Source of the DNA: Haloplanus sp. GDY1
GTDB taxonomy: Archaea; Halobacteriota; Halobacteria; Halobacteriales; Haloferacaceae
Length of the DNA stretch: 64,000 bases
Assembly: GCF_023703775.1 (NCBI RefSeq)
Contig: NZ_CP098517.1
Location: forward strand, 1 to 64,000
Direction: 5' to 3'
Shown piece by piece: positions 1 through 64,000 of the stretch. The notes under the pieces were generated by a model, which worked only from the letters and a program-made list of their open reading frames with translations, searched no databases and was not told where the DNA came from. Both the position numbers and the translations under genes were made by a program. Numbering within the stretch: position 1 is the stretch's first letter; every line of letters begins with the position of its first letter.

Positions 1-198
1 GTTGGCCTTTAGCAGAAACGAACAAAACGAACGGAACGAATTGAGTGATGGAAATGAACGCAATTAGTTCAACGAGCGAAACGAACAGTTGGTTTTAACA
101 TCGTAGTAATCCTCTCACCGAGTGAAACAACCTCACCGAGCGCACCGAACTAAACGAGCAAAACGAACGAAACGAACACAACGAGAGAAACGAAGATA
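1..198. repeat. AACGAAC-type repeat cluster upstream of parA
   Basis: This gene-free leader is built largely of near-repeats of AACGAAC, AACGAGC and AACGAAA spaced about 9-10 bp, densest at 17-40, 73-92 and 150-197. It ends directly at the parA start. The same repeat occurs as DNA inside the parA partner gene (about 1085-1195) and inside the virB4-like gene (about 13115-13150). Position next to a parA operon suggests a centromere-like (parS) site or iterons bound by the partner protein. This is inference; no parS family is recognised. Confidence 0.55.
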
Positions 199-1017
199 AT
201 GACTGACACCAACACCGCACGAATCACGGTGGCGAATCAGAAGGGAGGCGCGGGGAAGACAACCGACGTCATTCATACTGGCGGCGCACTCGCTGCCCGA
301 GGCCACGACGTCCTCCTAGTCGATATCGACTACCACGGAGGGCTCACCTGCTCGCTTGGCTACAACGATCTGTACTACGACACCGACCGTACAACGCTGT
401 TCGACGTTCTCGACTTCGACCAGATGGAATCGGTGAACGACATCATCGTCGAGCACGAGGAATTCGACATCCTTCCCGCCAGCGAGAAACTCGCGAACAA
501 CAAGAACATCCAGACGCTGCTTGAGGCGCCGAAGAGTCGCGAGCGATTGGAGATGACTTTGGACGAGCTCGACAAGGACTACGACTACATTATCGTCGAC
601 ACGCCGCCATCTCTGAACGTCCTCACCGACAACGCGCTCGTCGCGACTGGCAACGTTGTCATCCCCGTCATTCCCGAGAAACTCAACGCCAACAGCCTCC
701 AGATTTTCGCTAAGCAGCTGAGCTCCCTCGAACAGGCGTACGGAGACATCAATCGGCTCGCAATCGTCTGTAACCGCGTCGAGCAGAACGCCGAACACCG
801 CGACACCATCGAGGAGATCAAGTCGGCGTACTCTCTCCCGGTGTTCGAGATCCCGAAGCGGACCGACCTCTCTCAGTCGATTGGCGAAGGGGTGTCCGTC
901 TTCGGCTTCGGCAAGGAGAACCAGCGCGTTGAGGATGCACGCGACCTGTTCAACGAAATCGCCGACCTGTTCGACGAGACGTTTGAGAAGACCGCACCTG
1001 AGGAGGTGGAAGCATGA
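199..1017 (+). CDS. parA: ParA/Soj-family partition ATPase
   Basis: The 272-aa protein has the deviant Walker A motif of ParA ATPases (QKGGAGKTT, residues about 14-22). It also has a DID motif (residues about 42-44) followed by YHGG instead of the usual PQG, and a VDTPPSLN switch segment near residue 136. ParA proteins use ATP-dependent binding to nucleoid DNA to segregate plasmids. The next gene starts inside the stop codon (ATGA overlap), so the two are translationally coupled. The repeat-rich leader may be the partition site. The changed residues after DID are unusual for the family, but the fold assignment is secure. Confidence 0.93.
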   Translation: MTDTNTARITVANQKGGAGKTTDVIHTGGALAARGHDVLLVDIDYHGGLTCSLGYNDLYYDTDRTTLFDVLDFDQMESVNDIIVEHEEFDILPASEKLANNKNIQTLLEAPKSRERLEMTLDELDKDYDYIIVDTPPSLNVLTDNALVATGNVVIPVIPEKLNANSLQIFAKQLSSLEQAYGDINRLAIVCNRVEQNAEHRDTIEEIKSAYSLPVFEIPKRTDLSQSIGEGVSVFGFGKENQRVEDARDLFNEIADLFDETFEKTAPEEVEA

Positions 1018-1418
1018 GCGATGGCTGGGGTGATGCTTCCGGCATCGAGGGCAACTACGAGGAGGAGGACGATGAGGTCGAATCCAGCGAAACGAGTGAG
1101 GTGAGTGAAACGGTGGAAACCAGTTCATCGACCGAAACGACCGAATCGACTTCAACGAGTGAAACGAACGAAACGAGCAAAACGAAGACGAACATCAAGG
1201 ACGAGTGGAATGGGCGGACGATCTACATTCCCGACGATGTCCTCGACGAGATGGAGGATACCTACCTCGAGTCCCAGCTGAAGCTCCGCAAGGCGGGCCA
1301 GGACGAGTTCAAGAAAAATCGCCACTTCTACCCGCTACTCGTCCAGTTCGGTGTTGAGGCGCTCTCTGAGGCGGATTCTGAGGAAATTCAGGCTCGGCTT
1401 TCGGAACTCGGAGACTGA
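1014..1418 (+). CDS. Small acidic partner of ParA, possible DNA-binding centromere protein
   Basis: This 134-aa protein overlaps the parA stop by ATGA. Residues 20-60 are an acidic Ser/Thr/Glu-rich linker encoded by the AACGAAAC-type DNA repeat. Residues 65-134 are a compact helical domain with an IYIPDDVLDEM segment and a conserved-looking HFYPLLV motif. Haloarchaeal parA genes are often followed by such short proteins instead of a canonical ParB, so a centromere-binding role is likely by context. No ParB nuclease or CTPase motif is present. Placing the repeat DNA inside the coding sequence could let the gene itself carry binding sites. Confidence 0.7.
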   Translation: MSDGWGDASGIEGNYEEEDDEVESSETSEVSETVETSSSTETTESTSTSETNETSKTKTNIKDEWNGRTIYIPDDVLDEMEDTYLESQLKLRKAGQDEFKKNRHFYPLLVQFGVEALSEADSEEIQARLSELGD

Positions 1419-1545
1419 ATGACCTCGCGCAGACCGGGGACCGAGTTTTTGTATAGCGATATACGATATAGAATATTCTGAAGTGCGGAGTTCCGGCGCT
1501 AAGAGACTCTAGACCCCCGAATTCCCCCGATGGCTCGAAAACAAC

Positions 1546-1581
1546 AAGTGGTCCTGATTATGCCCGTAATCACGACCACTT
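1546..1581. other. 36-bp dyad shaped like a Xer/tyrosine-recombinase core site
   Basis: Two 15-bp arms, AAGTGGTCcTGATTA and its complement, flank a 6-bp centre (TGCCCG). Only the C at position 9 of each arm fails to pair. This arm-centre-arm layout is that of Xer/dif-type crossover sites. A tyrosine recombinase lies 1.2 kb downstream. The rest of the 1419-1782 gap holds an AT-rich stretch (about 1454-1475) and nothing else recognised. An operator or terminator is an alternative. Confidence 0.5.
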
Positions 1582-1782
1582 TGAAGTACCCCGACGCCGT
1601 CGGTGAAGCACGAATGCTGCAACCCCCTCACAACGGCGCTTCCCCCGGGTAGAGCCGACAAGACCGGGCTCCGAGTTTGCTCTGACTCTCCTCAGCCGGG
1701 GTCGAGGCGATGGCGAAGAAACGCACTCGATATAGAACTAATGACCTCAACCTATATTAAGACAAAGCGCGAACGGTGTTGT

Positions 1783-2322
1783 ATGTCCGAAGACGAACCG
1801 AACTCCGAGGGCCTAATGGAACGCCAAACCACGGGCGAAGACCGCGTGAGGATGACCGCCCGGCAGCTTTCGGAGCCTCAGACGGCCAACTGGATCGCCT
1901 CGGAAGCGGGCTGGTCACACGAGCCGACCAAACGCGTCCTCGATCGGCTCGTCGACGATGGCATCCTCCACCGTGACGAAAGCGGTACTCACACCACGTA
2001 TTACCCAGATTATCGCCGCCAAGCGATGCAGGAGGCGATGCGGCTTCGAGACAGCGGGCACACTGTCGAGGAGCTTACGGACCGTCTCGCCGATATGAAG
2101 ACGCAGATTCGCGACTGGGAGGGCGAATTCGGCGTCGAGTCACCGAATCAGCTTCGCGGAACGCTCGCTGACGAGTCCCTTGACGGTGACGAGGAAGACC
2201 GTCGCCGTGAGATTGCCCGCGAGTGGGAGCACCTTCAGCGTCGTATCCAGATCGTTGGCTTTGCCATCCGCGAATGGGACTTCCTCGCTCCGACGACAGA
2301 GTCTGCCGAGGCCAGCAGCTAA
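1783..2322 (+). CDS. Winged-helix DNA-binding protein (DUF7342-like)
   Basis: The reading frame is open from 1603, but ATG 1783 is preferred: the TATA-like CCTATATTAAG ends about 30 bp upstream, fitting a leaderless haloarchaeal transcript. The 179-aa product has an N-terminal wHTH (residues about 20-75, with a NWIASEAGWS helix and a GTHTTYYPDY wing) followed by a helical region. It is clearly homologous to the protein at 43357-43908, which has the same order of motifs. The next gene begins 3 bp after the stop. The layout (small wHTH protein then small protein) resembles an HTH antitoxin with its toxin. Confidence 0.75.
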   Translation: MSEDEPNSEGLMERQTTGEDRVRMTARQLSEPQTANWIASEAGWSHEPTKRVLDRLVDDGILHRDESGTHTTYYPDYRRQAMQEAMRLRDSGHTVEELTDRLADMKTQIRDWEGEFGVESPNQLRGTLADESLDGDEEDRRREIAREWEHLQRRIQIVGFAIREWDFLAPTTESAEASS

Positions 2323-2325
2323 CGG

Positions 2326-2784
2326 ATGTCGGTCCCGCATCCAGGTGGTGACCCGAACGCGAACCTCTACGCCCAATTGAAGCGGGACGTCCTCGACCGT
2401 GTCCCCCAGATCACGGCCGTCGAGTACGTTCCTGACGATATCGAGGCCAAGCAGCTGCGGGCGGTTTTTGATCCAGCCCGCCTTAATCCCCCAACGGGCC
2501 CTGATTCGCCGGAACTGACCGTCAAGTGGTATCGACAGGACCCTCACGACTGGTTCCGTATCAACTACACCGATCCGAACACGGGCTTTCACGCCGGCTG
2601 GCACCAGGACGAGGACCATCCCGATCTCGGACGGGCGCATTTCCAGTACTCTGCCGCCAATACGGAGGACCGCTGGGGGATCACATTTGAATACGAGACT
2701 CCTTCCCTGATCCTCTGGGAAATCGTCGAAACGCTCTTCGAGGACGTCCGTCCGACTTACCAGTACGCGAACGAGGAACGATGA
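2326..2784 (+). CDS. TumE-like small protein, possible toxin partner of the wHTH gene
   Basis: This 152-aa protein follows the wHTH gene by 3 bp and overlaps the integrase start (ATGA at 2781). The middle carries LTVKWYRQD, FRINYTDP and GWHQDEDHPDLGRAHFQ, a beta-rich pattern with His/Asp clusters like that of TumE (DUF6516) toxins. Those toxins pair with small HTH antitoxins. The similarity is judged by eye and is weak, so the toxin role is inference from pairing and pattern. A haloarchaeal protein of unknown function is the alternative. Confidence 0.5.
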   Translation: MSVPHPGGDPNANLYAQLKRDVLDRVPQITAVEYVPDDIEAKQLRAVFDPARLNPPTGPDSPELTVKWYRQDPHDWFRINYTDPNTGFHAGWHQDEDHPDLGRAHFQYSAANTEDRWGITFEYETPSLILWEIVETLFEDVRPTYQYANEER

Positions 2785-4007
2785 CACCTCGAGAACGCAC
2801 TAATCAGTCACTCGCGAGTTCCTTCGAGCGCTACCTCCAGGACAAGGGGAAAGGCCGCGGCGGCGACGGTGGGAACTATCGACGTAACGCTGCACGCGAG
2901 CTTGAACGGTTCGCCGAGTGGGCCGCCGGCGACCGCGGCGCCGACGACTGGACCGGGATCGTCTCCGACGACGTCGACCGCAAACCGACCTTCGACGATC
3001 TCGACGAACGCGTGTTCCGGGAGTACGCCCGACATCTCGGTGGAGATCGGGGACTCAAGCAGAACACGGTACAAACCTATTACCGCTATATCTCTGCCTG
3101 GTGTGGGTGGTGTGTCAACGAAGGGTATCTCGAGGCGCATTACGCGCAGCGGGCGAGTGCGATGGCGCCGTTACCGGAGGACGACGGCCGCAAGCCCGGC
3201 GACCAGCAGGCCTGGACGTCTGAACAGCGCCACGCTCTCACCCGCCACGTCGACGAACGGGCCCGCGACGCTGTCGAGGCGTACACGACACTCCCAGAGG
3301 ATACTGACCCCCTCGACAAGCAGCGAGCGCGCTACGTAGCGCTGAAGGCGACTCGTGACCGGGCTCTGGTGTTCGTCCTCGCGTACACCGCTGTCCGCGT
3401 TGGCGAACTCCTCCGAGATCCAAACGACCCGCGCCGGCGCGGCGTCCGCTGGGAGGATCTCTCCCTCGACGACGGGAGTATGGACGTCTACCGGAAGAAA
3501 CAGCAGTGGGACGCCGCGAGTCTCCCCGATCCAGTGATTTCTCCGCTGCGAAGCTATCGCCAGCTGATGGACCCGCCGACGGAGCAGTGGCCGGTGTTTC
3601 CGACGTTCGACCAACGGACGCTCGCAGAGCTCGTCCAGGATGACCTCGCCGATCGAGGGGAACGCCCAGAAGCAATCACTGAACGCCGTGCGGAGTACGC
3701 TCGCGACCTGCTGCTGGCGCTCGATGAGGACATTCGGCCTCCATCGATCACGACGGACGGCGCACGGTCGATTCTCCAACGGCTCTCAGAGGCTGCAGAG
3801 ATCGACATCGACCATCCGAAACACGACTATCTTGCGCCCCACGGTGGTCGACGTGGAATGGGCGAGGTGCTAGTCCGCGCGTTCGGGTACACTGTTGCGG
3901 CTCGCTATCTCGATAACTCGGAGGAGATGGTTCGTGAACGGTATTCGCATATTGAAGCCGGTGAATTGGGTGATGTCGCAACTGAAGCACTCGAACAGAT
4001 CGATTGA
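2781..4007 (+). CDS. Tyrosine recombinase (phage/Xer-type integrase)
   Basis: This 408-aa protein has an N-terminal SAM-like core-binding domain (residues about 10-115) and a C-terminal catalytic domain. The catalytic arginine lies in AVRVGELL (about residue 209), the HxxR motif in HGGRRGMGE (about 354-357) and the nucleophile in RERYSHI (Tyr about 388). The enzyme should cut and rejoin DNA through a 3'-phosphotyrosine. It overlaps the preceding gene by four bases, so it belongs to the maintenance module. Resolving plasmid multimers at the nearby dyad (1546-1581) or integrating the element are the two likely roles. Confidence 0.9.
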   Translation: MTPRERTNQSLASSFERYLQDKGKGRGGDGGNYRRNAARELERFAEWAAGDRGADDWTGIVSDDVDRKPTFDDLDERVFREYARHLGGDRGLKQNTVQTYYRYISAWCGWCVNEGYLEAHYAQRASAMAPLPEDDGRKPGDQQAWTSEQRHALTRHVDERARDAVEAYTTLPEDTDPLDKQRARYVALKATRDRALVFVLAYTAVRVGELLRDPNDPRRRGVRWEDLSLDDGSMDVYRKKQQWDAASLPDPVISPLRSYRQLMDPPTEQWPVFPTFDQRTLAELVQDDLADRGERPEAITERRAEYARDLLLALDEDIRPPSITTDGARSILQRLSEAAEIDIDHPKHDYLAPHGGRRGMGEVLVRAFGYTVAARYLDNSEEMVRERYSHIEAGELGDVATEALEQID

Positions 4008-4050
4008 CGCAAGCGTTTATACGGGAGGAGAACCTAGATTAGGTTAACCA

Positions 4051-4155
4051 ATGAGCCTTGACCAAGCGGTTGACGAAGCGCTCGCGACGTACAATATGTC
4101 GCGCAGCGAAGAGGCCGAGGAAACGGGCCGAACAGTCGCCACGCTTCAAGACTAG
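4051..4155 (+). CDS. 34-aa microprotein
   Basis: The ORF begins at ATG 4051, about 30 bp after a TTTATA box near 4016. It encodes a 34-aa acidic peptide ending GRTVATLQD. A similar 34-aa peptide ending GRAVAELRD is encoded at 38563-38667. Shared size, the SE-rich middle and the GR-VA-L-D end argue that both are real. It is convergent with the Fic gene nine bases away. No function is recognised; a small antitoxin or DNA-binding helix is possible. Confidence 0.45.
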   Translation: MSLDQAVDEALATYNMSRSEEAEETGRTVATLQD

Positions 4156-4164
4156 TAGAACCGC

Positions 4165-5040
4165 TTAGTTGAGGTCTCGGATTTTTTCGGCGAATTCTGC
4201 TTTCGAGAGGCCAGACGTCTCTTTTAGCTCCGGATAGCCGGCACGTTCGACAGCCTCCTCAACAAACGTTACCCAGAGATCTTCGTGCTTCTCCGCGTAG
4301 GCGATTTTCGCCTCACTTGGGTACATATCCAACTCGTATTCAGTCAGATCGATCTCGACTGCGTGTTTTCGCTCAAGCGTCCGCGCACCGAAGCTATACA
4401 GGTGCTTGAAGAGGACGTTCTTCCGTCGAACGGTCAACAGTCGCTTCGATTCGTTGATGTACTCGTTCACCCACTCTCGCCAGTCGTAGGATTCTGGATC
4501 GGTCTCTACAGAGGTTTCCGGCATAGCGAAATCCGGATTCAGTCGCCGGAGGTAGAACTGAATCAGCGCAACAGCGGTTCGATGGTTGGCATTTGGAAGC
4601 GCGTGCTTGAGGATCAGGTTCGAGGCGAGTCGGCCCGCTACGTCTGTTGCTGATCCTTCCCACGACGTCCGGTCGAGAACGTCCGGCAGTGCATCGACGT
4701 CGATATTCTTGTACGCCTCAACGGGAGTTCCCTCTTCTTCTTCGTTCTGAGCGATAAGTGCGCGGTAAATCTCGAGAAGACGAACGATGATGGTACTGTT
4801 GTCGGCACTCATCTCTGAGAGCGACTCGTTCAGGTTAAAATCAATCTCTTGAACAGGCCCACCGCCGACGCGGGATGTGTAGATGACGTAGAACGGTTCG
4901 TCGATATCGTATTTCTGGACCTTCACAGCGACGTCGTCGCCGTAGTCGACGATCTTCGAGACGATTTTGGCAGGAGCTGGATGGACGAAGTCAAGGGAGA
5001 ACTGCTTGTCGCCGGGGTGGTGGTAGTAGACGTGGCCCAT
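4165..5040 (-). CDS. Fic/Doc-domain protein
   Basis: This 291-aa protein carries HALPNANHRTA at about residues 147-157. This matches the Fic/Doc active loop HxFx(D/E)(G/A)N(G/K)R, with the catalytic His, the anion-binding Asn and the Arg kept. Phe is replaced by Leu and the acidic metal-binding residue by Asn, so catalysis may be altered. Fic proteins transfer AMP or phosphate to target proteins. An extra 90-aa N-terminal beta-rich domain and a long C-terminal helical region make it longer than classical Doc (about 125 aa). It is convergent to the 34-aa ORF, with no obvious antitoxin in its own operon. Confidence 0.72.
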   Translation of the reverse strand: MGHVYYHHPGDKQFSLDFVHPAPAKIVSKIVDYGDDVAVKVQKYDIDEPFYVIYTSRVGGGPVQEIDFNLNESLSEMSADNSTIIVRLLEIYRALIAQNEEEEGTPVEAYKNIDVDALPDVLDRTSWEGSATDVAGRLASNLILKHALPNANHRTAVALIQFYLRRLNPDFAMPETSVETDPESYDWREWVNEYINESKRLLTVRRKNVLFKHLYSFGARTLERKHAVEIDLTEYELDMYPSEAKIAYAEKHEDLWVTFVEEAVERAGYPELKETSGLSKAEFAEKIRDLN

Positions 5041-5192
5041 CTGCGTGCGTATTACTACTCATCTGTGCTTCTTAATCAAGTTCACGAGCGAGATTCTCTT
5101 CGAAAAGTCGGTGGACTGCTTTTTTATACTGCTAAGCATGCCGAATACCTATTTCTCCAGTTATGGCCGTCCGTGGTCTGAATTCAGGTGTC

Positions 5193-5319
5193 TCATTCGT
5201 GCGTCTCTCGACGTTGTTCATGTTCATCGTGAGTCAGTTCTCCGCGGGCGTAGGCGAGAAGGGGCTCCTCGACGACGGAAACGGCGAGGTTGTAGAGCTC
5301 GAGTAAGCGAGCTGATTCT
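5193..5319 (-). pseudogene. C-terminal remnant of an unidentified gene
   Basis: On the minus strand a frame with haloarchaeal codon use encodes a 41-residue tail (…LLELYNLAVSVVEEPLLAY…) ending at TGA 5195-5193. It is stopped upstream by another TGA near 5322 and has no start codon. It looks like the surviving 3' end of a gene whose 5' part is lost. The breakpoint is next to the inverted repeat at 5323-5368. The parent family is not recognised. Confidence 0.5.
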
Positions 5320-5322
5320 CAT

Positions 5323-5368
5323 TCTTAACCAACAGATGCCCAACTTTCTCAGTGGATGTTGGTTAAGA
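5323..5368. repeat. Inverted repeat TTAACCAACA/TGTTGGTTAA, copy 1
   Basis: Arms TCTTAACCAACA (5323-5334) and TGTTGGTTAAGA (5357-5368) are perfect complements separated by 22 bp. Three more copies with the same core arms and 21-22 bp spacing lie at 23331, 39665 and 44938. Constant spacing about three helical turns apart suggests binding of a dimer or tetramer. The stretch to 5514 holds a TTATAATTTATC AT-rich promoter-like patch (about 5398-5409) that may drive the transfer operon. Confidence 0.7.
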
Positions 5369-5514
5369 CTTTTTCTACTAGGTCAACAAGTGATTTGGTT
5401 ATAATTTATCGGATAAATTTGCACCACTTGGCAGCCAGAAAGCATTTATTCCTCATCCAGCTACCGTGCCAATATGTACCGGGACTCAGCCGGTGCATAC
5501 CCATACCCGCATGT

Positions 5515-5793
5515 ATGATTACGAGGTCAGTCACCATCGAGGACATCGATGACCTGTACCTGATGTGGAACGACCACATCAACGCCTCCGCCCTCTATCG
5601 CCGCGCCCTCCGCGAGGAAATGGAAGTCCGCGGTGTTGACCCCGATGAGCTCCGCGACCTCCTCGAACGGGCCCGCGAGCAGGGCTACACCCTCGAAGAG
5701 ATCGCAGAGGACACCAACCGATTCGACGACCTCCAGTCGCTCGTCGAAGAGCAGCAGAACCAGCCAACGGCTGGAGACGCCACCGATGATTGA
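5515..5793 (+). CDS. Small CcdA/RHH-like protein at the head of the transfer operon
   Basis: ATG 5515 gives a 92-aa acidic protein. The segment NASALYRRALREEME (about residues 24-38) resembles the helix of CcdA/RHH antitoxin-like proteins (VNxSxxxRRAxEE). The rest is a charged helix ending in a Gln/Asn-rich tail. It lies 6 bp upstream of the first membrane protein of the conjugation-like operon, so it may be a DNA-binding autoregulator of transfer genes. No cognate toxin is adjacent. Function is inferred from the motif and position only. Confidence 0.55.
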   Translation: MITRSVTIEDIDDLYLMWNDHINASALYRRALREEMEVRGVDPDELRDLLERAREQGYTLEEIAEDTNRFDDLQSLVEEQQNQPTAGDATDD

Positions 5794-5799
5794 CCCGCT

Positions 5800-6219
5800 A
5801 TGTCACAGGACCAGACTCCCTCCGACCCTGAGCGTAGCACTGACACCGAGTCACCGCTGACTGGGAAAATCCCTCGGCAGGCAGCGCTCACCATCGTCCT
5901 CCTGAGCCTGTTTGCCGTTCAACCGGTTGCAGCCCAGAGTAACGCGGTCTGTAGCGCAGACAACCTCCCGAGTATGATTGAGGGGTTCTTCCAGCTGACC
6001 ACCGCGCTGGGGATCGTCGGCCTCGCAATCGTTTGGCAGGCTGACTCCCTTATCGAGATGTTCACCCTCAATCCCGAGCAGAAGAAGGGGCTCAAGCGCC
6101 ACAAGCGTTCGGCGATGAAGTCCGCGGTCGTCCTCGTCGTCCTCGGCCCGCTCTACACCGTCGCCGGGTCAATGATGGGCCTCCCGCTGGCGCAGTGCGT
6201 CGACCTCGTCCCCTGGTAA
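5800..6219 (+). CDS. Small two-helix membrane protein, VirB2/pilin-like candidate
   Basis: This 139-aa protein has a polar N-terminus, a hydrophobic signal-like segment (residues about 30-46, ending VAAQ) and two further membrane helices (about 66-83 and 108-130). A basic loop (KKGLKRHKRS) separates the helices. The mature part contains two cysteines that could pair outside the membrane. Size, signal and hairpin topology match VirB2/TrbC-type pilins. It precedes secreted, VirB6-like and VirB4-like genes. The pilin call is inference; it could be another small T4SS inner-membrane subunit. Confidence 0.55.
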   Translation: MSQDQTPSDPERSTDTESPLTGKIPRQAALTIVLLSLFAVQPVAAQSNAVCSADNLPSMIEGFFQLTTALGIVGLAIVWQADSLIEMFTLNPEQKKGLKRHKRSAMKSAVVLVVLGPLYTVAGSMMGLPLAQCVDLVPW

Positions 6220-6246
6220 GCACTCCACAGCACCGTTGCGAGCCCT

Positions 6247-7980
6247 ATGAACCACCGAGAGCTCTCCGTGCTCATGGCCGGCTTGCTCGCGACGAGCCTA
6301 GTCACGGGTATCGTCGCCGCTGACCCGCCACGACCAGGTACGGAGGGGAATGGGCTCACGGAAAACGAGTCGGCAACGCTGTGGTCACGTGATGCGGACA
6401 ACTACATCAGCCAAGAAGAGTACCGCCAGCGCTACGGCGAGAACCGCTCCGCCGTCCATCAGGTCGCCAACGGGACGGACGTTACGTTCAAACGACCGCC
6501 GGCGACTGCGGCGACGTGGACGCGGAACGACTTTGAGGACCTCGACGCCGGCGGCCCAGATACGTCCGTGCATCCGCCGCACGCGGACCTTGAGGACGGC
6601 GTCTTCATCGAAGATGCTCACGCAACGATCTTCGCGGTCCAGCCCTCCACTCGTGGACACCTCGAGTCCGGTGAAACCCCACTCTATATCGCACCGAATG
6701 GGACGATGCGCGGGTTCGTTGATTACCGCGTTCGCGTCCCCAACGGGAGTTCCTCCGGCAACACAACTATCTCATGGTCGCTCACGGAGCACGAGATCGA
6801 AGAAGTCCGGTTGAAGAAGGACGGCGAGACCATCGCCGAGCGTGACGGGTCACATACGCCTGCCCTCGACTACCAGATCGAGGACGACTGGAGTGCGAAT
6901 CTCACGCTGGAAGCGGAGATTAGCGTCCGGCTGAAGAAGACCGTCAGGACCGACCTGGGTGACCGGACGGACGTCGACGTCACCTATCGGACGGAATCAC
7001 GCAATGTCTCCGGTTCGATCGGCGTCGAGATCTACGACCTCTCGGCGTACCCCTACTACGCCGAGTATCCGAACGGCGACGCTGGCGTGGCGATCTTCCA
7101 GTCGCGGCCATGGCAGGGGTACACGCTCACGGAGGACGGTGAGGCACGGGTCCGTGGCATCTGGCGGTTCTACACCGCTCGGAACACCAACTGGGACACA
7201 CTCGTTCGGTCGAATCGGACTACTAGTGCGACCGTTCAGTCGGACGCGATTCCGGTGTACGTCCACGCCTATCCCTCGCGGATCGGGCCGCGTGCCGAGC
7301 CGGTTCGAGACGGACCAGAACTCATCGAGACCTGGGGGACTGACCGCCCGTCGCCAGTCGGCACCATCGGTGAGAACATCAATATCGACATCGTCAACCA
7401 GTCGTACACGACGACGTACGGCGTCGCCGTTCGAGCCGAGAACGTCGACCGAGAGGCACTGCACGTTGCGGGTATCGTCCGGGGCGTGAATGCGTCAATC
7501 GTCGAACCGGATGCCGGCTCCGAGCGACAGCTCCGCCGCAGTAATCTTACTGTCCAGGTCATCCAGCAGAATCAGTCGCAAGCGACGCTCAGGGTCGAAC
7601 TCCGGGACAATCAAACTGGTGCGCCGATTGCGCTCGACGATAGCCGTCAGTATCCAATCGGCGGCACCACCCGAAACGGGTACATCACGGTCGCCGATCA
7701 GCGCGTCGAGACCAACGCCTCGGGAGTGGCGATCGTGACCGTCGACGAACCGGGCATCTACACGGCTCGGTACCATCCGGGCTCGTGGCTCGGTCACGAC
7801 CCGGCGTACGTGAGTGATACCGCGACGGCCCGGTGGCACCCACTCGGGACGATCGACGGCTGGTTTGCACTGGTGTTCGAGGTTGGCTGGCAGCTCCTGC
7901 CGTTCTTCGTGATGTTCTACGCTGGCAAGCGCCTCCTGCGGATGCTCGGCCCAGAAGACATCTTCGGACAGAAACCATGA
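6247..7980 (+). CDS. Large secreted, membrane-anchored protein of the transfer operon
   Basis: This 577-aa protein has a signal peptide (residues about 5-25), a beta-rich extracellular region and one C-terminal membrane helix (about 540-562) with a short basic tail. It contains many N-glycosylation sequons (for example NGT, NVS, NRT, NQS, NAS), fitting surface exposure in a haloarchaeon. The C-terminal half looks Ig-like, with the VDEPGIYTARYHPGSW segment near the membrane. Its place in the transfer operon suggests a mating-contact or surface component. Its stop overlaps the next start. No named family is recognised. Confidence 0.6.
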   Translation: MNHRELSVLMAGLLATSLVTGIVAADPPRPGTEGNGLTENESATLWSRDADNYISQEEYRQRYGENRSAVHQVANGTDVTFKRPPATAATWTRNDFEDLDAGGPDTSVHPPHADLEDGVFIEDAHATIFAVQPSTRGHLESGETPLYIAPNGTMRGFVDYRVRVPNGSSSGNTTISWSLTEHEIEEVRLKKDGETIAERDGSHTPALDYQIEDDWSANLTLEAEISVRLKKTVRTDLGDRTDVDVTYRTESRNVSGSIGVEIYDLSAYPYYAEYPNGDAGVAIFQSRPWQGYTLTEDGEARVRGIWRFYTARNTNWDTLVRSNRTTSATVQSDAIPVYVHAYPSRIGPRAEPVRDGPELIETWGTDRPSPVGTIGENINIDIVNQSYTTTYGVAVRAENVDREALHVAGIVRGVNASIVEPDAGSERQLRRSNLTVQVIQQNQSQATLRVELRDNQTGAPIALDDSRQYPIGGTTRNGYITVADQRVETNASGVAIVTVDEPGIYTARYHPGSWLGHDPAYVSDTATARWHPLGTIDGWFALVFEVGWQLLPFFVMFYAGKRLLRMLGPEDIFGQKP

Positions 7981-8807
7981 CTCAGGACAATCCCCACCTC
8001 AGTAGACGGACCGCCCTCCGAACAGTCACCGGCGCCGCTCTCGTGAGCGTGGCCGGATGCCTCAACAACGACGATTCCCCGGATGGCGGGAACTCAACAC
8101 CGTCTGATGAAAGGGGAATCATCCAGAAAGTCACCGTAGAGGGGGCAGAACTCGTCGTTGAATACTCCTCAGAGGAGGGAGTCGACCAGATCAACCTCGT
8201 CCAGCCGAATGGGGAGCTGTTCGGTCAACGAGAAACCGCTGCTGGGTCACAACAGGTCTCTTTCGAGATCGGAACTTCCTATGAGCCTGGAGAGTATACT
8301 GTCGTGGCTCTCAGCGGTGAAGAAACGCTAGCTGAGAGTTCCTCACTGATTCAGCCGGAAATTGGAATTCAAGAGGTCGGTCTTTACCGGAATAACCCTG
8401 AGAAGCCGTGGGACGAAGTCTACGGAGATACTGAGACGGATCGGCTAAAGAACGGGGAAGCGTACGTCACCGTCGAAAACACCGGAAGCGGACCAGAAGC
8501 GGTTGTTGAGTTAATTTTCACCGGTGATGTTCCAAACCCGGTCGAAGATCCCCGAGGTAGCGGGATGTATGAAACTGAACAGGTGGTGATCCCGCCGGGA
8601 GAAACTACAGACCTGTTCAGTAGTTCGTTCCCGTTTGGTTCCGAATCTGAGGAGGGAATGGGGTGCTCCCCGAATGGGAACAGCGGCCAGTTCACCGTCA
8701 CAGTCCGAACCCAGGTTGGCGGCGACCAGGTATCGAAATCCTTCGATGTACAGTACTCCGGATCCACGGAGATGAGTGACTGCGAGGTTTCAATCACGGA
8801 GGCCTAA
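7977..8807 (+). CDS. Tat-exported lipoprotein of the transfer operon
   Basis: ATG 7977 overlaps the preceding TGA and gives 276 aa. The N-terminus has a twin-arginine motif (SRRTALRTV) and a lipobox (SVAGC, Cys about residue 27), so the protein is expected to be Tat-exported and lipid-anchored outside the cell. Two beta-sandwich-like regions follow. The second contains VTVENTGSGPEAVVELIF, typical of CARDB-like domains. It sits between the large secreted protein and the VirB6-like gene, so it may belong to the mating surface. Confidence 0.68.
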   Translation: MTQDNPHLSRRTALRTVTGAALVSVAGCLNNDDSPDGGNSTPSDERGIIQKVTVEGAELVVEYSSEEGVDQINLVQPNGELFGQRETAAGSQQVSFEIGTSYEPGEYTVVALSGEETLAESSSLIQPEIGIQEVGLYRNNPEKPWDEVYGDTETDRLKNGEAYVTVENTGSGPEAVVELIFTGDVPNPVEDPRGSGMYETEQVVIPPGETTDLFSSSFPFGSESEEGMGCSPNGNSGQFTVTVRTQVGGDQVSKSFDVQYSGSTEMSDCEVSITEA

Positions 8808-8809
8808 CG

Positions 8810-9871
8810 ATGGTGGACCTGATAGACGTCGTTCTCGAGGGATTCAAAGACGTCGTCGATTGGTTCATCGGTCTGTTCATGGACGGGCTTCGGTCGGGGT
8901 ATCAGACGCTGACCGAAGAGATATTTGGCACTCCGACTCCCCAGACTGATGGGACGTTCATTTTCGGAGAACCAAGTAACGCCCCTTGGCCAGCAATCCA
9001 AGAAGGGCTCATCGGCGGCGAGATCATGTTGATTTCTCTGCTGCTACTTGTGATGAGCGTTCAGGGACGACACACCATCCGCATCTTCAATATCGGGAGT
9101 GCGTACGAGGCTCGGAAGACCAAGAAGACTGCCTGGGTCGGAGCCTTTCTGATTATTACCTGGTACTGGATTGGGGCGCTCGCGCTCTACCTTGTTGATG
9201 GGTTCACGATTGCCCTGATGCCGGAGCTGTCCTCGCTGGGCTCTGCTATGCTGCAGTTCATAACGGGGTCGATTACCAACCCCGGTCTTGGTCTCCTCTT
9301 TGCTCTTATCGGAGGAATTTCGATGTGGGCACTGGAGGCGCTGTTCTACATCCGGCAGATTCTCCTCTACGTCTACCTGTACGGGATGCCCATCGCGTTC
9401 GCCGTCGCCTATGGCAACATTCCTGTCCTCTCTGATGTCGCGATGGGGTTCAGCAAACGGTTCGTCCCATTGGCCATCCTACCCCTGCCTGCGGCGATAG
9501 TCCTCAAAGGATACGACCTACTCTACTCTGGAGGGACGTTGACGCCGGGATCAGCGTTCCTCAGGTATCTCGTTGCGGCTTCACTTCCCCTCGTTGCGCT
9601 CTATGTCACGTGGAAGACGTTCAAGTACGCGACCCCGCTGACGGCGAAGGTTCTCGGTGGTGCGACGAAAGGAGCGGCCCTCATCGGCGGTGTCGCCGCT
9701 GGAGCCTACATCGGCGGCGCCGGCGTCGCGACGACCGCGGCCCGGTGGGGACCGAAGGCCGCAGCGGGACACGCTGTGGCGCAGAAAGCTGCAGCCCGGG
9801 GCGCGAACAGCGACGAAGACAGCGGGACGCCGTCGTACCGGCGGACCGAGAACGACCCTGGAGGTTACTAA
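8810..9871 (+). CDS. Polytopic membrane protein, VirB6/TrbL-like
   Basis: This 353-aa protein has a short amphipathic N-terminus, six to eight predicted membrane helices between residues about 65 and 300, and a Gly/Ala-rich then polar C-terminal tail. It has the topology of VirB6/TrbL channel proteins of type IV secretion and is followed by VirB3-like, VirB4-like and VirD4-like genes. A likely role is the inner-membrane part of the DNA transfer channel. Spacing to both neighbours is 2-6 bp, so it is co-transcribed. No catalytic motif is expected. Confidence 0.65.
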   Translation: MVDLIDVVLEGFKDVVDWFIGLFMDGLRSGYQTLTEEIFGTPTPQTDGTFIFGEPSNAPWPAIQEGLIGGEIMLISLLLLVMSVQGRHTIRIFNIGSAYEARKTKKTAWVGAFLIITWYWIGALALYLVDGFTIALMPELSSLGSAMLQFITGSITNPGLGLLFALIGGISMWALEALFYIRQILLYVYLYGMPIAFAVAYGNIPVLSDVAMGFSKRFVPLAILPLPAAIVLKGYDLLYSGGTLTPGSAFLRYLVAASLPLVALYVTWKTFKYATPLTAKVLGGATKGAALIGGVAAGAYIGGAGVATTAARWGPKAAAGHAVAQKAAARGANSDEDSGTPSYRRTENDPGGY

Positions 9872-9877
9872 CAATCC

Positions 9878-10999
9878 ATGTCCATCGACGAAGACGCAGC
9901 CGCACGGCGCATCATGGACCAGTTCGGTGAGGAGAGTCGCATCCCCTACCTCAACATCGAGGAAGGTGACGTGGGCGTCCTGATCGCCTTCCCGATCGTT
10001 GGCTTGTTTATCGCTGGCCTCACCGGCATCGAATCACTCGCCCTGCCGTTCGTCGCAGGTGGGTTCGGGTTCGGCGTCGCGATCGTCTACGTCTCGCCCG
10101 ACCACCTCAACGCGTGGACGTGGACGAAAGACGTCTATCGCTACGTCAAGCGCCCCCAGATCACGTTCAGCGCCCCGGAGGAAGCCGACAATAGTACCAA
10201 TGAGACAGAGCGCAACGAGGGCGGGCTCGCGAACTACACGCCATTCAAACCTGACGAGCGGACGCAGGACCTCACGAATATCGAGCGGGCGTGGCCGGGC
10301 GCTGGCGCGATCCAGCGCGCGGACGGCACGATGGAGGCGTTCATCGAGATCGACCCCGGCAACATGGACTTCGCGATGTCCGACAACTGGGCACAGCTCC
10401 AGGACGCCGGCGAAGAGTTCGCCAACAAGGAACTGGATTCGAAACTCAAACTTCACGCCACGACCCGTTCGTTCCCGGTCGAACAGATCACCGAGAACAT
10501 CGAAGACCGCCTGAACGACGAGGACGTCAAAGAAAATCCGATCTTCCGGGAACTCCTCGAGGAGTATCGGGAGACGCGGCCGAAGGAGATGCGAGAACGG
10601 GGCATCCAGCAGGTGCGGTACTACATCGGTGTCGAGGTCACCCCGCTGGAGGTCTACGACCGCTACCGTGACGAGGGGACGCCGGCTGAGAAGCTGACGC
10701 AGTTCCCCGTCATCGGGTTCCTGTTCAACCCGTTCGTGACCCGCCGCGAGGATCTCACCGACGTCGAGCGCCGCGCACAGATGTTCGAGAAGCTGGATAG
10801 CCGGGTCAACGATGTGCGGTCGGAGTTCATCCAGCAGGCGTCGGGCTGGTCCGCACGCCGGCTCAGCACGGTCGAGCTCTTCGTGTTGAATATGGACTTC
10901 TGGAACGGCCGCGAACACGAGTACGACGACGCAGAGAGCGTCGTTCGCGAACAACCCATCATCGGCCACTCGCGCCGGGAGGATGACCACGATGCGTAA
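9878..10999 (+). CDS. VirB3/PrgI-like membrane protein with a cytoplasmic domain
   Basis: The 373-aa protein has two adjacent membrane helices (residues about 30-49 and 53-72) followed by a cytoplasmic domain. Two N-terminal helices directly before a VirB4 ATPase are the mark of VirB3/PrgI proteins. The C-terminal 250 residues, with TTRSFPVEQI and QVRYYIGVEVTPL, resemble the N-terminal domain of VirB4 proteins. Part of VirB4 may therefore be encoded here instead. The linker at residues 105-115 (NSTNETERNE) is written in the AACGAG-type DNA. It overlaps the next gene by 17 bp. Confidence 0.65.
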   Translation: MSIDEDAAARRIMDQFGEESRIPYLNIEEGDVGVLIAFPIVGLFIAGLTGIESLALPFVAGGFGFGVAIVYVSPDHLNAWTWTKDVYRYVKRPQITFSAPEEADNSTNETERNEGGLANYTPFKPDERTQDLTNIERAWPGAGAIQRADGTMEAFIEIDPGNMDFAMSDNWAQLQDAGEEFANKELDSKLKLHATTRSFPVEQITENIEDRLNDEDVKENPIFRELLEEYRETRPKEMRERGIQQVRYYIGVEVTPLEVYDRYRDEGTPAEKLTQFPVIGFLFNPFVTRREDLTDVERRAQMFEKLDSRVNDVRSEFIQQASGWSARRLSTVELFVLNMDFWNGREHEYDDAESVVREQPIIGHSRREDDHDA

Positions 11000-13217
11000 C
11001 CTCGTCCTCCAGACGGGCAGCGGAGCCGTCGGCCAGCTCACGGAGTGGGTCACGAATCCGACCTCAGCTGAAGGTGCGGCTCTCTACATCCTGCTCGCGG
11101 TACTAGTCGGGATCGGCGGGAAATTCCTCTGGGACTGGTACACCGAAGACGACGAGGAAGAGGTCGAGTTCTCGGATCTGCTCGACGAGGAGACCATCGA
11201 ACAGGGCGCGGCCGAACGCCAACTTCTCGACGACATCGCCGAGTCACACAAAACGGTGACCGCGCCGGCGGCGATTGAGTGGGAGACGCGCGCGGCACGG
11301 GTCGGCGAGCAGTGGACGACGACGCTGTACATCGCTGACTACCCGGACTACCCCAACGACGGCTACCTCTCCGAGCTCTTCGAGATGACGGACGTGCAGT
11401 TCGATTTGACGGCCCACATCACGCCGAAGAACCAGGAGCGGGCGCGGAACGAACTGCAGGATATCGCTGACGACCTTCAGGTGGACGCTGACCTTGAACA
11501 GAGCGTGCGGAGTGCCTACCTACAGGAACGCGCCAACGAGGCCGCAGCGACGTACAAGGCCGTCGAGAACGGCGCGAATGTCTTCGACCAGGGGATGTTC
11601 ATCACGGTCCGGGCCGACGAGAAGGAGGACCTCCGCGACGCCGTCCAGAAGGTCAAGAGCGCGCTCCGCGACGACCCGGCGAACCTCACGCCGAAGACGG
11701 CGATCTGCCGGCAGGATCTCGCCCTTCAGTCCGCCGCACCCATCGGTGACAACGAGTTCGGGCGGACGTCGATTGCGCTCGGCGGCGCCGTCGGCGCGCT
11801 GCTGTCTTCGCCGCACAACGCGACGATCCTCGAGGAGGGCGGCGTCGAATTCGGGATTCACAAAGACAACCAGAGCCCGGTCGTCATCGACCCGTTCGCG
11901 CGGGACAACGGGTACGCGATGTTCACCGTCGGCGACACCGGCTCAGGGAAGTCGTTCAGTTCGAAGCAGAACTTCATCCGGTCGATCGAGCAGAGCAAGG
12001 ACCGTATCGGCATCATCCTCGAGCCGTTGAACAACTGGGCGGGGGTCGCCGAAGCGCTCGATGCCAAACGCATCACGGTCGGCGGGACGCTCGGCTTGAA
12101 CCCCTTGGAGATTCGGGAGACGCCCGAGCACGTCCAGCGGGCGATGGGCGAGGACGCGAGCCCGTTCAACGAGAAGCTCGACGACGCGATGAGCTTCCTC
12201 ACGAACTTCTTCGCGCTTCGCGGCATCTCGCTGGGTGACCGGCGGACGACGCTGGAACTCGGGCTCAAGCGGGCGTACAAGCGCAACGGCATCACCGACG
12301 ACATCTCCACACACGACAACCCGAGCCCGACGATTCAGGATATGATGGACGTCTTCGAGGACATGGTTGACGACCCCGAGGAGTTCGTCGTCCGGTCCGA
12401 CGAGGAGGCGGGGAAGATCAAAGAGGACGCGACGTGGCTCCTCGATCAGCTTCGGCCCTTCGAGGACGACGGTCGCCACGCCAACCTCGGCCAAGAGTCC
12501 GACTTCGACATTCGCGACGAGAAGGTCATCTACCTCGACCTCGCTCAGCAGGAGGGCAGCGTCGACAGCAGCACGGCGCTGACGATGCAGCTCCTGATCT
12601 CGCTGGTGTACGAGCGGGCGAAAGTCTCGGAGAAGGAGGTCGTGTTCTACATCGACGAGGCACGCTACATCATGCAGGACGCCGCGAGCCTGGCGTTCCT
12701 CGAAACGGTGTTCCGCCACCACCGGCACCACGACCTCTCGATCCGGCTGGTCACGCAGACCGTCGACGAGTTCTTCGAGCACGCCGAGAGCGAGGCCATC
12801 CTGGATCAGTGTGCGGTCAAGCAGTTCCACCGCCTCGACGGGATGGACGAAGAGTGGGCCGACGAGTTCGGATTGAACTACGCGCAGATGCGGTTCGTCC
12901 AGGATGCCGTGCCCGGCAACGAGGACGCCGGCTTCTCCGAGGCGCTGGTGGGCGTCGACGGCGAGTGGCGCGGCATCCAGGTCAAAGCGATGCCCAAGGA
13001 GAAGCAGGTCATCGACTTCGACCCGACCTCACAGGTCCGATCCTCGCTGCCCGGCGCCGGCGACGACGCCGTCGATACCGAGATGCAGGAGTTCCAGGAC
13101 GAGCTCGAGCATCGAGCAACGAACGGAACGAACGAAACGAGCGGACCGAACGAGGAATCAGACGCCGTCGAAGCTGAGCCAGACGGCGGATCAACGGAGG
13201 GGACCAACGATGGCTGA
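10983..13217 (+). CDS. VirB4-like conjugation ATPase
   Basis: This 744-aa protein has an N-terminal membrane helix (about residues 24-45), a Walker A motif GDTGSGKS (about 317-324) and a Walker B motif VVFYIDEARYIM (about 550-561). A ...LVTQTVDEFFE sensor region follows near 590. VirB4/TraC ATPases energise pilus assembly and substrate transfer. The last 35 residues are a low-complexity NGTNETSGPNEE tail encoded by the AACGAAC repeat also found at parA. ATG 10983 or ATG 10992 could be the start. It overlaps both neighbours. Confidence 0.87.
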   Translation: MTTMRNLVLQTGSGAVGQLTEWVTNPTSAEGAALYILLAVLVGIGGKFLWDWYTEDDEEEVEFSDLLDEETIEQGAAERQLLDDIAESHKTVTAPAAIEWETRAARVGEQWTTTLYIADYPDYPNDGYLSELFEMTDVQFDLTAHITPKNQERARNELQDIADDLQVDADLEQSVRSAYLQERANEAAATYKAVENGANVFDQGMFITVRADEKEDLRDAVQKVKSALRDDPANLTPKTAICRQDLALQSAAPIGDNEFGRTSIALGGAVGALLSSPHNATILEEGGVEFGIHKDNQSPVVIDPFARDNGYAMFTVGDTGSGKSFSSKQNFIRSIEQSKDRIGIILEPLNNWAGVAEALDAKRITVGGTLGLNPLEIRETPEHVQRAMGEDASPFNEKLDDAMSFLTNFFALRGISLGDRRTTLELGLKRAYKRNGITDDISTHDNPSPTIQDMMDVFEDMVDDPEEFVVRSDEEAGKIKEDATWLLDQLRPFEDDGRHANLGQESDFDIRDEKVIYLDLAQQEGSVDSSTALTMQLLISLVYERAKVSEKEVVFYIDEARYIMQDAASLAFLETVFRHHRHHDLSIRLVTQTVDEFFEHAESEAILDQCAVKQFHRLDGMDEEWADEFGLNYAQMRFVQDAVPGNEDAGFSEALVGVDGEWRGIQVKAMPKEKQVIDFDPTSQVRSSLPGAGDDAVDTEMQEFQDELEHRATNGTNETSGPNEESDAVEAEPDGGSTEGTNDG

Positions 13218-16200
13218 GTACCTGCGCGTCACGCCGACATCCGAGCGACTTGACCCGGAGAGCATCCCCCGAGTCCTCGACAGCCTCCACAAGCTGACCA
13301 CGCCCGGCTCGTCGGGCCTCGGGGCGAAGCTGAACCCACTCCACAGTGAGACCCCACCCCGGTTCGAGTTCCTCGCAATCAGTGATGGCCCCGACGACCC
13401 GGTGGAGTTCTTCTACGGGGCCGATGCGCACCTCGATACGCTCGAGAAGCGCCTCCGTTCCATCTATCCAAGCACGTTCGACATCGAGCGCGTCGACGTC
13501 GACGTCGCCGCTCGGCTCATTCAGCCAGTCGAGTTCACACCGCAGGAATTCGTCGACCACTACGAGGCCGGGCGGCTGCAGTACGAGTTTGGCTCGGCAG
13601 ACCAGTACGACATCGTCGACGAGGAATCAGCGGACTCCGAGGCAGCCGAAGCCGACCCCGTTGTCGACGGCGGTACAGCAGCCACGAGCGTCCCCGATCA
13701 TCACGTGACTGTCGGGGACTCAGCCCTGGAACTAGCGCCGCCCGATGCACTTCCAGACGACGAGGAAGAGCGACGGGCCATCGAGAAGCCGACGATGACA
13801 CCGGCGGGAACCATTCTGGCTCGCCCGGCCCAAGACGCCGTCTCGCCTCTCGGGGTCCGGTGGTGTGGCTCCGCGTCGCGGAAGCAGGACTGGATGACCT
13901 CGCTGACGCCGTTCACAGCGGAGGAAACGAACGGCGATCTCTCGTCCGTCGACGAGCCCGGCGCGGCGCTGGCGTCGCTAATCGACCATCTGATGGAGGC
14001 GACAGCGCCGACCGCGTTCCAAGTCGTCTTCCAACGGCGTGCCAGCTGGCAGTCCGACGCGGAGGTGCGGAAAGAGGATCTCGTCGACGGCCGGGATACG
14101 TTCTTCCAGGAGGTCGTCGGGTCGCTGCTCGAGGTCGAGGACCAGCGGAGCGACCAGGACGACCGGCAGCTCAGCGAGGCCGTCGAGAAGCGCATCGAGT
14201 ACATCGACGCGAAAAACGCCAAACGGTCGTTCACGGTCAACATCCGGGCCGTCGGTGTCCCCACCGACGACACCCACGACGACCTCGATGGCCGGATGGA
14301 CTCGCTCCTCCCGGTGTTCGATCCGCTTGATGGACCGTTCTACGAGGTCGATGGACAACGCCTCCGGGACAGCGGCTTCCGTGAGAAAACGAAGGTGAAG
14401 AAGGCACGAGCCGCTCTTCAGCGCCTCCTCAATCGCGAGTTGACGACGGGCCGGGGGAAGACACGCCCCGAGCTGGTCCTCTGTGGAACGGAGCTCGCGA
14501 ACTTCGTCCTCGTCCCTTCCTCCGAACAGTTGACGGTCGAGGGGACACGGGGAACGAGGGCCGAACAGCAGAGTCGGAACCCGCTCCCGTGGCCGAACCC
14601 GGATCTGATCCAGCAGTTCCAAGACGGGATGGCCATCGGCTACGCGCTCGACGAGAACGGTGAGCCACGGCCGGACCCCATCCGGATTCCGCCGGACCTG
14701 TTGCCGACGCATTACGGCCGGTTCGCGTCGACGGGCGGCGGGAAGTCGAAGGCCATCATCAACGACGCTCTTTCGCTTCGCGAGTCGACGGGTGGCCCCG
14801 TCGTCCTCGTCGATCCGAAGGGTGACGGGATGTGTGAGAACTACCTGCGCTGCCACTACGAACGATTTGGGGGCCTCGACGACGTCTACCACTTCCGCGT
14901 CCCGGAGACAATCCCCGCGTTCTCCTTCTTCGACATCCGCCCCGCGCTCGAGGCCGGTCGCAACCGAGAGGACGCGATTCAGGACAAGGTCGACCACTTC
15001 CACGACATCCTCCGGATGATTATGGGTCGCGAGCAGTACGGGCAGGCGTTCGTCGCGAACGAGATTCTGAGCTATCTGATCAAGGCGCTGTTCGACGAGG
15101 AGTACGGGAGCGACGTGTTCGGGCTGGACGACCTCTTCGCTGCTGCCCTCCGGATGCAGCGCGACCAGACGATTCCCCCGGTCTCAGCGGACAACCAGAA
15201 CATCGAGGAATCGCTGACGCGCCACTTCGCGAAGGACAACCACCAGTTCCAGGTGTCGATGGACGCCGTCGGGAACCGCCTCGACAAGCTCAAAGAGGAC
15301 GCGCATCTCCGGCGGATCTTCAGCCACGTCCCCGAGCAGAACGACGCCGGCGAGTACGTCGACAACCGCTTCGACTTCCGCGAGTTCCTCGACGAAGACG
15401 CTACCATCATCTTCGACCTCGGCGACCTGCGGCCGGAGGCCCAGCGAGCGATCACGCTCCTACTGCTGAGCAACCTCTGGGACGCCGTCCAGGTGCGCCG
15501 GCGCGACGGCCAGACCGACTACGAGAACCTCACGAACCTCATCATCGAGGAGGCGGCGCCGGTCGCGTCGACGAAACTAGTCTCCGAGCAGCTACTGCCG
15601 CAGGGCCGGTCGTTCGGGCTGAGTATGGGGCTCGTGATGCAGTTCCCTGAACAGGTGCGGAACCGGAACGAGCGGGCCTACGACGAGGTGCTGAACAACA
15701 TTAAGACGAAGCTCATCGGCAACATCTCGATCGAGCGCGACCTCGCAGAGTCGCTTGCCCACGAGGACCTCTCTCCGACCGAACTCCGCAACCGGATCAA
15801 CACGCTGCCGAGCGGCGAGTGGATTGCGCAACTCCCGAGTCCGTCGTTCGGGGAGACTGGTCCGCCACCGTTTTCGCTGCAGCCGCTCCCGATTGCGCCG
15901 GGGCATCCAGAAAGCGACCAGCCGCTCACAGAGCCCCAGGAAGACCATTTCGAGTCCGTGTCCCGGCCACGAATGGTCGAGCGGACACAGGCCCAGTACG
16001 GGCTGACAGAGCCGACAGAGTCGAGCACTTCCCCAGAGGAGACTGGCTGGGGGAGTACGGGGGCCGAGATGACGGGTGCGGCTGCCGACGGCGACTCAGG
16101 AACGGACCCGACGCAATCCGCGTTCATCAGCGAATCGACGACCGAGGACGCGTCGACGTCGACCTCCCAGCCCGAGACGGACAGCGACCCAGATGCAGGC

Positions 16201-17034
16201 GAGTCAGCGATGAGCCCCCTGTTCGGGCAGGCCACCGAGACGGACGAGGAACCAGCTGGTGACCAAGCAACGCAGCCGGAGAACGGGGCAACGCCCGTCC
16301 AAGAAAGCAGCGTGCCCGTCCCCGATGACGAACTCCGACAACGCGGGCTCAGCCGTGACGACGTTCGGTTCCTGAATCGGGTCCTCGACGTGATGAACCG
16401 GGAGGACGACGAGTACACGCTACTGGACAGGATGAGCCAGCTCCGGGACGAATACGACGACCTCCATATAGAGCGGCTCACAGAGCAGGATCTCCTGGAA
16501 GCGGACTCCGCTGCCGGGCGCAAGTACTACACCGTCCTCCCCGACGGTCGAGACCTCCTGGGGAGAGAATTGAAGGCGGGGCCAGGAGCGGGTGATCTCG
16601 GCGAGAAAACGCCACACAAGGTTGGCGTCCGGCTCCTCGAGCTGTGGCTCCAGCAGCGGGACGACGTCGGTCGCGTGGACCCGTACTACGAAACCGACGA
16701 CGGCACGGTACTGGATGTGGCCGGCTTCGACGCGGACGGCGATCTCGTCTGGGCCGGCGAAGCAGAGCTCGCGAGTAACAACCGGCACGCCCCGGTCGAG
16801 GATTACGACAAACTCAGCGCGGTGGATGCGGACGCGATCTGGGCCTTCAACAATCGCGAGACGGCGCTCGACGTCCTGGAGAGCCTTGCCGACGCGGATC
16901 GGATCGACGAGCGGGTCAGCGGGCGGGCGGCACGGTCGTTCGCGACCATCAGAGACGCTGTCGACGACTTCGACGCTGCGGGCTTGACCACCGTTCGGGG
17001 CTTCAAAAATCTCGATCAAGAACTCAACCAGTGA
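13210..17034 (+). CDS. VirD4/TraD-like coupling ATPase with extended ends
   Basis: The frame is open further upstream, but ATG 13210, overlapping the virB4-like stop, is the start. The 1274-aa product has a Walker A motif STGGGKSK (about residues 508-515), a VVLVDPKGDG strand (about 531) and a Walker B-like LIIEEAAPVA (about 777). A TraD/VirD4 role is to bring DNA and relaxase to the secretion channel. No N-terminal membrane helix is seen, unlike most VirD4 proteins. An acidic linker (about 900-1030) leads to a C-terminal wHTH-like and nuclease-fold-like domain (about 1040-1274). Confidence 0.85.
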   Translation: MAEYLRVTPTSERLDPESIPRVLDSLHKLTTPGSSGLGAKLNPLHSETPPRFEFLAISDGPDDPVEFFYGADAHLDTLEKRLRSIYPSTFDIERVDVDVAARLIQPVEFTPQEFVDHYEAGRLQYEFGSADQYDIVDEESADSEAAEADPVVDGGTAATSVPDHHVTVGDSALELAPPDALPDDEEERRAIEKPTMTPAGTILARPAQDAVSPLGVRWCGSASRKQDWMTSLTPFTAEETNGDLSSVDEPGAALASLIDHLMEATAPTAFQVVFQRRASWQSDAEVRKEDLVDGRDTFFQEVVGSLLEVEDQRSDQDDRQLSEAVEKRIEYIDAKNAKRSFTVNIRAVGVPTDDTHDDLDGRMDSLLPVFDPLDGPFYEVDGQRLRDSGFREKTKVKKARAALQRLLNRELTTGRGKTRPELVLCGTELANFVLVPSSEQLTVEGTRGTRAEQQSRNPLPWPNPDLIQQFQDGMAIGYALDENGEPRPDPIRIPPDLLPTHYGRFASTGGGKSKAIINDALSLRESTGGPVVLVDPKGDGMCENYLRCHYERFGGLDDVYHFRVPETIPAFSFFDIRPALEAGRNREDAIQDKVDHFHDILRMIMGREQYGQAFVANEILSYLIKALFDEEYGSDVFGLDDLFAAALRMQRDQTIPPVSADNQNIEESLTRHFAKDNHQFQVSMDAVGNRLDKLKEDAHLRRIFSHVPEQNDAGEYVDNRFDFREFLDEDATIIFDLGDLRPEAQRAITLLLLSNLWDAVQVRRRDGQTDYENLTNLIIEEAAPVASTKLVSEQLLPQGRSFGLSMGLVMQFPEQVRNRNERAYDEVLNNIKTKLIGNISIERDLAESLAHEDLSPTELRNRINTLPSGEWIAQLPSPSFGETGPPPFSLQPLPIAPGHPESDQPLTEPQEDHFESVSRPRMVERTQAQYGLTEPTESSTSPEETGWGSTGAEMTGAAADGDSGTDPTQSAFISESTTEDASTSTSQPETDSDPDAGESAMSPLFGQATETDEEPAGDQATQPENGATPVQESSVPVPDDELRQRGLSRDDVRFLNRVLDVMNREDDEYTLLDRMSQLRDEYDDLHIERLTEQDLLEADSAAGRKYYTVLPDGRDLLGRELKAGPGAGDLGEKTPHKVGVRLLELWLQQRDDVGRVDPYYETDDGTVLDVAGFDADGDLVWAGEAELASNNRHAPVEDYDKLSAVDADAIWAFNNRETALDVLESLADADRIDERVSGRAARSFATIRDAVDDFDAAGLTTVRGFKNLDQELNQ

Positions 17035-17048
17035 CATCCTCACCCGCC

Positions 17049-18332
17049 CTAACGGACGGAGCTTCCTACAAGGGAACCGGTCTCAGAGGTTTCGGAACCG
17101 TACTCCGAGAGAGTCATCTGTCGGGGTTCCCGACTCGCCTCTCGGCGTTCCGCGGCCCTGTCACAGGGGCTCCCATTCCGTGGCGTGTCATCGCGCTCCG
17201 ATTTCCAAGGAACGCTCTCACCCCACGGATCAACGCAGCGAGCGATGTTCGCCGCGGCGTTGATATCGGCTTGGAACGTGGTGATGTGGCACTCGTCGTT
17301 CGTACAACGGAATTCAGCCTGTTCGTCACGGCGGCCGACGTGACCGCACGCATGGCAAATCTGCGAGGTATAGTGTGGTTGGACGTGCTCCACCGGAATC
17401 CCTGCCTCGAGTGCCTTGTCCTCGATTCGACCTTGCAGTTGAGCGAAGGCCCACGAGTGCAGCCGTCGGTTCATGTACGCGCCGTAATCCAAGTTCTCAC
17501 GGATGTACGACAGATTCTCGAGTACGATTACTGGATCGTCGAATTGGCGGGCGTATTCGACGGCCTCATGCGAGGCTTTCTCGACGATATCCGTGAGCGC
17601 ATTCTGGTGGTAGCCGAATCGTTCCTCGATTCGCCAGTCGGCGGCACCACGTTCTTGCAGGCGTTGCAGCGTAGTATACATCTCCTTGCGGAGGTGTCGG
17701 GCCCGGCCACCATCGATCAACAGTGGCTTCGTCGGCGTTTCGCGTTGCAGGGCACAGCCCGTGATCAACGCACTTTCGCCGATATCGAATCCGATGAAGG
17801 TCGGATCTTCGTCCGGTTCGGGATCGTCGACGGTGTACTTGACGGAGACATGCAGTGTCCACGTACTCCAATTTTGGATCAATCGGAATTCGCCGACAGA
17901 GACCTCACCATCGAGCACGTCAAACCAGAGCGATTCCTGTGCGGGATTAATCCGCAACGGGATCCAAAAGGCGTTGCCACGGCCTGCTTGCGGGACCCGC
18001 CAGCAGAACTCGTACTCACGGCTTGGCGAATGATCGAGACGGAAACCGCGGTTGGTGAATCGAACTGGGTGATCCTCATCCAGTTCCTCAGCGTCGAAGG
18101 TCTCCCGAAGCTGAGGAACGTACTGTTTGAGCGCGTCCTTGGCGTAGGAGGTAAGGTCGTAGTCGGTGACGATGTCGTTGACCGCCGATTGCGTTTCCGC
18201 CCCGCTCTCGAAGGCAGTATGGAGTGCGTCGCGGTACGTCGCTACAGTGTCCTCAAGCCGACGCTGTTTGTGTGCCGTCGGCGGGACTGTCGACGCCTCA
18301 AGCGTCTTCGAGACGGTTCGTTTGGCGGCCAT
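17049..18332 (-). CDS. tnpB: TnpB RNA-guided nuclease, IS1341 type
   Basis: ATG 18332 gives 427 aa, the usual TnpB length. RuvC-like catalytic residues are present in GFDIGES (Asp about 178), VLENLS (Glu about 271) and QADINAA (Asp about 358). Zinc-finger CxxC pairs (CHACG, CTNDEC) lie between the last two. TnpB proteins are RNA-guided DNA nucleases; the guide RNA overlaps the 3' end of the gene. Catalytic residues look intact, so it may be active. No tnpA is present. The orientation is opposite to the transfer operon. Confidence 0.9.
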   Translation of the reverse strand: MAAKRTVSKTLEASTVPPTAHKQRRLEDTVATYRDALHTAFESGAETQSAVNDIVTDYDLTSYAKDALKQYVPQLRETFDAEELDEDHPVRFTNRGFRLDHSPSREYEFCWRVPQAGRGNAFWIPLRINPAQESLWFDVLDGEVSVGEFRLIQNWSTWTLHVSVKYTVDDPEPDEDPTFIGFDIGESALITGCALQRETPTKPLLIDGGRARHLRKEMYTTLQRLQERGAADWRIEERFGYHQNALTDIVEKASHEAVEYARQFDDPVIVLENLSYIRENLDYGAYMNRRLHSWAFAQLQGRIEDKALEAGIPVEHVQPHYTSQICHACGHVGRRDEQAEFRCTNDECHITTFQADINAAANIARCVDPWGESVPWKSERDDTPRNGSPCDRAAERREASREPRQMTLSEYGSETSETGSLVGSSVR

Positions 18333-18390
18333 CCGACGGTGAACAGTAGTACCGTAACACACAAAAAGGACACGGTAAACTCACGTATGT

Positions 18391-18525
18391 ATGGGGAAAG
18401 AAGTCCGGTTTACAGTAAGCGACGACCAGCACGCGCGCCTCAGCGAACTCAAGGACGAACGCGGTTACACTTGGAAGGGGCTGATGCTCGAGGGCACGAA
18501 GTGCTTGGAACGCGAGGACTCGTAG
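18391..18525 (+). CDS. 44-aa small basic protein divergent from tnpB
   Basis: ATG 18391 encodes MGKEVRFTVS..., 44 residues. It has a beta strand followed by two helices, the pattern of a ribbon-helix-helix DNA-binding protein. Its start lies 59 bp from the tnpB start and the two are divergent. Small genes of this kind are familiar beside haloarchaeal IS1341-type tnpB genes, so it is probably part of the element and may control tnpB expression. Confidence 0.6.
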   Translation: MGKEVRFTVSDDQHARLSELKDERGYTWKGLMLEGTKCLEREDS

Positions 18526-18595
18526 AGGGCCGACAATCAGTCAACTGGGGGAGTCATCTGCGCCATGAACGGCGCCGTCTCCCGCTGGAGGAACA

Positions 18596-19480
18596 ATGAC
18601 CTGGCGACAGGCGACCCGCGAGGAGCTTTACGACTACTACGCCGAGGAGTTCCCCCGCTATCTGGATGACCTGCCGGAATTCATCACGGCGACCGGCCCG
18701 AAACAGTACGCCGTCGCCTTCCGAGAGCCCCATCCGGTGCGCAAAGACGAGGTGCCGGACAAGGACTTCATCCGGCGGGATACGTGGCAAACAGATGCGT
18801 CGGGCGACCGAACAACGCCCGAGTTCGACGACTTCGAGGACGTCGTCGAGTTCATACGCCACCCAGCTCGCAACGACCCGCTGGGGCGGAGCGAGTTCGC
18901 GCTTGCTGATCCGGAGGTGCTGGAGAAACCGGACCCACGGCCCGACGCCGTCTACTACGCGCTGGATCACTGGGAACGACCGTGGGTCCTCCTCGTCGAC
19001 ATCGACGCCAAAGAGATCGCCCGAGACCGAGCGGACGAGATGGTGTCGGCGGCCGTCGATGATCAGGACGACGATGCGCTCCTCGACGCTGCGGGGATCC
19101 TCGACGCCGCTCCCGAGGGGTATCCGTACGCCTTCGAAGACATCGACCGCGCCATCGAATACGGGTTCGAGGTGCGCGACATCTTCGAGGACGATTTCGA
19201 CGCCGAGGAGACGATGGTGGTGTACAGCGGGCAGGGGGTCCATGTCTACCTGCTGGATACCGGCCCGGCGCACCGATACGACGAGCAGAGTCGCGAGGTG
19301 TTGAACGACCTCCTCCTCGAGACATACGACATCCCGATCGACCCCGTCGTGACGGCCGACCGCCGGCGTGTGGCCCGCCTGCCCTACTCGCTGCACGCCG
19401 ACGTCTGTAGCATCGTCCAACCCATCGAGAGCCCAGCGTTCGACGTTCGGTCGGCGACACCGGAGGTAATCGACGAATGA
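18596..19480 (+). CDS. PriS-like archaeo-eukaryotic primase subunit
   Basis: This 294-aa protein carries the AEP primase motifs: LLVDIDAKE (about residues 131-139, catalytic DxD), YSGQGVHVYLLD (about 210-221) and DPVVTADRRRVARLPYSLH (about 247-265). The last resembles the VTxDxxRLIRLPGSLH motif of archaeal PriS. The catalytic subunit makes primers on single-stranded DNA. The next gene overlaps by four bases and resembles PriL. Position after the coupling-protein gene suggests complementary-strand synthesis after conjugal transfer, or plasmid replication. It is distinct in length from typical chromosomal PriS proteins (about 330-390 aa). Confidence 0.82.
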   Translation: MTWRQATREELYDYYAEEFPRYLDDLPEFITATGPKQYAVAFREPHPVRKDEVPDKDFIRRDTWQTDASGDRTTPEFDDFEDVVEFIRHPARNDPLGRSEFALADPEVLEKPDPRPDAVYYALDHWERPWVLLVDIDAKEIARDRADEMVSAAVDDQDDDALLDAAGILDAAPEGYPYAFEDIDRAIEYGFEVRDIFEDDFDAEETMVVYSGQGVHVYLLDTGPAHRYDEQSREVLNDLLLETYDIPIDPVVTADRRRVARLPYSLHADVCSIVQPIESPAFDVRSATPEVIDE

Positions 19481-21003
19481 GTCCGAGTACACCTACCGAC
19501 GACGAGGACACGGCGTATCGAGTTGCGGCACTCCCGTTGGAGTACGGGGATACCCGCATCAACCAGCTGTTTACGCGTGGCTACAACCGATACGTCGTCG
19601 ACGGCGAGGACCAACCCGAGGACCTCGTGAACGACATCGAGCGGTTCGGGACGGCGGCGTTCAAAGAGCAGGTTCGTGCCGACGCCGCTGATGAGCCGTT
19701 CGTCGACGAACCGGGGACGCTCGCTGTGCTCGCGACGCTGAGTGCGATCTGTGTGAAAGAGCACCCGAAGTTCGAGCACGCGTCACCCCGGAACATCCAG
19801 GTGCTCTATGATCTCAGGGAGCTGTACGTCAACAATCTCGCTTCCCTCATCCGCGCCCACGGCGATGGGTCGCTCCAGCAGGACATCGCCGACGTGCTGT
19901 ACAGCAAGGAGCCCGGTGAGGATGGCCCACATCCTGGGCGGGTCTGTACTGGCATCACGGAGATGCCGGAGTTCGGGGATGGCCTGTACCTCGAAATCCC
20001 GATGGCTGCGGCGTCACGCAAATGCCTTCTTCGGGAGGACGAAGCGGCGACAGGGAGTGACGACGACGACGGAGAGATACTGACGCGAGTGAAGGACAAC
20101 AACCTGTACGTCCCGGTGGGTGATTTCGACAGCAAGTATCGCGACTATGCTGAGCGGGCATTCAAGAAGCTCCTGCGAGTTCAGGAGGACGGCCTTTCCG
20201 ACGACCAGCTGTCGTGGTTGACCACGAACGAGTCGGCGATTACGGAGCGAATCGACCGCTTCCTCGAGATCGGCCATCACGAGCGTATCTGGCGGAACTG
20301 GGACCGTGGGGAACGGACGATCCGCGTCCTCCGACGGGCCCTGAGTGACGCCCCCGACGACGTCGCGCAAACGGGCGAGTTCCACACGGCGAAAGAGCTC
20401 TACCGAGCGGTCGCGGCGTACGACGCTGAAGATGACTGGGAATTCTCCGTGACGGATTGGATTTCGAGTCCAAGCAGTCTCGCGAAGACACTGGCCGACC
20501 ACGAGTCCCACTCGGCCGTCACGATCGACCGCGACGGGCGCGTCAATACGTACCGAATCGGGCGAGCCGGAACCGGCGCCGAACAGATCGAGGTGCGAGA
20601 GATCGAGGACCTCTTCGAACTTCCCTGTATGGCGAATATGGAGGAGCGACTGCACGAGAAGAAGCCGGTTCGGAAGGATCTCTACAACTTCGCGCGGATG
20701 GTGATGTGGCTCCCGCAGTACCAAGACAGCAGCCTCGACGAGATAGTCGCGGACCTCAAGGATGTTTTCTCCCGGTGGCCATGGTACGACGAGCAGGAGA
20801 CCGAATACCAGGTCCGCTACGAGTTCTCGAACACAATCGACGGCGACACGCCGTTGCCGATGAACTGCGATAACGACGATCTGCAGCGCTACTGCATCGG
20901 CCAAGACCAGTGTCCTTACTCGATCTGGGGTAGTCTCCCCTTCCCGGATGAGATGTACGAGCAGGTCGAGGAGGAATCAGCTGGGCCCGCTGAGCAATTC
21001 TGA
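19477..21003 (+). CDS. PriL-like primase large subunit
   Basis: The 508-aa product starts inside the PriS-like stop codon. The C-terminal third has LPCM (Cys about 384) and then NCDNDDLQRYCIGQDQC (Cys about 464, 472, 478). The TEYQVRYEFSN segment lies just before these. This four-cysteine layout with the YQ-RY strand matches the iron-sulphur domain of archaeal PriL. The N-terminal part is helical and has no other motif. PriL binds the iron-sulphur cluster and controls primer start and length. Assignment rests on the cysteine pattern and the PriS neighbour. A transfer-specific primase is inferred. Confidence 0.68.
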   Translation: MSPSTPTDDEDTAYRVAALPLEYGDTRINQLFTRGYNRYVVDGEDQPEDLVNDIERFGTAAFKEQVRADAADEPFVDEPGTLAVLATLSAICVKEHPKFEHASPRNIQVLYDLRELYVNNLASLIRAHGDGSLQQDIADVLYSKEPGEDGPHPGRVCTGITEMPEFGDGLYLEIPMAAASRKCLLREDEAATGSDDDDGEILTRVKDNNLYVPVGDFDSKYRDYAERAFKKLLRVQEDGLSDDQLSWLTTNESAITERIDRFLEIGHHERIWRNWDRGERTIRVLRRALSDAPDDVAQTGEFHTAKELYRAVAAYDAEDDWEFSVTDWISSPSSLAKTLADHESHSAVTIDRDGRVNTYRIGRAGTGAEQIEVREIEDLFELPCMANMEERLHEKKPVRKDLYNFARMVMWLPQYQDSSLDEIVADLKDVFSRWPWYDEQETEYQVRYEFSNTIDGDTPLPMNCDNDDLQRYCIGQDQCPYSIWGSLPFPDEMYEQVEEESAGPAEQF

Positions 21004-21282
21004 ATCATAGACAACCCCGAATCTGTGGAATCCTTAGAAAGTGATTGGTTTGGCGACTCTGCTGATAAGAGAGAGCGGATCGACCGTCGCGTTGAATCGC
21101 TAGGTACAGAGGATATATTCAGCAGGCGGTCGCCGTTCGTTTCACGTGACCGAGGTGGAACGGTGGTTCGGTAGGTGTGCAGACTCGATGAGTAGGCCAG
21201 CGTGTTCGTTATCGAACTGCCGTTACAGAGTCGACGGTGGACACCATATGATATATGAATCGGTGAGCGGAAAGTAAAACCA

Positions 21283-22191
21283 GTGAGGACCGAGTATCAG
21301 AACCTCCTCCTGTTCGGCATATACAGCGTCTGTGGTGCGCTCGTCTTCGTCGGCGCGAAGCTGGGCATGCCGGACGTGCCGCCATTACTGTTCGCGGCAC
21401 TCCGCCTCGATATCGCCGGCGTGGCGTTACTCGCCGTCGCCGGCTGGCGTTCGACGTACTGGCTCCCCCGCACGCGCCGCGATGTGCTCGGCGTGGGGGT
21501 CGTCGGCGTGTTCACGCTCGGTGTCATGAACGCCGTCTTGTTCGCCGGCCAGCAGTACGTCACCAGCGCCGTCGGTGCGATCGCCTACAGTTTCATGCCA
21601 GTCCTGACGACGGGATTCGCCGTCCTCCTGTTGCCGACAGCCTCGCTCGACATCGTCGACGCATTCGGCATCCTTCTTGGATTCCTTGGAGTCGGTATCG
21701 TCGCCCAGCCGTCGGCAGCAGCCATTCATGCAGACCGTCTCATCGGATTCGGACTGATGATCGGGAGCGTTGCGATATTCGCACTCGGCACCGTGCTGAC
21801 CCAACGGGTGCAGCCAGCGCTTCCCCGACTCGCGCTCACCGCGTGGGGTGTGCTCCTTGCTGCGGTCGTAAACCACGGTATCGCCGTCGTCTTCGGCTAT
21901 TCGCTGACCGCGATTACGTGGACGTCCACCGCCATTACTGGCGTTGTCGTTGAGAGCCTCCTCGCGACAGCCGTCTTGTACGCCGTCCATTTCGAACTCA
22001 TCGACAGAATCGGGCCTGCTCGGACGAGTCTCAATTTCTATCTGCAACCAATCGTCGCAGCACCGATCGGATTGGTCCTGTTCGACAACCGATTGGCGAC
22101 CGTGAGTCTGGTTGGCTTCCTCATCATCTTCGTCGGGTTCGTACTCATCGAAAGAGAAGTGATACTCAATACCTGCTACTCCGCTACGTAA
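21283..22191 (+). CDS. EamA/DMT-family membrane transporter
   Basis: A GTG start at 21283 gives 302 aa with ten hydrophobic segments arranged as two repeats, the EamA (drug/metabolite transporter) pattern. LLFAALRLDIAG in the first repeat is typical of the family's PxxxxxxR segment. These proteins export amino acids or other small solutes; the substrate cannot be read from sequence. It stands alone: the 279 bp upstream (21004-21282) contain no gene, and the downstream region is long and gene-free. Confidence 0.85.
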   Translation: MRTEYQNLLLFGIYSVCGALVFVGAKLGMPDVPPLLFAALRLDIAGVALLAVAGWRSTYWLPRTRRDVLGVGVVGVFTLGVMNAVLFAGQQYVTSAVGAIAYSFMPVLTTGFAVLLLPTASLDIVDAFGILLGFLGVGIVAQPSAAAIHADRLIGFGLMIGSVAIFALGTVLTQRVQPALPRLALTAWGVLLAAVVNHGIAVVFGYSLTAITWTSTAITGVVVESLLATAVLYAVHFELIDRIGPARTSLNFYLQPIVAAPIGLVLFDNRLATVSLVGFLIIFVGFVLIEREVILNTCYSAT

Positions 22192-22826
22192 CAACAAACT
22201 CGACCCGGATTCCATGACCGGTACGCACACCTAATTAACGGTCAATTCTCTATCGAAGGTGCGAAACAAACATCGGCAGCATTCTGCATTTATCCCCTAT
22301 ATTCAGCAAACCGGTTGTATGAGTTGGGAGGATTTCAGCAGACCCACTCTCCTCAGAATATCGAGAATTATACTGCGGACTAGAATTAGGTTCTTCTGAA
22401 CCCCCGTCGAGCAATTTTCAGCGGCTAACACGGCCGGAATCGAGGGAATAGGGAGTATTCCACGATTCGAGGTACCGAGCCGAAGAACCTCGAGAGATAT
22501 ACAACAGGTGAAGCAGGGGTTTCCGGGTATCCAGATACGTCCAAAATCGCCTTCGTTACCCCGCCGTCGAGCAATTTTTGAGGTTAAAGTATCATCTCGG
22601 AACTCGTCGAGGTACTTTCTACATCCTCAAATCGGCCCGACGAGGTTCTCCTGCGATTTGAGGGCGTTATTTCGCCTTGCATATCGCGGTTTTGGTCCAA
22701 AGAAAGAGGCGATATGCAGTGTGCGAAGGCCGCCGGCTCTCTCAGGCCGAGGGGCCATCACAGGGGTAGCGGAACTACGGAAGTATAAGATTTAGCGCAT
22801 AGGTTGACAGGGTGTGTGTCAGTGGT
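22192..22826. other. Gene-free region with three dyads and a short direct repeat
   Basis: No convincing gene is seen. Three inverted repeats occur: TCGAGGT/ACCTCGA (22467-22493), CCTCAAATCG/CGATTTGAGG (22625-22663) and GCATATCGC/GCGATATGC (22679-22717). A 15-base direct repeat, CGTCGAGCAATTTT with its preceding C-run, is present near 22400 and 22560. The clustering of dyads in an AT-richer gap is compatible with a replication or regulatory region, or with decayed mobile DNA. Confidence 0.4.
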
Positions 22827-22857
22827 GTCTGTCGCCCCCGCGAGGGGGTGGCGGGGC
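22827..22857 (+). promoter_or_regulatory. Leader hairpin element a
   Basis: GTCTGT box (22827-22832) followed by a C-rich arm GCCCCCGC, a GAGGGGGTG loop and a GCGGGGC arm. It lies 23 bp upstream of the gene at 22881. It is one of fifteen leaders of the same design in this window. Confidence 0.65.
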
Positions 22858-22880
22858 GCATCACGTGCCCCCGATAGACG

Positions 22881-23321
22881 ATGGCTTCGGAACAACGCAG
22901 CAAGACACGAGCAGCGCATCAGGCAGGAACTACCCCCGACGGTCAAGCACCGTGGGAAGACATCGAGGTAACGGTTCCGACCGACCGGGATCACGCGTCC
23001 GTCGTAGCGCTCGTGGAGTGTTCTCTCGTCGAACTCACGCACGAGGCCGTGGGCGCCGTCTTCATCTCCCGGCAGGTCGGGCGGTCGACGCGGACGCAGT
23101 ACGTCGCCGCCGACGACGTCGGCGAGCAGTTCCAGAAGCGGCACTTCGACGACCGGCTGGGCTGGCACGAGACCACCGTTCCTCGACGAACCGTTCGCGA
23201 CGAGCTCATTACTCAGCTCACGCGGTCGGCATCAACGACGGCGGAGCGGTCAGGTAAAGAAGCAGCCAGCGAGCCAGATACCTTCGTCGTGAAGCCAGTT
23301 CGAGAGCTCCGAACGCCGTAG
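22881..23321 (+). CDS. Small haloarchaeal protein of unknown function
   Basis: This 146-aa acidic protein begins after leader hairpin a. Residues 25-100 look like an alpha/beta domain (VTVPTDRDHASVVALV, GAVFISRQVGRSTRTQY, VGEQFQKRHFDDRLGWHE); the tail is polar. No catalytic motif is seen. It is followed after 9 bp by the TTAACCAACA inverted repeat. Because of its leader it probably belongs to the same regulated gene set as the other small accessory genes. Confidence 0.6.
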   Translation: MASEQRSKTRAAHQAGTTPDGQAPWEDIEVTVPTDRDHASVVALVECSLVELTHEAVGAVFISRQVGRSTRTQYVAADDVGEQFQKRHFDDRLGWHETTVPRRTVRDELITQLTRSASTTAERSGKEAASEPDTFVVKPVRELRTP

Positions 23322-23330
23322 CGGCTAGAC

Positions 23331-23372
23331 TTAACCAACATTCCGAACCGATACCGACACTGTGTTGGTTAA
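23331..23372. repeat. Inverted repeat TTAACCAACA/TGTTGGTTAA, copy 2
   Basis: Perfect 10-bp arms at 23331-23340 and 23363-23372 with a 22-bp spacer, starting 9 bp after the stop of the preceding gene. The arms are identical to the core of the copy at 5323; the spacer sequence is unrelated. Confidence 0.75.
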
Positions 23373-23483
23373 CTCTGGGGCTGGATCCACCCCCTCGCCC
23401 CCACCCACCGCCCTGTACCTCGAGTGAGTGTATCCTGGCGGACGGGCGATCCGAGGAGGTGCAGAATCTGTACGCCATGAACT

Positions 23484-23514
23484 GTTTGTCGGCGCCAGGA
23501 GGCGTGCAGCGCGC
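23484..23514 (+). promoter_or_regulatory. Leader hairpin element b (degenerate)
   Basis: GTTTGT box (23484-23489), then GCGCC-AGGA-GGCGT, which can pair with one G-U, and a further GCGC arm. It lies 25 bp upstream of ATG 23540. The loop GGAGGCGTG departs from the GAxGGGTG consensus, so this is the weakest member of the family except element f. Confidence 0.45.
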
Positions 23515-23539
23515 AACAGCGTGCGCGCCGTCACTCACC

Positions 23540-23830
23540 ATGCCTGGTCCCGATCCGCACGACGATACGAGTAGCGACTACGAACAGTTCGAGAAGGAAC
23601 AGCTCGCTCAGGACCGCGACGCCGCCCGCGTCGACACGGCGGACGTCAACAACACGACGGCCCGGAGCCTCGTTGACGACCTCATCGACGCGGACGTCGT
23701 CACACCCGTTCCCGAGGACCAAGTTCTGGTTCACGAGCCGAGCGGCAACGCGTTCGACTCGACGGCACAGCTGGCCGTCTTCCACCGCGGCTGGACGGCC
23801 GGCCGCGACGCCGACGGGGAGGACGAGTGA
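23540..23830 (+). CDS. Small acidic hypothetical protein
   Basis: ATG 23540 gives a 96-aa acidic protein; the longer upstream frame runs through the leader hairpin and is unlikely to be translated. A helical N-terminus (YEQFEKEQLAQDRDAARVD) precedes a segment with VPEDQVLVHEPSGNAFDS and a final AVFHRGWTAGRD. No known domain is recognised. Its stop overlaps the start of the zinc-ribbon gene by one base, so the two form an operon. Confidence 0.6.
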   Translation: MPGPDPHDDTSSDYEQFEKEQLAQDRDAARVDTADVNNTTARSLVDDLIDADVVTPVPEDQVLVHEPSGNAFDSTAQLAVFHRGWTAGRDADGEDE

Positions 23831-24165
23831 TGCAGCAGACCCTCGTCGGCTGTGCGTTCTGCGATGCCCCGCCCGGCACCAAGGTGGGCGAGGCGCATAC
23901 CTGGGGCGAAGACGACCGGGTCACGCACCCCATCTGCGTCGACTGCGCGATCCAGACGGAACCGGATCCCGACGAGCGCGATCACGTTGCCTGTGACGGC
24001 TGTGGGCTGGTCGTGGACACGCTCGCAGCACTGACCCGGTTCCGGGTCGAACTGGGGCATCTGGAAGGCCCGTTGCAGCTGTGCGCTCGCTGCAGTCCGG
24101 GTGGTCTCGCGACGTACTGGACGCGCGATCTCGAGGAGCATCTCGTCGCGACGCCGGCGGAGTGA
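23830..24165 (+). CDS. Multi-CxxC zinc-binding protein
   Basis: This 111-aa protein has four CxxC pairs (CAFC, CVDC, CDGC, CARC), enough for two zinc ribbons. The spacing suggests two stacked treble-clef or ribbon units across the whole chain. No nuclease or helicase motif accompanies them. It is translated from an ATG overlapping the preceding stop. Small multi-zinc proteins of this type are common in haloarchaeal mobile regions; a nucleic-acid or protein adaptor role is inferred. Confidence 0.65.
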   Translation: MQQTLVGCAFCDAPPGTKVGEAHTWGEDDRVTHPICVDCAIQTEPDPDERDHVACDGCGLVVDTLAALTRFRVELGHLEGPLQLCARCSPGGLATYWTRDLEEHLVATPAE

Positions 24166-24214
24166 CCCCAACACTCTTTACTGATTCGCTGTAAACTGTA
24201 ATCAAGACCGAATC

Positions 24215-24814
24215 GTGTCACGCACCTCAAACCGCGCCGACGGCGACATCGTCCAGGACTTCCTCTCGGTCGCGGATCTCCTCGAGGAGCCACAGCTCGC
24301 CCAGCTGTACGCCTACCTCGCCCGGGAGAGGGAAGCGACCGTCCAGAACGTAATGGACGACCTCGAACTCGCCCAGGGGACAGCCTACAGCTACGTCAAC
24401 CGGCTCGTCGACGCCGGCGTCGTCGACGTCACCGACGACGAACAGCCCCGGCGATACGCCGCCCGAGAGATCGACCTGACCGTGACCACGGCTGCTGGCG
24501 ACCGCGAGTACACGATCACGCCGGCGCTCATCGACGCCGTCGGCCGCCGTGAGACGGACGCCGATATCGACACGTACATCGACCGGCACGGCGTCGCCGG
24601 CCTCGCGACCGCGCTCACCTACGCGGTCGCTCGCGAGCGCGGCGAGGTGACCCACCGGCTGATGGCGGAGGACCTCGACATCTCCCCGCTGGCCGCGGAG
24701 ATGATCCTCCAAGCGCTCCGGCCTGTCGTCCACGAGCACTACGACATCGAGGTGACAGGGGCAGGACTCGACGAGTTGGACATCGACGGCGGCGACGGCG
24801 CTGACGACGCGTGA
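24215..24814 (+). CDS. wHTH regulator, probable antitoxin of the PIN gene
   Basis: A GTG start at 24215 gives 199 aa. Residues 25-75 form a winged helix (TVQNVMDDLELAQGTAYSYV) followed by a TDDEQPRRYAAREI wing. The C-terminal half is a separate helical and beta domain. It overlaps the PIN-domain gene by four bases. An upstream TTTAC/GTAAA dyad (about 24178-24196) could be an autoregulatory site. The HTH-PIN order and coupling are typical of toxin-antitoxin loci, but this HTH type is not a standard VapB. Confidence 0.72.
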   Translation: MSRTSNRADGDIVQDFLSVADLLEEPQLAQLYAYLAREREATVQNVMDDLELAQGTAYSYVNRLVDAGVVDVTDDEQPRRYAAREIDLTVTTAAGDREYTITPALIDAVGRRETDADIDTYIDRHGVAGLATALTYAVARERGEVTHRLMAEDLDISPLAAEMILQALRPVVHEHYDIEVTGAGLDELDIDGGDGADDA

Positions 24815-25320
24815 GCCGGCTCCACATCGCCGACACCGGCCTGTTCGTCGCGATGGGACAGCCGTCGAACAGCCGGTACCAGGCCGTTCGGCGGTTCACT
24901 CGCCGGAACGACATCATCTTCGTCCTTCCCGAACGGGTGTACGAGGAGCTAACCACCGACGACCCCGATGTCGAGAAAGTGCCGATTGACACCGCGATCG
25001 ACGAGGGCTGGGCGACAGTCGCGCCGTCGCTCGAGTTTTCAGAGCCCATCGTCTCACGGGCGATGGACGGCGTCCAGCGGTACATCGCGAACGCCGACGA
25101 CCGGCCCGCGGACGAGGTCGAGCGTGCCGACGCCGCCCTCGCTGCGCTAGCTGCTCAGGAGCTCAGTGCCGGGACGGCAACCGAGGTCTACATCTACACG
25201 ACCGATATTGCGGCTGGGGAGGGGGCTGAAACCGTACTCGGGAGTGAGGGGTACGGGGATTCAGTGACGTTCGTGAACGGATTCCGGTTCATCGAGGATC
25301 TGGTCGCCGGAGACGGCTGA
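24811..25320 (+). CDS. PIN-domain ribonuclease, probable toxin
   Basis: This 169-aa protein shows PIN-domain acidic residues: IADTGLF (Asp about 7), ERVYEEL (Glu about 43), VERADAALAALA (Asp about 109) and TTDIAA (Asp about 130). PIN toxins cut RNA with a Mg2+-dependent site formed by these residues. It is a little longer than typical VapC (about 130 aa). The GTG start overlaps the regulator's stop, giving coupled synthesis. The RNA target is unknown. Confidence 0.78.
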   Translation: MSRLHIADTGLFVAMGQPSNSRYQAVRRFTRRNDIIFVLPERVYEELTTDDPDVEKVPIDTAIDEGWATVAPSLEFSEPIVSRAMDGVQRYIANADDRPADEVERADAALAALAAQELSAGTATEVYIYTTDIAAGEGAETVLGSEGYGDSVTFVNGFRFIEDLVAGDG

Positions 25321-25322
25321 CG

Positions 25323-25583
25323 CTACTCGGGGTCGAGATCACGAGCGTCGAGCTCACCGGCGAGATACGCTTTTCCTTGGCGAGTGATGTCGTAAACGCC
25401 GTTGCCCAAGTGGACGACGAGGCCATATTCGACCAGCGTCTTGCAGCGGGCGTTGATGTGTTGCCGGGAAAAGCGCACGCGATCGCTGTCCGCCATTTCC
25501 TTCGGGGTGTCGGGGCCGTCCTCAGAGAGATGCTCCAGAATGCGGTCATCAGCGCGAGACATCCAGTCGGCGTCAAAGCGCAT
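25323..25583 (-). CDS. phiH1-repressor-like wHTH protein
   Basis: The 86-aa protein begins MRFDADWMSRADDRILE and continues with a recognition helix (FSRQHINARCKTLVEYGL) and a wing (VVHLGNGVYDITRQGKAYL). This is the signature of haloarchaeal phiH1-repressor-like proteins, about 85-100 aa. It is divergent from the HalOD1 gene and convergent with the PIN gene 2 bp away. The dyad at 25624-25660 lies in its promoter region and is a candidate operator. Family members control phage or plasmid genes. Confidence 0.8.
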   Translation of the reverse strand: MRFDADWMSRADDRILEHLSEDGPDTPKEMADSDRVRFSRQHINARCKTLVEYGLVVHLGNGVYDITRQGKAYLAGELDARDLDPE

Positions 25584-25623
25584 AATCGCTTCTGGTTGCG
25601 CCGACGCTATCCCAAACGCGCTA

Positions 25624-25660
25624 AGTCAAGTAGCAAAGCGTATCGCTTCTGTGGTTGACT
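25624..25660. promoter_or_regulatory. Composite dyad between divergent genes
   Basis: Outer arms AGTCAA (25624-25629) and TTGACT (25655-25660) enclose an inner dyad AAGCG-TAT-CGCTT (25636-25648), all on one centre at 25642. It lies between the phiH1-like repressor gene and the HalOD1 gene. It is a plausible operator for the repressor. Confidence 0.5.
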
Positions 25661-25704
25661 CCAAACGTTTTAAGCGCCAGCCACGTTAAGCGTCGAGCAT
25701 ACAG

Positions 25705-25965
25705 ATGCATTCCCCGTCCATCGGCAGTTCGGATGGATCGAGTGACCTCCTCGTCGAGATCATCGAGACACTGGAAGCGTGTGGGCTCGAGGACGACACC
25801 TATCAGCTCCACGATTACGTGGACCCGGGTGCGCTCGAACAGCTGATTGCCTCCGCCGATGAGGAGATCGTCGTTCAGTTCACTGTCGAGGGGATTCCCC
25901 TTTCTGTCTCACCGGACGGTGTGGACGTCATCGTCGAGGACGAGTCCGACTCGGTCGACGAATAA
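25705..25965 (+). CDS. HalOD1-domain protein
   Basis: This 86-aa protein matches the haloarchaeal output domain HalOD1: LLVEIIETLEACGL, YQLHDYVDPGALEQLI and IVVQFTVEGIPLSVSPDGVDVIV follow in the order known for that family. HalOD1 is found alone or at the end of signalling proteins and is thought to transmit an output; its biochemistry is unknown. It is divergent from the repressor gene and shares the intergenic dyad. A GTTTTAAG box lies about 35 bp upstream of the start. Confidence 0.78.
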   Translation: MHSPSIGSSDGSSDLLVEIIETLEACGLEDDTYQLHDYVDPGALEQLIASADEEIVVQFTVEGIPLSVSPDGVDVIVEDESDSVDE

Positions 25966-26569
25966 CGACCGCAGCAGTTGAGATAGCGATTACTCTCGAA
26001 AGCCCTCGGCCGCTCGACGTCCCGCGACCACCGCTGCGCGCCTCGTCCCTGCGGTGCTTGCGTCGTCGGGGCACGTCGAGCGCCCGGCCCCTTTCAGTCC
26101 CACCCGGAGTCTATTGCTGGGCTAGTGGTTCCCATCGGTTGGCTGGTGTGTCCGTACCGGCCCGCCCCGCTCGCCGCTGCCGCCCTCCGCGTCGCTCGCG
26201 ACCGACCATTCCGGGCGGTCTGCCTGCAGTAGCGGGCGGACTGCCGGGCTAAAGTGCATGTGCCCTCGGCGCCAGCGCTTCACCCGTTCGGGTCCTCCGG
26301 ACCTCGGCACAGCCGACCGCGACGGACGTGGTTGCGTCGCGGCGAACGGGGAATGCGCTGGCCGCTCGCTCCGGGCGGGTCGGCGCGCGGTGCTGATTGG
26401 GGCCACCTCATGCAGGCGCGCTCTCGCTCGCGCCCGGTAGGGCGCTCGCGAAGGCGCGAGCGAGAGCGCGCAGATGGTTCTGTCGGTCGTTGTCGTCGGA
26501 AAACCGCGATGTAGTAGCATCGCGGTGTCGGCGCGTGAGCGCCTTCAGTGGTACCTTGGTGTGATACCA
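25966..26569. other. GC-rich gene-free region with two strong hairpins
   Basis: No convincing coding frame is seen. A perfect 19-bp inverted repeat occupies 26416-26434 and 26453-26471 (arm GCGCGCTCTCGCTCGCGCC, 18-bp spacer). A second, ACCGCGATG/CATCGCGGT with a 6-base loop, lies at 26503-26526, about 45 bp upstream of the RPA-like gene. The region is unusually GC-rich and rich in short palindromes. It could be a structured RNA, a terminator for the upstream gene or a replication/transfer origin. Confidence 0.45.
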
Positions 26570-27436
26570 ATGTCTAGTAACAACGCTAGCGGAAAGGTCG
26601 TTTCGGTGGATGAACAGGCATTCGAGAAAGCGGGCGGTCAGGCGGTCGATGAAGACGGCTTCCCAGTCGTCGACGAGACGCCGGAGTTCCAGGCCGCGGT
26701 CGAGCAGGAGACGCAGGCGAAGGTGGATGCGAACCACCCGGATGGGATCGCGGACACGAGCGAAGACCGGATTCACGGTGTCACCCTCGAACAAGAGGAG
26801 CGCATTCGGGCGCGGGAAGCGGAACTGGAGCGCATCAGTGCCCAAGCCGAGCTGGGAACGCAGGAGGGCCGGGAGCAGCGTACGCGGGAGGTCGTCAGCG
26901 AACTGTGTGGCCGTGACGAGCCGGCGCCGACGGAGCGCACGGATCCCCGAGAGAAGGTGACGCAAGACGAACTCGCGAAGGTGAACAAGCAGGCGATGCG
27001 GATCAGCGACGAGGTGCAGGGCGGCTGGTCGAGAGCGGTCGTCGCGAAACAGCTGGCCGAGAAGGTGCAGCGCGGGCGGGACGTCACGAAGGCGGTGCTG
27101 GAGACCCTCGAGGAACTGAAGGCGGCGCCGGGTGCGATCGTACCCATCGCGGACGTGCCGGACGTCCCGGTCGGTGAAGTGACGGTTGAAGGAACTGTGC
27201 AGACCCTCTGGGAACCCTCCTCCACAAGCATCCAACAAGTCGGGCTGATAGCAGATGACAGCGGGAAAATAAAGTTCACCGTTTGGAACAAGAGCAACCA
27301 GACAGTGGTGCGTGAAGGTCAAAAGGTGCGGTTCCGAGCAGCAGCCAAGAACTGGTACGAAGGCCGGTGCTCAATTGCGCTAACCGGGTGGTCGGGTATC
27401 CACTTCCCGGAGCGCGGTCGGTGGTGGGAAGAATAG
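26570..27436 (+). CDS. RPA-like OB-fold single-stranded-DNA-binding protein
   Basis: ATG 26570 gives 288 aa. Residues 1-190 are largely helical and charged. Residues about 200-288 form an OB fold: VGEVTVEGTVQTLWE, VGLIADDSGKIKFTVW and RFRAAAKNWYEGRCSI follow the strand order of RPA-type folds. Such proteins coat single-stranded DNA during replication or repair. There is no zinc finger, so it resembles the short RPA-like proteins of haloarchaeal plasmids. It stands alone, with the hairpin at 26503-26526 in its leader. Confidence 0.78.
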   Translation: MSSNNASGKVVSVDEQAFEKAGGQAVDEDGFPVVDETPEFQAAVEQETQAKVDANHPDGIADTSEDRIHGVTLEQEERIRAREAELERISAQAELGTQEGREQRTREVVSELCGRDEPAPTERTDPREKVTQDELAKVNKQAMRISDEVQGGWSRAVVAKQLAEKVQRGRDVTKAVLETLEELKAAPGAIVPIADVPDVPVGEVTVEGTVQTLWEPSSTSIQQVGLIADDSGKIKFTVWNKSNQTVVREGQKVRFRAAAKNWYEGRCSIALTGWSGIHFPERGRWWEE

Positions 27437-27598
27437 CCAGTCGACGTAACCTCCTTTTTTGCTGTGTGCCGGACCGACCCAGACCCCACCGCCCCACCCT
27501 CCGCTCCGTGCTCGCTTCGCTGCGCGCGCAGCCACGACCTCGGGTGTCGGTCTGAGATTTATCCCTGAAACCGGGGGAAACGGTGCGCGACCGGGCGT

Positions 27599-27625
27599 GT
27601 TTGTCCGACCCCACGAGGGGTGCGG
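27599..27625 (+). promoter_or_regulatory. Leader hairpin element c
   Basis: GTTTGT box (27599-27604), then ACCCC-ACGA-GGGGT (27608-27621) followed by a second G-run (GCGGG). The 5' C-run can pair with either G-run. It lies 25 bp upstream of the HNH gene. Just upstream, the 15-mer AAACCGGGGGAAACG (27568-27582) is repeated exactly at 38746-38760. Confidence 0.65.
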
Positions 27626-27650
27626 GCGTGCCCAACGCTCGGATCTACGC

Positions 27651-28784
27651 ATGAAAGTCAAAGGAGACTACACGTGCGACATCTGTGGCGAATCGTTCGA
27701 AACGAACGTCGAGATTGCCGGACATATGCGTTCCCATCAGGTATCGATACCTGCTGAAACGATCATCGACGAACTGCAGCGACTAGCCGAAGAGAAGGGA
27801 CGAGTTCCAAAACAATCGGAAATCGAAGAAGAGACTGAATTCACAAAAGGCGCAGTGCGCTCAACGTTTGGGAGCTGGGACGAGGGATTGGAAGCTGCCG
27901 GACTTGACCCTCGAACAAACGGATATAGCGACGCAGAGATCATCGAGGAGCTACAACGAGTCGCCAGCCAGATCGGCCATTCGCCCTCACGAAATGAATG
28001 GCGAGAATTGGGGCGTGTCTCGGCCAACGCAGTCCAGACTCATTTCGGGTCGTGGAACGAGGGCCTCAGAGCAGCCAGCTTAGAGACGACCACACAGCAG
28101 ACCGCCACAAAGGAGGATGTCATCGAGGCGATTCAGAACCTCGCCGCAGAAATCGGACGACCACCGAAGGCCCAAGAGATGGAACAGCACGGAGCGTGGT
28201 CGGTGAAAGTGGCCCAGCGATGCTTCGGCCGCTGGAATCGCGCGTTGCGCCGTGCAGGGTTCGAACCCCACAAACAATGGAGTGTCAGTGAAGAACAGCT
28301 CCATCGGGAGATCGAGCGCTTAGTCGATGAGCTAGGCCACGTTCCATCAACTATCGAAATGCGTGACTCTGGTCGCTACTCGGTTGGATCCTATGCCCGC
28401 CGGTATGGGACTTGGCAGGACGCCATCGAAGCGGCCGGGTTCGAGTATCCTGGCCGGCCAAGCGGCCCAGAGCATCCGCTCTGGAAGGGCGGCTACGGAG
28501 ACATTTCGTACGGACCGAACTGGTACAGACAGCGCAAGCGTGCGCTGGAACGGGACGGCTTCGAGTGCCAGATGCCGGGCTGTCCGATTGACCGCGGGAC
28601 CCACCAGGAACGCTGGAATCGTGACCTGAACGTCCACCACATTACGCCGCTTGGCGCATTCATCGATGCCGATGGAGTACTGGACTACGAACGGTCAAAT
28701 CGGCTTGAGAACCTGATCACGCTCTGTCAGCGCCACCACACGATGTGGGAGGAGTTCGCCCCGCTCCAGCCGGATATTCGCTAA
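27651..28784 (+). CDS. Zinc-finger, HNH-associated-repeat and HNH nuclease-like protein
   Basis: ATG 27651 gives 377 aa. A C2H2 finger (CDICGESFETNVEIAGHMRSH, about residues 7-27, quoted in part) is followed by four repeats of about 60 residues, each with GR-P---E and FGSW-EGL-AAG motifs. These are the homing-endonuclease-associated repeats. An HNH domain ends the protein: CQMPGC, NVHHITP and NLITLCQRHH hold the metal-binding and catalytic His residues. HNH enzymes nick or cut DNA; the finger and repeats should give sequence recognition. A shorter relative lies at 60118-60942, and both are followed by the same small zinc protein. Confidence 0.82.
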   Translation: MKVKGDYTCDICGESFETNVEIAGHMRSHQVSIPAETIIDELQRLAEEKGRVPKQSEIEEETEFTKGAVRSTFGSWDEGLEAAGLDPRTNGYSDAEIIEELQRVASQIGHSPSRNEWRELGRVSANAVQTHFGSWNEGLRAASLETTTQQTATKEDVIEAIQNLAAEIGRPPKAQEMEQHGAWSVKVAQRCFGRWNRALRRAGFEPHKQWSVSEEQLHREIERLVDELGHVPSTIEMRDSGRYSVGSYARRYGTWQDAIEAAGFEYPGRPSGPEHPLWKGGYGDISYGPNWYRQRKRALERDGFECQMPGCPIDRGTHQERWNRDLNVHHITPLGAFIDADGVLDYERSNRLENLITLCQRHHTMWEEFAPLQPDIR

Positions 28785-28798
28785 CCGCGTCCGGTGGT

Positions 28799-28830
28799 GC
28801 TTATCGCCCCCAGCGATGGGTAGCGGGGGC
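28799..28830 (+). promoter_or_regulatory. Leader hairpin element d
   Basis: GCTTAT box (28799-28804), stem GCCCCC/GGGGGC (28806-28811, 28825-28830) with an inner GC pair and loop GATGGGTA. Flanking GGTGGTGC (28793-28800) and GCACCACC (28829-28836) extend the pairing. An ATG in the loop opens a 14-codon frame that ends at TGA 28858-28860, overlapping the next gene's start. Confidence 0.68.
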
Positions 28831-28849
28831 ACCACCTTCCCGTCCTACT

Positions 28850-29068
28850 ATGACCGATGACACGACACTCACGGCCCGTGAACGGCTTCGCATTCACCTC
28901 CGCGAGGCCCGCCGCACGACCGACTCACCAATCGTGGAAGCACAGCTACAGGCCGCACTGGACGCCTGGAACGACCTGCCGCCGACACCGCTGCGAGAGT
29001 GTCCCGTCTGTGGAAAAGTCGGACTGCCAGAGCGGCTTCAGCAACACACGTGTAAGTCAAAGCGATAG
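28850..29068 (+). CDS. Small C2HC zinc protein paired with the HNH gene
   Basis: This 72-aa protein has a helical N-terminus (LTARERLRIHLREA) and a C-terminal zinc motif CPVCGKVGLPERLQQHTC. Its close relative at 60960-61196 keeps LPPTPL and CGKVGLPER exactly, and likewise follows an HNH-repeat protein and a hairpin leader. The conserved pairing suggests the two proteins act together, or that the small one regulates the nuclease. No other function is recognised. Confidence 0.72.
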   Translation: MTDDTTLTARERLRIHLREARRTTDSPIVEAQLQAALDAWNDLPPTPLRECPVCGKVGLPERLQQHTCKSKR

Positions 29069-29184
29069 AAGACAGCTAATCGTTGGACACGTCTCCGTTC
29101 GGTAATCCAAAAGAATAGTCATATTACATTCCAATTCTGATCCACATGTGTGTGCCGTGGTACTCGTAAACTGAGGTGTGACCC

Positions 29185-30354
29185 GTGTTAGTTGCAGCTG
29201 GGATCACCGCCTTTGGGCTCCTGTTAGTCGGAATCATCTCTTAGCTTTTCGGGTACCGACTAGGCGGCACGATCGCCATTCCCGTGCTGGCAGTCTATAC
29301 CCTCAAAAACATCTGGATGCTGCCGATCTTCGTGCTAAGTACTATCCTCGCGTACCTCGGTCTGTGGATCGTAAAACAACGGACGCTGCTCTATGGTCGG
29401 GATGAACTACTCGTCGCGATGGGGATCGGGAGCGGCGTTCCACTACTACTGCTCGTGGGGTTCGGATCGTTATTCCCGGAGTCACTCCGGTCGGTTGTGT
29501 TTATTGGGAGTATTTTGCCCGGCCTTGCAGCGTACAACTACCACCAACTCAAACCAGAATACCGAATCTACGACCTGCTCACGGCAGCTGGACTCTACGC
29601 TGGGCTGGTAGCCTGTGGGTGGCTGCTCATCACGCCCGAGCTGGCGACGACACTGGGGGAGGTGACACCGCCAGCGCTCTACACGACGACGACCGACGTG
29701 GCAGTGTACAAGAACGCAGCGCTCCAGACCGAACTGGAGCCGACAATCTTGGCTCGACCCGTCGCAGTGGGGCTCTTCGTGCTCGGACTCTTCGTCTCTG
29801 AACGCGTCCGTGGGCGCTACGGGCTCCGGATGGGCCTGATCGCTCTCCCGCTCCTGGCGATCTATGCACTCGCGAGCAAATGGCTTGTCCTACTGTACGT
29901 AGTGATGCTCGCCCTCTCGTTCGGCTTCCTCTCGCTTGTCCATTACGTCACGCTCCTATATGGACGCGTCTTGATTTCGACCACCACGGCGTTCGCGCTC
30001 ATCGCAGCGGTCCCCATCACGCTGCTGCTCCCGATCACACGGGGACTATCGGCGTATTTCGTTGCGATTCTCGCGGGGATCGGCGCGTATAATTGGCACA
30101 CTGCTCCGGGGCCGAAACGCAGGCTCTTCATCCCGTTACAGCTTGGCACCTTCGCGGTAATGTTGCCGCTCGCGCGAGCGACGGGTCGCATCCTTCCACG
30201 GGGATTCCCTCAGCAGTTTGCGGTTCCACAACTCGCTGCGAGTGTGCTCGTCGCGGTCGTCTGTCTGGCGATTGTCGAGTATTACACCGTCTACCAGCCG
30301 TCGCACGACGACGTGTTCGAGTCGTCGATCCTCTCGGGCGGTGATCAAGAATGA
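29185..30354 (+). pseudogene. capC: capC-like polyglutamate exporter gene with an early stop codon (copy 1)
   Basis: From GTG 29185 the frame aligns with the intact capC at 34341. TAG replaces the paralogue's CAG-encoded Gln at codon 20 (29242-29244), a single C-to-T change. After the stop the frame continues open to 30354, from GTG 29284 for 356 aa. Ten or more membrane helices and the VFIGSILPGLAAYNYHQL motif are shared with copy 2. CapC/PgsC is the membrane part of poly-gamma-glutamate synthase. The product lacks the first helix unless a downstream start works, so it may be inactive. It overlaps capB by four bases. Confidence 0.75.
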
Positions 30355-31919
30355 ACGAACAGGGGATGTTCGAAGTGGTGCGGAGTGAGGAAGGATGGCA
30401 TTGGCGGCTTAGTGACGCCGACGTGTGTCTAGCGATCGGGACAGACCGATATGACACGCCACAAGCGGCACGGCAACGAATCGATCGTGTTCGTGACGCC
30501 GCGGCAGAACTCGAATCGTTCGAGCCCGACGAGTTCGAATACGTCGATACACCGTCAGACGGCGAGACACCGAAGCTTCGGGTGCGAGGTGACGAGTCAC
30601 TCGAAATCTTCGAATGGACGCTCGAAGCCGATGGTGAGACACTCGCCGTTCCGAACTTTACCTACACCGAGCGAGCTACCGCTCGCGAAGCAATGCGGCG
30701 GTTTCGCCATCTCGCAACGGGAGCAATTCCGGTGTATCTGGTCGGTATCGAGGACGAAGCTGTCGAATATGACCCGTTCGAGGTTGGGATGTCGACCGTG
30801 CGTGGAGCGTTATCACTGTTGGCTCGCGGGCGGGAACACCGACAATTTCTTCAGAATATCGACACACGAATTGTGGTTTCAGGCATTCGCGGGAAGTCCT
30901 CAACGGTCAAGCGTCTCGATGACGTATTCCGGCGGCGAGGGTACGATACACTCACGAAAATTACTGGTAACCATCCACTGCTGATTCGCAACGGGGACGT
31001 CATCCCTATCGAACGGACGGGGCCGTACACGACACTATACGAAAATATCAACGTCTTGCGCGTGTTCGGCCCACAGCTTGAGTCATACACACCAGAGGAC
31101 GTTGGTATCTTCGAGAATCAGGGAATTACCGAGTATACGACTCGCCTGATCAACAAACGATTCATCAAGCCCCACGTCGTCGTCATCGCGAACGTCCGGC
31201 AGGACCATCAGGATACGCTAGGCAAGACCGTCCGTGACCTCGCTCGGGCGTTCGCCCGGACAATTCCCCCAGGCACGAAGGTTGTCAATGGCGAGCAGAA
31301 CCCAGTCCTTGCCGAATATATGCGCGAAGAGATCGAACAGCAGGGCGGTGAGATGCGACAGGTCACAATCCCGGACGATCAGCAGGGCCGGATCGGAGCC
31401 GAAACCGTCTACGCCGTTAATGACGTACTGCGATGGCTGGACATGGAGCCGGTACCGGAAGAACAGCTGAACGCGTATCTGGACGCCATCCAGCCAAGCT
31501 GGATTCGGCTCCCAAATGGACGTATATTCAATGGCGCCGAAATCAACGATATTGAGAGTACGGAGGCAACTCGGCAGTCGTTGGCTGGTAATACTCACGT
31601 CTTGCCGTTCGTCTACCTCCGGGCCGACCGTCGGAGCCGAACCGCTTCGTTCGCCAAGTACCTAAATACACTAGCCGAACGCGACTTGATTGAGCGAGCG
31701 TGTGCTGGTGGCGCGTTCACGGGAGTGTTTGCTTCGAATGTCGATGTCCCGGTGACCGAACATGATCGAGACGAAGACGCCGGTGAGGTACTTGACGATA
31801 TGCTCGAAGAAGGCTATCCCGTATTAACGATGGGGAACACAGTCGATGACTTCATGCGAGATTTAGAAGACGAAATCACAACGCGAGCGACGAAAGTCGC
31901 TATTGAGGAAGCCGACTGA
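30351..31919 (+). CDS. capB: CapB/PgsB-like poly-gamma-glutamate ligase with N-terminal DUF1508-like domain (copy 1)
   Basis: This 522-aa protein has a nucleotide-binding loop SGIRGKSSTVKRL (about residues 176-188) and a Mur-ligase-like core with ITGNHP, ENQGITEYTTRL and NVRQDHQDTLG. These match CapB/PgsB, which joins glutamates through gamma-amide bonds using ATP. The first 50 residues (MFEVVRSEEGWHWRL…) look like a DUF1508/YegP-type domain, not part of bacterial CapB. The paralogue at 35555 has the same layout. It overlaps the damaged capC copy by four bases, with no capA here. Confidence 0.85.
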   Translation: MNEQGMFEVVRSEEGWHWRLSDADVCLAIGTDRYDTPQAARQRIDRVRDAAAELESFEPDEFEYVDTPSDGETPKLRVRGDESLEIFEWTLEADGETLAVPNFTYTERATAREAMRRFRHLATGAIPVYLVGIEDEAVEYDPFEVGMSTVRGALSLLARGREHRQFLQNIDTRIVVSGIRGKSSTVKRLDDVFRRRGYDTLTKITGNHPLLIRNGDVIPIERTGPYTTLYENINVLRVFGPQLESYTPEDVGIFENQGITEYTTRLINKRFIKPHVVVIANVRQDHQDTLGKTVRDLARAFARTIPPGTKVVNGEQNPVLAEYMREEIEQQGGEMRQVTIPDDQQGRIGAETVYAVNDVLRWLDMEPVPEEQLNAYLDAIQPSWIRLPNGRIFNGAEINDIESTEATRQSLAGNTHVLPFVYLRADRRSRTASFAKYLNTLAERDLIERACAGGAFTGVFASNVDVPVTEHDRDEDAGEVLDDMLEEGYPVLTMGNTVDDFMRDLEDEITTRATKVAIEEAD

Positions 31920-32286
31920 GAGTTTCCGGGATTCTATTGTGCCTCTCGGAATAAAATAACAGACCGCTGTGCTCTGTTGAATCCGATGACGGCACGGGGA
32001 GTACGATCTCTGAAGGCACGGTTATCTCGCTCTCCGTCGTCAAGGAGTTGGATCGATTTATTCAGAGGTCTTGATCTTCTTCCTCTCTGCCAAGAGTCTA
32101 TCTCTGAATTCTCTTGGCAGCGCTCCTAGACCGAGTACAGAGTGGCCCTATCCCGCCGCCTTCTGCGGATTCAACGGAGCAGAACACAGTAAGATTCGAC
32201 CTTGGTTCCCTGTCGAGATCTGATAACGAAGAACGCCTCCGACACATCGTTGAAGTCAAATATGTAGAGAAGACAAACAAACTAAG
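31920..32286. other. Intergenic region before capA with a 10-bp dyad
   Basis: No gene is seen. CTGCCAAGAG (32087-32096) and CTCTTGGCAG (32111-32120) form a perfect dyad about 165 bp before capA, a possible operator. Weakly IS-like ends GCTCTGTTGAATCC (31971) and GGATTCAACGGAGC (32167) are also present but lack a target duplication. Confidence 0.4.
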
Positions 32287-34344
32287 ATGAATAGAAGAGG
32301 GTACTTGGGACTTTCAGCCGCTGGAATGACCTCTCTTGCTGGATGTTCTCACCGACTTCGGAAAATAGTCTCAGATAGCGATAGCGTCAAGACGGCGGCT
32401 ACCGGGACCGTCACCACAGGGAGCGATCCGCTAACAAACGCGTCGGTGACCGCTTATCGGAACGGCAGCGAAATCACACAAACTACCACCGATGTTGATG
32501 GGTCATACGATATTTCTCTCGGCGGCTTCCCAGCTTGGGTTCGCTTCGACCACCCAGAGTACAATTCAGTTACGAGAGCACTCTCACCAGGATCGACGAG
32601 GAACGTCACACTAAAATCGGGAGAGGGAGCAGTCAGCTTAGCGTTCGGTGGAGACGCGATGTTTGGACGGCGGTACTACGAACCAAGAGACGATCCGCTT
32701 CGATTTTACTATCGGTTACAACCGGGTGACCGCCGTGATTCTCATGACCGACTACTCAATTCGGTCTCGCCGCTCCTCGAAGACGCAGATATTACATCAA
32801 TAAACCTTGAGACGCCGCTAACGACATCAGAATGGCGACACCCGTCGAAGGCGTTTGTTTTCACCAGCCATCCAGTCGCTGCAGCGGCGATGGCTGATGC
32901 CGGCATCGATTACGCGGCACTTGCGAACACACATGCCTTCGATGCTCTCACACCGGGGCTCGAAGAGACAATAACAGCTCTCGATGAGGCCGAGGTTGCT
33001 CACTCCGGTGCCGGTTTAGAGCCCTCCACCGCTATCTCCCCGGCCGTTCTCGAACGTGATGGGGTAACCGTTGGCTTCGTTTCAGTAACGACGACAGCGG
33101 GCAGACAGTATGACCGCAACTGGGCGGCTGATGAGACGACTGCGACGTACACAGTCAACCGTGACGGCGAAACGCTCAGGGTCCAGGATCGTGCGGGAGT
33201 CGCTGAAGCGACGCCCGAAACGATCCGTGCCGGCGTACAGGCTGCGACCGAACGTGCGGATGTAGTCGTGACACAGATTCACGGCGGCGAGGAATACCAA
33301 CGGACGCCTACACAGGAACTTCAAGATCTGGCTGATACCGCGATCGCTGCTGGCTCAGACTTAGTAGTAAACCATCACCCACACGTGTCGGGAGGGCTTG
33401 AGACGCGTGACGGCGCGTTGATCGCGTGGTCGATGGGTAACCTCTTTTTTGACCAAAACTTGTGGACCACATATCGATCGTTCGTCCTACAGGTGACTGT
33501 AACTCAGAACGGAGTACAGTCGGCACGAGCGGAACCGATCCTCATTGAAGGATACGCTCCACGGGGCGTGACCGGACCACTCCGAAACAGGCTGACATGG
33601 GAACTCGCCGGACTCTCAGACAGTTCGTTCACGATCGCTGATGATACACTAACCTACCAGCCTAGTGTCGAACGCCCCCCACGAGAACAATTAACCCTCG
33701 ATGGTGGAATCCAACGCAGAGTGCGTGGGTGGATCACTGACTCTGATGACTCAGTACAGGTCGGTCGTGAACGATTCATTACCGGGTCGTTCGATGATCA
33801 CGACGTTGACAGCGACGCGTACGAGGGAACCTTGTGGCGCTACGGCCGTGAATCACGTAGCAGTGATCAACCGATTGGCCAGAATGATTCTGGCGGGATC
33901 GAACTTGTCCGTGTTCGAGCAAACGAGAATCGAGCATTACTGTCACCATGGAACCGTCTGCCGGTTTCCAATAAGGAGTTCACACTATCAGGAACATACC
34001 GAACGAACGCGGAGGGAGAGCTACGCCTACTAGTCTCGTGGTACGACGATACATCTGGGAGTTCGTTCCAATCACAGGAAATGCCGCTGGCGCCAACAGA
34101 GCGTGAATGGGCTAATTTCTCAGTTGAATTAGAGCGTCCTGTCGATGCCACACATATCGATGTTTTCCTGTTCTTGAGTCCGCCTGACGGTGTCAATGTC
34201 CTGCGGGCAGCGTTTGACTCGTTAAGTCTCGTTGAATGGGAACCGGCTGATGTCAAAGGCGGCAGGCAGTTCGATACTATCCGAGGTCCATCGGGGGCAA
34301 CCATCCACACAATCCCGGTTGGCGGCGAGGTGCGCTGGCAGTGA
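32287..34344 (+). CDS. capA: CapA/PgsA-like lipoprotein of polyglutamate synthesis
   Basis: This 685-aa protein begins with MNRRGYLGLSAAG and a lipobox ending at Cys about 19 (SLAGC). A beta-sandwich domain follows, then the metallophosphatase-like CapA domain: LAFGGDAMFGRRYY, SINLETPL, ANTHAFD, QIHGGEEY and VNHHPHVSGG. CapA/PgsA is needed for poly-gamma-glutamate export or assembly. A C-terminal beta domain (about 470-685) is an extension not found in shorter bacterial CapA. The stop overlaps the capC start, giving a capA-capC-capB operon. Confidence 0.85.
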   Translation: MNRRGYLGLSAAGMTSLAGCSHRLRKIVSDSDSVKTAATGTVTTGSDPLTNASVTAYRNGSEITQTTTDVDGSYDISLGGFPAWVRFDHPEYNSVTRALSPGSTRNVTLKSGEGAVSLAFGGDAMFGRRYYEPRDDPLRFYYRLQPGDRRDSHDRLLNSVSPLLEDADITSINLETPLTTSEWRHPSKAFVFTSHPVAAAAMADAGIDYAALANTHAFDALTPGLEETITALDEAEVAHSGAGLEPSTAISPAVLERDGVTVGFVSVTTTAGRQYDRNWAADETTATYTVNRDGETLRVQDRAGVAEATPETIRAGVQAATERADVVVTQIHGGEEYQRTPTQELQDLADTAIAAGSDLVVNHHPHVSGGLETRDGALIAWSMGNLFFDQNLWTTYRSFVLQVTVTQNGVQSARAEPILIEGYAPRGVTGPLRNRLTWELAGLSDSSFTIADDTLTYQPSVERPPREQLTLDGGIQRRVRGWITDSDDSVQVGRERFITGSFDDHDVDSDAYEGTLWRYGRESRSSDQPIGQNDSGGIELVRVRANENRALLSPWNRLPVSNKEFTLSGTYRTNAEGELRLLVSWYDDTSGSSFQSQEMPLAPTEREWANFSVELERPVDATHIDVFLFLSPPDGVNVLRAAFDSLSLVEWEPADVKGGRQFDTIRGPSGATIHTIPVGGEVRWQ

Positions 34345-35558
34345 TCGTCGCCGTCATCGTCACCGCGTTCGGGCTCCTCGCAGTGGCAGGATTGACACAG
34401 GTATACGGGTACCGACTTGGCGGTACAATTGCGATACCAATTCTCGCAGTGTACACCCTCAAAAGCTTTGTAATGTTCCCAATTTACGTTCTTAGTAGTG
34501 CCGTCGCGTATCTTGGACTCGGGCTGTTGAAGAATAAGACATTGATTTACGGCCGGGATGAACTGATCTACGCAATCTTAATTGGGAGCCTGATACCGGT
34601 CACAATCTTCCAGACATTCGGCTTTCTCATCCAAGATCTCTTCCAGACAGTTGTGTTTATCGGGAGTATTCTGCCTGGCCTTGCCGCATACAACTATCAC
34701 CAGCTTGATGACGAGACCCGTTATTGGGATCTACTGACTGCGGCGGTGGTGTTCGTATGTTTGTTCGGGCTTGGCTGGTTCCTTGTCTCGGCAGAGTTCG
34801 CACCCACCCTTGCGACTGCCGCCCCCATTACGCTCTACTCCCGTACAGCAGATGTGGCAACCTGGAAAGGTGTCGCCGTCAGTGAGCCCCTGTCGCCGGT
34901 CATCCTCCCTCGGCTTGTAACCGTGTTGTTGTTCGCGGTTGGAATGCTCTTGTCAGAGCGTGTCCGTGAGCGGTACGACATCCGAATTGGAGTTGTTTCG
35001 GTGGCACTACTTGCGATCTTTTCGCTCGCTGACCGCCGACTCGTCTTTCTATACATTTGTCTCCTCGTTATTTCATATATTGCTGTACAACTGGTTCATC
35101 GTTCGTCGTTGTTGTACGGGCGTGTGCTCGTCGGCATTGGCGCAGCGTTTGGCATCGTCGCAGCCATACCGTTATCGATTGAACTGGGGATTACACGTGG
35201 TCTTTCAGCGTTCTTTGTCGGTATCTTAGCGGGGGTAAACGCGTACAACATTCACGTCGCAGAGCCGGCTAGTCGACGGCTGTTCGTCCCCCTTCAGTTT
35301 GGATCGTTCGTCTTCTTGCTGTGCTTGACTCGACTCACCGGAGCAGTCCTTCCAAGGGGATTTCCCCGCCAATTTGGTCTCACTGAGATAATAGTCGGCC
35401 TGAGCATCGTCGCCGTGTGCTTCGGATATGTTGAGTGGCGAACGATCCGAAAACCCGACGAAGAGGAAATTTCTGAGCGGTCTATTCTGAATCAGCCTGA
35501 TAATAGCCAAGATGCTGCCGCACTCAACAATGAAACGTCACGAGAGATAGATACATGA
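34341..35558 (+). CDS. capC: CapC/PgsC-like membrane subunit (copy 2, intact)
   Basis: A GTG start at 34341 overlaps the capA stop. The 405-aa protein has about a dozen membrane helices, including YGYRLGGTIAIPILAVYTL at the first to second helix and VFIGSILPGLAAYNYHQL near residue 110. Two homologous halves (the YGRDEL/YGRVLV repeats) are larger than bacterial PgsC (about 150 aa), suggesting a duplicated form. It should work with CapB in polymer synthesis and export. The capB start overlaps its stop by four bases. Confidence 0.82.
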   Translation: MIVAVIVTAFGLLAVAGLTQVYGYRLGGTIAIPILAVYTLKSFVMFPIYVLSSAVAYLGLGLLKNKTLIYGRDELIYAILIGSLIPVTIFQTFGFLIQDLFQTVVFIGSILPGLAAYNYHQLDDETRYWDLLTAAVVFVCLFGLGWFLVSAEFAPTLATAAPITLYSRTADVATWKGVAVSEPLSPVILPRLVTVLLFAVGMLLSERVRERYDIRIGVVSVALLAIFSLADRRLVFLYICLLVISYIAVQLVHRSSLLYGRVLVGIGAAFGIVAAIPLSIELGITRGLSAFFVGILAGVNAYNIHVAEPASRRLFVPLQFGSFVFLLCLTRLTGAVLPRGFPRQFGLTEIIVGLSIVAVCFGYVEWRTIRKPDEEEISERSILNQPDNSQDAAALNNETSREIDT

Positions 35559-37141
35559 CCCGTGATAGCCGGTTCGAGGTGTACGATACCTCAGCGGGGT
35601 GGCGATGGAGATTGCGAACCAACAGTCTCGTTTTAACCCAGTCTACAGAGACGTTTTCTTCACCCGAACAGGCTCGCGCGGCAGTTAATCACGTCCGGGC
35701 AGCGGCATCTGTCATCGAAGATCTGCCGGAGCAACAGTTCAATGGCACTCCGGCGAGTGACCAGGTTACTGATGTACAGTGTATGACCGTCAATAATGGC
35801 GGCCAGTACGAGTGGGTGCTTGTTGATGGTGACAATGTACTTGCGCGGTCGACCAAGGCATACGAGGCCAAATCCGATGGTGTGACGGCAGCTAAGTCAT
35901 TCTGTTCGGTTGCCAGCGTTACAGAAACCGCGTTCCTCCTTCGAAACCAGAACCAACAGTCATCAGCGTTTGATGTCGGCTCAACCTCTGTACTAGCGGC
36001 GCTTCGTTCCCTAGTTACGCTCCCAATTCGGGGATTCAAACACCGTCGGACGATCCAGAAGATAGACACACGGATAGTTGTCTCTGGCATTCGTGGGAAA
36101 TCTTCGACTAGTCGCCGACTTGACGACGTGTTCAGGCGACGGGGATATGACACATTAACAAAAATTACTGGGAATCAACCCCACCTAATCCACAACGGTG
36201 GTGTAGTCCCGTTGAACCGCGAAGGACCCAGAACAACCCTATATGAGAATATCAATGTTTTTCGAGAGTACGTCCCCAAGCTCGCGAAATATTCCCCAGA
36301 AGATGTCGCAATTTTTGAGAATCAAGGAATTACGGAGTATACAACACGTTTGATTAATGAATCATTCCTAGACCCCCACGTTATTGTCCTGACTAATATT
36401 CGGCGTGACCATCAAGACACGCTTGGCGAAACCCGAGCCGAAATCGCACGGTCGTTTGCCAAATCAGTTCCACCTAATACCCACATCGTGTGCGGTGAAC
36501 AGCATCCGGTCATCTATGAGTATCTGGAACGTGAGATCACGGCCACGGGGGCGACGATCGAACAAGTAGCAATCCCACAAGAGCACGAGGGGCTACTTGG
36601 GGCGGAGACAGCTCACGCGGTGAACCACACTCTTACGGCTGTTGGTGAATCTCCTGTTCCTTCGGATGAGATCCAAGCGTATCTCGAGGAGATTCAGCCC
36701 GCATGGACTACTGTCCCGAACGGGCTCATTTTTAATGCAGCGGAGGTGAACGACGTCGAGAGTACTGAAGCGGTTAGACAAGCTCTTGAGAACTCTGATC
36801 GTATTACACCATTTGTATTCTTGCGGCCAGACCGACGCGGTCGAACTGCCTCCTTCGTTTCGTACTTCGATCACCTTGCTGACCAGGGGATCATCGACGC
36901 TGGATACGTGATGGGTAGTGACAGTTCCGTATTCGCGAAAGAAACGAAGTGCGAGGTCACGGAGATAGACGTTGACGCCGATCCAGAAGCTGTGTTAGAC
37001 CGGCTGCTCCATCACGATCGGCCCGTGATACTTATGGGGAACACTGTTGACGAGTTCATGCGAGAGATCGATTCAGAAATCGACTCGCGAGCACAGGGCA
37101 GATCGGGGGTTGAAAGGCCAGATGAAGTCCCAGTTTCGTAG
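35555..37141 (+). CDS. capB: CapB/PgsB-like poly-gamma-glutamate ligase (copy 2)
   Basis: This 528-aa protein is a paralogue of the one at 30351, with the nucleotide loop SGIRGKSSTSRRLDDVFRRR (about residues 175-194), ITGNQPHLI, ENQGITEYTTRLIN and NIRRDHQDTLGE. An N-terminal DUF1508-like segment (RFEVYDTSAGWRWRL) is also present. Its DNA is less GC-rich in third positions than copy 1, so the two loci have drifted or were gained at different times. It closes a complete capA-capC-capB operon that should make a poly-gamma-glutamate surface layer. Confidence 0.86.
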   Translation: MTRDSRFEVYDTSAGWRWRLRTNSLVLTQSTETFSSPEQARAAVNHVRAAASVIEDLPEQQFNGTPASDQVTDVQCMTVNNGGQYEWVLVDGDNVLARSTKAYEAKSDGVTAAKSFCSVASVTETAFLLRNQNQQSSAFDVGSTSVLAALRSLVTLPIRGFKHRRTIQKIDTRIVVSGIRGKSSTSRRLDDVFRRRGYDTLTKITGNQPHLIHNGGVVPLNREGPRTTLYENINVFREYVPKLAKYSPEDVAIFENQGITEYTTRLINESFLDPHVIVLTNIRRDHQDTLGETRAEIARSFAKSVPPNTHIVCGEQHPVIYEYLEREITATGATIEQVAIPQEHEGLLGAETAHAVNHTLTAVGESPVPSDEIQAYLEEIQPAWTTVPNGLIFNAAEVNDVESTEAVRQALENSDRITPFVFLRPDRRGRTASFVSYFDHLADQGIIDAGYVMGSDSSVFAKETKCEVTEIDVDADPEAVLDRLLHHDRPVILMGNTVDEFMREIDSEIDSRAQGRSGVERPDEVPVS

Positions 37142-37522
37142 TTCTCACGCGATTTTTTCATAGCCACCTATTGTGTCTTAATGACTCGCAGCGTTTCTCC
37201 CCTTCCCCACTGTTTCCCGGTAAATGACCGAGTGTTTGTACCACAAAAGTACTGGTTCACCTCGAAATGCAGGCGGACCGAGAGCTGCTACTCGCTCGCT
37301 CCTGCGGCGTTGGAACCGACCGCTGGCGCTCAAAAATCTACACTGATGAGTGCGTCTCTAGAGTCGGCCGCACCCTCAACAGTGGTAGTCAAGCTGTGGA
37401 TCCTTAGTCCCCTTCGGAGTCAACGGTAAATACATCGGCTCTATTAGTCGGGTACACTACGGTGACCCAAGCACCTCATTCTGAGCCACTATCAAGCTGA
37501 ATCGGGGTCGGTACTCGATACC
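37142..37522. other. Gene-free stretch before tfb
   Basis: No convincing gene, repeat or RNA is seen. The frame at 37181-37429 has poor codon use and no family resemblance. The next recognised signal is leader element e at 37523. Confidence 0.4.
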
Positions 37523-37551
37523 GTTTATTTGCCCCTCAATGGGTGAGGGGC
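37523..37551 (+). promoter_or_regulatory. Leader hairpin element e
   Basis: GTTTAT box (37523-37528) and a perfect 8-bp stem GCCCCTCA/TGAGGGGC (37531-37551) around loop ATGGG. The loop ATG opens a 16-codon frame whose TGA (37587-37589) overlaps the tfb ATG at 37586. It lies 34 bp upstream of tfb. Confidence 0.72.
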
Positions 37552-37585
37552 TCGCTGTACTGGAGGGTTCCCGAAACACGGTGAA

Positions 37586-38509
37586 ATGATGGCAACGAGA
37601 GATATCTACGAAACTGGCTTCGACGAAGACGTCCAAACGGAGGCGAGCGCGAACCAGTGTCCCGAGTGTGACGGACACGTCACTACGAACGTCAAGGAAA
37701 CGGTCTGCGAGGACTGTGGACTCGTTATCGAGGAACAACGTATCGATCACGGGCCCGAGTGGCGAGCGTACGATGTAGAGGAGCGCGAGCGAACAGGCGC
37801 ACCGCTGACTGCGGCCCGCCACGATCGAGGCCTCTCGACGGAGATCGGCCACGGCACTGATGCACACGGGAACGAGCTCTCAGGGCAGAAGCGCCGGCGG
37901 CTGGCCCGGATGCGACGTGAGCAGACCCGTGGTCGCTGGCGGTCGAAAGCAGAACGGAATCTCGCACACGGGCTGGGCGAGGTGCGCCGGCTGGCGAGTG
38001 CGCTCGAACTCTCCGAGTCGATTCGTGACCAGGCGTGCCAGCTCTTCCGGAGCGCTCAGACCGAGGATCTGCTTCGTGGCAGGTCCATCGAAGCCATCGG
38101 CGCAGCGAGCATCTACGGTACCTGCCGATGTAACCAACATCCGCTTCTCCTCGAGGACATCGTCGGCGCCGCCCGAGTCGAGTCCACTCGTGTCACCAAC
38201 GCCTACCGAACACTGAATCGCGAATTGGAGTTGCCGACACCACCAATACGCCCGGCGTCGTTCATTCCGCGGCTGATCTCGGCGCTGGAGTTGGACCACG
38301 ACATTCGCCGACGCGCGAATGAACTCGCAGAATGCGCCGAGGAGACAGCTCTCACGAACGGCTGTCAGCCATCGGGCGTCGCGGCCGCCTGCGTCTATCT
38401 GGCTGCCCAAGATCAGGGCACGTTGATTACCCAATCCACCGTCGCGTCGGCAGCAGAGGTGTCAGTCGTGACACTCCGAAGCCGGCGGGACGAACTCCAA
38501 GCCATCTGA
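37586..38509 (+). CDS. tfb: Transcription initiation factor TFB
   Basis: The 307-aa protein has an N-terminal zinc ribbon (CPECDG...CEDCG, about residues 29-47), a B-finger-like stretch (WRAYDVEERERTGAPLT) and two cyclin-like repeats (about 120-205 and 215-300). TFB bridges TBP on promoter DNA and RNA polymerase. Halobacteria carry several TFBs with different promoter preferences, so a mobile-region copy could direct expression of accessory genes. ATG 37586 and ATG 37589 are both possible starts. The leader hairpin suggests post-initiation control. Confidence 0.92.
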   Translation: MMATRDIYETGFDEDVQTEASANQCPECDGHVTTNVKETVCEDCGLVIEEQRIDHGPEWRAYDVEERERTGAPLTAARHDRGLSTEIGHGTDAHGNELSGQKRRRLARMRREQTRGRWRSKAERNLAHGLGEVRRLASALELSESIRDQACQLFRSAQTEDLLRGRSIEAIGAASIYGTCRCNQHPLLLEDIVGAARVESTRVTNAYRTLNRELELPTPPIRPASFIPRLISALELDHDIRRRANELAECAEETALTNGCQPSGVAAACVYLAAQDQGTLITQSTVASAAEVSVVTLRSRRDELQAI

Positions 38510-38562
38510 GACGCCTCCGGGAGAAGAGTACCTACATACAGGCAGAGAGTCTACCAAGGAGT

Positions 38563-38667
38563 ATGGACCTCGAAGAGACTGTCGAGTATCTGTCGACAGA
38601 ACTCGATATCGAGCGGAGTGAGCACGTTCGCGAGGTCGGTCGAGCGGTCGCCGAGCTCCGTGACTGA
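38563..38667 (+). CDS. 34-aa microprotein
   Basis: ATG 38563 encodes a 34-residue acidic helical peptide (MDLEETVEYLSTELDIERS...) ending GRAVAELRD. It resembles the 34-aa ORF at 4051 in length, charge pattern and final residues. It lies 53 bp after tfb. No function is known; a short regulatory partner is possible. Confidence 0.45.
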   Translation: MDLEETVEYLSTELDIERSEHVREVGRAVAELRD

Positions 38668-38772
38668 CTCGGTCTCAGGCGGTCAGATTTATCCCGTCGT
38701 CGCCGAATCCGTCCCCGCATTTCCTCACCCTTGAGTTTAAATACCAAACCGGGGGAAACGCGGAGCGAATCG

Positions 38773-39645
38773 ATGACTGACCACAACTCAGACCGAGAGG
38801 CGTTCCAACCTGTCGGGGAGGGCGCTCTGGTGCCGGACCCAGCGCTGGATCAGCCAGCAGACGGCCAGCCAAGCCGCCAGCGTGAGGCCTCGCATTCGGG
38901 TGGGTATCCGGATGGAACTACCGACACGGACCGAGCCTGTATCTCCTGTGGCGCATCGATCCCGGCGTCGCAAGGAAAATGCCGGTTCTGTCTCGAACAC
39001 GAACTCGACGCCGCGTCAGCGTCGGATGCTGCGAGTTCCGAGCAGACACTCCGTGGTGTGATCCACTTCCTCGTCGAATCCGGGACGTTCTACGGCGCCG
39101 TGGCAAAGGGAGCAGCCGCAGCGACACTTCTCACGGCCGGTCACGAGGAGCCGATCGACGACTGTACGCTCATCTACGATCTCGACGACGAGCCCGCACC
39201 TCAGCTAACCGAGCGTTGGCCTACGCTCTCCGCTGCTGCCGAGGTGACCTCAGCGGCTGGCGACGCGTTGCTATCAGCGGCCCGTGAGCGGACAGGGGAA
39301 GAAGATGGGAGGAACAATCGCACTCAGAAGGAGATTCCACGCGTCTATGACGAGTGTGGCCAGGGAATTCGTGATGAGTCGTCCCTCGAGCACACGCTCG
39401 ACGACGGCGACCAGCTGTGGATCGTCCCAGCAGTCGCTGTTGAAACAGTTCCTCGTGAAACGGAATCCACCAGTACCGGAGCCGAAATCCCGACCGTGAC
39501 AGCCCTGGAGTGCCAGCACTGTACGAAAGAAACAGAACATCGATTTAGGACACGCGAGTCGCTCCCTGACGAGACCTGGACGGGCCAACCAATCTGGGAG
39601 TGCCAGGTTTGTAGCACAGGTCGCTACGGGCCTGCTCCCGAATAG
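38773..39645 (+). CDS. Zinc-ribbon protein, paralogue A
   Basis: ATG 38773 gives 290 aa; upstream lies TTTAAATA and the AAACCGGGGGAAACG 15-mer. An N-terminal ribbon (CISCGASIPASQGKCRFC, about residues 57-74) and a C-terminal ribbon (CQHC...CQVC, about 249-280) flank a central domain with FYGAVAKGAAA and CTLIYDLDDEPA. The protein at 44033 has the same domains and motifs throughout. Both are followed directly by the TTAACCAACA inverted repeat. The function is unknown; zinc ribbons suggest nucleic-acid or protein binding. Confidence 0.7.
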   Translation: MTDHNSDREAFQPVGEGALVPDPALDQPADGQPSRQREASHSGGYPDGTTDTDRACISCGASIPASQGKCRFCLEHELDAASASDAASSEQTLRGVIHFLVESGTFYGAVAKGAAAATLLTAGHEEPIDDCTLIYDLDDEPAPQLTERWPTLSAAAEVTSAAGDALLSAARERTGEEDGRNNRTQKEIPRVYDECGQGIRDESSLEHTLDDGDQLWIVPAVAVETVPRETESTSTGAEIPTVTALECQHCTKETEHRFRTRESLPDETWTGQPIWECQVCSTGRYGPAPE

Positions 39646-39664
39646 GGCAGGAACGAGGCCAGTT

Positions 39665-39705
39665 TTAACCAACAATATCCGGTGTAAATGGATTTTGTTG
39701 GTTAA
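39665..39705. repeat. Inverted repeat TTAACCAACA/TGTTGGTTAA, copy 3
   Basis: Arms at 39665-39674 and 39696-39705 with a 21-bp spacer, beginning 19 bp after the stop of zinc-ribbon paralogue A. Between here and 39812 only a CCGGCCTT/AAGGCCGG dyad (39753-39790) is seen. Confidence 0.75.
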
Positions 39706-39812
39706 TACGGTGAGTACCCTCAAGTCCGACATCAGTCACGACGGGTGTTCATCCGGCCTTGTTCGCAGCGGCCTGTCTCTCGAAGGCCGGTCGCTAGGAG
39801 GGGCGATGGCTG

Positions 39813-39962
39813 ATGCAATCCGAGGTTGCAGGGGCCGCTAATAACTCACCGACAGCGATTCGGAACCATCGAGACACACTACAACAGCTGGACGAAGAAC
39901 ACAGGGTGGGCACCAAGGGCAATACACAGACACGAGCGGTATCTCCAAAAAGCAAGGGTTAG
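39813..39962 (+). CDS. 49-aa ORF upstream of doc, possible antitoxin
   Basis: ATG 39813 encodes 49 residues with SPTAIRNHRDTLQQLDEEHR in the middle, a short helical segment, and a basic end. It stops 28 bp before the doc start at 39991, the position of an antitoxin in a two-gene Doc operon. It lacks a clear Phd motif. The antitoxin role is inferred from position only, and the frame may be a shortened remnant. Confidence 0.4.
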   Translation: MQSEVAGAANNSPTAIRNHRDTLQQLDEEHRVGTKGNTQTRAVSPKSKG

Positions 39963-39990
39963 ATATGCGTTGTAACAGAGGGTATCGACA

Positions 39991-40014
39991 ATGGACGAGG
40001 ACACGGAGTCAATC
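39991..40014 (+). pseudogene. doc: 5' end of the interrupted doc gene
   Basis: ATG 39991 encodes the first eight residues (MDEDTESI) of a Doc protein. Its last eight bases, AGTCAATC (40007-40014), are the left copy of the target duplication. Joining 40014 to 42615 restores one continuous frame into the Doc protein. Confidence 0.8.
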
Positions 40015-40066
40015 GGCTCTGTTGAAATCCTCGGAGGGTTACAGGTTCACATAGTAGTCTGATCGT

Positions 40067-40888
40067 ATGGAAGTCCTCCCGAAGTCGCGGTTGCTCCGGT
40101 TCGTTGAGCAGGCGTACCACTTGGCTCGGCGAGCTGTTGCCCGCTACTCCTCGAAGTTCTCGAAACGTCGCTACACACTCCACCAACACATCGTCTTGCT
40201 CTGCCTCAAAGTTCGGAAGAATACGACGTACCGGATGCTTCTTGACGAACTCATCGAGATGCCCCGGATTCGAAGAGCCATCGATCTTGAGGAACTCCCG
40301 TTGCCCTCAACGCTATGCAAAGCGTTCAACCGACTCGATATGGCAGTCTGGCGGGTTCTTCTTAATCTCTCAGTTACGCTTCTCCCAACCAACGGTGTCG
40401 TCGGGATCGACGCTTCCGGGTTCGACCGCAGTCATGCCTCGAAGCACTACACGAAGCGAACGAAGTTGACAATTCAGCAGTTGAAAGTCACGCTTCTCGT
40501 GGACACGAGGGTGAATGCTATCCTTGACGTACACGTGACGACAACACGAAAACACGACTCGAAGATCGCGCCGTCGCTCATCAAGCGGAATACCGATTAT
40601 GTAGCGGTTCTCCTCGGCGACAAAGGATACGATGATCAGAAGATTCGCACTTTAGCCCGTGAAGCTGGTGTTCGACCGCTCATCAAGCACCGCGAGTTCT
40701 CGTCTCTTCACAAAGCGTGGAATGCTCGGTTGGATGCCGATCTTTACGGTCAGCGCAGTCAGAACGAGACGGTGAACTCTCGGATTAAACGGAAGTACGG
40801 TGCGTTCGTCCGCTCACGGTACTGGTGGAAGCAGTTCCGTGAACTCGTTGTCGGCTGTCTCACTCATAACATCGACAAGGCACTCTGA
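40067..40888 (+). CDS. IS5-family DDE transposase
   Basis: This 273-aa protein carries DDE elements: GIDASGFDRSHAS (Asp about 116), LLGDKGYDD (Asp about 185) and NETVNSRIKRKYG (Glu about 227). This layout is that of IS5-group haloarchaeal transposases, and the length is normal, so it looks intact. It should cut at the GGC-TTGAAATCC ends at 40015 and 42606. It lies 52 bp inside the left end. Confidence 0.88.
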   Translation: MEVLPKSRLLRFVEQAYHLARRAVARYSSKFSKRRYTLHQHIVLLCLKVRKNTTYRMLLDELIEMPRIRRAIDLEELPLPSTLCKAFNRLDMAVWRVLLNLSVTLLPTNGVVGIDASGFDRSHASKHYTKRTKLTIQQLKVTLLVDTRVNAILDVHVTTTRKHDSKIAPSLIKRNTDYVAVLLGDKGYDDQKIRTLAREAGVRPLIKHREFSSLHKAWNARLDADLYGQRSQNETVNSRIKRKYGAFVRSRYWWKQFRELVVGCLTHNIDKAL

Positions 40889-41036
40889 ACGTTAGATATA
40901 GAGGGTGTACCTCACAGGCGGGTGAGAAACTCACTGATCTCCGTCAGTAGCGGTGTGACCGATACAGAGATCTCTTCTATTGGAGAGAAAACCCGGGTTC
41001 AAAATACATACATGGGTACTGGCCACATTACGACTA

Positions 41037-42473
41037 ATGGAAGAAGATACGACGCCCCGAGAGAAGGATAAACACGGGGCTGACTGGTATCGGACGCTCG
41101 TTGAGGAGGTGAATGATCTCGCAACAGTCGTTGATCCCGACGGGACGATAACCTACGTCAGTCCGGCTGTCACACGGGTGCTCGGCTACGACCCCGACGA
41201 CTTGATTGGTCATGAAGGATACGAGTTTGTCCATCCCGAGGACCGAGAACGAAACGCCGACGCGCTGGAGGCAGTTCTCTCGGACCCATCTGAATCCGAG
41301 ACTGTCGAGGTCCGGTTCCGCCACGCCGACGGCTCGTGGCGCTGGATCGAAGCCACAATGCGGAATCGACTTGACGACGACATCATCGATGGGATCCTCC
41401 TTAGCAGTCGGGATATCACGGAGCGAAAGGAGTACGAGGCCGAAGCCCGGGAACTTGCCGAAGAGTACGAAGCCCTGTTGAACAACGTCGAGGATGCCAT
41501 CTTTCTCATCAACGTCGAAAAACGAGAGGAGAGTGTCCGATTTGAATTCGAACGCCTCAGTCCCTCCTACGAGCGGCAAACCGGAATTATAACAGAGGAC
41601 GTACAGGGCCAGACACCGCGTGATGTGTTCGGCGAGGAGCAGGGGGCTGAGTTAGAAGCGAACTACCACCGCTGTGTCAACGCCGGCGAGCCTATCTCGT
41701 ATCAAGAGGAGCTCCGGGTAGATGAGGGAGCACGTTTCTGGCAGACGAAACTCGCGCCGGTGGTCAATGACGGTGAAATCACGCGCCTGATCGGGGTCAC
41801 TCGGAACGTGACTGAACGCGTCGAACGAGAGCGACAATTACGTCAGCAGAACGAGCGCCTCGAAGAGTTTGCAAGTGTTGTTTCCCACGATTTGCGGAAC
41901 CCGCTCAATGTCGCACAAGGTCGTGCAACGCTCCTCGACGAGCAGGTCGAAAGTGATCATCTCAAGCCACTTGTCCGAGCGCTCGACCGGATGGAGGCAA
42001 TCGTTGAGGACACGTTGACGCTTGCTCGTCAGGGCGACACGATTAGCGAAACCGAGTCGGTCAGCCTGACTGACCTCGTCGGGAAGTGCTGGGGGACAGT
42101 AGACACGGAGGACGCAAATATCGAGATCGTCGATGAGATGACTTTCGAAGGTGATCCCGATCGGCTACGGCACGTGTTCGAGAACTTGTTCCGCAACGCT
42201 GTTGAACACGGTGGGTCCGACGTGACCGTCCGTGTGGGTTGTCACGATGAACAGGGAATCTATGTTGAAGACGATGGGCCAGGAATTCCAGTCGAAAAGC
42301 GTGACGAAGTGTTCGAGCCTGGTCATTCGTCAGCACGGGGTGGGACTGGTTTCGGGTTGACCATCGTAAAACGGATTGTGGAAGCCCATGGCTGGGAATT
42401 GTCTATAACCGATGGAACCGATGGTGGAGTGCGGTTTGAGATTGAGATGGCGAAGCAGAAAGACTTCGCGTGA
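41037..42473 (+). CDS. PAS-domain sensor histidine kinase, IS cargo
   Basis: ATG 41037 follows an AAAATACATA box by about 30 bp, so the transcript may be leaderless. The 478-aa protein has two PAS domains (residues about 25-130 and 145-270), a HisKA segment with the phospho-acceptor His in VVSHDLRNPLN (about 283) and an ATPase domain with NLFRNAVEHG, EDDGPGIP and GTGFGL. No membrane helix is present, so it senses a cytoplasmic signal. No response regulator is adjacent. It lies inside the IS5-type element, which makes it a passenger gene. Confidence 0.88.
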   Translation: MEEDTTPREKDKHGADWYRTLVEEVNDLATVVDPDGTITYVSPAVTRVLGYDPDDLIGHEGYEFVHPEDRERNADALEAVLSDPSESETVEVRFRHADGSWRWIEATMRNRLDDDIIDGILLSSRDITERKEYEAEARELAEEYEALLNNVEDAIFLINVEKREESVRFEFERLSPSYERQTGIITEDVQGQTPRDVFGEEQGAELEANYHRCVNAGEPISYQEELRVDEGARFWQTKLAPVVNDGEITRLIGVTRNVTERVERERQLRQQNERLEEFASVVSHDLRNPLNVAQGRATLLDEQVESDHLKPLVRALDRMEAIVEDTLTLARQGDTISETESVSLTDLVGKCWGTVDTEDANIEIVDEMTFEGDPDRLRHVFENLFRNAVEHGGSDVTVRVGCHDEQGIYVEDDGPGIPVEKRDEVFEPGHSSARGGTGFGLTIVKRIVEAHGWELSITDGTDGGVRFEIEMAKQKDFA

Positions 42474-42620
42474 GTGCTTAGACAAGGTCTGTCACCTATG
42501 CATCGAACAGTGCGGTAGTTAATCGATGGTAGCGTGTATGAGGTGCTCGCTATGTATTCAGCAGGATCCCTAAAACCTATCACCGACTGAGGATTTCAAC
42601 AAGGCCAGTCAATCAGCTAT

Positions 42621-43136
42621 TTGTCGGCTGCTGATATCCGTGACATCCACGAGTTGATCGTGGAGTCAAATGCGGAGACAACCGCTGGTGTCGCCTCACC
42701 AGGCGATATTGAATACACCGTTGAACATATTCAGGAAGGCCATTTCGGTCAGGTTCCCGAATCGATCCACGAGAAGGCATTTCAGCTGTTGCGGCTCATC
42801 GCGGCGAATCATCCATTCGTCGACGGCAACAAGCGAACAGCCCTTATGTCGACCCGAATTTTCTACGCGCTGAATGGCCGCCGCTTTGACTACGATCGGG
42901 AGGTCAAAGAGACCCTAAAGGCGCTCGCGACAGATGAGGGCAGTGTCGATGCGGACGACGTGATCGAGTATCTACGAGCGCACACAGAGCCACTGGCGCC
43001 GGAATATGAGGCGACCATCAACCTGTGGCTGGCACGAATTGAAGACACAGACCAGCTACCGGCGGACCACGACACTGTCGACCAGGAATCCCACGAACCG
43101 AACGATTATGATGACGACCCGCATAGTGAGGAGTAA
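42621..43136 (+). CDS. doc: Doc toxin-like Fic protein, 5' end displaced by the IS
   Basis: The frame contains HPFVDGNKRTA (about residues 56-66), the Doc active loop with His, Asp, Asn, Lys and Arg all present. Doc phosphorylates elongation factor Tu in bacteria. The original start was ATG 39991; the IS separated the first eight codons. After the insertion no ATG exists upstream and a stop lies at 42588-42590. Only TTG 42621 can start a 171-aa product, lacking ten N-terminal residues. An acidic 45-residue tail is longer than in classical Doc. Whether it is still made is unknown. Confidence 0.82.
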   Translation: MSAADIRDIHELIVESNAETTAGVASPGDIEYTVEHIQEGHFGQVPESIHEKAFQLLRLIAANHPFVDGNKRTALMSTRIFYALNGRRFDYDREVKETLKALATDEGSVDADDVIEYLRAHTEPLAPEYEATINLWLARIEDTDQLPADHDTVDQESHEPNDYDDDPHSEE

Positions 43137-43138
43137 GA

Positions 43139-43276
43139 ATGGCCGCTGAAAGTGACCAGCCCGAGATTCCGGATGGGATGTCCCCCGAGGAGGCACGGCA
43201 GTACCTCATCCGGTTCCTCGGCCGCCAGGACCTCGACGAGCACGAGGAAATCTACGACGAACTCGCGACTGAGTAG
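43139..43276 (+). CDS. 45-aa acidic ORF after doc
   Basis: ATG 43139 lies 2 bp after the doc stop and encodes 45 residues, including GMSPEEARQYLIRFLGRQDLDE. The composition is acidic and helical and the codon use matches nearby genes. Its tight position behind doc suggests a co-transcribed partner, perhaps an antitoxin or accessory. No family is recognised. Confidence 0.5.
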   Translation: MAAESDQPEIPDGMSPEEARQYLIRFLGRQDLDEHEEIYDELATE

Positions 43277-43356
43277 GACTATCTCTTCGCTGCGGGCTCT
43301 ACCATTACGCCGGCCAGCCGAGCGATATCGGTCTTCCAGCCCTCCAGCGATCGTCG

Positions 43357-43908
43357 CTACCGCCGCCGGGAACTGCTGTAGTCCGTCATCTGTTCGCGAG
43401 CGGCTTCGACATCCGAGTAGAGTGCCAACGCATGCTTGATGAGCCGCCGGTCTTCCAGATTCTCCTCCCAGCGCGTGACGACATCGCGGCGTTCCTGAAG
43501 TTTGGCACTTGAGAGCGACCCATCAGCAAGCGACTGTTCGAGGTCTTCCCACGTCTCGACGTCGTAGGTCGCCTGCCACTCCTCGATCTCCTTGGTAATC
43601 GCGGCCAATTCGCTCCGCAACTCCTCGCGGGTGTTTTCCTCGATGAGCGTGCGGATCTCCTCGAAGAGCAGTCGCGTGTAGTTCGGCTGGTAGCGCGTGG
43701 TCTCGCCGGCCTCGACGCGACGCAGCTGGCCTTGGTCGACGAGATCCTGGAGTTCCTCGTTGGTCGTACTCCAGGCGGCGTCGGCCTGCTCGCTGATCCA
43801 GTTAACCGACCGCGGTTCGCGAAGCGTCTCGGCGACCGCCCGAATACGGTCGCGGGCACTCATCGACTCAGCCCACGTCTGGACGCCATCTCGCGGGGAT
43901 TCGGACAT
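43357..43908 (-). CDS. Winged-helix protein (DUF7342-like), second copy
   Basis: ATG 43908 (183 aa) is preferred over longer forms. An N-terminal wHTH (SVNWISEQADAAWSTTNEEL and GETTRYQPNYTRLLFEE) precedes a helical tail (EEWQATYDVETWEDLEQSL). It is homologous along its length to the protein at 1783-2322. The two differ in neighbour: no TumE-like gene follows here. A CTCTCG-TATAAT-CGAGAG dyad (43963-43980) in its upstream region may be its operator. It is divergent from zinc-ribbon paralogue B. Confidence 0.75.
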   Translation of the reverse strand: MSESPRDGVQTWAESMSARDRIRAVAETLREPRSVNWISEQADAAWSTTNEELQDLVDQGQLRRVEAGETTRYQPNYTRLLFEEIRTLIEENTREELRSELAAITKEIEEWQATYDVETWEDLEQSLADGSLSSAKLQERRDVVTRWEENLEDRRLIKHALALYSDVEAAREQMTDYSSSRRR

Positions 43909-43962
43909 GCTTGGCACCTCTTGCAACAGTGTTCGCGTTGTACTCCCATATATGTTTGTACT

Positions 43963-43980
43963 CTCTCGTATAATCGAGAG
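43963..43980. promoter_or_regulatory. Perfect 6-bp-arm dyad with TATAAT centre
   Basis: CTCTCG (43963-43968) and CGAGAG (43975-43980) flank TATAAT, between the divergent wHTH gene and zinc-ribbon gene B. A regulator bound here would cover the TATA-like centre, so autoregulation is plausible. Confidence 0.5.
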
Positions 43981-44032
43981 GATATTGCGAGCGAAGGCCT
44001 CCGGACGTTGAAATGCGATACCGACAGAAGCT

Positions 44033-44941
44033 ATGAGCCAACCGATGCACAACCGATATTCTGACTTCGAGGAACTGCGGCCGACCGGCGAGGCGTCCCA
44101 CATTCCGGACACGAGGCTGGACGACGGCTGTGAGGGTGCCCCCCGGCGGCAACGCGTCGCGACGAGCGCTGGTGGCTACCCTGATGCGCCGACGGCCGCC
44201 GACGGCGAGTGTCGGTCCTGTGGGGCGTCAGTCCCGATCGGCCAGACGAAATGCCGGTTCTGTCTCACCAACCATCTCGGGAGTGACGCCACAAGCACGA
44301 ACGAGACAGCGTCGACGACGTTCCTCGGTATCGTCCACCTGATCGTCGAGTCGACCACGTTCTACGGCGCCGTCGCGAAGGGCGGCGCAGCGGCGAACCT
44401 CCTCTCCGCCAACGAGGCGGAGCCGGCCGTCGACAACTACACCCTCATCTACGATCTCGACGAAGCACCGGCGCGCCAGCTGGTCGAGCAATGGCCCTCA
44501 CTCCCCGACGCGGTACAGGTGTCGTCAGCGGAGGGAGAGCGGCTTCTCAGTGCCGCCCGTGACCGGACTGGGTGGCGCGGGCAGGGAGCGTCGGAGCGTC
44601 AGGAGCAGGCCCCGACGCGGCTCTACGACCAGCGTGGGGACGGCATCCGCGACGCGTCGCGTCTCGACGCGGTCCTCGACGATGCCGACGACGCGGTGTG
44701 GCTGGTTCCAGCGATGGCGCTGACCGAATCTACTGGCGAGGCTGCGGCTGACCGCCAGGTGTCGTCGGTACCGACGACGCAGGAACTCGACTGTCAAACC
44801 TGTGGACGGGCGACCGACCATCAGTTCAAGACCCACGAGTCGGTCCCGGATGAAGCGTGGACGGGGCAACCGATCTGGGAGTGCCGGGTGTGTGGCTCAG
44901 CTCGCTACGGACCCAGCAAAGCGGGTCAGGACTCGCCTTAA
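44033..44941 (+). CDS. Zinc-ribbon protein, paralogue B
   Basis: This 302-aa protein is a full-length paralogue of the one at 38773: CRSCGASVPIGQTKCRFC (about residues 62-79), FYGAVAKGGAAANL, YTLIYDLDEAPA and C-terminal CQTC...CRVC all recur. Linker regions differ freely while the motifs are kept, so both appear to be under selection. The stop codon TAA lies inside the left arm of the TTAACCAACA repeat. The function is unknown. Confidence 0.72.
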   Translation: MSQPMHNRYSDFEELRPTGEASHIPDTRLDDGCEGAPRRQRVATSAGGYPDAPTAADGECRSCGASVPIGQTKCRFCLTNHLGSDATSTNETASTTFLGIVHLIVESTTFYGAVAKGGAAANLLSANEAEPAVDNYTLIYDLDEAPARQLVEQWPSLPDAVQVSSAEGERLLSAARDRTGWRGQGASERQEQAPTRLYDQRGDGIRDASRLDAVLDDADDAVWLVPAMALTESTGEAAADRQVSSVPTTQELDCQTCGRATDHQFKTHESVPDEAWTGQPIWECRVCGSARYGPSKAGQDSP

Positions 44942-44979
44942 CCAACATAGCGACACAGAAACACACCAATGTTGGTTAA
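44938..44979. repeat. Inverted repeat TTAACCAACA/TGTTGGTTAA, copy 4
   Basis: Arms at 44938-44947 and 44970-44979 with a 22-bp spacer. The left arm contains the stop codon of zinc-ribbon paralogue B. Element f begins 40 bp downstream. Confidence 0.75.
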
Positions 44980-45018
44980 CGAGCAGGCCCCGTCCGACAG
45001 CTACCCGCAGCCGGAGAG

Positions 45019-45048
45019 GTTTCTCTGCGCCGTGAATCGGCGAGGCGC
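45019..45048 (+). promoter_or_regulatory. Leader hairpin element f (degenerate)
   Basis: GTTTCT box (45019-45024), arms GCGCC (45027-45031) and GGCGC (45044-45048), with an inner CGCCG-TGAAT-CGGCG alternative. The loop lacks GGGTG. It ends 5 bp before ATG 45054, so membership in the family is uncertain. Confidence 0.42.
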
Positions 45049-45053
45049 TTCAA

Positions 45054-45242
45054 ATGGACCCACGCAACACACCCGGATATCGACTGCATCGCTCACTCAC
45101 CAATCTCAAACGCATCGAGACGGCCGGACTCGACAACGCAGATCAGGAGCGGATAGAGGCAGCGAGAGCTCTCCTGCAAGACGTGAGTCTGCTCTCCCAG
45201 CCGGAAGACAGCGGGGACGCCGGAACACAGATCGAGTCCTGA
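45054..45242 (+). CDS. 62-aa helical hypothetical protein
   Basis: ATG 45054 encodes 62 residues with two helices (TNLKRIETAGLDNADQERIE, AARALLQDVSLLS) and an acidic tail. It lies 95 bp upstream of the start of the large TnpB-like gene. No family is recognised. Codon use matches nearby genes, and a leader-type element precedes it, supporting a real gene. Confidence 0.5.
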   Translation: MDPRNTPGYRLHRSLTNLKRIETAGLDNADQERIEAARALLQDVSLLSQPEDSGDAGTQIES

Positions 45243-45285
45243 GCGGCGGTATAACGATGAATCCGGATGTCTCGCTCCTGAGGCT

Positions 45286-45315
45286 GTTTATTGCCCCCCA
45301 GAAGGGGTGCGGGGG
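45286..45315 (+). promoter_or_regulatory. Leader hairpin element g
   Basis: GTTTAT box (45286-45291), C-run GCCCCCC (45293-45299), then AGAAGGGGTGC and a second G-run GGGGG (45311-45315). The C-run can pair with either G-run. ATG 45337 follows after 21 bp. Confidence 0.68.
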
Positions 45316-45336
45316 AGAGAACCACGAGGCCAACAA

Positions 45337-47145
45337 ATGACCCACCTCACTGAACAATTCCATATTCCCCGAGAGTATCACGCTGCCTGTTCCCGAATCC
45401 TAGAGCTCGGGCAACGCCATCTCCGTCGATTGCTCAAGGAAGAATACTGGCGAGACAGGCACCTCGAAGCGATTCAGTCCCGCGATAGCAACGACCACAC
45501 CTACGTCCGAGACGACGAGTACGAGCCGTTCGAGGACATAGACGCATACCTCTACAACCGATTCAAGCGATGTATCTACCATCGTGTTACTCGGATTCTA
45601 AAAGCTCATCGTGAGAAGTACCGTGCCTTCCAGTTCATCGTCGAAACTGTCGAGGAACGAAAAATCAGGCGGGTTGGATGGCAGCAGCTTCGAAGCCGCC
45701 TATTCGATAGTGGAGACTCACCGTACATCCAGTGGAGCAATATCGAAACCGTCGTCGAGCAGCTAAACAATCATTACGACCGGAATGGCCGATTTCCTGA
45801 AGCATACACGGACCTCGTCGACTGTCCCCAGCCCGACGACACGGTTCCCTTCGGCCCGGACAGTCGTGGAGACATCCACGAGGTCCAAGCCGCGGACGGA
45901 GAAGTCGTGGTGATGCTGAAGGCGCCGGATTCGCTATCGCCCAACTCGTATGCCGACTGGACAGAGCACGAAATACGGTTCCCAGCCCACCAACGGTTCA
46001 ACGAGATGCTTGAGGCAGGGGAGCTGAAAGCGCCGACACTGCATTCCTCCGAATACGGCTATACGCTGGACGTGCCAGTGGATGTTCCCGAGACCTCCGT
46101 AGACACCACTTCCGACCGTGTTCTCGCTGTGGACCTCGGCGTGAAAAAGCAGGCAACTGCGGTTGTGTTAGACGGATCTGAAGACGGGAAAGATGAATCC
46201 CAGATCGCGCCACCCAACTTCGTCGACCACCACGCGAAGGACAAACTGTTTCGAGTGAAAGCCGACGCCGAGGGCATAGACAGCCGCCTTGCCGAACTCC
46301 GCCAACAGGGCAAGAGCCATACCGAGCAGTTCGCTCACCTCCTCAGCGAATATCGCCGGACGCGACGGAAGGAGCGACGTCTCCGCGACCAGATCCAGCA
46401 CGATGTAGCAAATCAGCTGGTGTGGCTCGCGGCCGTTCACGAGTGCGAGACGATCGTCCTCGAGTCGCTAGGGCAGTTTGAGGCCGAAGAGACGGGTGGC
46501 GTGACGGCATGGAGCATCTCGACGTGGGCCCATGGGAAGTTACTTGAGCGGCTCCGGTACAAGGGTGACCTCCTCGGGCTCGACGTCGAGACGGTGAATC
46601 CCTGGGGGACATCACGCTACTGTCCGCGATGTGGCGAACGCGGCAAGACCGTGAAGGCCCCGACAGATCACACCGAGTTACGCAACGGCGGCCACTTCTA
46701 CTGTCCCAGCTGTGAGTATGAGTGCGACCGAGATGTGGTCGGCGCGGTCAATGTCGGACGAAAACACCTCTCTGGGAGTCGGATGGAAACGGCGAATCCC
46801 TGTGTCTACACGGCGCGGGGAAATCACGCCAGCTTTCCATCACGCCCCACCTGCGAGCGTGTCCGTTCTGAGGCCGGCACGGAGGATTCAGAAACCGTGT
46901 CGGTGCCTGGCGTTCAGTCCGCGGCCAACAGTGAACAGGACCCGGCGAGTGGCCGTCAGACCCGATTGTCCGAGTACCGTTCTTCGTCCCTCACTACGAC
47001 ACGAAGCCGGGCAGAGGAAGGACTGCAACAAAATCAGAGCAGGAAGACGGGACTGCGGTGTCCCAGCGGGAGCATTACGAGGCAGTGTTTGCTCGTCAGC
47101 ACGAACGATTCCCACGAGGTGCTTCCAAATCCTGCCGAAAATTAG
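45337..47145 (+). CDS. Large TnpB-like RuvC nuclease
   Basis: ATG 45337 gives 602 aa, against about 400-430 for typical TnpB. RuvC residues are present: LAVDLGVKK (Asp about 267), VLESLG (Glu about 375) and CDRDVVGAVNVG (Asp about 465), with CPRCG and CPSC zinc pairs between. The N-terminal 260 residues are longer than in TnpB. A 130-residue tail follows RuvC and ends without recognised motifs. It has the same hairpin leader as the accessory genes and no tnpA. An RNA-guided nuclease role is likely; domestication is inference. Confidence 0.78.
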   Translation: MTHLTEQFHIPREYHAACSRILELGQRHLRRLLKEEYWRDRHLEAIQSRDSNDHTYVRDDEYEPFEDIDAYLYNRFKRCIYHRVTRILKAHREKYRAFQFIVETVEERKIRRVGWQQLRSRLFDSGDSPYIQWSNIETVVEQLNNHYDRNGRFPEAYTDLVDCPQPDDTVPFGPDSRGDIHEVQAADGEVVVMLKAPDSLSPNSYADWTEHEIRFPAHQRFNEMLEAGELKAPTLHSSEYGYTLDVPVDVPETSVDTTSDRVLAVDLGVKKQATAVVLDGSEDGKDESQIAPPNFVDHHAKDKLFRVKADAEGIDSRLAELRQQGKSHTEQFAHLLSEYRRTRRKERRLRDQIQHDVANQLVWLAAVHECETIVLESLGQFEAEETGGVTAWSISTWAHGKLLERLRYKGDLLGLDVETVNPWGTSRYCPRCGERGKTVKAPTDHTELRNGGHFYCPSCEYECDRDVVGAVNVGRKHLSGSRMETANPCVYTARGNHASFPSRPTCERVRSEAGTEDSETVSVPGVQSAANSEQDPASGRQTRLSEYRSSSLTTTRSRAEEGLQQNQSRKTGLRCPSGSITRQCLLVSTNDSHEVLPNPAEN

Positions 47146-47303
47146 AACGGCTACGATGACTTTGAGGTCTACGAAAGTTTAGGACCTTACGGACCACGAC
47201 ATCGGAATCGCGAGGGTCGAAGTTCTCCGAGACCTTCGCTAGCTCAGGACTCCGCCGGAGAGCTTCGCACACTACTTGCCCAACCTGTAAACCGCCAAAT
47301 CAA
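47146..47303 (+). ncRNA. Possible guide-RNA region 3' of the TnpB-like gene
   Basis: TnpB guide RNAs extend from the 3' end of tnpB, and in Halobacterium such sense-overlapping RNAs are known. This gap holds several short complementary segments (for example CGAAG with CTTCG, and CTCCG with CGGAG, around 47217-47256) and no gene. The extent and existence of an RNA here are inferred. Confidence 0.3.
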
Positions 47304-48686
47304 CTATGGACAGTCTTGCTCGATATTATTGAGTTCATTTAGTGCCTCCAGACGTTGTTTGGCCTGGCGTTGCTTCTTTTCTCGCTGGGGCTCTTCCATA
47401 CGGGCATATCGGAAGGCCTCTGCCACCACGTTTTGATCCAGCCCATAGAAATCGTCTATATATAATTGAATCAATGAATCAGCTAAGTACTTGGCCACGC
47501 GTTCATGGATTTCCCAGATGTCCCCCCAGTTTGCTTCGTGGACCCATTTGTTCCGTGTGTCATAGAGCTGCTCAGTGATGGTTTTGAAAAATATTTCGTG
47601 GGCCTCACTGGCACTGACACTATATGCCCACATCGCCCGGTCAACGATTTCGCTTTTTTCACCGTGCCCAGCTAATGTGAGTTCTTCAATACACCGCCAA
47701 AATCCGAAAAATGCATTCTGACGTTCTGTCTCGAGCATTGCTCGCTGATACTCTAAAAGAGCATCTTGGAATATCCCTGCAAGTCCATCAGCGCCATAAT
47801 TGAAGGACGGGATCTCCTCAAACCGCTCCGGCAGATCTCCATTAGTCCAATCCAAGTCCACAGTGCGAGGTGAACTCCTATTGGTGATGGCGACCTCTAA
47901 TGGATGGTCAGTGCCAGCTGTAAGGACAGCCATCGGTTCTTGTATCCATGACCACCGTGGGTTCCCTGGCGAGGACTGGTCCCGCTCGCTCAATCGCTGA
48001 ATTTCCCAACAATAGAGTGTATGATTGATCTTCGCACACAACAGATTCAGAGCAGTATTGAGCTTATTCGCTGCATAGCTACGTCCTTTCGACTGAATAG
48101 TCGTCGTCCAATAGCTATAATCTGTATCCTCACACAGCGACTCCACCGTCCCAGTTCCGAATGTGTCGGGATACCTTCTAAATTCTGAAAGCTGCTCAGA
48201 CCATTCAGACTCAGAGATTGGCTGGAAGGTAATATCGAAAATCTCAATTTCTGGCGGAGAGCCAGCCCATTGTATATTCAACGGGAAATAGAAGATAGTT
48301 TCCAGTTGCTCACCCTGCCCGATTTCAGCAATGACCTGATTGACTTTTGCCTCGTACGTCGATACCAGTCCATCTTCTTCAATCGATTCCTCAACGGGAT
48401 AGTGATATTCGTCCCAGTCTACCTCAGCGTCCGATTCGAATGCCAGGTCTTGGATGATGCCCATCACATCTGACATTATATCAGATGGAGCAATTCCCAA
48501 GTCATAGAGCGGGAAAGTCTCCTGTGCTAGTTTCTCGAACGCATAATTTGAACGATGGCGAGCCCACGGTGACGACGAGCGTTCGCTTGCTTCAAACGCA
48601 TCAGGTGTCGAATTACGGCTGATATCGTGTTGCCAGTCAATTGCCCATTCTAGCAGCTGGTGAATTTCTTCCGACTCTAATGACAT
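47304..48686 (-). CDS. HEPN-motif protein, possible defence ribonuclease
   Basis: This 460-aa protein has RNKWVH (about residues 378-383), an R-x4-H motif of HEPN domains, in a helical C-terminal region (about 310-430). This layout matches ApeA-like HEPN proteins: a long N-terminal part with beta segments followed by HEPN. The HEPN His and Arg catalyse RNA cleavage in toxins and defence systems. The DNA is clearly AT-richer than the surroundings and uses different codons, suggesting recent transfer. It stands alone, with no partner kinase, nucleotidyltransferase or antitoxin next to it. Confidence 0.6.
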   Translation of the reverse strand: MSLESEEIHQLLEWAIDWQHDISRNSTPDAFEASERSSSPWARHRSNYAFEKLAQETFPLYDLGIAPSDIMSDVMGIIQDLAFESDAEVDWDEYHYPVEESIEEDGLVSTYEAKVNQVIAEIGQGEQLETIFYFPLNIQWAGSPPEIEIFDITFQPISESEWSEQLSEFRRYPDTFGTGTVESLCEDTDYSYWTTTIQSKGRSYAANKLNTALNLLCAKINHTLYCWEIQRLSERDQSSPGNPRWSWIQEPMAVLTAGTDHPLEVAITNRSSPRTVDLDWTNGDLPERFEEIPSFNYGADGLAGIFQDALLEYQRAMLETERQNAFFGFWRCIEELTLAGHGEKSEIVDRAMWAYSVSASEAHEIFFKTITEQLYDTRNKWVHEANWGDIWEIHERVAKYLADSLIQLYIDDFYGLDQNVVAEAFRYARMEEPQREKKQRQAKQRLEALNELNNIEQDCP

Positions 48687-48765
48687 TGCCCCACTATTAG
48701 TACAGGACTATGAATAATCGCCGGGACAGAACTAACCCAGTAGGCTGTTCGAACCGGTCACAGCT

Positions 48766-48798
48766 GTTTGTTTTTCTTCCCCCGGGAGGGGTGCGGGG
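48766..48798 (+). promoter_or_regulatory. Leader hairpin element h
   Basis: GTTTGTTTTT box (48766-48775), CCCCC (48779-48783), loop GGGAGGGGTGC and second G-run GGGG (48795-48798). Either G-run can pair with the C-run. ATG 48836 follows after 37 bp. Confidence 0.68.
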
Positions 48799-48835
48799 CG
48801 ATCCAGTCGCGGTCGCCCCGTGAGGTGATTGCTCG

Positions 48836-49498
48836 ATGGGACACCGCGCACTCGTTGCGTACGAACGCACAGACGGACAGTACACGCTCCACTACAGCCA
48901 TTGGGGCGCAGCGAACCTCAAGCTCAAGCACCGAATTTCGGCTGAGTCGCCGTTCGGTGGCGACGACACCGACTCCAAGTGGGCGAAACAGCTCCTCGCA
49001 GAGCTTGCCGATGGCCTTGAGGCAGATGCGGTCGACGGCTACCTCGCTGGCGAGGATCGACCGTCGACGGTCGTCGAGCCGAAACCCCGCGCCACCGGGC
49101 TCACCCTCGACGAGATCGTCGCGGACCATCTCGACTACCTCCACCACGAGGCGTTCTTCGTGGTGTCGACGACGTTCGAGGCGACCGCCTATCGGACGCT
49201 GTGGTTCGGGCTCCAGTACGACTCGGAGACGGTCGAACAGGGAGAGACGGTCGGGAACGGCGCGCTCGCGACGGTGCGCTGGTACGACGGCGAGCCGGTC
49301 GGCGACGGCCACCTGCAGGGACAGTTCGCGGCCCTCAAAGACGTCGTTGGCGACATGCTCGACAAGGGCGTCTTCACGCCGTCGACGGCGAGACAGTACC
49401 TGAAACAGAAGCTGGCCGAGCGAGTCGGAGACCGACAGGAGCTCCTCATTCCGACCGGAGAATCACCCTTCGAGACAGCGAGTCTCGGCAAGCCGTAA
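48836..49498 (+). CDS. Haloarchaeal accessory protein, DUF6735-like
   Basis: This 220-aa protein begins MGHRALVAYERTDGQYTLHYSHWGA; a start of this kind is seen in the haloarchaeal DUF6735 family, though the match is by memory. The central region (VVSTTFEATAYRTLWFGL, ALATVRWYDGE) is beta-rich and the C-terminus is helical. No catalytic motif is seen. It is preceded by hairpin element h and followed after 37 bp by another small gene. Confidence 0.6.
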   Translation: MGHRALVAYERTDGQYTLHYSHWGAANLKLKHRISAESPFGGDDTDSKWAKQLLAELADGLEADAVDGYLAGEDRPSTVVEPKPRATGLTLDEIVADHLDYLHHEAFFVVSTTFEATAYRTLWFGLQYDSETVEQGETVGNGALATVRWYDGEPVGDGHLQGQFAALKDVVGDMLDKGVFTPSTARQYLKQKLAERVGDRQELLIPTGESPFETASLGKP

Positions 49499-49535
49499 CA
49501 CCAATCCCTTAGTGGATATCGGGGGATGTCTAAGT

Positions 49536-49820
49536 ATGTCAAATCAGTCTGAAGATGACGTTCGTGTTTGGCTTGTCGAACGGACGTACTCCGATGACGA
49601 GCAGAACCTGATCATCCTCACCTACGCAACACCCGATGGAGAACAGTACTATCGGAAGGAACGCGCACTCACGTCCTTCACCGACGTCCGAGATACGACA
49701 GCAGCAGTCGATGCTGAACCCGGCAATCTTGGCATGGTCGATGACCCCGACCTCCAGGAGCAATACGCGGCCGAAGCACAGCGAATGCAGGAAGTTCACG
49801 ACCCTGACGACGTAATCTGA
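49536..49820 (+). CDS. Small acidic hypothetical protein
   Basis: ATG 49536 gives 94 aa. The first half is a beta hairpin-like segment (VWLVERTYSDDEQNLIILTYATPDGEQYY) and the second half a charged helix ending in MQEVHDPDDV. No zinc, nuclease or membrane motif is present. It lies 37 bp after the DUF6735-like gene and 61 bp before the Bat-like regulator, so operon membership is unclear. Confidence 0.55.
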   Translation: MSNQSEDDVRVWLVERTYSDDEQNLIILTYATPDGEQYYRKERALTSFTDVRDTTAAVDAEPGNLGMVDDPDLQEQYAAEAQRMQEVHDPDDVI

Positions 49821-49881
49821 GATCTACTGGTCGACAACGCTGCAGGCCATGGGTTATGTCGTAGCAGGCCTTAGACGGGGT

Positions 49882-50628
49882 ATGCGCGAACTCGTCTTCG
49901 CTCTCGAATACGAGCCCGGCTGCAACAGGGTGGCGGACGCCCTCGCCGACCACCCCGACGCTCGCGTTCGCTCGCTCTCGCTGCACGCCACTGCCGAGCG
50001 TCTCTGGCGGGTCGACCATGCCACCGGTACGCCTGAGGCGCTCAACGCCATCGAGGACGCCTTTCTCAACGGCGACTACTACGCTGACTGTCTCGCCACC
50101 GAGGACTGCAACGCCACACAGACCACCCGCGTCCTCGACCGCACGGACGACGCGCTCATCCTCTACTCAGATTGGGAGCGCACTCCGACCTGCGCCTCAG
50201 TCCCCCACATCGCTCGCGACCACCTCGGCGACGGCGTGCTGTTCGAGACTCGTCACGAGGGCCGCCACTACACGTGGCGACTCATCCACTCCGGCGATGG
50301 CGACGTGGCGGCGTTCTTCGACGCTCTCAAAGTCGCCGTCGGGGAGTGCGCCCAGATGGAGATGCTCCGCACAGCGGACACAACATCAGCTAGGGGAAGC
50401 GACGGAACACCAAGTGGATTGCCTCCAGCCCAAGAGGCTGCTCTCCAGGCCGCCGTCGAACACGGCTACTACGAATCACCCCGCGAGGTCGATGTTGGAG
50501 AACTCGCAGAGCATCTCGACGTGCCACGGTCAACACTCACCTACCGACTCCGTCGGGCGGAAGAACATTTGGCGAAGCAACATGTCGCCGGCGAGCGGGT
50601 AGCGGAAGAACGGCTGGCATCCCACTGA
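49882..50628 (+). CDS. HTH_10 (Bat-type) transcription regulator
   Basis: ATG 49882 (248 aa) is preferred because MRELVFALEYEPGCN is the common start of these regulators. The N-terminal domain (about 160 residues) is the haloarchaeal sensor module; its CNRVADAL and DCLATEDCNATQ cysteines could bind metal. The C-terminal HTH_10 has YYESPREVDVGELAEHLDVP and STLTYRLRRAEE. It sits 60 bp before a P1B-type metal ATPase, with a perfect palindrome between them, so it probably controls metal export. Confidence 0.8.
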   Translation: MRELVFALEYEPGCNRVADALADHPDARVRSLSLHATAERLWRVDHATGTPEALNAIEDAFLNGDYYADCLATEDCNATQTTRVLDRTDDALILYSDWERTPTCASVPHIARDHLGDGVLFETRHEGRHYTWRLIHSGDGDVAAFFDALKVAVGECAQMEMLRTADTTSARGSDGTPSGLPPAQEAALQAAVEHGYYESPREVDVGELAEHLDVPRSTLTYRLRRAEEHLAKQHVAGERVAEERLASH

Positions 50629-50636
50629 GGGCCGTA

Positions 50637-50652
50637 GTTGGAATATTCCAAC
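50637..50652. promoter_or_regulatory. Perfect 16-bp palindrome, likely operator of the metal ATPase gene
   Basis: GTTGGAATATTCCAAC has full twofold symmetry and lies 8 bp after the regulator's stop and 36 bp before the ATPase ATG at 50689. Position fits control of the ATPase by the adjacent regulator. Confidence 0.62.
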
Positions 50653-50688
50653 AAAGACATATCGAACTCCCGCTCCTACCGTGACGTG

Positions 50689-53061
50689 ATGACAGAGAAT
50701 CCGGACGCAGCAGGAGGAACGAGCGGCGGCGGACAGCGACGTGAGCTGACCGCCCGCCTCGCCGTTCCCGAGATGGACTGTCCCTCTTGCGCCCAAAAGG
50801 TGAACAAGAGCCTCCAGCGTGTCGACGGCATTACTGACGTCACGCTCCAGCCGACCACCGGCACGGCCAACGTCACGTACGACCCTGATCGAACTAGCGA
50901 AGCCGACGTAGTCAAGGCGATTGAAGGCGCCGGCTACGAGGTCGTCGGGGGCTCGGACGCCGAGGGCGATGATGAGGACAACCAGGCGGCCGATGGCGTC
51001 GACATCGCGCCACCATCGGAGGTCTGGACGAGTCCTCGCGCTAAGAAGACGTGGCTCGGCGCGGCGTTCGTCACGCTCGGCCTCCTCTTTGAGTTCCTCC
51101 TCACCGGACAGAACGCCACGGTGGCGAGCGTCCTCGAGTACCCGCTCCACATCGCAGATGTCCTGTTCCTCGGCGCCGTCGCCGCCAGCGGCATCCCGGT
51201 CGTCCGTAGCGGGTACTACTCCGCGAAGAACCGAAGCCTCGACATCGACCTGCTGATGGGGACGGCGATCATCGCGGCGACCGGTATCGGCTACTTCGTC
51301 GAGGCGGCGACGCTGGCCGTCCTATTTAGCATCGCCGAGCTGCTCGAGGACTACGCGATGGACAGGGCACGGGACTCCCTGCGCGAGCTGATGGAACTCT
51401 CGCCCGACGAGGCGACCGTCCTTCGCGACGGTGAGGAAGTGAACGTTCCCGCCGAGGAGGTCGACGTTGGCGAGACCGTCGTCGTCCGCCCCGGCGACAA
51501 GATTCCGCTCGACGGAACGGTTATCGAAGGCGGGAGTGCAGTCGACCAGTCGCCGATCACGGGCGAGAGCGTCCCCGTCGACAAGCAGACGGGCGACGAG
51601 GTCTACGCCGGCGCGATCAACGAAGAGGGGTACCTCGAGGTAGAGGTCACCTCAACCGCTGGCGATTCGACGCTCTCGCGCATCATCGAGATGGTCCAGG
51701 GCGCACAGGCGAAGAAGACCGAGTCTGAGCAGTTCGTCGACCGCTTCTCCGGCTACTACACACCCCTCGTCGTCGTGCTGGCAATCCTGACCGCCGCAAT
51801 CCCGCCGCTGGTCATCGCCGACCCCATCTCGGTCGACCTGGCCGGGTACGGGTTCACCTTCGCGAGCGACTGGCAGACGTGGTTCATCCGGGGGCTCACC
51901 CTGCTGGTGATCGCCTGTCCCTGTGCGTTCGTCATCTCGACGCCCGTCTCGGTGGTGTCGGGAATTACGAGCGCCGCGAAGAACGGCGTCCTGATCAAGG
52001 GCGGCAACTACCTCGAGGCGATGGGCGAAGTCGATGCCGTCGCGCTCGACAAGACGGGGACGCTCACGAAGGGCGAACTCGCCGTCACCGATGTCGTCCC
52101 GGTCGGTGACACCACGGAGGACGATCTGCTCCGTCGCGCCGCCGGACTGGAGCGTCGCAGTGAGCACCCCATCGCTGCGGCCATTCTCGCCCGTGCTGAG
52201 GAGACGGGCGTGGGTAATCTGCCCGATGCGACGAGTTTCGAGAGCCTCACGGGGAAGGGCATCCGGGGCGAGATCGACGGCAAGACGTACTATGCGGGCA
52301 AGCCCGCGCTCTTCGAGGAGCTGGGCTTCGACCTCGCTCGAGCACGCCGCGAGACGGACGGCGGCGTCGTAGCGGAAGAGTCGTCAGAGTCCGACGACGG
52401 GGCGTTTGCCGAGAATGCACTCTCCGCGCTCGAGCGGGAGGGCAAGACGGTCGTCATCGTCGGGACGGAGTCGGAACTGCTGGGTGCGATCGCCATCGCC
52501 GACGAGGTTCGCCCGGCCTCGAAGCGGGCTGTCGAACGCCTACACGAGCTGGGCGTCGAGCGCGTGGTGATGCTGACCGGCGACAACGAGGGCACCGCCC
52601 GCGCCATCGCCGAGCAGGTCGGTGTCGATGAGTATCGCGCCGAACTCCTGCCCGACGAGAAGGTCGACGCAGTCGAAGAGTTACAGGCGGAGTACGGGGA
52701 GGTTGCGATGGTCGGCGACGGCATCAATGACGCCCCCGCGCTCGCCACTGCGGAGGTCGGCATCGCGATGGGCGCGGCGGGCACCGACACCGCCCTCGAA
52801 ACGGCTGATATTGCGTTGATGGGCGACGACATCGGGAAACTCCCGTACCTGTACGATCTGTCGCATACGGCCAACGGTGTGATCCGGCAAAACATCTGGG
52901 CCAGCCTCGGCGTGAAGCTCCTACTCGCGCTAGGCGTGCCGCTGGGCCTGGTCAGCGTTGCGCTGGCAGTCGTTGTCGGAGATATGGGGATGAGCCTCGG
53001 CGTCACCGGGAACGCGATGCGGTTGTCCCGGATTGAGCCCGATCGAATCATCGACGCCTGA
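50689..53061 (+). CDS. P1B-type heavy-metal ATPase, Zn/Cd/Pb class
   Basis: ATG 50689 gives 790 aa. An HMA domain (MDCPSCAQK, about residues 27-35) precedes eight membrane helices. The motifs TGES, CPC (about 409-411), DKTGTLT (about 454), SEHPIAAAI and GDGINDAPA (about 678) are all present. A Lys in the seventh helix (SLGVKLLLAL) and an Asp in the eighth (VVVGDMGMSL) match ZntA-type Zn2+/Cd2+/Pb2+ exporters more than copper CopA. Expected role: ATP-driven metal efflux. The longer frame from 50638 would cross the palindrome, so it is rejected. Confidence 0.9.
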   Translation: MTENPDAAGGTSGGGQRRELTARLAVPEMDCPSCAQKVNKSLQRVDGITDVTLQPTTGTANVTYDPDRTSEADVVKAIEGAGYEVVGGSDAEGDDEDNQAADGVDIAPPSEVWTSPRAKKTWLGAAFVTLGLLFEFLLTGQNATVASVLEYPLHIADVLFLGAVAASGIPVVRSGYYSAKNRSLDIDLLMGTAIIAATGIGYFVEAATLAVLFSIAELLEDYAMDRARDSLRELMELSPDEATVLRDGEEVNVPAEEVDVGETVVVRPGDKIPLDGTVIEGGSAVDQSPITGESVPVDKQTGDEVYAGAINEEGYLEVEVTSTAGDSTLSRIIEMVQGAQAKKTESEQFVDRFSGYYTPLVVVLAILTAAIPPLVIADPISVDLAGYGFTFASDWQTWFIRGLTLLVIACPCAFVISTPVSVVSGITSAAKNGVLIKGGNYLEAMGEVDAVALDKTGTLTKGELAVTDVVPVGDTTEDDLLRRAAGLERRSEHPIAAAILARAEETGVGNLPDATSFESLTGKGIRGEIDGKTYYAGKPALFEELGFDLARARRETDGGVVAEESSESDDGAFAENALSALEREGKTVVIVGTESELLGAIAIADEVRPASKRAVERLHELGVERVVMLTGDNEGTARAIAEQVGVDEYRAELLPDEKVDAVEELQAEYGEVAMVGDGINDAPALATAEVGIAMGAAGTDTALETADIALMGDDIGKLPYLYDLSHTANGVIRQNIWASLGVKLLLALGVPLGLVSVALAVVVGDMGMSLGVTGNAMRLSRIEPDRIIDA

Positions 53062-53182
53062 TTCTGCGGCGGGAAGTGCGGGCAGGACGCTCTTTTTTCG
53101 GGACTTACCTCCGCTACATCGAGACAAGTTGTGGTTTGTCTGGGGCAGAAAGGACTGAGCCCCACCGTGGGCTCGTGATTTG

Positions 53183-53605
53183 ATGCCCGAGAATCCAGAC
53201 GACGATCCATTCCACGATTGCGAGTTAGGTCCTGACGCAGTCCTCGGGACGCGCACCTTCCACGATGTCCTGTTCACCGACGACACGGAGACGCCGATGA
53301 ACGTGGTAACCGGTGAGACGCCCGCCCATTCGCAGGCGACCGTCAAGGAGGCAAAGGAGTTCGCTGCGAGTGTTGACACCGACACGCCACAGATCGCACT
53401 TCCGGCGTCAGTCGAAACGCAAATCGAGACGCAGAGTAAGCCCTACACGTCGGCTGCGTTCTTCCACTTCAAGGCGACAGGCTCGCTCGAACGCCACCGC
53501 GCCTACCACGCCGCCTACGAGGCGGACGCGTTCGCGGTCGACTTCGAGGCCGACTACGCGTCGGGCGATCTAACCATCACAGTCGACCGAGCGAACGAGT
53601 CCTAA
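53183..53605 (+). CDS. 140-aa hypothetical protein
   Basis: ATG 53183 is preferred to the TTG one codon earlier. Residues 40-100 form an alpha/beta region (VTGETPAHSQATVKEAKEFAA, SAAFFHFKATGSLERHRAYH). The final VDFEADYASGDLTITVDR is beta-rich. No zinc or catalytic motif is seen. It stands between the metal ATPase gene and the gene cluster with hairpin leaders; co-regulation with the ATPase cannot be shown. Confidence 0.55.
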   Translation: MPENPDDDPFHDCELGPDAVLGTRTFHDVLFTDDTETPMNVVTGETPAHSQATVKEAKEFAASVDTDTPQIALPASVETQIETQSKPYTSAAFFHFKATGSLERHRAYHAAYEADAFAVDFEADYASGDLTITVDRANES

Positions 53606-53624
53606 AAATCGACCGCTAGATCAG

Positions 53625-53656
53625 GTTTTTCGAGCGCCGGCGATGGGTGCCGGCGC
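53625..53656 (+). promoter_or_regulatory. Leader hairpin element i
   Basis: GTTTTT box (53625-53630), perfect 8-bp stem GCGCCGGC/GCCGGCGC (53634-53641, 53649-53656) around loop GATGGGT. Stem and loop are identical to element k. An ATG in the loop (53643) is in frame with the following gene. Confidence 0.78.
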
Positions 53657-53711
53657 AGCTGGAGCGAGCGAGCAATCACTCCCGGTGCGTCGGCGTTTCG
53701 AGGTGTTCGAG

Positions 53712-54203
53712 ATGCACATGGTAATTTACGCTCTGGTAGAAGAATCGACCCACGACGACGCACTGGCCACCGGAAATTCGGTGTTCGACCGCCTGGTCGG
53801 CGCGGACCCACACGCCAGCGCCGTCTTCGATTACTATGTGACCTTCGACGGGGAGGACACGTCCGTTGCGGGGAAGGCACGATGGGGGGAGTTGCCGACG
53901 GCAGCCCCCGTCGACTCCGATGACGGCCAGGACCTGCTCGAGCGTGGCTGGGAGGCGACGAAGGAGGAATTCGAGCGTAATCTCGACCGGGTGAAGGAGG
54001 CCATCGACGAGCTCTCCGACGAGGAGATCATGCGCGACGAGGACCTCGCCCGACACGCCTTCCACCAGGTCGGTGCGTACGACGGCCCGACGATCTTCCT
54101 GTACACCGAACACGGAACCGGCATTCGCCACCGTGGACAACTGGACCGACTCCTCGAGGAGAGTGAAGAGCTCTGGATCGTACCCGCTGACGTCCACTTC
54201 TGA
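53712..54203 (+). CDS. Hypothetical acidic protein of the leader-linked gene set
   Basis: ATG 53712 gives 163 aa. An in-frame ATG at 53643 lies in the hairpin loop and would add 23 residues. The start MHMVIYALVEESTHDDAL continues into an alpha/beta domain (VFDYYVTFDGEDTSVAG, EEIMRDEDLARHAF), with a final YDGPTIFLYTEHG and LDRLLEESEELW. No family is recognised. The next gene starts 2 bp after the stop, so they form an operon. Confidence 0.62.
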   Translation: MHMVIYALVEESTHDDALATGNSVFDRLVGADPHASAVFDYYVTFDGEDTSVAGKARWGELPTAAPVDSDDGQDLLERGWEATKEEFERNLDRVKEAIDELSDEEIMRDEDLARHAFHQVGAYDGPTIFLYTEHGTGIRHRGQLDRLLEESEELWIVPADVHF

Positions 54204-54205
54204 TA

Positions 54206-54571
54206 ATGCCTCCCATCACCAATTGGCGACGCGAGAGCCGCTCGCCGACACTCGCGTATCGGAACACCGAGACCGGTGCGCGAGCCGTGCTGCATCGTGC
54301 GCCGGACTCCTACCGGTACAAGTGGCGCGGGGGGATTCTCGTCGGCGGCTACCCGGTCTGGTCGCGGGGATACGAGACGAAGGATGCGACATCGTTCCGT
54401 GACGAGCTCCGGGAGCGGCCCGCACCGGACCTCAACTGCCCGGAGTGTCCGAACGACGACGTTCGCGTCGGCGAGAAGGCGGCAGACGGGGCGAAAGTCC
54501 AGCGGTGGTACGACTGCCCCGACTGTGGGTACGAAGCCCCCTCTCGCATCGTCTACGGCGCCGAGCGGTGA
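54206..54571 (+). CDS. Zinc-ribbon hypothetical protein
   Basis: This 121-aa protein has an N-terminal basic stretch (TNWRRESRSPTLAYRNTET), a beta-rich middle with WRGGILVGGYPVW and a C-terminal ribbon CPECPNDDV...CPDCGYE (about residues 77-107). It follows the previous gene by 2 bp. The ribbon suggests nucleic-acid or protein contact. The remaining sequence has no recognised motif. Confidence 0.6.
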   Translation: MPPITNWRRESRSPTLAYRNTETGARAVLHRAPDSYRYKWRGGILVGGYPVWSRGYETKDATSFRDELRERPAPDLNCPECPNDDVRVGEKAADGAKVQRWYDCPDCGYEAPSRIVYGAER

Positions 54572-54591
54572 GTGGGTGAGCGCTGGGCGCT

Positions 54592-54623
54592 GTTTTTCGG
54601 CCGGGCACGAGGTGGTGGCCCGG
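54592..54623 (+). promoter_or_regulatory. Leader hairpin element j
   Basis: GTTTTT box (54592-54597), stem CCGGGC/GCCCGG (54601-54606, 54618-54623) and loop ACGAGGTGGTG. The stem sequence differs from elements i and k while the pairing is kept. ATG 54645 follows after 21 bp. Confidence 0.65.
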
Positions 54624-54644
54624 TACGACCGGGTGAGTCAACCA

Positions 54645-55040
54645 ATGACCCTCGAAGTACTAGATCGACACAGTGAGGCACTGTTCGAGTTCCTCTGGTG
54701 TCCCGTCTGCGGGCAGGAGGTCTTCACTCACATCCCCTTCGAGGGGGTGTTCTGCAAGAACTGCAACACCCAGGTCGAACTCCAAGAATCCCGAGAAACA
54801 CGCGGTTACGAGGAGGCCGTGCTCGCCTGCTTCGATACAACCACGACCTGGAACCTCCACGTCGACGAGAAACTGCGTCGCGACCTGCCTGATGGGTCGG
54901 CCCGCGTGAAGATCCTCGGCGCACCGGGCGCCTACAAGGTCGACTGGTGGAGTCCAGAGCCGGGTGAGGACTGGGAACCTGTCGAGCGCGGCGAGTTCGA
55001 CGACGTCGAAGAACCATCAGAGGTGTCGCACCTAGCGTAG
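54645..55040 (+). CDS. Small zinc-binding protein
   Basis: ATG 54645 gives 131 aa with CPVCGQEV and CKNCNTQVE (about residues 19-43), a complete zinc ribbon. The rest, EAVLACFDTTTTWNLHVDE and KILGAPGAYKVDWWSP, is beta-rich. It is preceded by element j and is convergent with the gene at 55063. No named family can be assigned with confidence. Confidence 0.62.
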   Translation: MTLEVLDRHSEALFEFLWCPVCGQEVFTHIPFEGVFCKNCNTQVELQESRETRGYEEAVLACFDTTTTWNLHVDEKLRRDLPDGSARVKILGAPGAYKVDWWSPEPGEDWEPVERGEFDDVEEPSEVSHLA

Positions 55041-55062
55041 AGCACGCGTTAGGGTGGTGAAT

Positions 55063-55932
55063 TTACGCCCGACACACGTCGCAGTCTCCACATCCACGAG
55101 GGGTTCGCTCGCTGAAGTAGAGGCGGCGCCATCGAGCAAACTGATCCGCATACGTGTCCTTTCTGTACGGGAATTGGTACAGATTGACCCCGTCCGGCAG
55201 GTCTGTGATTTCGGGCGCGTCTACGCCGGGGAATCCGTTACGAAACACGAGATCTTCTGTTTTGGACACCAGCTCAGGAGCAACTGTGGATGGGTCCGAG
55301 GCCTTCAAGAAGTAGAGTGATGGGATGAACTCTTTCGGGTCGAAGAATCCGTTGGCGTGCAGAATCCACCCACAGAGCCACAGATACGCCTTCTCACTGG
55401 AGAAGAAGACTCCGTAGTGGTTGTCCGATTGCCGGCGTTTGTACACGAACACGGGGAGACCATAGCTGAAGCCGACTCGCGTTGGTTCTGCGTGGATATA
55501 GCAGTCCTCACGGTCGATGTAGTGGACCAGCGGAGCTTGACACAGCTTGCCCGGGTGCTCACCAGTACCGATCTGCTCCCACAGCTCCGAGACGGAAGCC
55601 ACGTCGGCGCTCTCATCCTCGAGAGTTGTATCATCGATTGCACGATGGACGGGCGCAGCAGACTGAATCTCCTCGGGGAGATCGTCGCTGGACAGCTCCG
55701 CCGTCGCTCGGTCAGGGAGTGTCCGATAGAAGTGTTTATAGAAGCCCTCACGACGCCGCTTGTCGGCGAGCGTTTCGCACCGGGCGCAGTCCTCAATGAA
55801 CATCGCTGGCACCACCCGGTCTGGATTCTCGGCGGCTTCCTCGTACAGACTACGCTGCCGTTCGGCCCGCCTGGCAATCTCATCCGGATCGGGGAGCGGT
55901 GAGCTCCTCTCGGACTCCGATGACATACGCAT
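55063..55932 (-). CDS. Hypothetical cysteine-containing protein
   Basis: This 289-aa protein (starts at 55932 or 55926) has two cysteine clusters: CARC (about residues 49-52) and CGDCDVC at the extreme C-terminus. The middle contains LPVFVYKRRQSDNHYGVFF and a WLCGWILHANGF segment, and the chain ends in a basic helix (FARWRRLYFSERTP). The spacing of the end clusters suggests a zinc or Fe-S site. No known family is recognised. It is convergent with the preceding zinc protein. Confidence 0.6.
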   Translation of the reverse strand: MRMSSESERSSPLPDPDEIARRAERQRSLYEEAAENPDRVVPAMFIEDCARCETLADKRRREGFYKHFYRTLPDRATAELSSDDLPEEIQSAAPVHRAIDDTTLEDESADVASVSELWEQIGTGEHPGKLCQAPLVHYIDREDCYIHAEPTRVGFSYGLPVFVYKRRQSDNHYGVFFSSEKAYLWLCGWILHANGFFDPKEFIPSLYFLKASDPSTVAPELVSKTEDLVFRNGFPGVDAPEITDLPDGVNLYQFPYRKDTYADQFARWRRLYFSERTPRGCGDCDVCRA

Positions 55933-56084
55933 ACCTTTGGGCTGGAACAGTATCAGTTTCCGAGCAAGGACCCCGCCCGACTGCCATCTTGCGAATTTCG
56001 GAATCCATTTTTAACCGGGTTTAAGTTGTCCAGTGACAGCCATTCGGCGAGATTCCAGCGACTCCACTCGATTCAGGAGAAGTT

Positions 56085-56113
56085 GTTTCTGCGCCGGCGA
56101 TGGGTGCCGGCGC
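56085..56113 (+). promoter_or_regulatory. Leader hairpin element k
   Basis: GTTTCT box (56085-56090), perfect stem GCGCCGGC/GCCGGCGC (56091-56098, 56106-56113) with loop GATGGGT, as in element i. ATG 56134 follows after 20 bp. Confidence 0.8.
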
Positions 56114-56133
56114 ACAGGCGTCGGCGGTGATCG

Positions 56134-56706
56134 ATGTCGACACGAAGTCAACTCCGATTCATCCAACGGAGCGAGCCCGCAGACGAACAGTCCGATACCG
56201 ACCGCATCGCACAAATCTACCGCCACTCGGACGGGTATCCCGACAGCGTCCTCCGTGACCTTAATCAGCTGAAGCAGCTGCTCGACGAGACACGAACAGA
56301 GCGCGGGCCTGCATACGCCGCTGCCCAGTTCCTGTTCCTCGACACACTTTCGACGATGACCCTCTACGTGGATGAAGGACGTGACCGGAGCATCCACGCT
56401 GACCAACCCTCGGATCTCCTCGACCCGGACAATATGGAGCACCTCGACCAGCCGATGTTCCTGCTCGGACACGGCGTCGAGAACCCAGCCGACGGCATCC
56501 ACGGCGACGAAGAGTACCTCTACGTCGTTGAACTCCCGACCCGGAACCCGTTCGAGGAGCCGTCCGAGTGGACGGTCAAAGTGAGCGGTCACTCCGCCTT
56601 CCCGCGCTGGGATGGTCCGACCGAGGAAGCCTTCGATCGGGCTAGCTGGCAGTTTGAAGGACCGCTCTCGGCCGCCGTCGACGAACTACTAGCTCAACCA
56701 AGCTAA
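56134..56706 (+). CDS. Hypothetical accessory protein
   Basis: This 190-aa protein has IYRHSDGYPDSVLRDLNQLK (about residues 28-47), a helical region and a DEEYLYVVELPTR beta segment with WTVKVSGHSAFPRW. The HSDGYP stretch followed by a helix recalls small haloarchaeal phage/plasmid proteins. No catalytic residues are evident. It is led by hairpin element k and stands alone. Confidence 0.6.
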   Translation: MSTRSQLRFIQRSEPADEQSDTDRIAQIYRHSDGYPDSVLRDLNQLKQLLDETRTERGPAYAAAQFLFLDTLSTMTLYVDEGRDRSIHADQPSDLLDPDNMEHLDQPMFLLGHGVENPADGIHGDEEYLYVVELPTRNPFEEPSEWTVKVSGHSAFPRWDGPTEEAFDRASWQFEGPLSAAVDELLAQPS

Positions 56707-56793
56707 TCGTTAATTGGACACTCCCAAGGTTCGAGTGCTGAAGAGAAGGAGCACCCAGTATAGGATTCTTCGGAACGAATGATTTGCAGATTG

Positions 56794-57135
56794 CTACTGA
56801 GAGTTGCGAATCCGCCTTCGAGCTCGAGAATCCAATACCTGCTGTGCATAGAGTGAATCCTCTCGGTCGCTTTCCGCGACCCATTCAAACGCTTGACGAG
56901 AAATTTGTTTCATCAGGAGCTCACCGTTTTCGACTTTCCAGCCAAACGGTTCTTTAGGGTCTAATCCCCGCTCTCGAAGTATTTCGTCGTCCACACGCAG
57001 AGCCATTACGAGGTCGTCCCCGTATTCAGCTGCTTGTTCCGGGTTCAGCACCAAGTTATCGAGGAATTCATCGCTGTTCGGCTTGGGCGTCATCCACTCG
57101 ACGCTCCACTCATCTCCGACCTGATTGGAAGGCAT
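56794..57135 (-). CDS. Small acidic hypothetical protein
   Basis: ATG 57135 gives 113 aa with a central PEQAAEYGDDLVMALRVDDE and a WKVENGELLMKQISRQAF segment, ending in a basic RARRRIRNSQ tail. Base composition is AT-richer than the flanks. No domain is recognised. It is divergent from the short gene at 57280. Confidence 0.55.
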   Translation of the reverse strand: MPSNQVGDEWSVEWMTPKPNSDEFLDNLVLNPEQAAEYGDDLVMALRVDDEILRERGLDPKEPFGWKVENGELLMKQISRQAFEWVAESDREDSLYAQQVLDSRARRRIRNSQ

Positions 57136-57279
57136 ACCTGTAGAATAGTCGTTGCTCGATAAAATTGACAGGGGGAACGAAGGGTCGTATCAGAACGAGG
57201 TGTTTGCGCTCAGAACAGACCATTGCCAGGACAACAGAGAACAATACCCGTTTTAATCGATAAGTCCGATTGGTCCAGT

Positions 57280-57465
57280 ATGGATTACGTGGATGAGCCG
57301 CCGGAAACAGAAAATCCTGTAATGGTGATTCGGGTAACAGCGAAATGTACCCTCTGCGAAACCGCTGAGCGGTGTGATTCACCTGGCGAAGCAAAAGAGT
57401 GGGCGAGAGATCATCAACATCCTCGAGACTTTATTGAATACCGTCGGACCTGGGCCGAGCGATAA
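57280..57465 (+). CDS. 61-aa protein with CxxC motif
   Basis: ATG 57280 is preferred (61 aa). Residues about 18-33 read VTAKCTLCETAERCDSP, a CxxC and a third Cys, followed by GEAKEWARDHQHPRDFIEYRR with His residues that could complete a zinc site. It is convergent with the Mrr-like gene 20 bp away. No function is recognised. Confidence 0.55.
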   Translation: MDYVDEPPETENPVMVIRVTAKCTLCETAERCDSPGEAKEWARDHQHPRDFIEYRRTWAER

Positions 57466-57485
57466 CCAATTCGACACCTCGATAC

Positions 57486-58853
57486 TCAGATTACACCTCC
57501 AAGTGCGAGGATGCCAAGCAGTAGTAGAACAGCCGTAACTACTCCCCCACCAGCAGTGAGGAGCTTATTCTCCATCACCTTCTCGTGGATCGGCATCGCG
57601 GCGTACTCCTCGCGGAAGGCCTCGAGATTCTCCTCGTCGTAGAAGTACTTCGTCTTCAATGCGAACCGTTCCGTCACCGCGCAGCCCGTACAGACCGGTT
57701 CGCCTTCCAGCCGCTCCGTTTTGGTGTGGCTGGTACAGGCGATCGCCCCGCAGTTCGGACAGTAGGTGTACGTCTCGGTGACGCCACTCGTGTCACAGTG
57801 GACGCACTGATGGATGCCGTCCTCGGCGGTCACTCGTGACGGGCCTGCCGCGTAGTACTCGTAGGGGTAGGTGTACTCCTGGACGTCGGTAGTGTGCCGA
57901 ACTTCCGGGAGGTACACTGGTTCGATCGACTGGACAGAGATGTCCGAGCGGTTCGGCTCACAGGTCTTGTTGTACGTGACGTTGTTGTCGCCGGTGTAGG
58001 TGACCGTCGTCGTGTGATGCTGCTGGAGGCGCTCGACGGCCCACTCCTTGTACTCCGTTTGCGTCTGCCCGAACCGCCGCTCCTCGACGTCGTCGAACAC
58101 CTCTCCGAACTGCGCGGTGTCGAGGTCGACCGTCGCGTGGAGGTTCTCGGTGACCAGCGTCCCGACGTCCTCATCGACGACCTGCGGCTGCCCGCGTTCG
58201 GTGTGGGCAACGAATCGCGTCCGGTCGTTGATCCGGTGAATGACGCCCACCGACGTCTCGAAGACGGCGTTCGTGTCCGCGGTGACCGCTACCACCGGGC
58301 GGAACGTCACCGATGAGTGCGGTTCTGAGAGGTCGGCGGCTTCGATGTTCTCGATGTCGCGGAACGCCTCCGCGACGGCGGCGTCGACGTCGGCGGCCGG
58401 ATCGTACGGGCGCAGGGTCTCGTCGCAGAGAATCTCGATGCGACCGTTGTAGAGGTCGAGGCCGATCTCGTCGGCGATCTCTCGGAGGTCCTCGCCGTCG
58501 AGCAACTCGATTGGGTGCGGGTCGTCGTTCTGCTGGAGGCGGTCGGCGTACTCCTGAGCGGGATTCGTGAACCGGCCGGTCGTGACGACCATTCCGCGTT
58601 TGGGGCCGTCGAAATCGAATGTCGCGATGGCGGAGTGGAGCTTCTGGACGACCGGCCGTCCGACCGTCCCCGTGTGCTTGCACTCGACGATGATCGCGCG
58701 CCGCGTGCCGTCGACGACCTCCTCCATGATGACGTCGCGACCCTCGTCAGCCGTGCGGTCGGCCTGGCGGACGTTCTCGTAGCCGAGGTTTCGGAACACG
58801 TCCTCCATCACGTCCTCGAACTCGAACCCCGAGAGATCGTCCAGTACAGCCAT
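57486..58853 (-). CDS. Mrr-like restriction endonuclease with zinc ribbon and membrane anchor
   Basis: ATG 58853 gives 455 aa. The N-terminal domain is Mrr-like: FEFEDVMEDVFRNLGYE, DEGRDVIM (Asp about 41) and IVECKH (Glu/Lys about 56-58) are the PD-(D/E)xK nuclease residues. A middle domain of about 200 residues follows. Then zinc pairs (CVHC, CPNCG, CTGC, about 350-400) lead to one C-terminal membrane helix (about 432-452). Mrr enzymes cut methylated or foreign DNA. The membrane anchor is unusual for a restriction nuclease; entry control at the membrane is inferred. Confidence 0.8.
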   Translation of the reverse strand: MAVLDDLSGFEFEDVMEDVFRNLGYENVRQADRTADEGRDVIMEEVVDGTRRAIIVECKHTGTVGRPVVQKLHSAIATFDFDGPKRGMVVTTGRFTNPAQEYADRLQQNDDPHPIELLDGEDLREIADEIGLDLYNGRIEILCDETLRPYDPAADVDAAVAEAFRDIENIEAADLSEPHSSVTFRPVVAVTADTNAVFETSVGVIHRINDRTRFVAHTERGQPQVVDEDVGTLVTENLHATVDLDTAQFGEVFDDVEERRFGQTQTEYKEWAVERLQQHHTTTVTYTGDNNVTYNKTCEPNRSDISVQSIEPVYLPEVRHTTDVQEYTYPYEYYAAGPSRVTAEDGIHQCVHCDTSGVTETYTYCPNCGAIACTSHTKTERLEGEPVCTGCAVTERFALKTKYFYDEENLEAFREEYAAMPIHEKVMENKLLTAGGGVVTAVLLLLGILALGGVI

Positions 58854-58915
58854 CCTCAATTATGTGGACAGTACGTTGCAACTGCCAAATACGTTGCCGA
58901 ACGCTGCGCCGTCCT

Positions 58916-58947
58916 GTTTGTTGAACCCCTGAGAGGGGTGCGGGGGT
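58916..58947 (+). promoter_or_regulatory. Leader hairpin element l
   Basis: GTTTGT box (58916-58921), ACCCCT-GAG-AGGGGT (58925-58939) and a second run GGGGGT (58942-58947). The 5' arm can pair with either G-run. ATG 58972 follows after 24 bp. Confidence 0.72.
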
Positions 58948-58971
58948 CACCGAACCGCCCGCGAGCAACGA

Positions 58972-59658
58972 ATGAACGGGAATGTACCTGTAGCAAGTTC
59001 GGACTCGGTTCCAGAAGCATCGCCCGGTCAGTCTCACCGAGACACAGTCGAATACGTCGGCTTCCGCGTCGACGGCCAAGCCGTCGTCCTGAACCTCTCG
59101 GAGCATCGGCGACTCTCTCTCGAGCGCAGTCTGGACCTCGTCAACCACAGTCCAAGCGGGTTCGAGTGGGGGTATAGTGGTAGCGGGCCCGCCCAGCTCG
59201 CGTGCGCGCTCCTCCTCGACTACTACGACGATGAGCAGTTCGCCCGTGAGCACTACATCGCGTTCCGGAATCAGGTGGTCTCGCAGCTGGAGTGCGACGG
59301 TGCCGCGGCGTGCTGGCACCTCCCCGGCGAGGAGATCGACGCCGCGATGGCGACCCTTACCGACGACGTCGTCGCGCTCGCGGACGGCGGACGGCCGTCA
59401 CCGTCGCTTCCCGAGAACTGGCGAACCGTCTCTCGCCCGGACCGGCGGGTCTTCCAGCGCGCTGATCGCGACCACTACATCGTACTCGGGGATGGAAGCG
59501 ACGAGTGGCTGGTCGTGCTCTGCAGCCAGGGTGACCGAGCATATCCAGCCCCGCTCGCACATCGGATGGTTACCGAGGAGGCTGACGTAGAACGGGTGAT
59601 CCGGGAACTCGCTGAAGAGAGCAACGACCTCATCGAATCCCCGGAGGGGGAGTACTGA
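58972..59658 (+). CDS. DUF6166-like protein
   Basis: The 228-aa protein contains FEWGYSGSGPAQLACALLLDYY and the following REHYIAFRNQVVSQL (about residues 64-105), the pattern of the DUF6166 family. The N-terminal strand VEYVGFRVDGQAVV leads into it. The C-terminal half has ALADGGRPSPSLPENWRTVSR and a beta region. DUF6166 is of unknown function and is common in plasmids and phages. The stop overlaps the next ATG, so a short partner is co-translated. Confidence 0.7.
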   Translation: MNGNVPVASSDSVPEASPGQSHRDTVEYVGFRVDGQAVVLNLSEHRRLSLERSLDLVNHSPSGFEWGYSGSGPAQLACALLLDYYDDEQFAREHYIAFRNQVVSQLECDGAAACWHLPGEEIDAAMATLTDDVVALADGGRPSPSLPENWRTVSRPDRRVFQRADRDHYIVLGDGSDEWLVVLCSQGDRAYPAPLAHRMVTEEADVERVIRELAEESNDLIESPEGEY

Positions 59659-59786
59659 TGGAGACGCTTCGACTGGCGCGAGCCACCCACAAGCTCCTCG
59701 AACGTGGTGTCGAGGCACTCGAGAAAATCGGGCGGGAACTGGAGCGATACAACGACCGACAGGAGCGCACCGACGGAGACAGCTGA
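59658..59786 (+). CDS. 42-aa coiled-coil microprotein
   Basis: ATG 59658 overlaps the stop of the DUF6166-like gene (TGATG). The peptide, METLRLARATHKLLERGVEA and on, is one long amphipathic helix with Leu/Ile at heptad positions. Tight coupling and codon use support a real gene. It probably binds a partner protein; no function is recognised. Confidence 0.6.
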   Translation: METLRLARATHKLLERGVEALEKIGRELERYNDRQERTDGDS

Positions 59787-59832
59787 GGATGTGAGGACAC
59801 TCTCCAGGTCGAATGGTAGTTCGTGAGACGTT

Positions 59833-59864
59833 GTTTTTGCGCCCGAGAGAGGGGCGCAGGGCGC
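59833..59864 (+). promoter_or_regulatory. Leader hairpin element m
   Basis: GTTTTT box (59833-59838), 5' arm GCGCCC (59839-59844) that can pair with GGGCGC at 59852-59857 or GGGCGC at 59859-59864. The intervening sequence is GAGAGAGGGGCGCA. The truncated gene at 59916 follows after 51 bp. Confidence 0.7.
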
Positions 59865-59915
59865 GAGACGATGCAGTCGCACGTTGACGAGGCTTCCTGA
59901 AGTGAGGTGACTGAG

Positions 59916-60110
59916 ATGAAAGATCCAGAGTCCAGAACCATCTTCGCTGGCGTCGATGGACGTACCGACACCGAACTACTCGAGTGGTATCGAGAGCGCC
60001 ATGGTGATGCAGACCCCGTGACTTTCGCCGAGGCGGTTCGTGATCTTCCGCAGGCCGTTGGCGGGTCAAGAGATTATAACGCATTACGGGGGAACCGCGG
60101 AGGGAGGTGA
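59916..60110 (+). pseudogene. Truncated copy of the gene at 62950
   Basis: ATG 59916 begins MKDPESRTIFAGVDGRTDTE, nearly matching MKDPETATVFAGLDGRTDTE at 62950, and similarity holds to DLPQAV (about residue 48). The frame then ends after 16 unrelated residues where the long paralogue continues for more than 300. The break lies just before the HNH gene. Its TGA (60108-60110) is part of that gene's ribosome-binding site. It is a 5' fragment left by a rearrangement, possibly still translated to couple the HNH gene. Confidence 0.7.
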
Positions 60111-60117
60111 CGGAGCT

Positions 60118-60942
60118 TTGACCGACCATATCTGTGACTACTGTGGCGAGTCGTTTGCGACCTCCAACGAGTTGGGTGGCCACGTAACCGCGGTCCATCG
60201 TCGCGACCAGATCGTAACGGACGCGGACGTAATCCTCGATGATATTCAGCGTGTCGCAGACAAATTAGGAAAACCGCCGACAGCAAAGGAGATGAGTGAG
60301 CACGGGGAGTACTCTCAGCGCGTCTGTCAGAACAAATTTGGGAGCTGGAACGAAGCGCTTCGTGAGGCTGGCTACGCCCCAAACCGGAAATTCCGACTCA
60401 CCGATCAGGACCTGTTGGATGAAATTGACCGCCTTGCGGAGCAGCTCGGTCGCCCGCCATCGAGCGGGGAGATGGATCGGATTGGGGAGTATCACAGATG
60501 GACCTATGACCACCGGTTTGGCGGGTGGGAAGAGGCACTCACCGAAGCTGGCTTCTCACAACCACGGTCTTATCAAGAACGTTCAGAGATCCCGTACGGG
60601 CCAAATTGGCCGGAGCAACGGCGGCAAGCATTGGAACGTGATGACTTCCAGTGCCAAACGCCGTGGTGTGGGATTACCCAAGCGGATCATCAAGAGCAAG
60701 TTGGGAAGGACATCTCTGTCCACCATTTGGTCCCGCGGAAGTTCTTCGTCGGCCCCGATGGGCAGTTTGACCACGAACAGGCGAATCGAGTCTCGAATCT
60801 CGTGACGGTCTGTTCGAAGCATCATCTCTTCTGGGAAGCCGTCGCCCCGCAGCGATTAGATACGATTGTCGACGCCACACGGCCACCAGAGCGAGGGGGG
60901 CCGGAGGGTGTTGCTCTCCCCCTACGAGGGGATGAGGGGTAA
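60118..60942 (+). CDS. Zinc-finger, HNH-associated-repeat and HNH nuclease-like protein, short form
   Basis: A TTG start at 60118 has GGGAGGTGA 8-9 bp upstream, an unusually strong Shine-Dalgarno site for a haloarchaeon. The 274-aa product has a C2H2 finger (CDYCGESFATSNELGGHV), two HNH-associated repeats (FGSWNEALREAG, FGGWEEALTEAG) and an HNH domain (CQTPWCG, SVHHLVP, NLVTVCSKHH). It is the two-repeat relative of the four-repeat protein at 27651. The 3' end overlaps leader element n of the next gene. Confidence 0.8.
   Translation: MTDHICDYCGESFATSNELGGHVTAVHRRDQIVTDADVILDDIQRVADKLGKPPTAKEMSEHGEYSQRVCQNKFGSWNEALREAGYAPNRKFRLTDQDLLDEIDRLAEQLGRPPSSGEMDRIGEYHRWTYDHRFGGWEEALTEAGFSQPRSYQERSEIPYGPNWPEQRRQALERDDFQCQTPWCGITQADHQEQVGKDISVHHLVPRKFFVGPDGQFDHEQANRVSNLVTVCSKHHLFWEAVAPQRLDTIVDATRPPERGGPEGVALPLRGDEG
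60910..60939 (+). promoter_or_regulatory. Leader hairpin element n
   Basis: GTTGCT box (60910-60915) then CCCCT (60919-60923), which can pair with AGGGG at 60927-60931 or AGGGG at 60935-60939. It lies inside the 3' end of the HNH gene and 20 bp upstream of ATG 60960. Confidence 0.6.
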
Positions 60943-60959
60943 CCTCCCTCGTGATTCAA

Positions 60960-61196
60960 ATGCGAGTGACGGACGAGTCCATCCCGACGCCCAATACAGA
61001 CGATCTCACGAACAGAGAACGACTCCACTGGCACCCCACCAGTGCCCTCACAATCGCCGAATCGGCGAAGACGAAAGCCCATCTCCGAAGGGCACTTGCT
61101 GCGTATCGGAACCTCCCACCGACACCACTCGTCGAGTGTTCGCTCTGTGGGAAAGTCGGCCTGCCAGAACGGATCCAAGTCCACGACTGTCAGTAG
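60960..61196 (+). CDS. Small C2HC zinc protein, second copy
   Basis: ATG 60960 (78 aa) is preferred to GTG 60951. The end, LPPTPLVECSLCGKVGLPER, repeats the 72-aa protein at 28850 almost exactly, followed by IQVHDC with the last zinc ligands. The N-terminus differs more. As at 28850 it follows an HNH-repeat gene and a hairpin leader, so the two-gene module is conserved. An adaptor or regulator for the nuclease is inferred. Confidence 0.72.
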   Translation: MRVTDESIPTPNTDDLTNRERLHWHPTSALTIAESAKTKAHLRRALAAYRNLPPTPLVECSLCGKVGLPERIQVHDCQ

Positions 61197-61258
61197 TCAC
61201 ACTGCAGGATGATTGTTTTTATCCGACGGTGTGAAACGCTATCAGGTCAGGAGAAAAC

Positions 61259-61654
61259 AGCTCTGTTGAAACCCTCAGTTGCTGTTAGATCGTAGAGCCC
61301 TGCTGCATACAGGGCGCTTATGCACCAGACCCGAAGGCTGTCTTCCCTTCTCGATAATAAACGAACCAATATGCAACGGGCCAACAGATAACGAGCGCTG
61401 CGATATTCAATGGGGCGGTCGAAATTACGTCTGGTGGAAGAAAGAGTGAGCCAATACCAGCGAGAACAGCGAAGACAGCAACTGCAACGATTACGAGCCT
61501 AACCCAATCCTTCATACCGGAATCAATCTCGGATACTGTATAAGTCTTTTACAGACGACCTATTTCGGAGTGAATTCACGCTGCCCCACGTGCTGCACAC
61601 ATTCTCTGTATCTCGCATGGCGCTATGCCAGCAATAAAGGGTTTCAACAGAGCC
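61259..61654. mobile_element. 396-bp non-autonomous IS5-like element with a passenger ORF
   Basis: GCTCTGTTGAAACCC (61260-61274) and GGGTTTCAACAGAGC (61639-61653) are perfect inverted repeats, related to the ends at 40015 and 42606. GAGAAAAC flanks both sides (61251-61258 and 61655-61662), an exact 8-bp duplication. No transposase lies inside. The element carries a minus-strand ORF for a 65-aa membrane protein and a GCCCTG/CAGGGC hairpin near 61297. It sits 15 bp before the gene at 61669. Confidence 0.85.
61318..61515 (-). CDS. 65-aa two-helix membrane protein, element cargo
   Basis: ATG 61515 encodes MKDWVRLVIVAVAVFAVLAG and a second hydrophobic segment (about residues 36-53), ending in a basic YYREGKTAFGSGA tail. 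It lies wholly inside the 396-bp element, so it moves with it. No family is recognised. Two membrane helices and small size are shared with the genes at 61669, 61885, 62132 and 62500, but sequences differ. Confidence 0.55.
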   Translation of the reverse strand: MKDWVRLVIVAVAVFAVLAGIGSLFLPPDVISTAPLNIAALVICWPVAYWFVYYREGKTAFGSGA

Positions 61655-61668
61655 GAGAAAACGTATCG

Positions 61669-61884
61669 ATGGGAGTCGCCGACAGGATTATTTCAGCAAC
61701 CATTCATACTCTGGATATGGTATCCCGTGAAAATCAAGTCATCCTCGGATTCGGACTGTTGGCCCTCGTCCTCCTCTATCTCGTTGCAACACTCACGACG
61801 CTCCCGACGTGGGTTAGTATTGCGGTCGTCATCGTCGTCGGTGTCATCGTCCCTCAAGTAATCAATAATGCTCAGGGAGAATAG
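61669..61884 (+). CDS. 71-aa small membrane protein
   Basis: ATG 61669 gives 71 aa with two membrane helices (about residues 22-41 and 45-62). The frame upstream runs into the 396-bp element and is not original. Excising that element joins the start to 61258 and places a TTTTTATCC box (about 61215) some 60 bp upstream, so the insertion has probably cut the gene from its promoter. The next gene begins directly after its stop. Confidence 0.6.
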   Translation: MGVADRIISATIHTLDMVSRENQVILGFGLLALVLLYLVATLTTLPTWVSIAVVIVVGVIVPQVINNAQGE

Positions 61885-62088
61885 ATGAGCCTCTTGGCAG
61901 CGTATAATGGCCTGCTTGTTCGCATGGCTCTGTACCTCCTCGTGTTTTGGCCGACCGTCGGGTACTACGTGTATTCTGATTCAGAGAAACGAGGATTCTC
62001 GAGTCCGCGATTCCGTGGTGTCGTCTTAGGGTTTTTGGGCATCCCTGGATTGCTCATCCACTTGTATATCACTCAACGACAGGACTGA
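61885..62088 (+). CDS. 67-aa small membrane protein
   Basis: ATG 61885 follows the previous TAG with no gap. Two hydrophobic segments (MALYLLVFWPTVGYYVY, about 14-30, and GVVLGFLGIPGLLIHLYI, about 45-62) flank a charged loop (SDSEKRGFSSPRFRG). It is co-transcribed with the preceding 71-aa gene, suggesting that the pair acts together in the membrane. No family is recognised. Confidence 0.58.
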   Translation: MSLLAAYNGLLVRMALYLLVFWPTVGYYVYSDSEKRGFSSPRFRGVVLGFLGIPGLLIHLYITQRQD

Positions 62089-62131
62089 TTTCTCTCGTTA
62101 CGTTCTGCCCAGCTCAATGAAAGTAGGAGAC

Positions 62132-62323
62132 TCACAGTCCATCCTTGGAGTATCGCCACCGTAGGAATAGATACACGACATCGAAGGCACCTCCTCCAAA
62201 GAGTCCACGTGCCAACGCCTCGCGGGAGTGGCCATTCAGTAAAAATACTTCCGTCGTCACCGAGATTACGACCCAAACAGCGATCAAAATCGCTCCAATA
62301 GTCCACGGACTCTCTAAATCCAT
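62132..62323 (-). CDS. 63-aa small membrane protein
   Basis: ATG 62323 (63 aa) has one clear membrane helix (IGAILIAVWVVISVTTEVFLL) and a second weaker segment (GAFDVVYLFL) with a basic end. It is convergent with the gene at 61885, 43 bp apart. It may be a further member of this cluster of short membrane proteins. No function is recognised. Confidence 0.5.
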   Translation of the reverse strand: MDLESPWTIGAILIAVWVVISVTTEVFLLNGHSREALARGLFGGGAFDVVYLFLRWRYSKDGL

Positions 62324-62499
62324 ACTTACCACTACAATCCCGTCTACGGCTGCTTGTAGCAATATTAGTCACAAGCACGAGCTACATTTCATCTAAATTA
62401 CCACAGCATAGGTGATCTGTAACGAACATAGTACCGTCCCTGCTCAATGAGGTGGTGCCAAACGTATGAACCACACAACACTCCCAGAATACCCGCCCA

Positions 62500-62715
62500 T
62501 TAGTTTCGTTTCGCTTTCCGATAGCCGGGGAGCATCACAATAAACAGGAACACACCGATGAGAAGCCACCAGAACGGGTTTGTCGCCATTTCAGTCACCA
62601 ACTCAAAGGGGCCTTCTCCTTGTGAAAGCGAATAGACAATTCCGACGATAACCACACTTAGTATGAGCATCGAGCCGAGATAAAGCGCATCTCTGAGATA
62701 AGCGAGAACCTCCAT
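62500..62715 (-). CDS. 71-aa small membrane protein
   Basis: ATG 62715 (the GTG two codons earlier is possible) gives 71 aa with two membrane helices (LGSMLILSVVIVGIVYSL and WWLLIGVFLFIVMLPGY) and a basic C-terminal RKAKRN. It stands alone in an AT-richer stretch. Its topology matches short holin-like or stress membrane proteins, but no family is recognised. Confidence 0.5.
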   Translation of the reverse strand: MEVLAYLRDALYLGSMLILSVVIVGIVYSLSQGEGPFELVTEMATNPFWWLLIGVFLFIVMLPGYRKAKRN

Positions 62716-62882
62716 ATCCACTGTAAGGTCGCCTATTCTGTTATAATTTTGTGTGTATTTGTTCTAATGATTTCACTGTTCAATCTACTTGTGGCTCAGG
62801 CGTTCTAATGCTTGCTGATGGAGATATGAATCCACAGTGACTTGCAGTGCTGATCGAAACATCAGGAGGTCAGTGACGTAGT

Positions 62883-62914
62883 GTCTATTTTGCGCCTGCG
62901 ATGGGTGCAGGCGC
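62883..62914 (+). promoter_or_regulatory. Leader hairpin element o
   Basis: GTCTAT box (62883-62888), perfect 8-bp stem GCGCCTGC/GCAGGCGC (62892-62899, 62907-62914) around GATGGGT. Compared with elements i and k one C-G pair is replaced by T-A, a compensatory change. The start at 62950 follows after 35 bp. Confidence 0.8.
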
Positions 62915-62949
62915 GGTTCGGAACGCATTGCGCCTGTGGGATGGAATCC

Positions 62950-64000
62950 ATGAAAGACCCAGAGACAGCTACGGTCTTCGCAGGCCTCGATGGGCGAACC
63001 GACACCGAACTACCCGACTGGTACGCCGAGCAACACGGTGGTCCCGAACCGATTAGCTTCAGTGCGGCGATTCGAGAGCTTCCCCAGGCAGTCGACACAG
63101 CAGTCGCTTATCGCAATCCGTACACCGACGAGTGGGTCGAAACGGAGCGTTTCAACGCAATCGTCGAGCCGTCGCGGTTGCAAGCAGAAGCGGACGGTGA
63201 CACTGAGGCGGAGTCACTATTTCACATCCCGACTGACTCGTACTCGATCATCAACCCGGTCGACGTCTACGGGCCGCTGGAGGAGGTCCTCCGCGAGGAG
63301 ACCATCGACGGGACGTCGTTGGGCGAGGTGATGTTCGGCGAGATTCGGCGCTACCGGGGCGGTGGCGAGGTCCATATGGACATCATGTTCGACGGCCTCG
63401 AGGTGCGCCTTCCCGGTCGGTCGGACCCGATCACGATGGGCGTCACGTCGGGCTACGACTTCTTCGGCGAGCACGCCGTCTACGTGGAGGGGTTCGCCCA
63501 GGATGGCTACTGCTCGAACACGATGCGCTCGCTCACCGACAAGGAGGTCATCAAACACGTCGGCGACGTGCGGAACTTCCGCACCTGGTGGGAGGAACTC
63601 CTCGCACAGGTCGAACTCGTCGCCGACGATCTCTTCGAGTTCATCCGGGACGCCCAGGACATCGAGCTCGACTTCTCTGAGCTCCCGTTCACCGTCACGG
63701 AGTTCTACACCCTGCTGGGGTTCCCGGACTACCTAGCCGAGCGTGCCGCCGGCGATGCAGAAGCCAATGCGGCGTCCCCCTTCGAAATCGATATGTGGAC
63801 GCTGCATTCCGGCGCGACGTACGCTCTCACCCACTTCTTCCAGGGGAAAGAGGGGGCATCCCTCGATCAATACGTTCGGATCGCCAACGACATTCTGTTC
63901 AACCCGGAAGGTACAATCGAGCGCGTCGAGCAGGCGTACGAGCAGCAGCTAGAGGCGGACGGTGACGACGGGTCACAGGCGTCGCTGGCCGGCGAACGAG
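62950..64000 (+). CDS. Long plasmid-type protein, cut by the window end
   Basis: ATG 62950 is chosen by comparison with the 59916 copy; ATG 62941 is also in frame. The frame stays open to base 64000, at least 350 aa. The N-terminal 50 residues (MKDPETATVFAGLDGRTDTE...) match the truncated copy at 59916. Further on, FGEIRRYRGGGEVHMDIMFD, VTSGYDFFGEHAVYVEGF and CSNTMRSLTDKEVIKHVGDV recall the phage/plasmid DUF932-type layout, a resemblance only. It is led by hairpin element o. Its role is unknown. Confidence 0.62.
   Translation, partial: MKDPETATVFAGLDGRTDTELPDWYAEQHGGPEPISFSAAIRELPQAVDTAVAYRNPYTDEWVETERFNAIVEPSRLQAEADGDTEAESLFHIPTDSYSIINPVDVYGPLEEVLREETIDGTSLGEVMFGEIRRYRGGGEVHMDIMFDGLEVRLPGRSDPITMGVTSGYDFFGEHAVYVEGFAQDGYCSNTMRSLTDKEVIKHVGDVRNFRTWWEELLAQVELVADDLFEFIRDAQDIELDFSELPFTVTEFYTLLGFPDYLAERAAGDAEANAASPFEIDMWTLHSGATYALTHFFQGKEGASLDQYVRIANDILFNPEGTIERVEQAYEQQLEADGDDGSQASLAGER

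Follow-up and report, generated by a model that had tools for sequence, protein, structure and literature searches.

Kinase-Carrying Unit within a Fic/Doc Gene

The window analyzed here, 64,000 nucleotides in all, comprises positions 1–64000 of contig C4 (107 kb) in a 3.4-Mb haloarchaeal genome. Within it lies a unit of 2592 bp (40015–42606) with inverted-repeat ends, an intact IS5-type transposase, an intact histidine kinase, and an 8-bp duplication at its flanks (Table 1). The 33-nt ends (40015–40047 and 42574–42606) are 79% complementary, 16 of the 18 bases at the tips match, and the flanking octamer is exact, which confirms the inverted-repeat ends and target duplication claimed in an earlier note on this DNA. 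The transposase scores 213.9 bits against the IS5 model NF033579 (transpos_IS5_2; cut-off 140) and is also recognized as DDE_Tnp_1, in agreement with the IS5-type assignment made in that note. Pfam detects PAS, HisKA, and HATPase_c domains in the second gene, and both the transposase and the 478-aa sensor kinase that had been placed within the 2592 bp are intact. An IS5-type DDE transposase together with 18-nt tips and 8-bp duplications places the unit in the IS5 family. The transposase occurs once in its own genome. As the earlier note had observed, no right end is present in the unit nearer to the transposase than 42606; the right end that is present is of a bipartite cassette type, formed by an inner box and the tip.

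Table 1. Features of the kinase-carrying unit, its insertion site, and a second element in the window
Feature	Position	Strand	Remark
Fic/Doc gene, interrupted, 5' fragment	39991–40014	+	remainder 42607–43136; PF02661
Target duplication AGTCAATC, left copy	40007–40014	.	sequence single copy in uninterrupted Halobacterium plasmid sites
Left tip inverted repeat GGCTCTGTTGAAATCCTC	40015–40032	+	kept in all relatives
IS5-type DDE transposase, 273 aa, intact	40067–40888	+	sole copy in own genome
Inner box AGATATAGAGGGTGTAC, left border of cargo slot	40894–40910	+	
Cargo PAS-PAS-HisKA-HATPase_c histidine kinase, 478 aa, intact	41037–42473	+	
Right inner box (reverse complement TGCTGAATACATAGCG)	42548–42563	-	
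Right tip inverted repeat	42589–42606	-	
Target duplication AGTCAATC, right copy	42607–42614	.	
396-bp transposase-less element, ends as in the kinase unit	61259–61654	-	exact duplication GAGAAAAC at 61251–61258 and 61655–61662

The unit splits the Fic/Doc gene close to its 5' end. The flanks are contiguous in Halobacterium and other plasmids, where they overlap by the duplicated bases and no kinase lies between them; the gene there is annotated as a death-on-curing toxin. Further downstream in the same plasmid region, at 45307–47145, is a TnpB-like ORF of the IS200/IS605 type, which we recognized by eye only.

Copies of the Unit at Other Sites

The earlier note had proposed a search for the same unit at other sites with different 8-bp duplications, and two such sites were found, both in other genera. 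The whole 2592-bp unit is present in the Haloarcula pelagica plasmid NZ_CP126163.1 with 98.1% identity and GATTGGCT on both sides, and a further copy, from another genus (genome G202), has 97% identity and the duplication CAATTTTT; the right tip of this last copy is shorter by one base. As far as sequence comparison goes, these copies show joint movement of the transposase, the kinase, and both ends as a unit of 2592 bp, which has reached at least three sites and is bordered at each by a different 8-bp duplication, and they support the proposal that the kinase is cargo of an IS5-type unit. The opposite arrangement, in which the kinase always lies beside doc and the transposase alone is mobile, does not hold because doc is free of the kinase in Halobacterium and other plasmids and the kinase is also found away from doc.

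All three copies hold an intact kinase. Between the window copy and the H. pelagica locus (L013), we counted 12 synonymous and 13 nonsynonymous differences, and between the window copy and locus L054, 22 and 17 (334 synonymous and 1103 nonsynonymous sites in both comparisons). The resulting dN/dS of about 0.2–0.33 among the three copies indicates purifying selection, so that the kinase has been maintained as a functional passenger.

At the H. pelagica site (L013:5593–5620), the unit is inserted at the extreme tip of a second element that shares its end sequence, and GATTGGCT there overlaps GGCTCTGTTG. The chromosome of the window's own genome holds a remnant of about 310 bp (L002, C1:2071.7–2072.0 kb), in which a left end and the transposase start are fused to the last kinase codons and a right end; judged by this structure, and with no matching duplication around it, it is an internally deleted older relative. 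At a contig end of Halobacterium bonnevillei (L313:3004–3130), a stretch of 127 bp matches a portion of the kinase gene perfectly and continues into unrelated sequence; it may be a real fragment or the product of an assembly join. In a Salinigranum marinum plasmid (L016), a homologous kinase gene is split by another IS5-type element.

Survey of Related Elements

Related left ends were gathered across 392 genomes of the order as well as plasmids, and for each a right end followed by the same 8 bases was sought, with at most one mismatch in the duplication and at least 12 of 18 tip bases required. Flanks shifted by 20–200 bp (1480 tries) served as the null. A matching right end and target duplication accompany 84 of the 148 distinct left ends (57%), as against 7/1480 (0.5%) in the shifted controls. 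Because of this difference, and because the kinase unit occupies two further sites with other duplications, chance can be excluded as the source of its ends and duplication. The other 64 left ends have no matching duplication, although for 46 of these a right end lies no more than 10 kb away.

The 84 complete elements measure 1193–8323 bp (median 1663), besides one doubtful case of 318 bp. A cargo-free element would measure about 950 bp; no copy of this size was found in the survey of 148 left ends, nor did the matches listed in a plasmid search with the fused left and right modules (956 nt) include one of that length in a single piece. Identical elements recur at different sites, an example being L083, L084, and L220 with three duplications.

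The cargos recognized by Pfam include TehB-type and O-methyltransferases, a redoxin, RibD_C, a truncated aminoglycoside acetyltransferase, a PLP enzyme, GNAT, bacterio-opsin-activator-type regulators, hydrolases, an amphi-Trp protein, a periplasmic binding protein, TrkA_C with a formate/nitrite transporter, an acyl-CoA dehydrogenase, an ABC transporter with NosL, and an RDD protein. Many further cargos are small membrane- or lipoprotein-like ORFs with no Pfam match, which could be spurious. The kinase unit thus has what defines a transporter IS (tIS): a single pair of ends encloses the transposase and a passenger that moves with it (three sites, three duplications), and the passenger kinase, like dozens of other cargos in the family, is unrelated to transposition. 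The sensor kinase pointed out as cargo in the earlier note is one case of a wider pattern, with dozens of other cargos in the transposase clade and the kinase itself also present as a transposase-less cassette.

Two elements of the survey are of unusual build. The largest (L082, 8323 bp) encloses an ABC transporter pair with NosL and TrmO-like genes in one pair of ends, with the exact duplication CGTTGTGA. A composite-like element of 5028 bp (L118:1019–6046) has inverted transposase sequences at both ends, one of them partial, around TrkA_C and formate/nitrite transporter genes.

Module Borders, Inner Boxes, and Cargo Turnover

Comparison of the elements shows a modular architecture: left tip, transposase, an inner box directly after the stop codon, then a slot in which the cargo varies, and lastly a right end of roughly 60 bp formed by an inner box and the tip. 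In most of the compared pairs, homology stops 5–17 nt past the transposase stop, and in one class of right ends the homology border lies 60–67 nt from the right tip. A regular expression for the left-border box (GATAYAGAGGG-like, just after the transposase stop) matches 34 of 60 elements, compared with 3.1% of control windows; in the right ends of transposase-bearing elements, it matches just 3 of 60. The inner box is common to transposase-bearing and transposase-less ends. On its own, the inner-box pattern is only about twofold above a reversed control (40 genomes), and we relied on it solely in combination with the tip: box and tip motif at a constant spacing of 54 nt define 10 transposase-less left ends, with none for the reversed pattern. 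The same kind of search with another tip variant gave no matches.

Turnover of the cargo is fast and takes place at fixed borders, and the host-type genes carried appear to be interchangeable. Among pairs with a left-module identity of 95% or more (95–99.8%), 11 of 17 carry unrelated cargo, none of the 68 pairs at 90–95% share cargo, and six pairs share cargo despite left modules that are just 81–86% identical. In L099 and L101, the left 939 bp are 99.8% and the right 60 bp 100% identical, with only short stretches in common between them; at about 93% identity, the cargo of L101 matches the one in L118, an element with 82% identity in the left module. We found no donor–recipient–recombinant trio for a cargo exchange.

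Transposase-Less Cassettes

Three of the 10 bipartite left ends have a right end, an exact duplication, and ORFs without a transposase between them (1325 bp; 1248 bp, with an SBF transporter; and 860 bp). The window itself contains a 396-bp element of this kind (Table 1) with one small, membrane-protein-like ORF at about 61318–61515 on the minus strand; its replicon also bears the only transposase copy of the genome. Halorubrum coriense and H. ezzemoulense carry the kinase within a unit of 1737 bp that has a bipartite end on each side and no transposase between the two. The duplications of this kinase cassette, GTCTCTAG/GTCTCTGG, have one mismatch (H. coriense), and the two species apparently share one insertion. 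The kinase cassette and the 396-bp element both consist of IS ends, a duplication, and a cargo ORF with no transposase, the composition of a mobile insertion cassette (MIC).

We also inspected kinase homologues at 16 transposase-free loci. End-like sequence above the local null flanks, on one side or on both, every one of the eight homologues with about 85% or higher amino acid identity and none of the eight more distant ones in this first set; the Halorubrum cassette kinases (84%) slightly extend the range. In a kinase tree of modest internal support, the end-bearing homologues cluster (2 changes compared with 6.4 in shuffles). They cross families, and the window kinase is closest to homologues of family f4. 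The kinase homologue of a congener has no element ends. With PADLOC, the kinase had no defense match, and one cassette protein partially matched the candidate family PDC-S31.

Proposed Mechanism and Alternatives

We consider it highly probable that the kinase unit is a transporter IS, an IS5-type element that is autonomous and carries cargo, in a modular system of tISs and mobile insertion cassettes. The transposase would act in cis on both ends of its own unit and would also serve, in trans, cassettes that lack a transposase, the 396-bp element among them. As the constant borders suggest, transposase modules and cassettes with common tips and inner boxes would recombine, giving the cargo turnover, and the hybrid element would then transpose. 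A more specific form of this model, in which one IS5-type transposase clade and a large pool of cassettes have bipartite ends in common and form a dedicated haloarchaeal gene-shuttling system, with cassettes swapped at a defined inner-box site so that the transposase module gains new cargo in an integron-like way via transposon ends, seems to us rather unlikely.

An ordinary short IS beside a resident kinase, with the right repeat and the duplication coincidental or contributed by a second IS, would be in keeping with the common occurrence of transposase-free kinase homologues. However, the close homologues bear the ends of the element itself, the target gene occurs without the kinase, right ends match in far more relatives than controls (57% versus 0.5%), and one unit occupies three sites with three duplications; the second and third copies already refute this explanation, and we give it practically no weight. 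Scarcely more credible is a composite transposon, with the kinase originally between a pair of full IS copies of which only an end of one is left. The inverted transposases at both ends of L118 offer a precedent among the relatives, but the kinase unit has just one transposase and one pair of tips, the transposase is present in one copy genome-wide, and the right end is a 60-bp module with no transposase remnant near 42480–42590, as in dozens of relatives, so that two IS copies are not in evidence.

The origin of the cargo is the point at which an alternative carries more weight. Sporadic, independent illegitimate events (one-sided transposition, deletion, or chance right ends) could have recruited the genes in place of recombination between modules, and the constant borders would then reflect only selection for the minimum needed, a transposase and a right end. 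The diversity of the cargos in family and orientation and the existence of solo right ends (L005; the window's own genome) suit this account, whereas pairs with 97–99.8% identical left and right modules break near the same border with no residue of an older cargo, and transposase-bearing and transposase-less ends have the inner box in common. We therefore grade illegitimate capture as a conceivable but weaker alternative to recombination, somewhat doubtful as it stands.

Comparison with Known Systems

Haloarchaea are known for heavy gene exchange, and their small single-gene vehicles are poorly mapped. A widespread IS clade with different cargo in practically every complete copy, together with its cassettes, would be a testable intergenus vehicle for regulators, transporters, methyltransferases, and kinases. 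For annotation, it suggests a rule: right ends should be sought 0.3–7 kb beyond the transposase.

Among the openly licensed papers searched, which included work on Haloquadratum, Ralstonia, and Halorubrum, none was found to describe a haloarchaeal IS5 clade that bears cargo. The named haloarchaeal IS5-like elements ISHla2 and ISHxa2 have the same tips and 72–73% nucleotide identity in the transposase region, with other cargo; an ISHxa2-family copy on pHALXA01 forms a 2490-bp unit with the duplication CACCGTCT and an RDD-family gene inside, and ISfinder curators may already have noted single cargo cases among these relatives. The only haloarchaeal passenger gene mentioned in the papers searched is Hlac_3088, in PMC10544981, where its IS family is not given. 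Transposase-less haloarchaeal elements with IS ends include HqIRS32 (ISH2 type) of Haloquadratum, which has one ORF inside (PMC3119063). Compared with such haloarchaeal MICs and MITEs, the cassettes described here are 0.4–1.7 kb long, have larger ORFs, and bear the ends of an identified transposase clade.

Transporter ISs and MICs both represent established classes (PMC3129680, PMC9330008), the former being single ISs that bear passenger genes with no relation to transposition. What sets the present elements apart from known tISs is that almost the entire transposase clade carries cargo, which turns over rapidly. Their closest functional parallel is IS231-MIC231 of the Bacillus cereus group (IS4 family), which PMC2266710, citing De Palmenaer 2004 and Chen 1999, describes as passenger-bearing ISs with transposase-less cassettes of the same ends and calls modular; according to that paper, such modularity had not yet been seen in other IS families as of 2008. 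The IS4-family model NF033592 scores 38 bits on the window transposase (cut-off 115), and we rejected membership in IS231-MIC231. The haloarchaeal system thus works like IS231-MIC231, with autonomous cargo ISs and transposase-less cassettes of the same ends, but is not a member of it because its transposase is IS5-type. The position of the cargo differs as well: in IS231-MIC231 it is enclosed by the left end and the transposase, and in the haloarchaeal elements by the transposase and the right end. Modularity of the IS231-MIC231 kind would thereby extend to another IS family and to archaea.
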